A stretch of 39,324 bases of DNA from Thermoplasmatales archaeon (lineage in GTDB: Archaea; Thermoplasmatota; E2; UBA202; JdFR-43), in the NCBI GenBank assembly GCA_014361245.1, contig JACIWB010000010.1:1-39324 (forward strand), in the 5' to 3' direction. Shown piece by piece: positions 1 through 39,324 of the stretch. The first letter of the stretch is position 1; each line of letters starts with the position of its first letter. The translations under genes were made by a program, and so were the position numbers. The notes beneath the pieces are model-generated. The model searched no databases. It was not told the origin of the DNA and saw only the letters and a list, made by a program, of their open reading frames with translations.

Positions 1-163
1 ATTTATCTCTAAAACTTTCCTTTCCTGGATGATGTGCTCTTTTATTCCACTTCCATACAGTTTTTCTGCTTATTCCAAGAAATTCAGCAATTTCTTTTGT
101 TTTCTTTCCTGCCTTCTTTGCCATAACCATTATTCTCCTCATTTCTGGAGTAACATGTGACAT
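1..163 (-). CDS. Partial HTH protein, probably transposase N-terminus
   Basis: The minus strand reads an open frame from an ATG at 163 to the window edge, giving 54 residues. It encodes a homeodomain-like helix-turn-helix (KKTKEIAEFLGISRKTVWKW), the type found at the N-terminus of IS630-like and related transposases. An AGGAGG-like ribosome binding site lies about 8 nt before the ATG. The catalytic domain would lie outside the window, so a stand-alone HTH regulator is not excluded. No neighbouring gene shares its strand inside the window. The transposase assignment is inferred from the HTH type only. Confidence 0.55.
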   Translation of the reverse strand, partial: MSHVTPEMRRIMVMAKKAGKKTKEIAEFLGISRKTVWKWNKRAHHPGKESFRDK

Positions 164-210
164 TTCCCATTCCCTCCTATAAAGAATGGGAAATTGGTTT
201 AAGAAATGTT

Positions 211-235
211 ACTGATCTGTGTTTACTTTACAGAT
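211..235. repeat. Short inverted repeat upstream of the transposase-like gene
   Basis: ATCTGT (215-220) and ACAGAT (230-235) form a 6-bp stem with a 9-nt loop. It lies between the transposase-like gene and the EamA gene. It could belong to the end of an insertion sequence or be a chance palindrome; the other end of any element is not in the window. Confidence 0.25.
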
Positions 236-270
236 GTCAAAAAATTAATTAGTTTATCATCAATAACATT

Positions 271-1128
271 GTGAAAGATAAGGGAATAAAAATACTGCTT
301 GTTATATCAATTATTTCGATATCTTTTTCCTCAATTCTTACAAGAATGAGTGCTTCTCCTCCCGTTCTTATTGCATTTTATAGAATGGCTTTATCATCTT
401 TACTAATTTTCCCTTTTCTGTTTATAAAGAAAATTAAAATCGAGAGAAAAGAAATTTTATTATCTATGCTGGTGGGCATAATTCTTGCCCTTCATTTCAT
501 AACATGGATTACATCTCTTTCATATACTTCAATTGCAAGTTCAGTGATACTTGTAACATCCCATCCATTTTTTGTATCAATAGTTTCATTTTTACTTTTT
601 AAAGAAAAACTTCATAGAAAAAGTATCTTTGGCATAATTTTAGCATTTTCCGGCATTATAATTCTTTTTTCATCTGATTATTTTTATCTCCCAAAAACAC
701 TTAAGGGTGATTTACTTGCTTTTTTAGGAGGAATTTTTGCTGGTACCTATATAATCGGCGGAAGAAAAATCAGGCAAAAAGCTGGCATTTTTGAATATAA
801 CTTTATTGTATATGGGACTTCATCAATTTTTCTTCTTTTATTATGTCTTCTCTTTAAAATGAATTTGGAAGTTTCATCTAAGGAATTCACAATTTTTCTT
901 CTTATGGCTATTTTTCCAACATTATTAGGTCATTTTCTCTTCACTTTTTGCATAAAATATGTTAAAGCAGCTGTCATTTCTGTTTCATTTCTTGGTGAGC
1001 CAATTGGTTCATCAATATTAGCAACAATTTTATTCAGAGAAGTTCCTGGAATATTTAGCATGGTAGGAGGAGTAATCATTTTGCTTGGCATATATCTTGT
1101 TGCATCATCGGAAGTTAAAAATATTTAA
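271..1128 (+). CDS. EamA/DMT-family permease
   Basis: A 285-residue, very hydrophobic protein with about ten predicted membrane helices arranged as two similar five-helix halves, the usual architecture and length of EamA (RhaT/DMT) transporters. Landmarks are the N-terminal SSILTRMSASPPVLIAFYRM stretch, the mid-protein GIIILFSSD, and the late PIGSSILATILFREVPG motif typical of the second EamA repeat. These carriers export metabolites or amino acids; the substrate cannot be read from sequence. Translation starts at GTG 271 with no clear ribosome binding site. The 3' end is followed within 20 nt by the receiver gene, whose own TATA-like box overlaps this gene's last codons. Confidence 0.85.
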   Translation: MKDKGIKILLVISIISISFSSILTRMSASPPVLIAFYRMALSSLLIFPFLFIKKIKIERKEILLSMLVGIILALHFITWITSLSYTSIASSVILVTSHPFFVSIVSFLLFKEKLHRKSIFGIILAFSGIIILFSSDYFYLPKTLKGDLLAFLGGIFAGTYIIGGRKIRQKAGIFEYNFIVYGTSSIFLLLLCLLFKMNLEVSSKEFTIFLLMAIFPTLLGHFLFTFCIKYVKAAVISVSFLGEPIGSSILATILFREVPGIFSMVGGVIILLGIYLVASSEVKNI

Positions 1129-1129
1129 A
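1119..1129 (+). promoter_or_regulatory. TATA-like box for the receiver-domain gene
   Basis: An AAATATTTAAA-type box overlaps the end of the EamA gene, and its centre lies about 25 nt before ATG 1148. That spacing puts the transcription start at or next to the start codon, which implies a leaderless mRNA. No Shine-Dalgarno-like sequence precedes the ATG. Confidence 0.5.
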
Positions 1130-1147
1130 AACCTCTTTATTATCATC

Positions 1148-1552
1148 ATGGACAAAAAAATAGTTCTTGCAATAGATGATGAAGAGACAATGATTGATTT
1201 AATAAAAAGAAATCTTGAGAGAATAAGCATCCCAGTAATTGTATATGGGGCGACAACTGGCGAGGAAGGAGTTGAAAAATACAAAAAATTAACATCGCAG
1301 GGAAAGAAACCTCACCTCGTTTTAATGGACTTAAATCTTACTCAATGGGGAAAAGGTAAAATGGATGGGGTGGAAACAACCAAAAAAATCCTTGAATTTG
1401 ACCCTGAAGCAAACATCTATGGCTACACCGCCTGGTTCGCCACCGCCTGGGCAAAAAAACTTGAGGAGGCGGGCGCAAAAAAGGTTATAGAGAGAACAAT
1501 TTTACCATCGGATTTTAGAAAATTGATTGAAGATATACTGAGAGAAGTTTAG
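1148..1552 (+). CDS. Stand-alone response-regulator receiver protein
   Basis: A 134-residue single receiver (CheY-like) domain. The acidic pair is D10/D11, the phospho-acceptor is D61 in VLMDLNL, and the switch Thr is T94 in YGYTAW. The conserved Lys of the receiver fold appears to be Arg116 (VIERTI), which may alter phosphorylation chemistry or output. There is no output domain and no histidine kinase in view, so it probably acts by protein contact. The start at 1148 is preferred over an upstream in-frame ATG at 1085 because the domain begins there and a TATA-like box sits about 25 nt upstream. The 3' end overlaps the convergent KaiC-like gene by 4 nt. Confidence 0.85.
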   Translation: MDKKIVLAIDDEETMIDLIKRNLERISIPVIVYGATTGEEGVEKYKKLTSQGKKPHLVLMDLNLTQWGKGKMDGVETTKKILEFDPEANIYGYTAWFATAWAKKLEEAGAKKVIERTILPSDFRKLIEDILREV

Positions 1553-2274
1553 GCAACTCTTCCCATTCTGAAAGCTCCAGTTATTCTTATCTCATCTTCT
1601 TCAAGGGTGTAATCTATCCAATGACGGGAAATTACTTCCCCGCATCCCTGCACTCTTAACTGCATTTTAGCTCCTTCTTCTCTCAGCTCTATCACCCCAT
1701 CCATCACATGCTTCATTGTTTGTACTTCAATTTCATCATGCATCCCTCTTGTCATTGAAAATAGTGAGGTGAGACCTATTCTACTGCATATTCCACTCAA
1801 TACCTGTAAAAATCTGAAAACCGCTTTTGCGTCTGAATAAACAACCAATGTTGAGAGAGAATCGAAAACCATTCTTGATAAACCTGAATTTTCTCTGTGA
1901 ATTTGAATTATAGAGGACGCAATTTTTTCTCTATTAACAGGACTATCTATAAATATTACTCTTTCATCCTTCTCTTCCAGTTCAACGCTTTTAGAATATA
2001 CATCTATATATCTCACCATTCCCTTATTTTCATATTCTTTATAAGAAGGATCCAATCTAATCATTTCCTCTCTTACTTCCGAAAATGAATTATCCGTTAA
2101 AACAAAAATAACTCCTTCATTATTTTTAAGTCCTGATAGGGCAAATCTCTTAAGTATTATTTCCTTTCCTATGAAAGGAGGTGCATATACAAGAACATTT
2201 GTTTTTAATGGTATTCCACCTTTCAGAAGTTCATCAAGCCTGTCAATGCCTGTGCTAGCAAGCATTTGAAACAC
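1549..2274 (-). CDS. KaiC/FlaH-like RecA-fold protein
   Basis: A 241-residue protein opening with STGIDRLDELLKGGIP, the signature start of KaiC/RadA-like RecA-fold ATPases. The Walker A loop at residues 31-38 reads APPFIGKE, so the usual Gly-rich start and the Ser/Thr after the Lys are changed. A Walker B-like strand is RMVFDSLS near 134-141. FlaH/ArlH, a KaiC-like partner of the archaellum motor ATPase, is the closest functional analogue, and this gene is the last in an operon with a FlaI-type ATPase and two FlaJ-type membrane proteins. I infer a regulatory nucleotide sensor on the secretion motor. It overlaps the upstream GTPase gene by 20 nt, suggesting translational coupling. Confidence 0.75.
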   Translation of the reverse strand: MFQMLASTGIDRLDELLKGGIPLKTNVLVYAPPFIGKEIILKRFALSGLKNNEGVIFVLTDNSFSEVREEMIRLDPSYKEYENKGMVRYIDVYSKSVELEEKDERVIFIDSPVNREKIASSIIQIHRENSGLSRMVFDSLSTLVVYSDAKAVFRFLQVLSGICSRIGLTSLFSMTRGMHDEIEVQTMKHVMDGVIELREEGAKMQLRVQGCGEVISRHWIDYTLEEDEIRITGAFRMGRVA

Positions 2275-3427
2275 CCTCTAAAATTTCTAGCATTTTATCA
2301 ATTGCTTCATAAACATTTTTTCCATCCTTTGCAGAGATTTCTACGACAGGAACATCTTTTTCCAACTTTCTTCTTATTTCTTCTTCCTTCATTGCTCCCT
2401 GTATATCTTGCTTGTTTGCCACAATAATACATGGAATATTAAATTTTGATATCATCTCCTTTGCATAAAGAATATCTTCTTCTTTTGTGGAATCAATAAC
2501 AATAAATATCAGGCTTGAAGAGCCGAGCATTTTATCCGCTATCGGTAAAAATCTTTCAAGACCTGGTAATCCAAAAATATCAATTCTATAGCCCTTATAA
2601 TCAACCGAGCCATGTTCAATTCCAACAGTAGCCCCTCTCCTTTCTACAGGTGTAAATTCTTTTGAAACCGATTTTATAAAACTTGTTTTTCCAGATTGGT
2701 GAGGCCCTATAACAGAAACTTTTGGTATATATATCCTTATTCCTTCTGGCTTAAATATTTTAAAATAGATTTCTTTATTCATGCATTCATTCCAGTCAGC
2801 TTTTCTTATACACATCTTCTGTCTTGTAACTATGTCCTCAACAAGATTTATTTCTATTATTGCATTGAAAATTCTCTTTAATCTATAAATTATCGCTTCT
2901 TTATATGGCCATGCAATGAAATTATAGAATGATACAATCTCCTTATTCTTAATTTCTCTATTCAATTCCTCTATTCCATCCAAGGTTTTTTTCTCTCCAC
3001 ATAAATCCATTATATTTGAAAGAGAATCAAAAATAATAACTCCTCTATCTATTTTTTCTATAATTTCAATTAAAACACCTTCATAATTTTCAATATCATG
3101 TGGCTCATGAATTTTATATTTCTCCTCAGATGGAGCTCCTATTAAGGAAGAATATGCATCAACAAGAATAAGCTTCTCATAGTTTTCTCTGCTCCAATTA
3201 AATTCATTAAAAAATTTTTCAACATTTTTGGGTGATGATTCAGAAACAACATATACTCCATAAAATCCCTTCTCAAGATTGTGGCGGAGTATATGGATTC
3301 CTATATTGCTTTCCTCCACTACTGGCTCAATATAAAATAAAACGGATTTACCGTAAGGAATGCCATTTAAATATCTATCAAGTTTTGTAATTCCAGTATC
3401 AATCATTTTTTCCCAGCTCTTTACCAA
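2255..3427 (-). CDS. RecA-like domain fused to Ras/Arf-like small GTPase
   Basis: The 390-residue protein has two parts. Residues 1 to about 215 resemble a KaiC-type RecA fold (DTGITKLDRYLNGIPYG, Walker B-like VIIFDSLS), but the P-loop is lost. Residues about 235-385 are a small GTPase: P-loop GPHQSGKT 241-248, G2 Thr267, G3 FGLPGLERF, G4 NKQD 338-341 and G5 SAK 365-367. The G3 form matches the FGTPGQERF style of prokaryotic MglA/COG2229-like GTPases, except that the catalytic Gln position is Leu290. It overlaps the Roadblock gene by 29 nt. Roadblock proteins are known partners of such GTPases, so a polarity or pilus-control switch is likely. Confidence 0.82.
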   Translation of the reverse strand: MVKSWEKMIDTGITKLDRYLNGIPYGKSVLFYIEPVVEESNIGIHILRHNLEKGFYGVYVVSESSPKNVEKFFNEFNWSRENYEKLILVDAYSSLIGAPSEEKYKIHEPHDIENYEGVLIEIIEKIDRGVIIFDSLSNIMDLCGEKKTLDGIEELNREIKNKEIVSFYNFIAWPYKEAIIYRLKRIFNAIIEINLVEDIVTRQKMCIRKADWNECMNKEIYFKIFKPEGIRIYIPKVSVIGPHQSGKTSFIKSVSKEFTPVERRGATVGIEHGSVDYKGYRIDIFGLPGLERFLPIADKMLGSSSLIFIVIDSTKEEDILYAKEMISKFNIPCIIVANKQDIQGAMKEEEIRRKLEKDVPVVEISAKDGKNVYEAIDKMLEILEGVSNAC

Positions 3428-3743
3428 CCTTTTGTATTAAATCCAAAAATTCTGCATCAGGAGATGACACAACTGCAATTAAATAGTCCGCCCCCGCCCC
3501 CTCTATCACTATTTTTCTATTTCTTCCTTCAACAACAACAAATTTTGGTATTCCTCCCTTTATTCCATCAATTGCTATTTCAGCAGAGCTTAATATTGTT
3601 GCAACCATCGCAGAAAATACTTCGCTATGAACATTTTCCATATTTGTGTATATTGGCAACCCATCTCTTGAAACTATAAAAACTCCTTCCACTCCCTTCT
3701 CCATCTCAAGCTCTTTTATTATTTCCTTGTAGTTCTTTTTCAT
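3399..3743 (-). CDS. Roadblock/LC7-domain protein
   Basis: A 114-residue single Roadblock/LC7 domain: an N-terminal helix, then GVEGVFIVSRDGLPIYTN, the central helix FSAMVATILSSAEIAIDGI, and strands with GAGADYLIAVV. MglB-type proteins of this fold are GTPase-activating or scaffolding partners of MglA-like GTPases. The next gene downstream encodes such a GTPase and overlaps this one, which strongly supports a functional pair. It sits 36 nt after the T2SSF gene in the same direction, so it may be co-transcribed with the secretion genes or have its own start in that gap. Confidence 0.85.
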   Translation of the reverse strand: MKKNYKEIIKELEMEKGVEGVFIVSRDGLPIYTNMENVHSEVFSAMVATILSSAEIAIDGIKGGIPKFVVVEGRNRKIVIEGAGADYLIAVVSSPDAEFLDLIQKVGKELGKND

Positions 3744-3779
3744 AACTTATGTATAACTCAAAAATACTAATAAAATTTT

Positions 3780-5489
3780 CTAAATTAATTTGAAAATGAG
3801 ATAGGTAATCAAAACCATTATTGTTGCATGTCTCAAGCCAGCAAGAGCTTTCCCTTCAGTCAGTGAGCCAGCAACAACCCCGCTTCCTATTGCTTGAGCA
3901 ATTGCAGTGCATATATAAATAAATTCATACTGCTTCATTGTAATCGATGAACTTGTAAAACCTGGCAAACTTATATCCTGCGAAACAAGTTTTGGGAGGA
4001 AAAATCTGGATAAAGCTATTATTACTGCAAGGAATACAAAAAATGAAATGTAAATTATCATAAGATATAGATTCATTTCTGTTTTCCTCTCATTCTGCAA
4101 AATTTTTATTTCCCTTGCATTTGTTGCGGCGGCTTCTATGACATCCGCAATTTTTCCTCCCGCCTGAGATGCTTTTATAACCATTGTTGTTGTCCTCTGT
4201 ATCAGTGGCGTCTTTATTCTTTCTCCAAATCTCCTTAAAGCCTCTGTAAAAGGCACACCCCATGAAATCTGAATCGCCATTTTTTTAATTTCTGGTGTGA
4301 GAAGCCCATAATCTCCCCTCGCCGCCATCTCCACAGCCCTTGCCTCTGTCATGCCCGCCTTTCTTGACTCGGCTAAATCTCTTAAAAATTCGGGAAATCT
4401 TTCTTCCATTGCATTTATTTTTTTGTAGTGGAAATATTCATAGAATCCAAATGGACCAATGGAAACAAGGATTGCGTATATTGCAAAATCTATCGCATTT
4501 TCAGATGAAAGAGTTAATGTTCCAATTGATGTTATTTTTCCTATTTGTAGTAAGACAGCAATTGCAACAAAAATTGCAGCAAAAACCGCTGAAAGAGACA
4601 GAATTACTATTCTTTTAACCGTCTCTAAATCATATTTTTCTTTTAGAACACCTGTTTTTTCAGGCAATATAAAGAGTATGTATAAAACCAGGAAAAAAAG
4701 GAGAAAGATACTCAATCCGATAAGCACATATGCCCATTTTATTTCTTCAAGAAAAATTTTTGGTCTCGGTATAATAGCTATTATATTTATAAGAATAAAT
4801 GCAACTATCAGGGATATTATTCCAAAATATAATATTCTTCTCCTTAAAATCACTTCTTCTCTTACTGTTTTGCCTCTTTCATAGATACCAACTATCGAAT
4901 CAACGGGAGAAGGCATTTCTCCTCCTATCATAAGCGACATCATCCAAGAAATCATTGCAATGTTTAAAAGAAAGAGAGGGTCAGCCATGCTAATAATTAT
5001 GCGAGGAACATTTGCTGGTAGATGATATAAATCGGTCTGTGAAGCAATAACAATAAATGAAAAAACTATTGCGAATATAAAGAAAAGAATATATGCTGAA
5101 GTTCTTTCGACATATGGAATTGAGAGAACAGTATAAAGCATTAGAAGCAATACCGCCCCAAGCAATATATTTATTAAAATTCTTGAAATATTTAGTGCGG
5201 AAAATACAATGAATATGTTTAAAATTGTTGCAAAAAGAAGAATTATGAATGAAAATAAAGATGTGAAATAATATTTCCATTCTCTTTCCTTATATTCTTC
5301 AGGTATAAATGGTAGCATATCTTCCTTTATTTTCCTCTGAACATATGAAAAGAATAAAAATAATATTATTGCAACAGCAAAAAGTATGTTTGAAAGAGCA
5401 TAATATTCAAAAAATCTGGCAGTTACTGAAGCGGATATTATTAAAGAAGAAGCAACTAAAGCAAAAATGGTTATTTTTCTTTCTATCAT
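3780..5489 (-). CDS. T2SSF-domain pilus/secretion membrane protein (large)
   Basis: A 569-residue multi-pass membrane protein. The N-terminal half carries many hydrophobic helices. The cytoplasmic T2SSF segment around residues 370-480 has FPEFLRDLAESRKAGMTEAR, a GVPFTEALRRFGERI stretch and TTTMVIKASQAGGKIADVIE. It is followed by further membrane helices to the C-terminus. This is the FlaJ/TadC/GspF-type platform protein that anchors the assembly ATPase. It starts one base after the stop of the second T2SSF gene, and both follow the ATPase gene. Two FlaJ-like halves encoded separately match archaeal type IV pilus operons. Pilin and prepilin peptidase genes are not seen here. Confidence 0.83.
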   Translation of the reverse strand: MIERKITIFALVASSLIISASVTARFFEYYALSNILFAVAIILFLFFSYVQRKIKEDMLPFIPEEYKEREWKYYFTSLFSFIILLFATILNIFIVFSALNISRILINILLGAVLLLMLYTVLSIPYVERTSAYILFFIFAIVFSFIVIASQTDLYHLPANVPRIIISMADPLFLLNIAMISWMMSLMIGGEMPSPVDSIVGIYERGKTVREEVILRRRILYFGIISLIVAFILINIIAIIPRPKIFLEEIKWAYVLIGLSIFLLFFLVLYILFILPEKTGVLKEKYDLETVKRIVILSLSAVFAAIFVAIAVLLQIGKITSIGTLTLSSENAIDFAIYAILVSIGPFGFYEYFHYKKINAMEERFPEFLRDLAESRKAGMTEARAVEMAARGDYGLLTPEIKKMAIQISWGVPFTEALRRFGERIKTPLIQRTTTMVIKASQAGGKIADVIEAAATNAREIKILQNERKTEMNLYLMIIYISFFVFLAVIIALSRFFLPKLVSQDISLPGFTSSSITMKQYEFIYICTAIAQAIGSGVVAGSLTEGKALAGLRHATIMVLITYLIFKLI

Positions 5490-5490
5490 T

Positions 5491-6366
5491 TTATACCTCC
5501 GGTGTCATGGAACTTATTGCAAGTGCAAAACCAAGATGCGAGATAGGAAGCATTACAAAAGCAATCAGGTATAGGATTATAGGAGATGTAGGTCTCCCAC
5601 CGCTAAATGAAATCATGACTGAAAATATTATTATAAGAAAAAGGGGAGCAGCAACCACCACTGTTACATAACTTTCTGCAAGAATACCAAGCGTATTTAA
5701 GAAATCTTTCTGAACTCTTCTATTCTCTCTCATATATTCTTCCGCCTTTGCTAGAAAATATTTTTTTAAATTTCCTCCAGAAGTGATTGTTGTTATTGCT
5801 CCCTGCAAAAATTCCTGAAATTTTATTGATGGTGTTCTATTTGCAGCATTTCTTAACGCTGTTATTATATCTATGTTAAACATATAAATATCCCTGTAAA
5901 TCCATGCCGCCTCCCTGTGTATTTCTCCATATATTGGTTGCTCCGCTAAGTTTCTAAATATCTCTGCGGGCGTGATGCCTGCGGTTGCCATCGCCGCTAT
6001 GAAATTCAACGCGTAAGGGAGCTTAGCATCTATATCCTTTTTTCTTTTGTTTGCCCTATTTTCAGGAATTACTAAAGTTATGAAGTAGGCGAGTGCTGCG
6101 AGAAGAATTGGCGAAGGAATTACTATTGAAAGAAGTTTATTTGGTAGATTAAAAGCTGGGGAGAGAAGAGTAATGTAAAGGAATACAAAAATCAATCCAG
6201 CAATAGAAGCAACCATTGCGTTCATCCATGCAAGAGCTATATATGCTTCTGCTCTTATCTCAATAAATCCTTTTTCAAGTGCTCTCTTTATATATTCAAT
6301 CTGGGGGGATTTTGATGCCTTTTTTCCAAATACCTTATAAGCTAAATTCTGATATTTGGTTAGCAT
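5491..6366 (-). CDS. T2SSF-domain pilus/secretion membrane protein (small)
   Basis: A 291-residue membrane protein with a T2SSF core: DAKLPYALNFIAAMATAGIT, a GEIHREAAWIYRDI region, FQEFLQGAITTITSGGNLKK, and two C-terminal hydrophobic segments (TVVVAAPLFLIIIFSVMI and IILYLIAFVMLPISHLGF). Two further helices lie near residues 50-105. This is one of a pair of platform proteins for the FlaI/TadA-type ATPase. Its start lies inside the end of the ATPase gene (32-nt overlap), and the larger T2SSF gene follows directly, so the three genes should be expressed as one unit. Confidence 0.85.
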   Translation of the reverse strand: MLTKYQNLAYKVFGKKASKSPQIEYIKRALEKGFIEIRAEAYIALAWMNAMVASIAGLIFVFLYITLLSPAFNLPNKLLSIVIPSPILLAALAYFITLVIPENRANKRKKDIDAKLPYALNFIAAMATAGITPAEIFRNLAEQPIYGEIHREAAWIYRDIYMFNIDIITALRNAANRTPSIKFQEFLQGAITTITSGGNLKKYFLAKAEEYMRENRRVQKDFLNTLGILAESYVTVVVAAPLFLIIIFSVMISFSGGRPTSPIILYLIAFVMLPISHLGFALAISSMTPEV

Positions 6367-8083
6367 TTTCCCTTACCCTCTCCATAACCTTATCAGGACT
6401 TTTATAGTATGCAGATATTATGGCTCCAAAATCGACATAATGCTTTATTCCTTTTTCAGTCATCCATTTTATAACTTCAACTCTTCTATTAAATTCCTCA
6501 TTTAGCTCTCTATCACTCCAGTTCCTCTGCTCCGCTATCCTATCCATCACATGCCCCTTTCCATAATAATCAAAACTATCCTTTCTTGGATTCCATCTGA
6601 AAACATCATTTGTAAGCAGATCATCAGTAGTTGGATCAATACCCACAACTTCAACAACTTCTCTAATTCTTCTAACCCTCTTCTTTCCTATCCTCATTAA
6701 ACCCTGAATTGCTACTATATCCAATGCCTGCAACTGTATACGGGGTATGCTTATTGGCTCTCCTTCAAGCCTGTGCACAACAGAAAATATAGAATCCGCA
6801 TGCATTGTAGAATAAACAGTATGCCCTGTAGCCATCGCCTGGAAAAGAACGACCGCTTCCTGTCCTCTTATCTCTCCCACAAGAATATATTCGGGGCGCT
6901 GGCGGAGCGCCGCCTTTAACAACTCAAACATTCCAATTCTTGTTTCCTCAGCTTCAGTTGTTGTTTCTCTTGTTACGGATGCAATCCAGTTTGGATGGGG
7001 CAAATTTATCTCCCTTGTATCTTCTATTGAAACTATTTTCATCTGAGGAGGTATAAAAAGACCGAGAGCATTCAATGTTGTTGTTTTTCCAGAAGCAGTA
7101 CCCCCCGCAATTATGGCAGATGCCCCATGCTCTATCGCAAGCCAGAAATATGCGGCAAGTTCTGGTGAAATTGTGTTGAATTCTACGAGATGGGTGGGGG
7201 TGAATGGTTCTTCTCTGAATCTTCTTATTGTGAAATTTGAACCCATTGAAGAAACCTCTCTTGCAAGGCATGCCTGCAATCTTGAACCATCGGGCATTGT
7301 TGCATCAAGCAAAGGGCGCGAGATAGAAATATGTCTTCCGCATTTCTGGGCGAGTTGGATGACAAAAGAATCGAGCTCATCATCTGTCTGAAAATATATA
7401 CTTGTTTTAAGTGATTCATAATTTCTATGATATATGAAAATTGGAACACCAGATGCATCGCATGATATATCTTCAATCATGGGGTCTGTCATTAAAACAT
7501 CTATCTTCCCATATCCAAGAAAATCTCTTATAACATAATACATTATTTTATCTTTTGTTATATCATCTATTTTAATTGAATAATCCCTTATAACTCTATC
7601 AACATTTTTTCTAAGATATTCTTTTGCCTCATCTTCTTTGAATTCAGTGAGTTCTATATCCATTGTCTTAATTAATGTCTCTTTTATAAAATCCAGAATT
7701 CTTTTTTCTTCCATTGAAAGAGAGGGTTCGATTACTTCATATATATATTCATGATTTTTGTTGTCATATAATATTCTTATATACGAATATGGTTTTTTAA
7801 CTGGATGAACTTCAACCACTTCTATATAATCCTCTCTTGGAGGAAGAATCTGCACAATCTCTTTCTTAGAACCAATAAACTTCTCTATATCCTCTCCTCT
7901 CTTAATCATACTTAAACTTTCCTTCGCCTTCAAAATTTCCTCGCTTTGCTGGATACTCCTTAAATCTTCTATAATCTTTTTATTTTTTGATATGAATTCA
8001 TTAATCTTATATTTGCTGAGCAAAAGCATTGCCTTCTTTCTTTCTTCTTTTTCTTCTTCTTTGAGGATTTTTTTATTCTTCAT
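6335..8083 (-). CDS. Type II/IV secretion-type ATPase (FlaI/TadA-like)
   Basis: A 582-residue hexameric secretion ATPase. A charged, probably helical N-terminal region (residues 1-70) precedes the N-terminal domain. The motor has Walker A GGTASGKT (327-334), an Asp box with VSIEDTREINLPH, a Walker B-like segment ILVGEIRG (400-407) and a His box GHTVYSTMHADS (420-431). This enzyme powers pilus, archaellum or secretion assembly at the inner face of the membrane. It is the first gene of a six-gene minus-strand block. The GTGAT just before the ATG is complementary to the archaeal 16S rRNA 3' end. No pilin is in the block, so pilus versus secretion use is open. Confidence 0.93.
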   Translation of the reverse strand: MKNKKILKEEEKEERKKAMLLLSKYKINEFISKNKKIIEDLRSIQQSEEILKAKESLSMIKRGEDIEKFIGSKKEIVQILPPREDYIEVVEVHPVKKPYSYIRILYDNKNHEYIYEVIEPSLSMEEKRILDFIKETLIKTMDIELTEFKEDEAKEYLRKNVDRVIRDYSIKIDDITKDKIMYYVIRDFLGYGKIDVLMTDPMIEDISCDASGVPIFIYHRNYESLKTSIYFQTDDELDSFVIQLAQKCGRHISISRPLLDATMPDGSRLQACLAREVSSMGSNFTIRRFREEPFTPTHLVEFNTISPELAAYFWLAIEHGASAIIAGGTASGKTTTLNALGLFIPPQMKIVSIEDTREINLPHPNWIASVTRETTTEAEETRIGMFELLKAALRQRPEYILVGEIRGQEAVVLFQAMATGHTVYSTMHADSIFSVVHRLEGEPISIPRIQLQALDIVAIQGLMRIGKKRVRRIREVVEVVGIDPTTDDLLTNDVFRWNPRKDSFDYYGKGHVMDRIAEQRNWSDRELNEEFNRRVEVIKWMTEKGIKHYVDFGAIISAYYKSPDKVMERVRENANQISEFSL

Positions 8084-8229
8084 TTATATCACACATTTTT
8101 TTTAATATATATAGATTTATATTTATTCTGATTATATTGATAGCAAAATGCTAACAAATATTTAAGTTTTTCTTTTTTCTTTTGAAAGTTAAATAATAAA
8201 ATTTATGTTTAGGTTTTCTTTACATATTC
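8084..8229. promoter_or_regulatory. Divergent promoter region, secretion operon and surface protein
   Basis: A 146-nt AT-rich gap separates the minus-strand secretion operon from the plus-strand surface-protein gene. On the minus side, TTTATATTTAT-like sequence lies about 30-40 nt before the ATPase start. On the plus side, AAATTTATG-like sequence near 8199 lies about 26-30 nt before ATG 8230. The shared gap means the two units could be controlled together. No clear palindromic operator is visible. Confidence 0.45.
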
Positions 8230-10359
8230 ATGAAAAAGTTTGTATTTATGGTAGCGATTGCAATCATTTGCTCAGTATTAGTTACTTATAACAGAGCAAG
8301 CGATTTACCAAGCATTGTTTATGTGGACGATGATTTTGACGAGAGCACAGAAGGATGGAATTCAACATGCTTTAATATTGTGCAGAATGCAGTAAATAAA
8401 GTTGCAGAAGATGGAATTGTCTTCATTTATGGAGGTAATTATTCAGAGAATTTTACAGTTAATAAAAAACTAAAAATTTATGGAGAAAACAGGGAAAAGA
8501 CATTTATTAATGGAAAAATAATAATTTACGGGGAAGTGGAAATTAAAAATATTTCATTAAAAGGGATTGAAGTATTCTCATCTTTCAACAGAATAAATGA
8601 TTGCAATATTATTGATGGAGAAGGAATATATATCTCAAATTCAACAAACAACACAATTTACAGATGCATTATTTCAAACAATAACTTTGGTATTTATCTC
8701 AATTTCAGTTTCTTTAATAATGTAAGCAGGAATAATTTAATAAATAACTCTCAGAATGCTTTTGATAATGGCAACAATTCGTGGAATGAAAACTACTGGA
8801 GCGATTTGATTGAATCTCCCTATATTATCCCTGGTGGAGATAGTAAAGATTTTAATCCAGCAGCGAAGCCCTGGGATTATATACTTCCTTCCATATTTCA
8901 CACAATCAATGGTGAATATGGAAGAAATGGATGGTATAGGAGCAATGTAACTATAGATGTGAATGCATATGACAACGAAGAAATATCACTTATAAACTAT
9001 AGCTTAAATGGATTATGGCAAAATACAACAAATTCCTCATTTAATATAACAGCTGGTGAAGGGGTCCATCTCATAGAAATTTATGTTTTTGATGGAAATG
9101 AAAATTTTATTAAAGAAGAATTTACTGTTAAAGTTGATACTTCTCCACCTGAAATATCCTATATATTAGACCCTTCCTCTCCAAATGGCGAGAATGGATG
9201 GTATAAAAATGTTTCAATATCAATAAGCGCTACCGATGGCACAAGCGGCATGGCGGAAGGAAGTATAGAATATAATATAAATAGTGGGGGCTGGCAGGAA
9301 TACAAGGGCTTCTTTACCCCAATGGAAGAAGGGTATCTAAACATATCAATAAGAGGGATTGATTCAGCTGGAAATGAAAATATAACAGAGTTAGAACTAA
9401 AAAAAGATTCAATGCCTCCTTCAATAATTATAACAAGTCCATCTGGAGGATTTGTAAAAAGTTATTATGAGGTTATATGGAATGCAACTGATAATATAGA
9501 TACCGATTTAAATGGAAGTATTTCAATATATTATTCTTCCGACAATGGCACAACATGGACAGAAGTTGAGGAAGGAATTTCAAACAGCGGGGCATATTTG
9601 TGGGAAACTTCTCTTTTTAATGATTCAAAAAATGGTATTTTAAAAATCTCTGCTACAGATGATGCAGGTAATACAGGATTTGCATTTTCAGAAAATTTTG
9701 TTTTGGATAATACACCTCCATTTATTTCAGTGACATCTCCAAAGGAAGAAGCATATGGAAAGGACGAATACGGAAATATAATAATTGAAATAAGATGGGA
9801 GGCATACGATACTATAGACGATGATTTAGATGGTAGCATAAACATTTCGTGTTTTAATTTTACATGGTTTGATATAATAAGGGGCTATAATAACACTTTC
9901 AGATATACATTAACAAATGCAAGCGAGTGGGAGGATGGAAATTACATGATAAAAATCTCCGCTACAGATGATGCAGGTAATACAGGATTTGCATATTCAA
10001 AAAATTTCACAATAGATAAACAACCTCCTCAACTAATAATAAAAAAGCCGGGCAGAGGATATCTCTATATAAACTTATTCGGAAAAGATATAATACCACC
10101 AATTCAGTTATTCGGGTTTTTATACGATGCCATAATAATAGGAAAGATAAAAATTGATATTTATGCATACGATAATCATTCTGGTTTGCAGGAAATAAGA
10201 ATAAAGTTAGATGAAAATGAGCCATTCCCCGTTGAATGGCCCTATCAAATCCTATGGGATCCTTCAACGGGTTTGCACAGTATGAAGGTAATTGCAAGAG
10301 ATAATGCAAAAAATATTAAGGAAGAAGAAATAGGCAGAATATTATGTCTAAATTTCTAA
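8230..10359 (+). CDS. Secreted beta-helix/Ig-like surface protein
   Basis: A 709-residue exported protein. Residues 1-24 form a signal peptide (MKKFVFMVAIAIICSVLVTY). VYVDDDFDESTEGW then opens a NosD/CASH-type right-handed beta-helix to about residue 215, rich in Asn repeats such as SNSTNNTIYRCIISNNNFGI. After that come at least four Ig-like beta-sandwich repeats, each marked by a PPxI start and an (S)ATDDAGNTGF-type end, and a C-terminal Ig-like domain (GLHSMKVIARDNAKN). Many N-x-S/T sites suggest N-glycosylation. No membrane anchor is seen. It faces the secretion operon divergently, so it may be cargo or a cell-surface adhesin. Its stop overlaps the convergent radical SAM gene by 4 nt. Confidence 0.8.
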   Translation: MKKFVFMVAIAIICSVLVTYNRASDLPSIVYVDDDFDESTEGWNSTCFNIVQNAVNKVAEDGIVFIYGGNYSENFTVNKKLKIYGENREKTFINGKIIIYGEVEIKNISLKGIEVFSSFNRINDCNIIDGEGIYISNSTNNTIYRCIISNNNFGIYLNFSFFNNVSRNNLINNSQNAFDNGNNSWNENYWSDLIESPYIIPGGDSKDFNPAAKPWDYILPSIFHTINGEYGRNGWYRSNVTIDVNAYDNEEISLINYSLNGLWQNTTNSSFNITAGEGVHLIEIYVFDGNENFIKEEFTVKVDTSPPEISYILDPSSPNGENGWYKNVSISISATDGTSGMAEGSIEYNINSGGWQEYKGFFTPMEEGYLNISIRGIDSAGNENITELELKKDSMPPSIIITSPSGGFVKSYYEVIWNATDNIDTDLNGSISIYYSSDNGTTWTEVEEGISNSGAYLWETSLFNDSKNGILKISATDDAGNTGFAFSENFVLDNTPPFISVTSPKEEAYGKDEYGNIIIEIRWEAYDTIDDDLDGSINISCFNFTWFDIIRGYNNTFRYTLTNASEWEDGNYMIKISATDDAGNTGFAYSKNFTIDKQPPQLIIKKPGRGYLYINLFGKDIIPPIQLFGFLYDAIIIGKIKIDIYAYDNHSGLQEIRIKLDENEPFPVEWPYQILWDPSTGLHSMKVIARDNAKNIKEEEIGRILCLNF
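9642..10008 (+). repeat. Near-identical direct repeat inside the surface-protein gene
   Basis: Segments 9642-9699 and 9951-10008 are about 58 nt long, 309 nt apart, and differ at only a few positions. Both encode the KISATDDAGNTGFA strand and loop of successive Ig-like domains. The rest of the two domains is much more diverged, so local gene conversion or strong constraint on this loop is likely. Confidence 0.8.
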
Positions 10360-11693
10360 TAAGGTGGTAATTTTTCCTCGTCATTTCCTTTTATGAATTC
10401 CTGCCAGTAATAACGGCGCATTGCAATATTTATTGTAGGAAGGGCAAGAGAATAAGGAGCAAACTTTGTCATTTTTATTGATTTATAAACTCTTTTTATA
10501 GTTTCTTTCATTGAATAAAATCCTCTTATCACATGTTTAATTCCTTCGAGCAGCTCTTCAGGTGTCATATTTTTTGGCTTATAAACAATATGCGCCTGCG
10601 TGTATTTTCTCCAGTCTTTTGTGAAAATTCTCCCTTCTTTTTCGAGTCTTTCATATAGGGGTGTGCCTGGATATGGGGTGAGAATATTGAATTCAGCAGC
10701 ATCTATTTCCCATTGAAGAACTGCTTCAAGAGTTGTATCGAATATTTCTGGTGTGTCCGCATCAAAACCAAATATAAATCCACCTATAACCCCCATTCCA
10801 TATTTCCTAACTTTTTTAATGGCTTTATCATATTCTTCCGCTTTATTTGAAACCTTATGCGCTTCCTTTAAACTTTCTGGATTTATTGATTCAAATCCAA
10901 CGAACCATGCTATGCAACCAGCTTCTTTAGCTGCCTTCAAAAATTTTTCATCTTTTCCAAGCAGATTTATATTTCCGTTGGCAATCCATTTCTTCTTTAA
11001 TGGTTTTATTGCCTTGAAAAGTTCAATGCTGTAACTTGGATTTATTGTAAGAGAAGGATCTCTGAAAATAAGGACTTTATTTTTTATTTCCTTCATTTCT
11101 TTAACTACTGCTTCAATTGGCCTGCTTCTTAGTTTTCTTCCCAAAAAGACGGATGTTGCACAAAAATCGCAAGCATTCGGGCATCCTCTTGTTGTTTGTA
11201 TTCCCTCAGTGAGTGGCTTGTTTTTCATCAAATCTCTTCTTGGAACTGGTATTTTGGATGCATCAACATGCGGGCCATAATAAAATGGTTTTAAATTTTC
11301 CTGCTCAGCATCATTTAGCAAATCATTCCATACTTCTTCTGCCTCACCAATTACAACCGCATCCGCATGCTCCTTCGCCTCTTCTGGCATCGCAGTTGGA
11401 TGATACCCTCCAAGAACAACCTTTATGCCCTTTTTTCTGAACTCATCCGCAATGCTGTAAGCTCTTGGAGCGGTCATCGTAAGCGAGTTTATTCCAACAA
11501 TATCCCATTTTTCATCAAAATCTATTTCTTCAAAATTCTCATCTACTATCCTTATTTCATGCCCGTCCGAGCAAGCCGCAACCTGTGCTAAACTTAATGA
11601 AGGATTTCCAAAAAGCTTTGCAAAAGGACTTTTTCTATCTCTATAGGTTGTAACTCCATGTTCTATTTTAGGGAATACCAGCAAAATTTTCAT
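10356..11693 (-). CDS. B12-binding-domain radical SAM enzyme
   Basis: A 445-residue protein. Residues 1 to about 140 form a cobalamin-binding-type Rossmann fold (KILLVFPKIE, DIVGINSLTMTAPRAYSIAD, VVLGGYHPTAMPEEA). The radical SAM core has the cluster motif CPNACDFC within TTRGCPNACDFCATSVFLGR, and later GFIFGFDADTPE and TPYPGTPLYERL. The C-terminal region (about 380-445) is helical. The family includes class B methylases and lipid-modifying enzymes such as HpnP and archaeal Grs ring-forming enzymes, but the substrate cannot be read from sequence. It ends by overlapping the surface-protein stop. Its start shares a 91-nt divergent region with the Lrp-type gene. Confidence 0.85.
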   Translation of the reverse strand: MKILLVFPKIEHGVTTYRDRKSPFAKLFGNPSLSLAQVAACSDGHEIRIVDENFEEIDFDEKWDIVGINSLTMTAPRAYSIADEFRKKGIKVVLGGYHPTAMPEEAKEHADAVVIGEAEEVWNDLLNDAEQENLKPFYYGPHVDASKIPVPRRDLMKNKPLTEGIQTTRGCPNACDFCATSVFLGRKLRSRPIEAVVKEMKEIKNKVLIFRDPSLTINPSYSIELFKAIKPLKKKWIANGNINLLGKDEKFLKAAKEAGCIAWFVGFESINPESLKEAHKVSNKAEEYDKAIKKVRKYGMGVIGGFIFGFDADTPEIFDTTLEAVLQWEIDAAEFNILTPYPGTPLYERLEKEGRIFTKDWRKYTQAHIVYKPKNMTPEELLEGIKHVIRGFYSMKETIKRVYKSIKMTKFAPYSLALPTINIAMRRYYWQEFIKGNDEEKLPPY

Positions 11694-11784
11694 GTGCTTA
11701 AAATATTGCTAAATATATAATTTTTGTTTATAGGCGGGTCTTTTTATTTCATAAATATTTTAAATAGGAAATTGTTATAGGTTT
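11694..11784. promoter_or_regulatory. Divergent promoter, radical SAM gene and Lrp-type regulator
   Basis: The gap holds two A/T boxes. A TAAATATATAATT-like box reads toward the radical SAM gene. An AAATATTTTAAAT-like box near 11752-11765 lies about 25 nt before the GTG start of the regulator. An Lrp-type regulator commonly binds its own divergent promoter, but no operator was identified. Confidence 0.4.
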
Positions 11785-12309
11785 GTGAATGCAACAATAG
11801 ATAATATAGACAGGAAGATAATTTCCCTGCTTCAAAAAAACCCAAACATTTCTCAGAATGAGATTGCAAAAGAAGTAGAGTTATCTCAACCCTCAGTGAG
11901 TGCAAGAATTAAAAGAATGCGTGAAAACGGAATTCTTGCCTCTATGTTTGGAATAGACATAAAAAAAGTAGGACTTCATGTAGCGAAGATAGAAATAAAC
12001 AAAAATGAGAAAAATGAATTTATAAAAGATTGCCCATACATTCTTTCAGTCATTGAAACAGTGGAAAAAAATATTCTCTATATTGTAAGTGAGGATTTTT
12101 CGAGCCTTGAAGCAATAGCAAAGAAGCACTTTGACATGGATGATTTTGAGGTTGTATTATCTTCTTATCCAAATCTGGTTTTTCCAATAAAAATCCCAGA
12201 AAAAAATAATGGATGTAGTAATTGCGATTGTTCAAATTGTGATTTTTATATAAAAGGAAAATGCATTGGCTGTCCTTCCTCGCTATATTACAGAGGAAAA
12301 CTATGGTAA
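11785..12309 (+). CDS. Lrp/AsnC-type regulator with C-terminal cysteine cluster
   Basis: A 174-residue protein. Residues about 5-60 are an AsnC-type winged helix (NIDRKIISLLQKNPNISQNE, then LSQPSVSARIKRMRENGIL). Residues 60 to about 135 look like a shortened ligand/oligomerisation domain. The tail holds six Cys in the order C144-x2-C-x-C-x2-C-x7-C-x2-C163, which suggests a bound metal or Fe-S cluster. Normal Lrp proteins lack this tail. The start is GTG 11785, chosen because it opens the HTH and lies about 25 nt after an A/T box. It precedes the Hel308 gene with a 1-nt gap and may be co-transcribed. Regulatory targets are unknown. Confidence 0.82.
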   Translation: MNATIDNIDRKIISLLQKNPNISQNEIAKEVELSQPSVSARIKRMRENGILASMFGIDIKKVGLHVAKIEINKNEKNEFIKDCPYILSVIETVEKNILYIVSEDFSSLEAIAKKHFDMDDFEVVLSSYPNLVFPIKIPEKNNGCSNCDCSNCDFYIKGKCIGCPSSLYYRGKLW

Positions 12310-12310
12310 G

Positions 12311-14383
12311 ATGAAAGTAGATGAACTGCAGGTTGCAAAAGAAGTTAAAGAAATTTTGAAGGAGCAGGGGATAAATGAACTTTACCCCCCGCAGGAAGAA
12401 GCAATACCTTATGTTTTAAAAGGAAAAAATGTTGTGGTTTCTGCACCTACTGCTTCTGGAAAAAGTCTTGTTGCATATCTTTCAGTGGTTCAAACTGCTT
12501 TAAATGGAAATAAGGGCATCTATATCGTTCCTCTGAGGGCTCTTGCAAGAGAAAAATACGAAGATTTAAAAAAATTTGAAAAAATTGGAATAAAGGTTGG
12601 TATTTCAACAGGAGATTTATATGATAGGGGCGAAAAACTCGGTAAATACGATATAATTGTATGTACGAGCGAAAAAGCAGACTCTTTGCTGAGGCACAAA
12701 TCAGAATGGGTATATGAAGTAAAAAATGTTGTTTTGGATGAAATTCATTTGATAAATGATGTGGCCCGCGGCCCGACGCTTGAAGTGATCGCCGCAAGAT
12801 TTATGCATATGTTATGTCCCCAGATAGTTGCCCTATCAGCAACAATAAAAAATGTTTATGAAATTGCTGAATGGCTTGATGCGGAACTGATTCAATCTGA
12901 ATGGCGTCCCGTGCCGCTGAAGCAGGGCGTGCTCTTTGGCAGGAAAATATATTTTGATGACGGGAGCGTTAAGGAAATAGAGAATCCAAAACTTGAAGGG
13001 ATAGTTGAGGATACACTTCGCAGAGGACAAATTCTGATTTTTGTAAATACACGCCAAGCATCGCAAATGCTTGCTGAGAAATTGAAAGAAATTGTTGGAG
13101 GATTTTGCGAGGCGGAGGAGATAGCAAGCGAGATTTTACATGGCGAAGAGATAACGAGCATATCAAAAAAACTTGCTTCATGTATTGAGAAAGGTGTTGC
13201 ATTTCATCATGCTGGCCTTACTTCGATTCAGAGAAAAATTATTGAGGACAATTTCAGGAAAGGAAAAATAAAGTGTGTTGTTGCTACTCCTACAATGGCA
13301 ATGGGTATAAATATGCCAGCGAGAAGGGTTATAATAAAAAATTTATGGAGATATTCAGAGTTAGAAGGAGGGATGAGGCCACTGCCGGTTATGGAAGTGA
13401 AGCAGATGATGGGCAGAGCTGGCAGGCCCGGATATGATGAGATTGGAGAAGCGATAATAATTGCTAGAAATAAGATGGAAAAGGAGAGACTGTGGGATGA
13501 ATACATAATGTCTGATGTTGAGCCAATTTATTCAAAACTATCTTCCGAGCCATTGTTAAGGATGCATATTCTCGCATTAATAGCAACTGGTTTTGCAATT
13601 TCATGGAAAGAAATATTGGATTTTTTCAAAAAAACTTTTTATGTTCATCAGCTTGGGATGCTTCCAGAAAATAAAATATTTGAATGCCTTGATTTTCTGG
13701 AAAGAAATGGATTTATAAGGAGTGAGGGTGAAAAATGGCTCGCAACACCTTTTGGAGAAAAAACATCGAGCCTTTATATCGACCCTTTAACTGCTTTAAA
13801 AATGAAGTTTGCTCTTGAGGATAAAATGGGTAACAATTTCTCATATTTACATGTAATATGTTCAACACCTGATATGAAATGCTTATCAGTTAATAGAAAA
13901 GATGATTGGCTTGAGGAAAAAATAAATGAAGAAAAGTTTCTCCTTCCTGTGCCCTCGCCGTATGATGCCGAGTATGATTTCTTCCTTTCAGAGGTTAAAA
14001 CTGCATGCATGCTCGAGGACTGGATAAATGAAAAGAAGGAAGATGAAATAATTTCAAAGTATCAAGTTGGCTCTGGTGATATACATGCGAAAGCTGAGAC
14101 CGCAGAATGGCTTCTTTATTCAATGTCAGAGATTGCGAGATTATTCAATTTTGAAGCGGTTACCATACTAAAGAAACTTGAAATGAGAGTTAAATATGGA
14201 TGTAAGGATGAATTACTTAATTTAGTCAAGTTGAGAGGAATAGGGCGTGTTAGAGCAAGAATTTTATATAGGCATGGCTTAAAAAATGTCGAAATGCTTA
14301 AGAGAGCAAGCATATCCATGCTTAAAGAATTGCCAGGCATAGGTGAGGGAGTTGCTAAACTGATAAAGGAGCAGGTAGAATGA
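12311..14383 (+). CDS. hel308: Hel308-type DNA helicase
   Basis: A 690-residue superfamily 2 helicase. The motifs in order are: Q motif YPPQ, Walker A APTASGKS, DEIH box in VVLDEIHLI, SATIKN, FVNTRQASQ, HHAGL, ATPTMAMGINMPARR and QMMGRAGRPGYDE. These are followed by a winged helix and ratchet region, then a C-terminal helix-hairpin-helix (LVKLRGIGRVRARILYRHG, ELPGIGEGVAKLI). Hel308 unwinds lagging-strand forks in archaeal replication repair. The start MKVDELQ at 12311 is typical of the family; an in-frame upstream ATG at 12266 would lie inside the regulator gene. It overlaps cgi121 by 4 nt, a neighbour pair also known from other Euryarchaeota. Confidence 0.96.
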   Translation: MKVDELQVAKEVKEILKEQGINELYPPQEEAIPYVLKGKNVVVSAPTASGKSLVAYLSVVQTALNGNKGIYIVPLRALAREKYEDLKKFEKIGIKVGISTGDLYDRGEKLGKYDIIVCTSEKADSLLRHKSEWVYEVKNVVLDEIHLINDVARGPTLEVIAARFMHMLCPQIVALSATIKNVYEIAEWLDAELIQSEWRPVPLKQGVLFGRKIYFDDGSVKEIENPKLEGIVEDTLRRGQILIFVNTRQASQMLAEKLKEIVGGFCEAEEIASEILHGEEITSISKKLASCIEKGVAFHHAGLTSIQRKIIEDNFRKGKIKCVVATPTMAMGINMPARRVIIKNLWRYSELEGGMRPLPVMEVKQMMGRAGRPGYDEIGEAIIIARNKMEKERLWDEYIMSDVEPIYSKLSSEPLLRMHILALIATGFAISWKEILDFFKKTFYVHQLGMLPENKIFECLDFLERNGFIRSEGEKWLATPFGEKTSSLYIDPLTALKMKFALEDKMGNNFSYLHVICSTPDMKCLSVNRKDDWLEEKINEEKFLLPVPSPYDAEYDFFLSEVKTACMLEDWINEKKEDEIISKYQVGSGDIHAKAETAEWLLYSMSEIARLFNFEAVTILKKLEMRVKYGCKDELLNLVKLRGIGRVRARILYRHGLKNVEMLKRASISMLKELPGIGEGVAKLIKEQVE

Positions 14384-14871
14384 TAATCATAGGAGCAAAA
14401 GGAAAAATGAGGGTGGAAGATGCTTTTAGGGAGTTGAAGGAATTTTGCGAAAGAAATTCTATAATTGGGCAGGTTTTTGATGCTGACTTAGTGCTTGGAG
14501 AAGAGCATTTAATTGTTGCATATGAACATGCAAAAAGGGCTTTTGAAAAAGGAAAAAATATATGTAAAAAAATTGAAATGGAGATGCTTTTATATGCTGC
14601 TGGAAAAAGGCAGATAAATGAAGCAATCTCGTTAATTGGTGCAAAAAAGGAAGGCAGGTATGCTTTCTTTTTTTACGGAGAAATTGAAAGAGAAAAATTG
14701 ACAGATTTCATTTCTAGTTTCGGCCTTAAAATAGACCAAAAGGTTATTGAATTCAGGAAAGAAAAATTAAAAAAAATTGGTATAAGTGAAAAAGAACTGA
14801 GCGCTATAGATGAAAAATTCCATAAAGATTTAATTTTTGAAAAAATTGCATTGCTCGATGCGATAAAATAG
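14380..14871 (+). CDS. cgi121: KEOPS complex subunit Cgi121
   Basis: A 163-residue protein of the Cgi121/TPRKB family. The diagnostic stretch is EMEMLLYAAGKRQINEAIS, followed by GAKKEGRYAFFFYGE. Cgi121 is the tRNA-CCA-binding subunit of KEOPS, which with TsaC makes t6A at position 37 of ANN-decoding tRNAs. TsaC is also encoded in this window. The gene overlaps hel308 by 4 nt (ATGA type). Its stop codon TAG (14869-14871) shares the final G with the first base of tRNA-Arg, so the mRNA end and the tRNA 5' end must be separated by processing. Confidence 0.88.
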   Translation: MIIIGAKGKMRVEDAFRELKEFCERNSIIGQVFDADLVLGEEHLIVAYEHAKRAFEKGKNICKKIEMEMLLYAAGKRQINEAISLIGAKKEGRYAFFFYGEIEREKLTDFISSFGLKIDQKVIEFRKEKLKKIGISEKELSAIDEKFHKDLIFEKIALLDAIK

Positions 14872-14944
14872 CCCGGATAGGGTAGTCAGGATATCCTTGG
14901 AGGCTGCGGACCTCCAGACCCGGGTTCGAATCCCGGTCCGGGCA
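14871..14944 (+). tRNA. tRNA-Arg (anticodon GCG)
   Basis: The acceptor stem GCCCGGA pairs with TCCGGGC at the 3' end. The T arm has CCCGGGTTCGAATCCCGG. The anticodon stem GGAGG/CCTCC encloses the loop CTGCGGA, giving anticodon GCG for CGC arginine codons. The discriminator is A and no CCA is encoded. The 5' G is the last base of the cgi121 stop codon. The CRISPR array begins 19 nt after the 3' end. Confidence 0.88.
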
Positions 14945-14963
14945 CTTAAATTTTTGCCCGCAT

Positions 14964-15298
14964 GTTTCAATCCTTGTTTTTCTGGAAATTTTTGCAACCC
15001 TGAAAAATACAGATGATATTAGATTGTTCGAAGGGAGAGTTTCAATCCTTGTTTTTCTGGAAATTTTTGCAACAGAACATTGGACGGGCAAGTAAGAGCA
15101 TTTTTATCAAGTAGAGTTTCAATCCTTGTTTTTCTGGAAATTTTTGCAACTGTAAAAGCAGACAGGTACATCGAATATTTGCAGGAAAGTTTCAATCCTT
15201 GTTTTTCTGGAAATTTTTGCAACAAATTGAGAACTATTTTGAGAAATTAAAAGATAGAAAGAAGTTTCAATCCTTGTTTTTCTGGAAATTTTTGCAAC
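14964..15298 (-). CRISPR. CRISPR array, 5 repeats and 4 spacers
   Basis: Five identical 35-nt repeats start at 14964, 15039, 15116, 15189 and 15264, separated by spacers of 40, 42, 38 and 40 nt. On the minus strand the repeat begins GTTGCAAAAATTTCC and ends AGGATTGAAAC. ATTGAAAC is the usual 5' handle of type I/III crRNAs in archaea, so transcription is probably from the minus strand. All four spacers begin with T in that orientation, while the outermost repeat is followed by A, so the repeat might be 36 nt. No cas genes lie within the window. Short reading frames in the array are artefacts of the repeats. Confidence 0.97.
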
Positions 15299-15492
15299 CC
15301 CGACTTTTTTCTCTTAAGCTGGATTTAATAGTAAATTGTCTTATCTTAATAAATTTTTTGGCTGGTCGATTTTTTTGGATAAAATATTTATATTACTTCC
15401 AAAGTCCAGCTAAAATTAAAGCACAACATGCTCTTCTCAATCAATTCATCAAACAAAAAGATTAAAAACATAAATAACCTAAACTCTATAAT
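15299..15492 (-). promoter_or_regulatory. AT-rich candidate CRISPR leader, also ABC operon promoter
   Basis: The 194-nt AT-rich stretch lies at the 5' end of the array if it is read on the minus strand, the place expected for a leader. It contains T-rich runs (for example GACTTTTTTCTC near 15303) and no reading frame with coding character. Its right end also carries a TAAAAACATAAATAACC-like box about 20-30 nt before the ABC ATPase start on the plus strand, so it probably serves two directions. Confidence 0.5.
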
Positions 15493-16449
15493 ATGATTGC
15501 ATTGGAAGTCAATGATGTTTCTAAAACATACAAACAGGGAGATAATTATAAAATTGCTCTGGAAGACATCTGTTTTTCTGTTGAAGAAGGAGAAATATTT
15601 GGTCTGCTTGGGCCAAATGGCTCCGGGAAAACAACTTTAATAAAGATTATTTTCGGGCTAATGGCTCCAGATAAAGGAAAAATAAATATTTTTGGATATG
15701 AAATTCCGAAAGAAAGAACAAAAATAATAGATAGAATTAATGTTGTTTTTTCAAGAGCAGGATTTTACTGGAATTTAACAGGAAGAGATCATTTAAAATT
15801 TTATGGAAAAATTTATAGGGTAAAAAATTTAAAAGAAAAAATAGAAGAACTTATTGAACTTTTTGAATTGCACGATAAAATAGATATGACAGCAGATAAA
15901 TATTCAACTGGAGAAGCAATGAGATTAAATCTTGCCAGAGCATTATTAAATGAGCCAGATTTACTAATACTTGACGAGCCCACCATAGGGTTGGATCCAA
16001 TACTGGCATTGAAGATAAGAGATTATCTAATTAAAATAAATGAAGAAAAAGGAATTACAATCCTGCTTACAACACACTACATGGAAGAAGCGGATCGCTT
16101 ATGCAGAAGAATTGCCATAATTGATGAAGGAAAAATTATAGCAATAGACACTCCATCAAATTTAAAAAATAAGCTGAAAAAGGAAAAGATATGTGAAATA
16201 GGTGTTTCAAATCTTACATCTCAATTAATGGAAAAGATAAAAGAAAAATTTGAGAAATGCTCCTATTATGAGAACAAATCAGAATTAAGAATTATACTGA
16301 AAAAATATGAGGATGTAGCAGAAATAATTGATTTTTTAAAGAATAATGAAGCAGATGTAATTTCTGTTCATACAGAGAAACCAACTCTTGAAGATGTTTT
16401 TCTTTATATGACTGGAAAGAGGTTGAGGGATAAAAATGAGAATTTTTAA
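15493..16449 (+). CDS. ABC-2-type exporter, ATP-binding subunit
   Basis: A 318-residue ATPase with Walker A GPNGSGKT, a degenerate signature YSTGEAMR, Walker B LLILDEPT and H-loop TTHYMEEADRLC. The C-terminal extension of about 90 residues ends in KPTLEDVFLYMTGKRLRD, as in DrrA/NatA-type exporters. It pairs with the membrane subunit, which overlaps it by 14 nt, to export lipids, drugs or ions. The substrate is unknown. The start at ATG 15493 fits the family N-terminus IALEVNDVSKTY. Confidence 0.93.
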   Translation: MIALEVNDVSKTYKQGDNYKIALEDICFSVEEGEIFGLLGPNGSGKTTLIKIIFGLMAPDKGKINIFGYEIPKERTKIIDRINVVFSRAGFYWNLTGRDHLKFYGKIYRVKNLKEKIEELIELFELHDKIDMTADKYSTGEAMRLNLARALLNEPDLLILDEPTIGLDPILALKIRDYLIKINEEKGITILLTTHYMEEADRLCRRIAIIDEGKIIAIDTPSNLKNKLKKEKICEIGVSNLTSQLMEKIKEKFEKCSYYENKSELRIILKKYEDVAEIIDFLKNNEADVISVHTEKPTLEDVFLYMTGKRLRDKNENF

Positions 16450-17236
16450 AGATATATTTATTGTTTTTCAAAAAGAAATTAAGGAATACTGGAGATGGAA
16501 GCTTCATATAGTTTTTGATGCTTTTTTTCCACTTTTAGATACTGTGCTATTTATCATAATATGGAGCGCAATTCTTAAAGGAGGATTTGAGGGTTATGGA
16601 ATGATAACAAAAGAAAATTACATTGGCTTTCTTATCTCTGGTATGATTGTCTGGAGTTTTGCAAGGAATTATTTAAGCGGTGAATTTACGAGAATATTTG
16701 TTGAAGAGAAGCACCGCAGAACAATTCAATATTTACTTTCTTCTCCTATAAACAGGATGGCAATACCATATGGTAAGTCCTTGCTACCAGTGCTTAGATC
16801 CATTTTCAATTCAATAATTTTAATTTCTGTTGGGCTTTCCTTGGGTTTTGTTTTTAAGGGAAATCCATTCCTTATACTTTTAATAATTTTCCTTACATTT
16901 CTAACATTTTCTGGAATTGGATTAACAATTGCTGCCCTCGGCTCCTGGCGGGAAGATATAGCTGATTCTGGATGGCTAATCTACTACATATTTGAAATAA
17001 CCGCTGGAATTTACTTCCCATTAGACATTCTCCCAGGCAATATAAAAAATATTTTCTTCGCCCTCCCTCAGGCGCAGGCGGTGCAGGCGATGCGTATGTT
17101 GGTGCTTGAAAATGCTGGCATTTATGACATTTTGCCCTTTATCTTGGCACTTGCTTTTTACTCGCTTGTCATGATTTTTTGTGCATTTTTTGCTTTTCGT
17201 TTTGTTGAAAGAAAGGCTATGCTTGTCGGGATTTGA
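16436..17236 (+). CDS. ABC-2-type exporter, membrane subunit
   Basis: A 266-residue protein with about six membrane helices and the ABC-2 pattern: an N-terminal cytoplasmic segment (FKDIFIVFQKEIKEYWRWKL), SGMIVWSFARNYLSGEFTR, EEKHRRTIQYLLSSPINRMA near the coupling region, and a late ITAGIYFPLDILPGNIKNIF loop. It is the permease partner of the ATPase encoded just upstream, whose 3' end it overlaps. It ends before a gene remnant and a convergent heliorhodopsin gene. No substrate-binding protein is present, which is consistent with export. Confidence 0.9.
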   Translation: MRIFKDIFIVFQKEIKEYWRWKLHIVFDAFFPLLDTVLFIIIWSAILKGGFEGYGMITKENYIGFLISGMIVWSFARNYLSGEFTRIFVEEKHRRTIQYLLSSPINRMAIPYGKSLLPVLRSIFNSIILISVGLSLGFVFKGNPFLILLIIFLTFLTFSGIGLTIAALGSWREDIADSGWLIYYIFEITAGIYFPLDILPGNIKNIFFALPQAQAVQAMRMLVLENAGIYDILPFILALAFYSLVMIFCAFFAFRFVERKAMLVGI

Positions 17237-17267
17237 TTAATAATAAACAGGGGCAAAGTATAATACA

Positions 17268-17482
17268 ATGAAAGTTTGGATATTAAATTATAGAAATGCA
17301 GAAGTGGTGAGATTGCTAGAAGGAAGCATGATATAAGTATATTTTGTGTTGATTAAGTTGATTTAGAAAAGATTGACGCAGAGCTATATATTTTCAGTTC
17401 TCCTTTTCATATCGGCTCGCCAAAGAATAAAAGTTCCTCTTTAAGCGCATATAAGGAAAAGATTGAAGTGCATCAAGGTTGA
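17268..17482 (+). pseudogene. Possible flavodoxin-like gene remnant
   Basis: The gap between the ABC permease and the heliorhodopsin contains broken coding sequence. ATG 17268 opens MKVWILNYRNAEVVRLLEGS before a stop. A different frame then gives VDLEKIDAELYIFSSPFHIG and continues SPKNKSSSLSAYKEK to a stop at 17480-17482. The pattern of an N-terminal strand followed by an FSSPFHIGSPK loop resembles flavodoxin folds (GSPIHxG-type loop). Length and frame breaks indicate a decayed fragment. It ends inside the convergent gene's 3' end. The family assignment is tentative. Confidence 0.4.
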
Positions 17483-18237
17483 AGTGTCCCAAAAAATATC
17501 TGCCAGGCAAGAAGTGATTTTGCTACAAGGCTCAAAATTATATAAATTTTCTCTCCATATAGATAATCCTTCCATTTACCTATTTTCTTATACTGCAGAA
17601 ACATATTTACAGCAAAAAGATTGAAAAAGAAAGCTATTGAAAAATATATTACAATAACAAAAAAGGGCATCTCCCCTCCATATAGCGCGCCAGCCGCAAG
17701 CGATATGGCTATAACAATCCATGGGACTATGCCAGCTATGCATCCTATTATATAAGATGTCCAATTTGTTTTTTTGGTTGTTTGGTTGTGGATTTCCATC
17801 ATCAGTCCCATTAAATTCATTATTCCAGTAAGTGCAAAAAGAGCAATTAATGTGCCCAATTCATATATTCCAGTCAAGATGGCAATTATAACAATCATTA
17901 GTGAAGCACTTATAGAATATTCATACCATCTATAGGGGTTAATATTGCTTTTCAGATTTTCAACATATCTTTTATAAAGAACTGTTGAAATTAAAAAATG
18001 GGCAATTGCAGATATTAACAAGAATAATGCCACCAATGGAGCAAGCTGGATATCAAATATTTTGTCTGTTGTAGGAACCAATGTTCTATTCAATTCGTCA
18101 AATCTGAGATAGGTTATATATATTGGCCATTTTTTATCACTACTTAAATATAGCATTATCGCTGATTGAAATAAATGTAAAAAGCCCATCAAAATATTAA
18201 AAAATCTCAATCTCTCATATTTTACTTCCTTTACCAT
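17473..18237 (-). CDS. Heliorhodopsin
   Basis: A seven-helix retinal protein of about 254 residues. The diagnostic motifs are RLRFFNILMGFLHLFQS in helix 1, the counterion Glu106 in RWYEYSISASLMIV of helix 3, GIMNLMGLMMEIHNQ, CIAGIVPWIVIA, and the helix 7 motif SLVAKSLLAWQ with Schiff-base Lys240, ending FFGTLQP. Type 1 rhodopsins differ in all these motifs. Heliorhodopsins are inverted in the membrane and do not pump ions; sensory or enzyme/transporter-modulating roles have been proposed. The start at 18237 is preferred over ATG 18255 because a TATA-like box (18259-18270) lies about 26 nt before it. No retinal synthesis gene is in view. Confidence 0.93.
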   Translation of the reverse strand: MVKEVKYERLRFFNILMGFLHLFQSAIMLYLSSDKKWPIYITYLRFDELNRTLVPTTDKIFDIQLAPLVALFLLISAIAHFLISTVLYKRYVENLKSNINPYRWYEYSISASLMIVIIAILTGIYELGTLIALFALTGIMNLMGLMMEIHNQTTKKTNWTSYIIGCIAGIVPWIVIAISLAAGALYGGEMPFFVIVIYFSIAFFFNLFAVNMFLQYKKIGKWKDYLYGEKIYIILSLVAKSLLAWQIFFGTLQP

Positions 18238-18326
18238 AAGGGAAATGGAAAACATTCTTAATATATTTTTCTAAATTTTTTAAATTAAATAATGAAAAAT
18301 TAAAATATAGCTCACATATTTTAATT
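18238..18326. promoter_or_regulatory. Divergent promoters of heliorhodopsin and esterase genes
   Basis: The region holds AAAAATATATTAAG-like sequence on the minus strand (18259-18270) facing the heliorhodopsin gene. On the plus strand a TAAAATATA box (18301-18309) lies about 22-26 nt before the esterase ATG. Both spacings suit leaderless transcripts. No operator-like palindrome is obvious. Confidence 0.45.
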
Positions 18327-19142
18327 ATGAAAAAACTGGCATGGTTAATATTATTGATTTTTTTATTTAGTGGTTTCACTTCTGGAATAAATAGGAGCAT
18401 TTCCAGTAGCCCAAATGAAGAATGGATAAACGGTAGAAGATTTTTGTGGGAAAAGCCGCAAACAGGATGCAATTATCCTGTAATAATTGTGCTGCACGCC
18501 GCACTTCAGCGTGCAGAAGTATGGTTTTATCCCTTTATCTGGAGCAATGGGCAGTATCTATTTGTTAAAGAAGCATTGAGAATGGGATATATGGTTGTTG
18601 CTCCCGATTCTTTAGAGCCATATGGTATAAAAGCATGGGATTCATTTTCAAATGAATCAGAAGATATATTGTTTTTCTATGATATTTTGGAATGGCTTTC
18701 TGAAAATGAAGCTGATATGGAGAGAATATATGTATGTGGTTTTTCATCCGGTGCTTTTATGGCGAGTAGATTAGCAATTTTTTGTGGTGATAAAATAGAA
18801 GGGGTAGTAATTTATGCTGGAGCAAATGCTGATTACATCAAAATTACAAAGAATGGACCAGAATTTGATTGCATTTCAAATCAGAGCATTCCATCTAATC
18901 ATTCACCTTCTTTAATAATTCATGGTAAAAAAGATAGATTTGTACCATATGAATGCGGTTTTCATTACTATGAAGAGCTAATAAAAAATGGAATTGATGC
19001 AAAATTTGTCTCTACTATCGGTGGTCATAGATGGCAATTTATGTATAATAAATATATTTTTGAATGGCTTGCTGGACAAAAAATTCTTTGGAAGAATGCT
19101 GCAGCGGAGTTGACCTGCCAGGCTACAAAAAGACCCTCCTGA
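18327..19142 (+). CDS. Secreted alpha/beta-hydrolase (PHB depolymerase/LpqC-like esterase)
   Basis: A 271-residue exported hydrolase. Residues 1-20 form a signal peptide. The core has VIIVLHAALQRAE (oxyanion region), the nucleophile elbow GFSSGAF, the acid-bearing LIIHGKKDRFVPYE, and the His in IGGHRW. The layout matches polyhydroxybutyrate-depolymerase-like and feruloyl-esterase-like families, which cleave ester bonds outside the cell. The last ten or so residues (LTCQATKRPS) look unrelated to the fold and may be a recent read-through extension. It is transcribed divergently from the heliorhodopsin gene; no functional link is evident. Confidence 0.8.
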   Translation: MKKLAWLILLIFLFSGFTSGINRSISSSPNEEWINGRRFLWEKPQTGCNYPVIIVLHAALQRAEVWFYPFIWSNGQYLFVKEALRMGYMVVAPDSLEPYGIKAWDSFSNESEDILFFYDILEWLSENEADMERIYVCGFSSGAFMASRLAIFCGDKIEGVVIYAGANADYIKITKNGPEFDCISNQSIPSNHSPSLIIHGKKDRFVPYECGFHYYEELIKNGIDAKFVSTIGGHRWQFMYNKYIFEWLAGQKILWKNAAAELTCQATKRPS

Positions 19143-19303
19143 TATAAAAGCGATTTTTAAATGTGCTTGTTGAAGCGGAAGGGTATGCGATTCGTGGATA
19201 TACAGAAATTTGTCATATGACAGCGGGAAAGATCTCCATTTGTATCGAAATTTCTAAAATAATCTTTTTCTTTGCTTGGGTTTGCTAAATCAACAAGCGT
19301 TAT

Positions 19304-19334
19304 TCTTATATACTAAAAGATTATATGCTTCCAT
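19304..19334 (+). promoter_or_regulatory. Promoter of the rps12-rps7-EF-2 operon
   Basis: A TTATATAC box at 19306-19313 lies about 26 nt before ATG 19335, so the mRNA is probably leaderless. The rest of the 192-nt gap (19143-19334) has no coding frame; it holds an 8-bp inverted repeat AGAAATTT/AAATTTCT (19204-19211 and 19248-19255) of unclear meaning. Confidence 0.55.
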
Positions 19335-19763
19335 ATGGGCAGAGGAATGTTCGCCGCTCGTAAATTGGCAAAAAATAAGCAGAAATTCAGGTGGAGTGAT
19401 AGCGGATACAAGAGATACATGCTCGATTTAAAGAGAAAAACTGACCCACTCGAAGGGGCGCCGCAGGCAAGAGGTATAGTGCTTGAAAAGATTGGAATAG
19501 AAGCAAGGCAGCCAAATTCTGCAATAAGGAAGGCAGTAAAAGTTCAATTGATAAAGAACGGGAAGGTTGTTACAGCCTTTACCCCGGGAGATAAAGCAAT
19601 TACATTCATAGATGAGCATGATGAAGTTATTATTGAAGGGATAGGAGGAAGAATGGGTCGTTCTAAGGGAGATATTCCTGGAGTAAGATATAAAGTCATA
19701 AAAGTAAATAATGTATCATTGAACGAACTTGTTAAAGGTAAGGTGGAGAAACCAGTGAGATAA
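19335..19763 (+). CDS. rps12: Ribosomal protein uS12
   Basis: A 142-residue archaeal/eukaryotic-type uS12. Landmarks are [37 protein letters not shown], the [12 protein letters not shown] stretch and [20 protein letters not shown]. The protein lies at the decoding centre of the small subunit. The start is set by the leaderless promoter. It overlaps rps7 by one base (TAATG), indicating translational coupling. The usual archaeal upstream partners (RNA polymerase subunits, L30e, NusA) are not present, since an esterase gene precedes it. Confidence 0.97.
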
Positions 19764-20323
19764 TGACCGAACTATTATTTGGAAAATATAGTTTAGAAGA
19801 TGTTGTAATAACGGACAAGGGACTGGCACAATATATAAACCTTCATCCAAGAAAATTGCATACTCACGGAAAGCATGCGAATAGAAGATTTAAGAAAGCA
19901 AATCTATCCATAATTGAGCGACTTATAAGCAACATGATGAGAACTGAAAAATATACTGGAAAAAAATTAAAAGCAACAAAGGTTGTTGAAAAAGCATTTG
20001 AAATAATTCACAAAAAAACAAAGAAAAATCCCGTACAGATTTTAATAAAGGCAATAGAAAACTCTGCTCCAAGAGAGGAAACAACTCGCTTATTTTTATC
20101 CGGAATATATGTTCCTCAAGCTGTAGATAGTGCTCCTTTGCGAAGGTTAGATATTGCTTTGAGAAATATATGCACTGGGGCAGTCAATAAAACATTCAGA
20201 AATAAAAAGAGAATTGAAGAATGTCTTGCTGATGAAATAATAAGCGCATCAAATGATGAGCCATCAAGTTTTGCAATAAGCAAAAAATTGGAAGTAGAAA
20301 GAATAGCGGAAAGTGCAAGGTGA
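19763..20323 (+). CDS. rps7: Ribosomal protein uS7
   Basis: A 186-residue archaeal uS7. Landmarks are [58 protein letters not shown], and the C-terminal [16 protein letters not shown]. It nucleates the head of the 30S subunit. It starts on the last base of the rps12 stop. Its final codons AGGTGA also form the ribosome binding site for EF-2, so all three genes are coupled. Confidence 0.97.
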
Positions 20324-20327
20324 GTAT

Positions 20328-22520
20328 ATGGGAAGGAAAGAAGAAAATATTGCAAAAGCAAAACAATTGAGATATATCCCAGAAAAAATAAGAAACATTG
20401 GCATAGTTGCCCACATAGACCATGGAAAAACAACTTTCTCGGATAATCTTCTCGCGGGCGCGGGCATGATTTCGGAAGAACTTGCGGGCGAGCAACTGGT
20501 GCTTGATTATGATGAGCAGGAGCAGGCGAGAGGTATAACAATAAATGCGGCTGCCGCCTCGATGGTTCATGAATATGAGGGACAGGAATATTTAATTAAC
20601 TTAATTGATACGCCGGGGCATGTTGATTTTGGAGGAGATGTTACCCGTGCAATGCGTGCTGTTGATGGTTGCATAGTCGTTGTTTGTGCTGTTGAGGGTG
20701 TAATGCCCCAAACTGAAACTGTTTTAAGGCAGGCTTTGAAGGAAAGAGTTAAACCAGTTTTGCTTATAAATAAGGTTGATAGACTTATAAATGAATTAAA
20801 ATTAAATCCTCAAGAAATGCAGCAGAGGTTTGTTAAGATAATTGCTGAAGTAAATAGGTTAATACAGAAAATGGCTCCAGAAGATTTTAAAAACTGGAGT
20901 GTTAAGCCAGAGGATGGAAGTGTTGCTTTTGGGAGTGCATTAAACAACTGGGCCATTTCAGTTCCATTTATGAAAAAAACAGGTATAACATTCAAAGATA
21001 TATATGAATACTGTTTGAAGGATGATCAAGAAACTCTTGCAAAAAAAGCACCTATTCATAAAATAACTCTGGATATGGTTATAAGGCATCTTCCAAATCC
21101 AAAAGAGGCGCAGAAATACAGAATTCCTAATATATGGAAGGGGGATTTAAATAGTGAAACTGGAAAGGCAATGGTGGAATGCAGTCCAAAGGGAGAGCTT
21201 GCAATGATGGTAACAAAAATAATTATTGACCCGCATGCAGGCGAAATAACTGTTGGAAGGGTTTTTTCAGGCACACTAAAAGAAGGAGAGGAAGTTTATA
21301 TACTGGGAATGCCGAAGTCATATCGCGTACAGCAGGTAGCGGTAATGGTAGGAGATACAAGAATACCAGTAGATGAGATACCAGCTGGCAATATTGCTGC
21401 AATAACTGGTTTGAGAGATAGCTATGCAGGATGTACAATCACATCAAATCCAGACCTTGAGCCATTTGAAGGAATAAAGCACTATTCTGAGCCTGTGGTT
21501 ACGGTTAGAGTTGAGGCGAAAAAGCCAGCTGATTTACCAAAACTTGTAAAAGTGCTTAGAGATGTTTCAAAAGCTGACCCTTCAATACAGGTAGAAATAA
21601 ACCAGGAGACGGGAGAGTATTTAATGTCTGGAATGGGTGAGCTACATCTTGAAATAACTGAATATAGAATAAAAAATGAGCATAAAGTTGATATAATTGT
21701 TTCGGACCCGACGGTAATTTACAGAGAAACTGTTCGCAAAAAATCGCCAGTTTTTGAAGGCAAATCCCCAAACAAGCATAATTGCATATATGTAGAGGTA
21801 GAACCACTTGAAGAAAATGTTGTTAAAGCCCTTTTAGAAGGACAGATAGAGGAAAATGTCAAAAAATATAGAAAAGAAGTTTCCAAAAAACTCGAAGAAC
21901 TTGGTATGAATAGAGAAGATGCAAAAGGTGTTTTTGCAATAAAGGGGGCAAATTTATTTACAGATGTAACAAAGGGGATACAGCACCTTAACGAAGCAAA
22001 GGAATTACTGATTCAGGCTTTTGAGGATGTCTGCAAAGCGGGCTGCAAGGCGGCGGAGCCGCTGCAGGGCGTGAAGGTGCGCCTTGTTGATGCAAAACTA
22101 CATGAGGATGCAATACACCGCGGGCCAGCACAGATGATACCCGCAACAAGAAACTCAATTTATGGAGCTATGACACTTGCCCAGCCAATTTTACTTGAGC
22201 CAATTCAGAAGGTATTTATATCTGTGCCGAGCGAGCTTCTGGGAAATGTTACAAGAGAAATAACCCAGAGAAGAGGGACAATTTTGGAAATTAAGAATGA
22301 GGGCGACATGAGCATTGTTCAAGCAAAAGCGCCTGTGGCGGAGATGTTTGGATTTGCATCAGCAATTCGCTCAGCTACTGGTGGAAGAGTTTTATGGAGT
22401 ACAGAGAATATGGGATTTGAACCATTGCCTGACTTTTTACAGGATGAAGTAATGAGGAAAATAAGGGAAAGAAAAGGACTTAAGCCAGAGCCATATCCAG
22501 CAGAGCATTATGCGGGATAA
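20328..22520 (+). CDS. fusA: Translation elongation factor EF-2
   Basis: A 730-residue translocase GTPase. G1 is [10 protein letters not shown]2 ARGITI, G3 DTPGHVDF and G4 NKVD. Domain IV carries the diphthamide region [19 protein letters not shown], whose His is the modification site. The C-terminus ends [11 protein letters not shown]. The start at 20328 ([14 protein letters not shown]) is chosen over an in-frame ATG at 20313 because GGTGA, which includes the rps7 stop, is correctly spaced as its ribosome binding site and because family members begin here. EF-1A and S10, often downstream in archaea, are absent; a convergent gene follows. Confidence 0.97.
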
Positions 22521-22723
22521 GCATTAAGGAAGCATTACATCAACCTTGCAGAAGTTGAATTCTTATCCAATATTTGTCTGTATAAAATTAAGTTTTTCAA
22601 ATTCGGAATGAGGGCAACAAACTTTTCTTCTCTACATTATTCAGAAATTGTAGTTAAGAGAAATCACATTTCCACGCTTTCTTTTCATTTTTTAAATTTT
22701 ACAAAAAATAAGAAGGGAAGAGA

Positions 22724-23440
22724 TTATCTTGCCCATATGCCATTTATGTGCATCACTACTATGCTGTCATCTTTTAGCCATCCGTCTATTTTTACTTCTT
22801 TTCCAACCAAGCCGTTAAGCTCTTCATACATTCTTTCAAGCGAGCCATCCCTATCAATGTCACTCTTTGAAAAACCTTGCTTTATCATCAGCCTTATGCC
22901 ATTTATGTAATAACTTCCATTCATTTCTTCAAGCACTCCCTGCAATTCAACAAATTCATTGTAGCATGGCTGGCGAAGCCATATGCGGTTTATGTGGCTT
23001 GCATAGAGTATGTTATCTTCAAGTAAGCCATTTATTATCACATTGCTTCCAACAAGCCCATTTATTTCTTCCATAACTGTTTCATATGTTCCATCCATAT
23101 CATAGTCGCTTCTTGAATTGGTGTTCAGGAAATGCTCGTCTCCAAAGTAAATTTCCATACCATTTACATAATATTTTCCATCAATGTATTCAAGTATTCC
23201 TTCCTCCCTTGTTAAGTTTAGATAATTCTCCGCCATTATTCTTGCTCTGTTATGATTGCGAGCCATTTCAATTACTCTTTCTCTTACCCTGTTCCTAAAG
23301 CGATATCCGCTGAAATCATTTCCATTGTTATTTTCATTGCTCCCTTTCATCGCACTTATCTGTGCCTGTGCAAGCACTGCTATTGCTATTGTCGCAACCA
23401 GAGCCAGCGCAACATATTTTTTATTCATTTTCATCACCAT
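22724..23440 (-). CDS. Secreted protein with two OB-like repeats and DxDxDG loops
   Basis: A 238-residue protein that I do not recognise as a named family. A signal peptide (residues about 5-30) is followed by a charged helical linker (YRFRNRVRERVIEMARNHNR). Two tandem repeats of about 75 residues follow, from EGILEYIDGKYYVNG to HINRIW and from QGVLEEMNGSYYINGI to HINGIW. Each contains a calcium-loop-like segment (DYDMDGTYE, DIDRDGSLE) and an EELNGLVG-type helix followed by small beta strands, suggesting an OB-like fold. The start is ambiguous. A TATA-like box suits leaderless ATG 23440, while GGTGAT within the first codons suits ATG 23428 (MNKKY). Confidence 0.7.
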   Translation of the reverse strand: MVMKMNKKYVALALVATIAIAVLAQAQISAMKGSNENNNGNDFSGYRFRNRVRERVIEMARNHNRARIMAENYLNLTREEGILEYIDGKYYVNGMEIYFGDEHFLNTNSRSDYDMDGTYETVMEEINGLVGSNVIINGLLEDNILYASHINRIWLRQPCYNEFVELQGVLEEMNGSYYINGIRLMIKQGFSKSDIDRDGSLERMYEELNGLVGKEVKIDGWLKDDSIVVMHINGIWAR

Positions 23441-23508
23441 GATTAAAACTATTGCTTTGTTTATATATATTTACCAGATTTATTACCCATTTTTTCCCAA
23501 ATCATTTC

Positions 23509-23841
23509 CTATTCTAAGCTCAATATCAGCAATATTATCAATGCAAGTGTTTCAAAAAGATGGGGCATTGAAGGGAAATAAAATGAAAGAAATCTTTGAA
23601 CAAGCAGAACTCCTATGAAAAAAACCAAGCCCAGCATAAATGAAGATTTTGTTTTAAGAAAGCTATTTATATATATCAAAAGAAGGGCGAGCAAAAGAAC
23701 AAGATTTATAATTGTTGAAAAAACATAAAATAATCTCAATCTATTAACAAGTCTTTCCTCCCATCTTGGTTGAGCAATCGCAAAATTAGCTATCTGTAAA
23801 GCAAGCATCACAGCAACAACCCAAACAACAATTTTTTTCAT
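23509..23841 (-). CDS. Small membrane protein, unknown function
   Basis: A 110-residue protein with a hydrophobic N-terminus that could be a signal peptide (MKKIVVWVVAVMLALQIANF), a short positively charged loop (RWEERLVNRLRLF), and then three membrane helices to about residue 108. It starts one nucleotide after the stop of the winged-helix gene, so the two are almost certainly one operon. Pairs of a winged-helix regulator and a small membrane protein are common in this archaeal group, but the role is unknown. The family is not recognised. Confidence 0.65.
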   Translation of the reverse strand: MKKIVVWVVAVMLALQIANFAIAQPRWEERLVNRLRLFYVFSTIINLVLLLALLLIYINSFLKTKSSFMLGLVFFIGVLLVQRFLSFYFPSMPHLFETLALIILLILSLE

Positions 23842-23842
23842 A

Positions 23843-24157
23843 TTACATCACCCCTTTCCTATTTATTTTATTTTTCCCAATTTTTTCCCAAATCTCATAA
23901 AAATGCTTTATATTCTGCTCCAGCAAATCAGATATAAAATACATTTTTGCATATCCCTCACCCATCGAAGTTATCAGGCTATTCTTTTCAAGCACTTTCA
24001 AATGATGCCTCACAGTTTTGTAATCCATACCTGTAATCCTCGCAATTTCATTCGCATTCATTGGCTTTTCAATCAGCAATTCAATTATTCTTCCTCTGTT
24101 GGCTCCCCCCGCAGAAGCAGCCAGAAGCCACCAAAGAAGTTTCTTTATCGGGTTCAA
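23843..24157 (-). CDS. ArsR-like winged-helix regulator
   Basis: A 104-residue DNA-binding protein. Residues about 18-80 are a winged helix: GGANRGRIIELLIEKPMNAN, then EIARITGMDYKTVRHHLKVL, and a wing with SLITSMGEGYAKMYFIS. The C-terminal helix (NIKHFYEIWEKIGK) probably dimerises. There are no Cys ligands, so metal sensing is unlikely. It precedes the small membrane protein by one base and probably regulates this operon; the divergent neighbour is a tRNA gene. The target is not visible. Confidence 0.8.
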   Translation of the reverse strand: MNPIKKLLWWLLAASAGGANRGRIIELLIEKPMNANEIARITGMDYKTVRHHLKVLEKNSLITSMGEGYAKMYFISDLLEQNIKHFYEIWEKIGKNKINRKGVM

Positions 24158-24220
24158 TGCTTGATAATTCCTTCCAAATTATAATTTTTTCTTTATCTTT
24201 TTAACTTGTCCAGCATAAAA

Positions 24221-24235
24221 CTTTAAAATATTTCC
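24221..24235 (+). promoter_or_regulatory. TATA-like box of tRNA-Val
   Basis: CTTTAAAATATTTCC lies about 20-27 nt before the tRNA-Val 5' end, consistent with a promoter that starts close to the mature end. Confidence 0.45.
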
Positions 24236-24250
24236 TTGTTATTACTTTGC

Positions 24251-24323
24251 GGGCTCGTGGTCTAGGGGTTATGATGTCGCCTTGACACGGCGGAGGTCGA
24301 GGGTTCGAATCCCTCCGAGCCCA
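24251..24323 (+). tRNA. tRNA-Val (anticodon GAC)
   Basis: The acceptor stem GGGCTCG pairs with CGAGCCC. The T arm is GAGGGTTCGAATCCCTC. The anticodon stem TCGCC/GGCGG encloses the loop TTGACAC, giving anticodon GAC for GTC valine codons. The discriminator is A and no CCA is encoded. The E1-like gene begins 3 nt after its 3' end. Confidence 0.93.
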
Positions 24324-24326
24324 TAA

Positions 24327-25031
24327 ATGAATAGATATGAAAAGCAAATTCCGATTTTAGGAAAAGAAGGGCAGGAGAAGCTTAAAGAAGCAAAAATTGC
24401 TGTTGTAGGGGCGGGCGGGCTTGGCTCTGCTGTTTGCTTTTATCTTGCATCTGCTGGGTTTGGGCATATTAAGATAATAGATAGCGATGCTGTTGAGTTG
24501 TCTAATTTGAATAGGCAGATAATTCACTGGGAAGAAGATATTGGAAAGGATAAAGTTTTTTCTGCTGTTGAAAAGTTAAGGAAGTTAAATAGCGAAGTAG
24601 AAATAGTTGGAATTAAAGAGAAAATAAGCAGGCATAATATGGACTTGCTTAAAGATGCGGATGCAATTGTTGATTGCCTTGATAATTTTGAATCAAGATA
24701 TATATTGAATGAAGCATGCCTTGAATATGAAATTCCTCTATTTCACGGAGCATGCAGGGCATTTCAGGGGCAGGCAACAGTTATAATACCATATAAAACT
24801 GCATGCCTAAAATGCATTTTTCCTAAAGTCAGGGATGAAAAAAATTTGCCAATTATTGGAAGTGTTGCTGGAACAATAGCAACGATACAGGCAACTGAAT
24901 TAATAAAATATATAGTTGGAATTAAGCCATCTCTTGAAAATAAACTTCTCATCTATGATGCCCATTTTCTTTCCTACTATCTGGTTGATTTAGAAAAAAA
25001 TAAAAACTGCCCCGCTTGTAGTAAAAGATGA
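24327..25031 (+). CDS. E1-like adenylyltransferase (ThiF/MoeB family)
   Basis: A 234-residue E1-type enzyme. The ATP site has GAGGLG (29-34) and IDSD near 51-54, Arg63 in NRQ, Lys74/76 and Asp119 in VDCLDN. Two Cys pairs (C160/C163 and C228/C231) form the structural zinc site. The segment around 172-185 (KNLPIIGSVAGTIATIQ) has no Cys where thioester-forming homologues often carry one. It adenylates the C-terminal Gly of small beta-grasp proteins. The MoaD/ThiS-like gene overlaps by 4 nt and is the obvious partner. Whether it also activates the Ubl at 38593 is open. It lies 3 nt after tRNA-Val. Confidence 0.88.
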   Translation: MNRYEKQIPILGKEGQEKLKEAKIAVVGAGGLGSAVCFYLASAGFGHIKIIDSDAVELSNLNRQIIHWEEDIGKDKVFSAVEKLRKLNSEVEIVGIKEKISRHNMDLLKDADAIVDCLDNFESRYILNEACLEYEIPLFHGACRAFQGQATVIIPYKTACLKCIFPKVRDEKNLPIIGSVAGTIATIQATELIKYIVGIKPSLENKLLIYDAHFLSYYLVDLEKNKNCPACSKR

Positions 25032-25273
25032 AGGTAAAAGTAAAATTTTATTCACTTCATCGTGAAATAGCAGGTGAAAGCGAAATTTACTTGGAAATAG
25101 AGAAGGGTAAAAAATTGAAAGATGTTTTAAAATTAATTTTTGAAAATTATCAAGAATTGGAAAAGCTTAAAGATTTTACAGTTGCATCACTAAACCATAA
25201 ATATGCTAATGGAGAGGAATATGTAAATGAAGGAGATGAAATTGCAATTTTTCCACCGGTTGGAGGGGGCTAG
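25028..25273 (+). CDS. MoaD/ThiS-like beta-grasp sulfur carrier
   Basis: An 81-residue beta-grasp protein: KVKFYSLHREIAGESEIYLE, then LKDVLKLIFENYQ, NGEEYVNEGDEIAIFPPVGGG. The free C-terminus ends in three glycines, so no proteolytic processing is needed. MoaD carries sulfur for molybdopterin; archaeal SAMP proteins of the same fold also modify proteins. It overlaps the E1-like gene by 4 nt (ATGA) and ends tail to tail with the MetAP gene (4-nt overlap). Other molybdopterin genes are not in view, so either role is possible. Confidence 0.85.
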   Translation: MKVKVKFYSLHREIAGESEIYLEIEKGKKLKDVLKLIFENYQELEKLKDFTVASLNHKYANGEEYVNEGDEIAIFPPVGGG

Positions 25274-26124
25274 GTAATTACCTCGCACCCCTCTTCTCTT
25301 ACAATTATTGTATGTTCAAATTGAGCAACAATTCCATTCCCCGCATCTACAAGTTTGTAATACGGTGCTATAATTTTTCTTTTCATTAAAAATGAAATTT
25401 TAAAAGAAGTGTCATTTCCATAAATGCTACGAAGCCATCTTTCAGCAAACGGCAAACCATTAAATTTTCTCTCTATTTCTTTTGCAAAAGGAGAATGCCT
25501 CGCAATTCTATATATGTTTCCAATTCCCTTATCCACTACATATCCCGCTCCATCACTTGCAAATGGTTCAACTGCTATAACCTGTCCTTCCTTAAGAGCT
25601 ATTTTAATGTCATTTGCTATGTTTGGAATTGAAATCCCTGCATGAAGATTATATCTGCCCAGAAGATGGCCATTCAAATTTTTAACCGGCTTAAATCCAT
25701 ACTCTCTTATTTTTTCTTCTATTTTCCTTCCTATTTCCCCAACTGTTACGCCATTTTTTATTATCTTTATTGCCTCCTCCAAAGCCTCTTTCGATGCCCT
25801 TATCAACGCATCCCTGTTTTTTGCATCAATCTCTATTGTTTTTGCGGTATCAGCTATGAAACCATTCACATGTGCCCCTACATCAACCTTTACAACATCT
25901 CCTTTTCTGAACTCGAGTTTATCCCCCATAGATGGCGTATAGTGGGCGGCGACGCTATTTACGGAGATATTCACTGGAAAGGCAAGCTCAGCCCTGGCTT
26001 TTATATATTCTTCTATTTCCTCAGCAACTTCAAAATAACTTTTTCCTTCTTTTATGCTCCCTATACCCTTTTCGAGAGCATTTTTTGCAATTTTCCCCGC
26101 CTCCTTATAACTTTCATATTCCAT
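25270..26124 (-). CDS. map: Methionine aminopeptidase, type II
   Basis: A 284-residue MetAP of the archaeal type II form, with an inserted helical region between the last metal ligands. Metal ligands are visible: two Asp in VDVGAHVNGFIADTA, His in NLHAG, Glu in VEPFA, and the C-terminal Glu in QFEHTI. It removes the initiator Met from nascent chains. It is the last gene in the METTL5-aMBF1-TsaC-MetAP block and overlaps TsaC by 11 nt. Confidence 0.95.
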   Translation of the reverse strand: MEYESYKEAGKIAKNALEKGIGSIKEGKSYFEVAEEIEEYIKARAELAFPVNISVNSVAAHYTPSMGDKLEFRKGDVVKVDVGAHVNGFIADTAKTIEIDAKNRDALIRASKEALEEAIKIIKNGVTVGEIGRKIEEKIREYGFKPVKNLNGHLLGRYNLHAGISIPNIANDIKIALKEGQVIAVEPFASDGAGYVVDKGIGNIYRIARHSPFAKEIERKFNGLPFAERWLRSIYGNDTSFKISFLMKRKIIAPYYKLVDAGNGIVAQFEHTIIVREEGCEVIT

Positions 26125-26680
26125 ATATTTCCTCCCTGCTTATTGCTCCTTCCCTTAGGATTTTTATTCTCCCTTCAGATACATCTATTACGGTTGATGC
26201 CCTGCCTGGTAGAGAGCCAGCGTCTATATAAAGAGCTACATTGCTTCCAAGCTGTTTTTTTGCTATATCTATGCTTTTTGGCTCCTCCCTTCCATGCTTA
26301 TTTGCACTTGTTGATGTTATCGGCAAGCCTTTCGCTATTTTTCTTGCTATCTCATTTGCTGGAATTCTTATTCCAATTTTTTCCTTTCCAAGTAAATCAG
26401 GCAGGCTATGCTTTTTTTTAAGCACAAGAGTTATTGGTCCCGGCAAAAACTTCTCAGCAATTTTATAAGCAAGTTCATTCATGAAGCAATATTCCTCTAT
26501 TTCCTCAATGTCTGAAATAGTTATTGATAATGGCATATCATATGGTCTTTCTTTCAAATCAAATACTTTTTTAACTACCTCACTTCTTGTTGCATCTCCT
26601 CCCAAAGCATAAAGTGTATCTGTTGGGTAAACAATAATCTTTTTTTCCTCAATCGCTTTCCTTGCTTTTTCTATCAACAT
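26114..26680 (-). CDS. Threonylcarbamoyl-AMP synthase (TsaC/Sua5 YrdC-domain)
   Basis: A 188-residue single YrdC domain. Landmarks are YPTDTLYALGGDA, the KxR motif in FDLKERPYDMPL, FLPGPITLVLKKK, GIRIPAN and PITSTSANKHG. It makes threonylcarbamoyl-AMP, the substrate that KEOPS transfers to tRNA A37; the KEOPS subunit Cgi121 is encoded at 14380. The C-terminal Sua5 domain is absent, as in short TsaC. Its start lies inside the aMBF1 gene (32-nt overlap). Confidence 0.93.
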   Translation of the reverse strand: MLIEKARKAIEEKKIIVYPTDTLYALGGDATRSEVVKKVFDLKERPYDMPLSITISDIEEIEEYCFMNELAYKIAEKFLPGPITLVLKKKHSLPDLLGKEKIGIRIPANEIARKIAKGLPITSTSANKHGREEPKSIDIAKKQLGSNVALYIDAGSLPGRASTVIDVSEGRIKILREGAISREEIYGI

Positions 26681-27113
26681 TTTTAATCAAATCCCCCAGC
26701 GTAACTGCCTTAACATTTTTTGGCTTCAATGGCACACTTCCAACCTCGCAAAAAAGATTTATTTCAAGGAATTTCTCAAGCTTTTTAACAGTTTCATCTG
26801 GAGGGCGGAGTTCTTCATTTTCTATTTTTGCAATTGTTATTGTTTTTTCTCCTATTTTTGCTCCGAGTTGTTCTCTTGTAAGTCCCTTTCTTTCTCTTGC
26901 CTCCTTTATTTTACTGCCCCATCCTTCGACAAGTTCTTTTTTCATTTCATCAAAAACATCCTTTGAATAGGGTACTGATCTCTTGATCCTTACCGCAACT
27001 TTTTCGGGCAAGATTATACCATATTTAGTGCATTCCTTGCAAACCATCATTTCTGAGCCTTCAATCAGTGTTCTAAAAAGTTTTGTATCCTTCCCGCACA
27101 TCTCACATTTCAT
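26649..27113 (-). CDS. Archaeal MBF1-type transcription factor
   Basis: A 154-residue aMBF1. A zinc ribbon uses C3, C6, C25 and C28. An XRE-type helix-turn-helix (residues about 68-120) includes KIKEARERKGLTREQLGAKI and IAKIENEELRPPDETVKKLE. In archaea aMBF1 associates with ribosomes and transcription or translation. The start is fixed by the N-terminal zinc ribbon. It lies 13 nt after METTL5 and before TsaC in a translation-related operon. The TATA-like sequence just ahead lies too close to act as a leaderless promoter for this start. Confidence 0.93.
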   Translation of the reverse strand: MKCEMCGKDTKLFRTLIEGSEMMVCKECTKYGIILPEKVAVRIKRSVPYSKDVFDEMKKELVEGWGSKIKEARERKGLTREQLGAKIGEKTITIAKIENEELRPPDETVKKLEKFLEINLFCEVGSVPLKPKNVKAVTLGDLIKNVDRKSKESD

Positions 27114-27126
27114 TGCTATAAAATAT

Positions 27127-27744
27127 TTAGTAGGATATAATATTTTTCGATTTTCTCGAATTTATCATAATTACCTCATAATAAGCAATTCTTTTTTTAT
27201 GAAATGGTAAGCATGCTTTAAGAGGAAATTTATATTCTCTTTTGTAACATATTCTCCATCCATTTTCTCCAATAAATTTTTTTAAAAAATCTTCAGTATT
27301 CTTCAAATGAAGGGAATATATGCATTCTGTCAGCTCCATCGCTTTTTTTAGAAAAATTCTATCCGCATGCCTGCTCGCATATTGGGCGCCGAATGGCGGG
27401 TTCATTACTGTCACATCTCCCTTTATATCAAAATTCTCGACATCTTCTACAAAAAAATCTATATCAAGACCCATTTTCTCCGCCTCCTTTTTTGCTATCT
27501 CAATTAAATTTTCGTCTATATCAACGCCTATAACTCTTTTTGCATTCAAAATTGCGGAGCCAATTGAAAAAATACCAGTTCCACATCCAAGGTCAATAAC
27601 AACTTTTCCATTAATATCATCTCTTGCAATCCAGAGCATATCAGATGCAATTTCTGCTGGTGTAAAATATTGCTCAAGATTTTCCTTTAATCTCATTTCC
27701 TTGTAAATTTTCTGAAGCATTATTTCCAAATCCTTCTTTTTCAC
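27127..27744 (-). CDS. METTL5-like RNA adenine N6-methyltransferase
   Basis: A 205-residue class I methyltransferase. The SAM site is VIDLGCGTGIFSIGSAIL with GVDIDENLI, and the catalytic motif is NPPFG, within VMNPPFGAQYASRHADR. This NPPF form and the size match METTL5, which makes an m6A in small-subunit rRNA. The substrate is inferred from the family. It is the first gene of the minus-strand block; a TTTATATA-type box lies about 20-26 nt before the ATG. Confidence 0.85.
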   Translation of the reverse strand: MKKKDLEIMLQKIYKEMRLKENLEQYFTPAEIASDMLWIARDDINGKVVIDLGCGTGIFSIGSAILNAKRVIGVDIDENLIEIAKKEAEKMGLDIDFFVEDVENFDIKGDVTVMNPPFGAQYASRHADRIFLKKAMELTECIYSLHLKNTEDFLKKFIGENGWRICYKREYKFPLKACLPFHKKRIAYYEVIMINSRKSKNIISY

Positions 27745-27813
27745 ATTTTTATCCTTATTTTTATATAAAAATCTTGTTGCAAAAATAATTTATATCATGC
27801 ATTAATAAGCAAT
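27745..27813. promoter_or_regulatory. Divergent leaderless promoters, METTL5 and PaaK-like genes
   Basis: The 69-nt gap holds a TTTATATA-type box at about 27760-27770 facing METTL5 and a TTATATC box at 27789-27796 facing the PaaK-like gene. The plus-strand box lies about 25 nt before ATG 27814. Confidence 0.5.
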
Positions 27814-29091
27814 ATGTTTAATCCAGAAATGGAAACAATCAGCAGAAAGGAGCTTGAAGAAATTCAGCTTAAAAGATTAAAAAAGATAGTTATGCATGCT
27901 TACAAACATGTTCCTTTTTATAGGAAAAAATTTGATGAAGCTGGAATAAGCCCGAGAATAAAAAATCTCGAAGATATAGAAAAACTTCCATTTACAACAA
28001 AAGATGATTTCAGAAAAAATGCTCCCTTCGGAATGCTTGCCTATCCCTTGGAAGAATATATTGAATTGCATGCTTCCTCTGGAACAACTGGTGAGCCAAT
28101 AACCGTTTGCTATACAAAAAAAGATATAGAGGTGTGGGCTGAGGTGATGGCTCGATGCCTTGCGATGGCTGGCTTAACTAAAAAGGATATATTTCAAATT
28201 CCAATACCCTATGGCACATTTACAGGGGCATTTGGCTTCCATTATGGCGGGCAGAAAGTGGGGGCGCTGATTGTTCCTACTGGGAAAGGTGAGAGTGAGA
28301 GGCAGATAAGGCTTATGAAATATTATGGAACAACTTTCATAGCTGGGGTTGCTTCCTATGCCTTACATCTCTCAGAAGTGGCAAAGAAAATTGGGATTGA
28401 GCCATCTGAGCTTAAAGTAAGGAATGGAATATTTGGGGCGGAGATGTTTTCAAAGGCAATGAAAGAGAGGATAAGCAGGGATTGGAATATGGATGTGCAT
28501 GATATATATGGTTTAACCGAAATGTGTGGGCCAGGTGTTTCTGCTGATTGCGACGAGCATGATGGCCTGCATTTATGGGAAGACCACTTCTTTGCAGAGA
28601 TAATTGATCCGGAAACCGGGGAAAGAATTGAAAAGGAGGAAAAAGGAGAGCTTGTTTTAACAACCCTTACAAAGGAAGGATTGCCTGTCATAAGATATAG
28701 AACAAGAGATATAACTTTCTTCTACGATGGAATATGTAACTGCGGGAGAACCCATCTAAAGCATGCCTTTATAACTGGAAGAAGCGATGATATGGTAATA
28801 ATAAAAGGGACAAACATATTTCCAAGTCAGATAGAGGAAATTATAATGAAAAATCCACACGCGGGAAACAACTGGCAGATGATTATAGAAGATAACTTAA
28901 AAATAGTTGTGGAAGGTGCTAAGAGTTATAGCAGAGAGGAAAAGAAGAAAATTGAAGAAGAAATAGGAAGGGAAATAAAGATAGTTACAACATTAAGCGC
29001 AGATGTAGAGGTTGTTGATCCCTTTACTCTTCCAAGAAGTGAGGGGAAAGCTAAGAGAGTTATTGACAGGAGGAGTTCAGCAGTGAAATAA
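27814..29091 (+). CDS. paaK: Phenylacetate-CoA ligase-family adenylate-forming enzyme
   Basis: A 425-residue PaaK-type acyl-CoA ligase. The core motif is ASSGTTGEPITVCYTKKD. Others are YGTFTGAFGFHYGGQKVGA, DIYGLTEMCGPGVSADC, the GELVLTTLTKEGLPVIRYRT hinge region and the C-terminal TGRSDDMVIIKGTNIFPSQI motif. Length and motifs are complete. It activates an aryl or related acid to its CoA thioester, as in aromatic amino acid breakdown. No other pathway gene is adjacent, so the substrate is uncertain. Its 3' end overlaps the convergent nuclease gene by 32 nt. Confidence 0.9.
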   Translation: MFNPEMETISRKELEEIQLKRLKKIVMHAYKHVPFYRKKFDEAGISPRIKNLEDIEKLPFTTKDDFRKNAPFGMLAYPLEEYIELHASSGTTGEPITVCYTKKDIEVWAEVMARCLAMAGLTKKDIFQIPIPYGTFTGAFGFHYGGQKVGALIVPTGKGESERQIRLMKYYGTTFIAGVASYALHLSEVAKKIGIEPSELKVRNGIFGAEMFSKAMKERISRDWNMDVHDIYGLTEMCGPGVSADCDEHDGLHLWEDHFFAEIIDPETGERIEKEEKGELVLTTLTKEGLPVIRYRTRDITFFYDGICNCGRTHLKHAFITGRSDDMVIIKGTNIFPSQIEEIIMKNPHAGNNWQMIIEDNLKIVVEGAKSYSREEKKKIEEEIGREIKIVTTLSADVEVVDPFTLPRSEGKAKRVIDRRSSAVK

Positions 29092-29575
29092 AATCAGATA
29101 ATCTCATTCCTTTTTCCCATCTCATGATGTAATTTCCATCCTTGCTTTTTTCAACTTTTGGAATTTTTTCATGAATTCTCCTAATATTTCCTTCAATATT
29201 CATATCCATCGTAAATATTCTCCATGTCTCATCTCTTATCCCCTTAAGGCGATAGGCAAAGATAGGCAGAACCTTTGATTTTTCGCATTTTTCAAGCATT
29301 TCCTCCGCCTTCTTCTGCATCCTCCCCTTTTCATGGCTGAATAAAATTTCCTTTTCTTTCCTTGCCTTTATCTCGGCTAGAAGGGAAATGTCCCCTCTTA
29401 CCGCAACAATATCTGCTATTCCAAGCGAGCCAGCAGCCCTTACAGTTATAAAAGGATATTCTATAATTTTTTTATAAATTTCCTTCCTTTCATCGCTTAG
29501 ATTTTTTGTTACCCTTTCAATAATTTCTCTATTTCCTGATAAAATTTCTTTCAGCTCTCTTTCATATATGCTCAA
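29060..29575 (-). CDS. hjc: Hjc-like Holliday junction resolvase, extended
   Basis: A 171-residue nuclease related to archaeal Hjc. Likely catalytic residues are E5 (in YERELKE), D55 (GIADIVAV), and E68 and K70 (LLAEIKA), the E-D-E-x-K pattern. VRAAGS and VLPIFAYRLKG match further Hjc motifs. Compared with compact Hjc proteins, it has about 28 extra residues between the first helix and the RAAGS strand and a C-terminal tail of about 45 residues. It would cut four-way junctions in recombination. It overlaps the peptidase gene by 4 nt. Confidence 0.8.
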   Translation of the reverse strand: MSIYERELKEILSGNREIIERVTKNLSDERKEIYKKIIEYPFITVRAAGSLGIADIVAVRGDISLLAEIKARKEKEILFSHEKGRMQKKAEEMLEKCEKSKVLPIFAYRLKGIRDETWRIFTMDMNIEGNIRRIHEKIPKVEKSKDGNYIMRWEKGMRLSDFISLLNSSCQ

Positions 29576-31383
29576 GTATAGCCCCCTATCTTAAGAGTTG
29601 GGTCTCCAAGTAAAACAAACCCTTGGATTGTATGAAGATGCCATGGCTGATAGGGCAATTTAAATTTCTCCACATATTTTGAAACAGCATAACCCCATGT
29701 TTCGCCAAGCATATCCTTCCCTTCACTATAAGCCTTGAATACATTTAATTCCATATACCCATATCCTGACTCAACGCTATCATCCTCATTTATCCCGTCT
29801 CCATCCAAGTCGCCTTCTTCGCCAGGCGTCGCCACCGGGAAGCATGTGTAGCCCATTCCAGCAATTGCCCCACCATTAATCTTTTTAATGAACCATGAAG
29901 TTAAGTCAGCAGGTGACGGAAAGCCGCTTGTCCATGGAAAATCTGTCATGCTTATGTTGAACATTGCAGTATGGCATCCACCTACAACAACTATCGGATA
30001 TTCACTATTTTTGAATAAAGGCAAATCAAGAACATCCAATCCTTTTTCCCATTCATCAAAATTTTCTGGCTTATGGGTGCTCCATGAAATAGGGCTTCCA
30101 TGTCCATGGAAATGCATGAATGTTGCTCCATTGCCAAGAGCATTCTTTATATTTTCTGGATTGACATCCGTCACACTTGCATAAACTTTTTTTATTTCAT
30201 ACGAAGAGAGGTAGGAAGCTGTTTTATCAGTAACTATCTCTCCTTCATAACCTTCTGTTTCAAAATTATCCCCCGCAATAAGAACAGCTTTTTTGGATGT
30301 GCCTTTATTTTCGTATGAAATTATTTTATCTATCATAATTTTCAATTCAGTTTTACTTCTACAAGGAAGTCTGCCAAGATATATATCAGGGTATAAATCC
30401 ATTTGATCTTTCAGAAATCCACTTTTCTTCCATTCCGCATATATTCCATTTCCATCTGTATCCCAGGAAGAGAAACTATAATTTCCATCATATATATCAG
30501 CAAAATATAAATCGCTTGCATATTCATTTTCATCCGCCCAGTATATGCCCGCATATCTTGCAGGCATGATCCATTCCTCGCCTATGCTATATTTTCTTCC
30601 CCCTACAAGCATAACATATTTTATTCCCCATTCCTCAATTGCATTTTTAATGAAATATTTCACTTTTTCAGCATCATCCCTGCCATTGCAGGGGAAATAC
30701 TTGCTACTGTAAATTTCATTTAGCCCCACTACTATTGTCTTTATTCCCTTGCTTTCCTTATGCTGCTTCAATGCTTCAATCTCGCTCAGCCATGCATCTG
30801 GTGAAATTATTAAGAAATCATATAGCGAGGCACTTTCAGTTTTTTCTGGCAGAACATAATCAATTTTTACATCAAAATTATCTGAATAAAATAATTTTCC
30901 GCTTTCATAAATTACAGGATATATATTCAAAATTAAAATTGTAAAGTGCTGCCCTTCAACAATACCTCCCAATGTTTCATACTCATACCAACTCTCAGGA
31001 AATCTTAAATTTATATCACTTTTCAATCCCCCCGCAACCTTCCCAGGCGGCGCAAGAGCGGGAGCAAAAGAAATGGTTGCATCTATCTGCTTTATTTCAG
31101 CTGGCTCTGCTTTTAAGAAAATCTTTGTTCCTGCTGGAAATAAAAATGTTTTTCTATAAACTGGCAGAATCGGCATATTTTCCACAATTATCTGCGAGCA
31201 TCCTTCTAGAGCAATTTTTGTTTTTTCTCCATTCTTTATAATTTCAGGCTCACCAAAATTCAGCGAAATTTCCATTGAATTTATTGCTATGTTCTCTTCC
31301 TGTTTGGATATATGCGTGTTAAATGTTGCGGTTGCCCCCATATTCAAAACTATTATTACAACAAATAATGCAAACTTTTTCAT
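29572..31383 (-). CDS. Secreted C25-family (gingipain-like) cysteine peptidase
   Basis: A 603-residue exported protein. A signal peptide (residues 1 to about 20) and a propeptide-like beta region (about 25-190) precede the caspase-hemoglobinase fold catalytic part (about 190-600). The catalytic His lies in HFHGHGSP and the Cys in VVVGGCHTAMF. Preceding motifs are YDFLIISPDAW and YVMLVGGRKYSIGEEW. Gingipain-like enzymes degrade proteins outside the cell. No C-terminal sorting domain is seen; the protein ends LLGDPTLKIGGYT. Near-matching Ca-loop-like DTDGNGIYAEW and DLDGDGINEDDS segments are present. It starts close to the divergent lipid genes. Confidence 0.88.
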   Translation of the reverse strand: MKKFALFVVIIVLNMGATATFNTHISKQEENIAINSMEISLNFGEPEIIKNGEKTKIALEGCSQIIVENMPILPVYRKTFLFPAGTKIFLKAEPAEIKQIDATISFAPALAPPGKVAGGLKSDINLRFPESWYEYETLGGIVEGQHFTILILNIYPVIYESGKLFYSDNFDVKIDYVLPEKTESASLYDFLIISPDAWLSEIEALKQHKESKGIKTIVVGLNEIYSSKYFPCNGRDDAEKVKYFIKNAIEEWGIKYVMLVGGRKYSIGEEWIMPARYAGIYWADENEYASDLYFADIYDGNYSFSSWDTDGNGIYAEWKKSGFLKDQMDLYPDIYLGRLPCRSKTELKIMIDKIISYENKGTSKKAVLIAGDNFETEGYEGEIVTDKTASYLSSYEIKKVYASVTDVNPENIKNALGNGATFMHFHGHGSPISWSTHKPENFDEWEKGLDVLDLPLFKNSEYPIVVVGGCHTAMFNISMTDFPWTSGFPSPADLTSWFIKKINGGAIAGMGYTCFPVATPGEEGDLDGDGINEDDSVESGYGYMELNVFKAYSEGKDMLGETWGYAVSKYVEKFKLPYQPWHLHTIQGFVLLGDPTLKIGGYT

Positions 31384-31560
31384 ACGGATATATACAAAAC
31401 CTATTTTTAAAATTAACCAATTTGATTTAACATTGGCAGGCCTTCATTGCCCCTCTTCATTACGCCCTCATAAAAATTTTAAAATATTAAAATATAAGTT
31501 CGATAGCATCCAAAAACTTGTGAGTTAAATACTTATATTATTTTTCTATTTAGGGTTCAT
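31384..31560. promoter_or_regulatory. Divergent promoter, peptidase and prenyl synthase genes
   Basis: A 177-nt AT-rich gap. The plus strand has a CTTATATTA box (31531-31539), about 26 nt before ATG 31561, consistent with a leaderless lipid-gene transcript. The minus strand has a TTAATTTTAAAAATAGG-like box about 20-30 nt before the peptidase start. No other structure was recognised. Confidence 0.5.
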
Positions 31561-32535
31561 ATGCCAGAAGAAGCCATTGACTTTGAGCAATTTTTCAAAG
31601 ATGTGCAAGCAGAGATAAGAAAGGAAATTGGGAAAAGATTCAATGACGAAGATATAAGATATGCAATGCTTGGTGGAAAACTTCTCAGGCCTGTAATGCT
31701 TATCCTCTCCTTTAAGGCATGCAACGGAAAAAATGAAAAATATAAAAAAGCAGTTGAAAGCGCCATTGGGGTTGAGCTTGCCCATTCCGCTTCCTTAATT
31801 CATGACGATATAATGGATGGAGATATGGAAAGAAGGGGAAAGCTTGCCCTTCATGCTATTAAAGGAATAGGGGCTGCGATACTTATAGGGCATAAAATGA
31901 TAAATGAAGCATTCAGAATATCACTTGAGCACGGGGAAAATAATGCAAAAATATTTCTCGATACTTGGAATGAAACACTCAATGGCCAATTAAAAGATAT
32001 AGATTTTACCTCCCACATAGAAAACCTTTTACTCAGCAGAAAACCCGAAAAATTACTCGAGGAATATTTCAGGATAATAGAGATGAAAACCGCGTCGCTT
32101 TTTGCGGCTGCCTGCAGGGCGGGCGCGATCGAGGCGGGCGCAGAAGAAAAGGTGATTTTGCTGATGAAAGAATACGGGAAGGAAGTAGGTATTGCATACC
32201 AGCTTGCTGATGACCTTGTTGATATTGTTGAGGGGAAGAAGATAGAGGAAGGAATAATAATGCCGATTGTAAAAATGTACGGAAAAAATGTTGATAAAAG
32301 TGTCTTGGAAAACATAAGGAAAGAAGGGAAGAAATTGATAGAAGAAATGCTTCAAGAAGGAGGAAAGGATATAAAAGAAATATACAAAAAGGAGATAAAA
32401 AAGCATATAAAAAAGGCGGTTGAAATCGCATCTTCAGATCTGCTAAATGATACTGTTTATAAAAAATTGCTAAAAGAAGCGCCATTTTATATTGTAAATG
32501 AAATGATAAAAGGAATTGAAATGAGGGTAGAATGA
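31561..32535 (+). CDS. Polyprenyl (GGPP-type) diphosphate synthase
   Basis: A 324-residue trans-prenyltransferase. The first Asp-rich motif is D82-D83-x2-D86 in LIHDDIMDGD, the second is DDLVD in YQLADDLVDI, and GGKLLRP is near residue 38. The two residues that control chain length, at -5 and -4 before the first Asp motif, are Ala77 and Ser78, not the Phe of the classic archaeal C20 enzymes. Small residues there are known to allow longer products, so the product could be longer than C20. It overlaps the next gene by 4 nt. Confidence 0.93.
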   Translation: MPEEAIDFEQFFKDVQAEIRKEIGKRFNDEDIRYAMLGGKLLRPVMLILSFKACNGKNEKYKKAVESAIGVELAHSASLIHDDIMDGDMERRGKLALHAIKGIGAAILIGHKMINEAFRISLEHGENNAKIFLDTWNETLNGQLKDIDFTSHIENLLLSRKPEKLLEEYFRIIEMKTASLFAAACRAGAIEAGAEEKVILLMKEYGKEVGIAYQLADDLVDIVEGKKIEEGIIMPIVKMYGKNVDKSVLENIRKEGKKLIEEMLQEGGKDIKEIYKKEIKKHIKKAVEIASSDLLNDTVYKKLLKEAPFYIVNEMIKGIEMRVE

Positions 32536-33182
32536 GTATAGAAGCAAAAGGAATGCTTTCTCCTTTTACAATACTCACATGCGTAATTACGGGTGGTTTT
32601 TTTCCTTTACTTGGCTCTTTCTTCTACTCCCTTTTCTATGATAAAATATACTGGAATGGAGTTATACTAACAGCCATTGGTGGCTTCATCGCCCATTATT
32701 TCCTTGCGCATACAATTCATGATTTGATTCACTTAAAAATTGAAAAGAGGGTTACAACAAGTGAAAAAACACTCAAAGTTCTTTTTGTAATATCAGCAGC
32801 AATTCTCCTTTCAATAGCAATATATCTTGCATACTATTCAGGATGGCCAGTAATTGTGTTTGCTGTTATAGGAGCAATAACATGCTTATATGCTGAAGGA
32901 TTAATTCATCATGAATCGCAGATGGCATTTGGAGCAATGTTTCTTGTAATCGGCTCTTTCTATGTTCAATATGGATACTTCAAGGTAGAAATTCCAGTGA
33001 AGGCATGGGTCGAGCTATCTTTACTTTCTCTATTTGCATTTTTCAGCCAGTATGGATGGCTTCTTTTTTATAGAATAGATGACTATGGTTTCAGTGCTAA
33101 AAAGAAAAATGAGAGCATACTAATAACAAAGCTTGGACTGATTTTTTTAGTCCTTTTATTTTTAGTTCATTCCCTGTTTTAA
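32532..33182 (+). CDS. Seven-helix membrane protein, possibly UbiA-like
   Basis: A 216-residue protein with about seven membrane helices. Helix 2 ends AHYFLAHTIHDLIHLKIEKR, and a second polar motif is FYRIDDYGFSAKKK. Their positions resemble the two Asp-rich motifs of UbiA prenyltransferases, but the first has His and Glu in place of the usual N-D-x3-D. The protein is shorter than typical UbiA (about 290). It is coupled to the prenyl diphosphate synthase by a 4-nt overlap, which supports a prenyl-lipid role. The assignment is tentative. Confidence 0.5.
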   Translation: MSIEAKGMLSPFTILTCVITGGFFPLLGSFFYSLFYDKIYWNGVILTAIGGFIAHYFLAHTIHDLIHLKIEKRVTTSEKTLKVLFVISAAILLSIAIYLAYYSGWPVIVFAVIGAITCLYAEGLIHHESQMAFGAMFLVIGSFYVQYGYFKVEIPVKAWVELSLLSLFAFFSQYGWLLFYRIDDYGFSAKKKNESILITKLGLIFLVLLFLVHSLF

Positions 33183-33184
33183 TT

Positions 33185-33322
33185 TTATATCTTATTTACT
33201 TCCATTATCTTATTCCAGCAATCCCTGCATAATGGTATGCGCTTAACAGAACAGCATCCTCTATAGTTCAGATATTTTGCATCCTTCTCTTCTATTTCCT
33301 TTCCGCATGAATCACATTTCAT
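33185..33322 (-). CDS. Small zinc-ribbon protein
   Basis: A 45-residue protein, below usual gene-finder length. It starts MKCDSCGKEIEEKDAKYL and includes a second Cys pair in LCRDCW, with an extra CC in NYRGCCS. The four paired Cys should bind zinc. A strong GGAGGGGG ribosome binding site precedes the ATG, and it overlaps the DGC gene stop by 4 nt (ATGA). It is the last gene of the metalloid/redox block. The function is unknown. Confidence 0.7.
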   Translation of the reverse strand: MKCDSCGKEIEEKDAKYLNYRGCCSVKRIPLCRDCWNKIMEVNKI

Positions 33323-33707
33323 TTTGCCCCCTCCTTTATTTTTCTTGCAATTATTTCCTTTGCTTTTTCAATTTCATTTTTATCAATCACATTTTCTAAA
33401 CTCTTTTCTTCATATAAAGATTTCTTTTTCATTCCTATGTCTCTAGTAAGCACAATACTCTCCACCTTATAGCCAGCTTTTTCCAATATTTTCTTTGCAC
33501 ATTCCATAGGACAACCATCAACAGTAATTATCTTTACTGATGCATCATTTTTCCCTTCACACTTTCCACATTATTTGGAATTGCAGCAAGGCATCCAATG
33601 CATATTTTTTCTCCTTCTTGCTTGATTGCCTCCATGCTGGCTATTGCCGTTGCTATTCCAGTGTTTGAAAATCCTCCAAAGCATGCATAGATTATTTTAC
33701 CCTTCAT
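33319..33707 (-). pseudogene. DGC-domain putative zinc-binding protein, frameshifted
   Basis: Starting from ATG 33707, the frame MKGKIIYACFGGFSNTGIAT continues through CIGCLAAIPNNVESVKGK, then stops at 33534. The downstream part (VDGCPMECAKKILEKAGYK onward, to 33319) is intact in another frame. Adding one A to the A5 run at 33548-33552 joins them into a complete DGC protein of about 129 residues with the DGC-x3-C motif. The GAGGTGA site before the start is good. Either this is a real one-base loss, a sequencing error, or a slip-prone run. DGC proteins are found with metal and redox genes, as here. Confidence 0.8.
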
Positions 33708-33710
33708 TTT

Positions 33711-34224
33711 TCACCTCTTCATTAATTTTATTGCTTCTTCTATTGTATCGAACCTATTATAAGGAATTCCAATCATTGCCTCATCATCCTTTAAGTCAGA
33801 TGCCTCTCTGCATCCATAGCATCCAAAAGAAGCATTTGTTTTTCCATAGAGATATACATATGCTATTACATCAACGCAACATGCCTGAATTACAGAAGTA
33901 GAGAGGCTATTGTGCTCCTCGCGATATATATCTGCAAGCAGGCTCAAAATCTGCTTTTTCCAGAGGCATTGCTAAAACTGCTCTGAATTGCTCTTTTAAT
34001 CTTGGATTTCTTCCATTGTTTTTCTACCCGCTTCTTCACTGAGAAATAAGCCAAGATTGCAGAGCATTTTTCCAGATGAAATTTTCTCTGGTAAGGGAGC
34101 AAAGTTAAAAAAGTGGTATTTCCATGTTTTGCTTCCATAAGCATCTGGCATGCCCTCATTGATTTTTTGCGAATTTTTTGAATTTTATCGCTGTTGGGCT
34201 ATATCTCAAGCCTTCTTTCATCAT
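33711..34224 (-). pseudogene. DUF169-family protein, decayed by several frameshifts
   Basis: Pieces of one DUF169-like protein lie in order but in changing frames: MMKEGLRYSPTAIKF (from 34224, stop at 34156), RACQMLMEAKHGNTTFLT, NFAPLPEKISSGKMLCNLGL, RLKEQFRAVLAMPLEKADF, and finally VIQACCVDVIAYVYLYG with SFGCYGCREA to the end at 33711. At least four frame changes are needed to join them. The intact start (overlapping the thioredoxin-like gene's stop) and the recognisable C-terminal Cys motifs show it was once a normal operon member. It now looks non-functional. Confidence 0.75.
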
Positions 34225-34451
34225 CCTATCATTTCCTTTATTTCCTCCTTACTTGGTATCCTTCCCGCTACCTTTATTTTTCCATCTATTGCAAGTGCAG
34301 GCGTTGCTATTACTCCACGATTTATTATTTCTCCAATATCCTCAATCTTTACAATTTCTATGTCTCTTCCTATTTCTTCAACTGCTTCCCTCACCCTTTT
34401 TTCAAGCGCTTTGCACTTCGCACAACCAGTGCCGAATATCTCAATCTTCAT
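34221..34451 (-). CDS. Mini-thioredoxin/glutaredoxin-like protein
   Basis: A 76-residue thioredoxin-fold protein with active site GTGCAKCKALE (C10-x2-C13) near the N-terminus and the cis-Pro loop GVIATPALAIDG. It matches the small redox-active disulfide proteins often linked to ArsP-type permeases. It probably handles thiol exchange or reduction for metalloid or sulfur chemistry. It overlaps the ArsR gene by 4 nt and is followed by the DUF169 remnant with a 4-nt overlap. Confidence 0.9.
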   Translation of the reverse strand: MKIEIFGTGCAKCKALEKRVREAVEEIGRDIEIVKIEDIGEIINRGVIATPALAIDGKIKVAGRIPSKEEIKEMIG

Positions 34452-34804
34452 TTTATCACCTCCTTAATTTTTTCAATCAATTTAAGCAACTTTTTCCCTT
34501 TTTCTGTCAAGAAATAGACAGTGTAATTTCCGATATTTTTTGATTTAATAATTCCATCTTTTTTCAACCTCGAAATATGATATGAGCATTTTGAATAAGG
34601 GCAATTAATCAGCTGAGCAAGCATGCAAACACACATTCTCTGAATGCCTAAAGCATAAATTATTTTCAGCCTTTTTTCATCAGCTATTGTTTTTATAAAA
34701 TCAGCAAATTCTTTATCAATTTTCCTCTCAACCATCGAAACTATTTTTTCAAATCCGCCCTTTTCAGCAACTTCTTTCCTTATTCCTTCTGGAATTTCAA
34801 TCAA
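34448..34804 (-). CDS. ArsR-family metalloregulator with CVC motif
   Basis: A 118-residue winged-helix repressor. LKIIYALGIQRMCVCMLAQL includes C58 and C60, the ELCVCDL-type metalloid site of ArsR. Other Cys (C68, C73) flank the recognition helix CPYSKCSYHISRLKKDGIIK. The wing is NIGNYTVYFLTEKG. It should sense As(III), Sb(III) or a related thiophilic metal and control the operon. It overlaps the permease by 4 nt and the thioredoxin-like gene by 4 nt. Confidence 0.9.
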   Translation of the reverse strand: MIEIPEGIRKEVAEKGGFEKIVSMVERKIDKEFADFIKTIADEKRLKIIYALGIQRMCVCMLAQLINCPYSKCSYHISRLKKDGIIKSKNIGNYTVYFLTEKGKKLLKLIEKIKEVIK

Positions 34805-35877
34805 GCAATCACCCCGAAAAGATATCCTATTAAAGTAGAAAAAACCACAACAAGAGAAATATAAACAGCGGTCTTTTTTACCCCCATAATGCGAGAAAGC
34901 ACAACCATATTCGGCAGGCTTACAGAGGGGCCAGCAAGCAGCAGAGCCAGAGCAGGCCCGCCGCCCATGATTCCAGCATGATAGCCAAATAAATCATTCA
35001 CAATTGGAACTTCAAGAAGTGTTGGCATATAAAGTAAAGCTCCTATTATTGAGGCGATAAAGCAACTTGATAGGCTATTCCCTCCTATATAATTTTTTGC
35101 AAGAACACCAACCGCTCTATCTGGTTCCTCTCCAGTATACTGGGAAGCAATTCCCCCTATTACCCCAACTAAGAATACACCAGCAATTAAAACAGGAAAA
35201 ATTTTTTTGGCAAGCCACCATGTTTCATGTCCCCAATTTTTAACCTCTTCTCTTTCATAGTAAAAAATAAGGGCATAGGAAATTAAAATTGTAAGCAGGT
35301 ATATTACGGGGAATTTTATATTCCAGCTAATTGGAGATGTTGCTACAATCAAAATTAGAATAAGGGAAACAAAAACAAAGATTTTGTCCCACCTTTTCTT
35401 TTCTTTCTTCTTATATTCAAATTGATTATTCAAATTTTCTTCGTCATGCTTTCTGAAAATCAGCGCCATAACAAGCCCGATTAATATTGCCATTAAAACC
35501 GCAAATACAGCTCTGGCAATACCTATCTTAAATCCGAGAACACGGGCAGTCAAAACTATTGCAAGCACATTTATGGCTGGGCCGGAGTAAAGAAAAGCGG
35601 TTGCTGGGCCTATCCCGCCGCCCCGCTTGTATATTCCTGAAAAAATTGGCAGGATTGTACAGCTGCAAACAGCGAGTATTGCTCCAGAGACGGAAGCGAT
35701 GGAATATGATATATACTTTTTTGTTTTAACGCCAAAATATCTTAAAATGCTTTCTTTTGATATAAAGGCAGAAATTGCTCCAGCAATGAAAAAAGCGGGA
35801 ATAAGGCAGGTTAATACATGCTCTGAAAGATAGCTTGCAACTGCATTTATCCCAGCTTTCAATATTTCATATATCAT
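34801..35877 (-). CDS. ArsP-type permease (PF03773-like)
   Basis: A 358-residue permease with about ten helices in two halves. The diagnostic stretch is AVCSCTILPIFSGIYKRGGG followed by GPATAFLYSGPAIN; the second half has LLYMPTLLEVPIVNDLF and GGGPALALLLAGPSVSLPN. The family includes organoarsenical/metalloid efflux permeases. It is the first gene in the minus-strand block, and the CVC-type ArsR next door supports metalloid efflux. The 100-nt gap upstream is shared with lysS. Confidence 0.9.
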   Translation of the reverse strand: MIYEILKAGINAVASYLSEHVLTCLIPAFFIAGAISAFISKESILRYFGVKTKKYISYSIASVSGAILAVCSCTILPIFSGIYKRGGGIGPATAFLYSGPAINVLAIVLTARVLGFKIGIARAVFAVLMAILIGLVMALIFRKHDEENLNNQFEYKKKEKKRWDKIFVFVSLILILIVATSPISWNIKFPVIYLLTILISYALIFYYEREEVKNWGHETWWLAKKIFPVLIAGVFLVGVIGGIASQYTGEEPDRAVGVLAKNYIGGNSLSSCFIASIIGALLYMPTLLEVPIVNDLFGYHAGIMGGGPALALLLAGPSVSLPNMVVLSRIMGVKKTAVYISLVVVFSTLIGYLFGVIA

Positions 35878-35977
35878 ATTATTTCAATTTTTTTTGAAAT
35901 AGCATAGATAGTAAATATATAAATTTTATCATTTTTTGATTTCCCCAAAAAATATATACTTTCTATTTTATCCTTTT
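35878..35977. promoter_or_regulatory. Divergent promoters, metalloid operon and lysS
   Basis: The plus-strand ATATATA box at 35952-35958 lies 26 nt before the GTG at 35978 and supports a leaderless lysS mRNA. AT-rich sequence next to 35877 (TAAATATATAAA-like) can serve the permease gene on the minus strand. No clear ArsR operator palindrome was identified. Confidence 0.5.
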
Positions 35978-37513
35978 GTGCACTGGGCGGATGTGATTGC
36001 TGAAAAACTTTATGAGCAAAAAAGAAAGCATATTTTAGCTACTGCTATAACTCCTTCTGGCCCAATTCATGTTGGAAATTTAAGAGAAGTGATGACTACT
36101 GAAGCAGTTTATAGGGCATTGAAGGAAAAGGGGGGAGATGGAGAGCTTATATATATAGGAGATACATTTGACCCTTTAAGAAAGGTTTATCCTTTTTTGC
36201 CATCAAGTTATGAGAAATATGTAGGGATGCCAGTAGCAGATATACCATGCCCTTGCAATGAACATGAAAGCTATGCACATCATTTTCTTGAACCATTTCT
36301 TGAAAGCATAGAAAAGTTGGGTATAAAGCCAAAAATATACTATGCACATGAGCTTTACAAAAAAGGAGTTTATAATGATGCAATAAAAACATCTCTGGAA
36401 AATGCGGAAAGAATAAGAGGTATTTTATCAAGCGTTTCTGGAAGAGATCTGCCAACATCTTGGGCACCCATAAATATAAAATGCGAAAAATGTGGAAAAT
36501 TAATGGGGGAGATGGAGTCGTATGATTACCCTATCGTAAGTTATAAATGCAAATATTGTGGGAATGTAGGAGATTTAGATATAAGAGAGGGTGGAACTGC
36601 AAAACTTCCATGGAGAATTGATTGGCCAGCAAGATGGAAAATTTTCGGTGTAACCTTCGAGGCATTTGGAAAAGACCATGCCGCAGCTGGAAGCTCATGG
36701 GATACTGGAAAGTTAATCTCGAAGGAAATTTTTGGTTATGAGCCGCCGATGCCACTGGTATATGAATTCATAAATTTAAAAGGTAGGGGGGCGATGCACG
36801 GCTCCACTGGCGTTGCTATATCTGCCGAAGAGGTTTTGAGAATTATGCCTCCAGAAGCTATTCGTTTCCTCTTTATGAAATATGAGCCATCCCGCCATAT
36901 AGATTTTGATGCAACATATGGAATAATAAATCTTATGGATGAATATGATAAATATGAGAAAGCATATTTTGAAGGAGAGGGTGAACTTAAAGAATTTAAG
37001 AGAGTATATGAGCTATCTCAGCCTTTTGAAGTTGCAAAAAGGAGGCCAATTTCAATACCGTATCTACATCTCGCAATTGTTGCACAGATAGGAAAAAATT
37101 TTGATGAAGTTGTTGAAATTCTTAAAAGGAAGAATGATTTGCAGGAATTTGATTTAGAAAGATTGAAAGAAAGATATGAAAAAATAAAATACTGGCTCGG
37201 CAGATATGCTCCAGAGGAGATAAAATTTGAATTGAGAAGGGATTTCCCGGATTTGGATCTAGGCAATGAGGACAAAAAATTTTTGGAAATTTTGATGAAA
37301 AATTTTGAAGCAATAGAATGGGATGCTGAAAAAATACATTCAACAATTCATGAAACAGCAAAAAATAATAATTTCCCTGCAAAAAGAGCATTCGAACTAA
37401 TATATTTAATAAGTCTTGCAAAAACAAAGGGACCAAGGGCAGGCTATTTTCTTCAATCTCTTGGAAAGGATTTCATAGTTAAAAGGATAAAAAATTACTT
37501 AAATAGGGCATAG
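35978..37513 (+). CDS. lysS: Class I lysyl-tRNA synthetase
   Basis: A 511-residue class I LysRS. The HIGH-type motif is PSGPIHVGN, and the Cys pairs CEKCGK and CKYCGN form a zinc site. WDTGKLISKEIFGYEPP and FEAFGKDHAAAGSSWD are family motifs. The KMSKS-equivalent is GRGAMHGSTG, where the leading Lys is Ala. The start at GTG 35978 ((M)HWADVIAEKL) is preferred over ATG 35936 because homologues begin HWAD and the TATA box lies 26 nt upstream. It replaces the class II enzyme in many archaea. Its 3' end overlaps the convergent JAMM gene by 19 nt. Confidence 0.93.
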   Translation: MHWADVIAEKLYEQKRKHILATAITPSGPIHVGNLREVMTTEAVYRALKEKGGDGELIYIGDTFDPLRKVYPFLPSSYEKYVGMPVADIPCPCNEHESYAHHFLEPFLESIEKLGIKPKIYYAHELYKKGVYNDAIKTSLENAERIRGILSSVSGRDLPTSWAPINIKCEKCGKLMGEMESYDYPIVSYKCKYCGNVGDLDIREGGTAKLPWRIDWPARWKIFGVTFEAFGKDHAAAGSSWDTGKLISKEIFGYEPPMPLVYEFINLKGRGAMHGSTGVAISAEEVLRIMPPEAIRFLFMKYEPSRHIDFDATYGIINLMDEYDKYEKAYFEGEGELKEFKRVYELSQPFEVAKRRPISIPYLHLAIVAQIGKNFDEVVEILKRKNDLQEFDLERLKERYEKIKYWLGRYAPEEIKFELRRDFPDLDLGNEDKKFLEILMKNFEAIEWDAEKIHSTIHETAKNNNFPAKRAFELIYLISLAKTKGPRAGYFLQSLGKDFIVKRIKNYLNRA

Positions 37514-38124
37514 GGTATCTCAAAACATTCTCCATTTATTAAGCGAAACACTCTTGCTTCCTTGTTTAATGGATCAATAACCAGCGAGACATGAAATTTT
37601 TTGTTAAAATAATTTTTTTGTGTTTCCAAATCAACGCCTGACATAAAGGATGAATAACCTGGATGGGAATGATACCATCCAACTATTATATAATCATACT
37701 CTATCTCATCAAGTTTATCAAAAATTTTTTCAAATGCATTTCTTTTGAATTTTACATGAAATGAAGAAGAGTCAAGTTCTGCTGTTATTATGTTAAATGC
37801 AATAGTATATTCCTTTTCCCAGTAAAAAACATCTCCTATTATGAATCCCATTGCTTCTTTTCCTTCTTCAGCCATTTCATATGAATGCAAAATCATTTTT
37901 TCAAATGCATCCTTTTTTATGTAAAAATTTAGCCCATCCATGAATGGATAGTCAGCAAATCTTTCAAAATTACCAGTTTTCATTTCCTTCAAATTTTTTT
38001 CTTTATATACCTCCTCAATTAATTTCCTTATATCATCTTTTGGATAATAAAATATTATTTGCTCGGGCGGCGGCACAAGCCTTCTTTCCTTTTTTTCCTC
38101 TCTTTCTATCTTAACCATCTTCAT
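37495..38124 (-). CDS. JAMM/MPN+ metalloprotease (deubiquitinase-like)
   Basis: A 209-residue JAMM protease. The zinc site is complete: E90 (in GKEAMGFIIGD), H152-x-H154 and D165 in HSHPGYSSFMSGVD, with S162 of the motif. An extra N-terminal region of about 60 residues (PPPEQIIFYYPKDDIRKLIE) may bind partners. JAMM enzymes in Ubl operons trim the Ubl precursor and remove it from targets. It is third in the Ubl-E2-JAMM operon and overlaps the E2 gene by 14 nt. The GG-containing Ubl encoded first is the likely substrate. Confidence 0.93.
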   Translation of the reverse strand: MKMVKIEREEKKERRLVPPPEQIIFYYPKDDIRKLIEEVYKEKNLKEMKTGNFERFADYPFMDGLNFYIKKDAFEKMILHSYEMAEEGKEAMGFIIGDVFYWEKEYTIAFNIITAELDSSSFHVKFKRNAFEKIFDKLDEIEYDYIIVGWYHSHPGYSSFMSGVDLETQKNYFNKKFHVSLVIDPLNKEARVFRLINGECFEIPYALFK

Positions 38125-38617
38125 CTATTATTTTTGGCCTGCTTCTCATCTGCTGTGGAACAAATGGATTTTTATTGAAATATTCAGCAGCCCTTGTACA
38201 AGTATCGCTCTCAAAAGGATTTTTGGGATTTGGGTAAGAAAGCAATGTTTCAATTCCTTTTATAAAGGCAAGAAGATTTGATTTTACGGACCAGTTATCA
38301 AGCAATTTTGTGCATAAATATCCTCCTTCCTCTGGAGGCATTATATTTGGATGGAATATCTCACTTTTCCATCTCACTATCGGTGTTTGATAAGGATAGT
38401 CAGAGGTTATTATTATTTTTAATTTATGAGTATATTTTGTTAAAACCTTTCCATCGCTGAAAACTGGGCCAGGTGTATTTACAAGAGTGATATTTATTTC
38501 TATAGGAATTTTATTTAAATTTTCATCGCTTGCAATAAAATGATGCGCTGTTTTTTTTCTGCATTCACTGAGTTCATTTTTTATTCTTTTTATCAATATT
38601 TCTTTTGGGAGAGGCAT
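38111..38617 (-). CDS. E2-like ubiquitin-conjugating enzyme (UBC fold)
   Basis: A 168-residue UBC-fold protein. An N-terminal helix (EILIKRIKNELSECRKK) and strands are followed by DYPYQTPIVRWKSEIFHPNI with HPN at 89-91, the active-site Cys102 in GGYLCTKLLDNWS, and the C-terminal part LSYPNPKNPFESDTCTRAAE. Cys, HPN and the LDNWS turn match active eukaryotic and Caldiarchaeum-type E2 enzymes, so Ubl conjugation is expected. A GGGGG ribosome binding site sits a few bases before its ATG, inside the Ubl gene. It overlaps Ubl by 25 nt and JAMM by 14 nt. Confidence 0.92.
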   Translation of the reverse strand: MPLPKEILIKRIKNELSECRKKTAHHFIASDENLNKIPIEINITLVNTPGPVFSDGKVLTKYTHKLKIIITSDYPYQTPIVRWKSEIFHPNIMPPEEGGYLCTKLLDNWSVKSNLLAFIKGIETLLSYPNPKNPFESDTCTRAAEYFNKNPFVPQQMRSRPKIIDEDG

Positions 38618-38850
38618 TTTCCCCCAACTGGATCAGGTATAAGCTCAATTACATCTTCTTCCTGCAAAAGTGCTTCTTCAACAGTAAGCTCCGCTTGCAG
38701 TATTTTTTTACCTATTCTTAAAACATATGCTCCAGGATTTTTCTTCCAGTAGTTTGCGGCTTCCTCAATAATTTCTTCTATTGTATTTTCTTTATTTACA
38801 TCCATTTTTAGCTTATTTCCTGTTTCAACATCCTTAACAACTATTTTCAT
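38593..38850 (-). CDS. Ubiquitin-like beta-grasp protein with GG and 8-residue tail
   Basis: An 85-residue beta-grasp protein: MKIVVKDVETGNKLKMDVN hairpin, helix TIEEIIEEAANYWKKN, VLRIGKKILQ, the turn VEEALLQEEDVIELIPD, and Gly76-Gly77 followed by KCLSQKKY. As in ubiquitin precursors, a protease must remove the tail to expose Gly-Gly; the JAMM enzyme in the operon is suited to this. The fold is close to MoaD/ThiS in size, but context says protein modifier. It is first in the operon, with GGGGAG just before the ATG and a TTTATAAATTT box about 25-35 nt upstream. Confidence 0.88.
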   Translation of the reverse strand: MKIVVKDVETGNKLKMDVNKENTIEEIIEEAANYWKKNPGAYVLRIGKKILQAELTVEEALLQEEDVIELIPDPVGGKCLSQKKY

Positions 38851-39324
38851 TCTCCCCAGAATTAATTTTTTAAAAATTTATAAATTTTTTGCCCTTCTTG
38901 GGGTCCGTAGAACAAAAGAAAAGGAAAATGGAATTAAATAGAAAAATAGTATCTTTGCCATAACTGAGAAAATGCAAAGTTATCTCTCTTAGTATTTAAC
39001 AAAGAATATTTTTTAAAGATTAAAAAATATATTTGAAAACCATAAAGAGCAATTATTCCTATGAAGATGACTAATTTATACAAAGTAATTTAAAACAACT
39101 TCAGGAATTGGACAAAATGATTAAAGGTAAAATAGTAGAATTATTTTTATTTATTTTACAGTTCCAAAATTGATGCTGTTAACTTAACCAAAATTTTCAG
39201 TAAAAATATGCATCCCATAGAATGCATTTGGTGATAAATGCAAAGGGATGCAATTATTGAAAGAAAAATGTATCGTTATGAGAGATAAAACCAGTGGAAT
39301 TCATATATTCGTAAGGAGAAGCAG
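38851..39324. other. Gene-poor AT-rich end region
   Basis: No gene was identified over 474 nt on either strand. The first 40 nt hold the promoter of the Ubl operon (TTTATAAATTT box on the minus strand near 38874-38885). The remainder is A/T-rich with no rRNA, tRNA or CRISPR sequence that I can see, apart from a nested hairpin near 39209-39252. Confidence 0.5.
39209..39252. repeat. Nested inverted-repeat hairpin
   Basis: The outer arms TGCATCCC (39209-39216) and GGGATGCA (39245-39252) are perfectly complementary, 8 bp. Inside, TGCATTT (39223-39229) and AAATGCA (39236-39242) form a second 7-bp stem around the loop GGTGAT, with an internal loop of 6 and 2 nt. Candidates are a structured RNA, a transposon end or a transcription-factor site; nothing else in the sequence decides between them. 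Confidence 0.6.

Follow-up and report, generated by a model that had tools for sequence, protein, structure and literature searches.

The window analysed here, a stretch of 39,324 nucleotides from a Thermoplasmatales archaeon, encodes a ubiquitin-like modifier (Ubl), an E2 conjugating enzyme, and a JAMM protease that very probably belong to a eukaryote-like ubiquitin cascade, with the E1 supplied in trans by a gene elsewhere in the genome, on contig C38. The three-gene form seen in the window is a derived state, namely a four-gene operon from which the E1 gene has been relocated.

The operon and its genes

All three genes lie on the minus strand and overlap, by 25 and 14 bp in our ORF analysis. 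They encode the Ubl of 85 aa (38593-38850), recognised by its ORF, ubiquitin fold, conserved Gly-Gly motif (GG), and dN/dS; the E2 of 168 aa (38111-38617); and the Rpn11-like JAMM protease of 209 aa (37495-38124), the latter two recognised by Pfam family (UQ_con and JAB, respectively), PDB match, and conservation. An earlier note on this DNA had read three overlapping ORFs at 37495-38850 as a ubiquitin-like conjugation operon in a Thermoplasmatota-like background; the positions proved exact, and the reading as such an operon in a Thermoplasmatota archaeon is borne out. Its remark that no E1 or RING gene is adjacent is also literally correct for the window, among whose ORFs we found no RING gene in the operon and no E1 gene next to Ubl, E2, and JAMM.

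Compared with G032, a genome of the same genus, synonymous sites are strongly diverged (pS 0.54-0.62) alongside proteins that are 76-92% identical, and the three ORFs are therefore real genes under purifying selection rather than products of chance. Their dN/dS values are 0.04 (Ubl), 0.05 (E2), and 0.11 (JAMM), and the range of 0.04-0.11 covers all four genes including the E1. The motif TTTATAAA at 38877-38884 (minus strand), which precedes the Ubl start codon by 27-34 bp, may be an archaeal TATA box, for which it constitutes weak evidence: the match is palindromic, and the window contains 11 copies against 5.7 expected. Elsewhere, the window holds a short CRISPR-like array (14963-15298) with five copies of GTTTCAATCCTTGTTTTTCTGGAAATTTTTGCAAC spaced by 73-77 bp and, on the minus strand at 34221-35877, one apparent operon of a permease, an ArsR-like regulator, and a small thioredoxin-like protein, as judged by eye from the translations.

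Modifier, conjugating enzyme, and protease

The Ubl carries Gly76-Gly77 followed by an eight-residue tail, KCLSQKKY. As a single sequence it matches the Pfam ubiquitin family below the cut-off (E = 0.0017) and ThiS weakly (E = 0.12), and we therefore predicted its fold with AlphaFold2 from 21 homologues. The earlier note had called for such a prediction and had described an 85-residue beta-grasp protein with an internal Gly-Gly, which agrees with what we obtained: a model with a pLDDT of 82.5 and the ubiquitin topology b-b-a-b-b-b. In a Foldseek search against the PDB, its top matches were ubiquitin and other ubiquitin-type modifiers, with ubiquitin at a TM of about 0.78-0.81 and about 1.1-1.2 A over 72 residues at about 25% identity. 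A profile of the same 21 sequences matched single-domain ubiquitin at E values of about 0.001-0.01 (the lower values for polyubiquitin chains reflect summed repeats) and aligned Lys49 of the Ubl, rather than its Lys48, with the Lys48 position of ubiquitin. GG 76-77 is present in 77 of 77 distinct homologues within an invariant terminus PDP-x-GG, generally PDPE before GG, with PDPV as the form of the window's genus. GG is the very C-terminus in 38 of the 77, whereas the remainder carry a further 1-15 residues; the start codons used for homologues were picked automatically. In three loci (L023, L097, and L113), the Ubl is fused C-terminally to a longer N-terminal part, which in L023 has zinc-ribbon-like motifs, and the JAMM of these loci likewise lies within longer ORFs.

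The E2 scores above the Pfam cut-off for UQ_con (E = 5e-16, 59 bits versus 27) and finds UBE2A as its best PDB match (1.5e-11). The HPN motif (residues 89-91) and active-site Cys102 that the earlier note had pointed out are both invariant in 86 of 86 distinct homologues, and a second cysteine, Cys140, is also invariant in all 86. At the position equivalent to the proline of the RING-contacting SPA loop, 80 of the 86 homologues have phenylalanine and the window's E2 has valine, a substitution that argues against a standard RING contact.

The JAMM protein has the full set of E-HxH-S-D ligands noticed earlier (E90, H152-x-H154, S162, and D165), each conserved at 98.5% or more in 83 homologues, and matches Pfam JAB at E about 1.2e-15 (57.8 bits versus a cut-off of 22.5). 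Its best PDB match is Rpn11 (1.8e-12), with the Caldiarchaeum Rpn11-like protein at 1.4e-11. Since the Ubl is tail-less in 38 of 77 homologues and the JAMM active site has been kept, maturation cannot be the sole job of this protease. It probably deconjugates, and removal of the tag from targets would be the simplest conserved role suggested by these sequences; Caldiarchaeum Rpn11 performs both maturation and deconjugation in vitro (PMC5654768, PMC6043591). The earlier note had staked its interpretation on the three folds and on conservation of Cys102 and Gly-Gly, and in each respect it holds: the ubiquitin fold is predicted, E2 and JAMM lie above the Pfam cut-offs, and Cys102 and GG are invariant.

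A likely cognate E1 on another contig

When the genome containing the window was searched for ThiF, two matches were returned, one in the window (24327-25031) and one on contig C38 (8614-9393). The latter, a protein of 260 aa with a catalytic-type Cys187, is the likely cognate E1, based on this search and on orthology. Among 17 searched genomes of the family, an orthologue (57-88% identical) occurs in 12 of the 13 that are E2-positive and is absent from the 4 that are E2-negative. The relocation of the E1 gene is read from two same-family genomes (G048, locus L042; G014, locus L043) in which the orthologue immediately precedes the Ubl gene; the E1 has the same position in relatives across the order, class, and phylum. 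In the window's genus, it adjoins an orc1/cdc6-like gene instead. Contamination of the genome bin as the source of the contig C38 E1 was rejected in view of the 88% identical orthologue in G032.

A single ThiF domain spans the whole protein, and we found no separate Cys domain or UFD in its 260 aa. Its profile is closest to ubiquitin-type E1s among solved proteins (Uba1 137.8 bits, UBA3/SAE2 about 125-127, MoeB 103.7, ThiF 94, and UBA5 82), and its structure model resembles UBA5, MoeB, ThiF, and UBA3. It has the glycine-rich loop and invariant R15, D60, N68, R71, K84, and D127, together with invariant C168, C171, C252, and H255 that probably form a metal site. Cys187 is invariant as well and falls within a low-confidence loop of the model, which is presumably flexible.

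Distribution in Thermoplasmatota

The earlier note had proposed looking for the same gene order in related genomes, and we did so for 80 named-genome loci fetched with an E2 alignment. E1-Ubl-E2-JAMM, in that order and on one strand, was present in 50 of these; 17 showed Ubl-E2-JAMM without an E1 in the fetched stretch. An alternative operon order with the E1 after JAMM was seen in L097 and L113, and distant genomes of the phylum (L003-L008 and L010) have clearly different sets of E2, E1, and JAMM, with longer E1s or another order, that lie outside this family. Across 390 genomes of the phylum, the E1 was found in 66, all of which (66/66) have the E2; a further 16 possess an E2 but not this E1, several of them with visibly different E2 systems, and 308 have neither. 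With the E1 absent from all 308 E2-negative genomes, this co-occurrence has a Fisher p of about 1e-59, with genomes counted as independent despite their shared ancestry. Most relatives are metagenome-assembled genomes, and absence from incomplete ones is weak evidence. The operon is widespread in Thermoplasmatota and extends to the methanogenic Methanomassiliicoccales, an order with cultured members. E2 identity drops with taxonomic distance, and most family members have an aminoacyl-tRNA synthetase-like gene as neighbour.

In archaea, cascades that include a true E2 are known chiefly from Aigarchaeota and the Asgard group (PMC5654768, PMC6043591), and Grau-Bove et al. reported partial toolkits in Crenarchaeota and one euryarchaeal genome (PMC4327156). 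Hennell James et al. scanned the archaeal genomes of February 2017 and mention a "Cluster III" (PMC5654768), and Fuchs et al. had already described operons in which Ub, E1, and E2 accompany a prokaryotic JAMM close to Rpn11 (PMC6043591); loci of the operon studied here may be among those of either work. In the open-access literature, we found neither a paper describing this operon in Thermoplasmatota nor biochemistry on its family.

Comparison with known systems and alternative explanations

The operon of Candidatus Caldiarchaeum subterraneum and Asgard archaea comprises Ub, E1, E2, the srfp RING protein, and an adjacent Rpn11 (PMC5654768, PMC6043591). Our system shares with it the operon organisation, a Ubl of ubiquitin fold in which a tail follows GG, the E2 with catalytic Cys (here with HPN), a ubiquitin-class E1, and an Rpn11-like JAMM with its ligands. 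We classify it as a variant of this type rather than a member because its E1 is not multidomain and its operon lacks a RING gene. The Caldiarchaeum E1 is reported to contain a Cys domain of some 60 aa (PMC11354881), whereas the 260-aa E1 has neither this nor a UFD; srfp is absent from the operon, and RING fingers are encoded elsewhere in the genome. Further differences from Caldiarchaeum are the relocation of the E1 in the window's lineage, a JAMM gene that is co-directional with and overlaps the E2 gene, and a Ubl with the terminus PDP-x-GG, to which half of the homologues add no tail. The JAMM-3 group of prokaryotic JAMMs, as drawn in Fig. 1 of PMC6043591, similarly combines operons of Ub, E1, and E2 with a JAMM near Rpn11 and has no E3; it probably overlaps with our operon set. 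UBA5-UFC1-UFM1 likewise has a minimal E1 without a Cys half-domain, with UBA5 among the best matches of our E1 model, and an 85-aa Ubl; the system described here differs in an E1 sequence nearer to Uba1/UBA3, an E2 with HPN, a Ubl ending in GG, and a JAMM protease.

The earlier note had envisaged a compact and perhaps undescribed variant with no E1 adjacent. An E1-less system, or one with a promiscuous E1 in which the Ubl would be charged by the window's MoeB-like enzyme (24327-25031) shared with the MoaD pathway, appears highly improbable to us. This 234-aa enzyme is indeed present in the window and in the same-genus genome, and Haloferax has an E1 shared by SAMPs and sulfur carriers (PMC6043591). 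However, its gene, 13.5 kb from the operon on the plus strand, directly precedes and overlaps one for a MoaD/SAMP-like protein with a terminal GGG (together 24327-25273), the enzyme is only 35% identical to the E1 on contig C38, and it is the latter that is orthologous (57-88% identical in the family) to the operon-linked E1. We consequently reject the window's MoeB as the cognate E1, given this low identity and its own MoaD partner, and the E1-less variant, given the dedicated E1 in the same genome that is operon-linked in relatives. The MoeB/MoaD pair, also present in the same-genus genome (other family members have longer MoeB-like proteins), looks like a separate cofactor or SAMP-type system; its MoaD-like gene (25028-25273) is the only above-cut-off ThiS-family match of the genome. 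SAMP/UbaA/desampylase systems themselves share an archaeal Ubl, an E1, and a JAMM with ours but have a ThiS/MoaD-family Ubl and no E2, neither of which applies to the operon.

That the Ubl is mainly a sulfur donor of MoaD/ThiS type and the E2 vestigial is, in our view, even less probable. The weak ThiS match of the Ubl would fit this idea, as would the fact that E1s of this minimal size serve sulfur carriers, but the E2 keeps Cys102 and HPN in all 86 homologues at a dN/dS of 0.05, the E1 profile is closer to Uba1 than to MoeB or ThiF, the fold search with the Ubl is led by ubiquitin-type modifiers, and the genome has its separate MoaD/MoeB pair. Least probable of all is an antiphage system of Bil type that attaches the Ubl to viral proteins. 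BilABCD likewise encodes Ubl, E2, JAMM, and E1 together (PMC11354881), but its Ubl consists of two fused domains instead of a single one of 85 aa, its E2 has a CEHH arrangement instead of HPN, and its multidomain E1 has inactive and active adenylation domains plus a Cys domain instead of one adenylation domain (PMC11354881). PADLOC models match weakly (E2 0.007-0.015, BilD 6e-8), and an E2 identity that tracks taxonomy, together with an aminoacyl-tRNA synthetase-like neighbour in most family members, is unlike a mobile defence island. With the tested Bil features absent, we reject this possibility and favour the ubiquitin-like cascade with its E1 in trans.

Proposed course of the cascade

Folds and families, conservation of catalytic residues, purifying selection, operon structure, and identity and co-occurrence of the E1 were computed, and the chemical steps are those that the protein families would imply. 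JAMM would trim the eight-residue tail of the Ubl to expose PDPVGG, a step that many relatives would not need. The minimal E1 would then adenylate the Ubl C-terminus and hold the Ubl as a thioester on Cys187 before handing it to Cys102 of the E2, which would transfer it to lysines of target proteins, possibly aided by a RING protein encoded elsewhere; JAMM would take the Ubl off its targets again. Degradation of tagged proteins is possible, since the genome has 20S proteasome genes. The Caldiarchaeum cascade offers a biochemical precedent (PMC5654768, PMC6043591). Speaking against this course is that the E1 has neither the separate Cys domain nor the UFD through which ubiquitin E1s of other kinds pass the modifier to E2, that the SPA-loop proline of the E2 is replaced by Phe or Val, and that G143, a genome 86% complete, yielded the E2 but no E1.

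RING proteins as E3 candidates

A search of the family with PF13639 gave weak RING matches. In the window's genome, two RING fingers lie at the C-terminal end of PKD and CARDB proteins, past the one transmembrane segment predicted in each; one protein is of 775 aa and also matches a cohesin model (L141; contig C9, 692-3016), and the gene of the other is cut by the contig end (L142; contig C73, 1240-2148). The finger follows the pattern C-x2-C-x(11-14)-C-x-C-G-x3-H-x2-C-x6-C-x2-C with nine positions invariant in 22 sequences, and the top PDB matches of its profile are RING domains of E3s (RNF4, Arkadia, RNF165, and AMFR). It is linked to the operon in five genomes: at the end of ORFs of 3,155 and 3,198 residues between E1 and Ubl (G005 and G017), on ORFs of at least 1,888 and at least 2,780 residues, cut by contig ends, directly before E2 (G041 and G035), and on a protein that has a transmembrane segment and is encoded immediately ahead of E1 (G022).

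Across the phylum, 68 of 82 E2-positive and 23 of 308 E2-negative genomes have the finger (p about 1e-41, inflated by shared ancestry). The window's own family has it in 8 of 13 E2-positive genomes and in all 4 E2-negative ones (66-87% complete); there it does not follow the E2, so that we do not accept it as an obligatory E3 in the window's lineage. This conserved RING family is the best lead for an E3. Rather doubtful, and put forward only tentatively, is the idea that the E3s of Thermoplasmatota belong to this RING family, carried on the cytoplasmic tails of single-pass surface proteins with PKD/CARDB ectodomains, on small zinc-ribbon proteins of methanogens, or on operon proteins of about 3,000 residues.

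Biological implications

Tracing E1-Ubl-E2-JAMM through a large part of Thermoplasmatota bears on the timing of the origin of such cascades in archaea, and the minimal E1, partnered by a canonical E2, is a candidate for a stage between MoeB-type enzymes and multidomain ubiquitin E1s. That Ubls lacking a tail occur next to an intact JAMM suggests that the use conserved here is reversible tagging, and the carriers among Methanomassiliicoccales make native targets accessible to proteomics in culture. If the reading of the RING proteins as E3s is true, it would couple ubiquitin-like tagging to the cell surface in a prokaryote.
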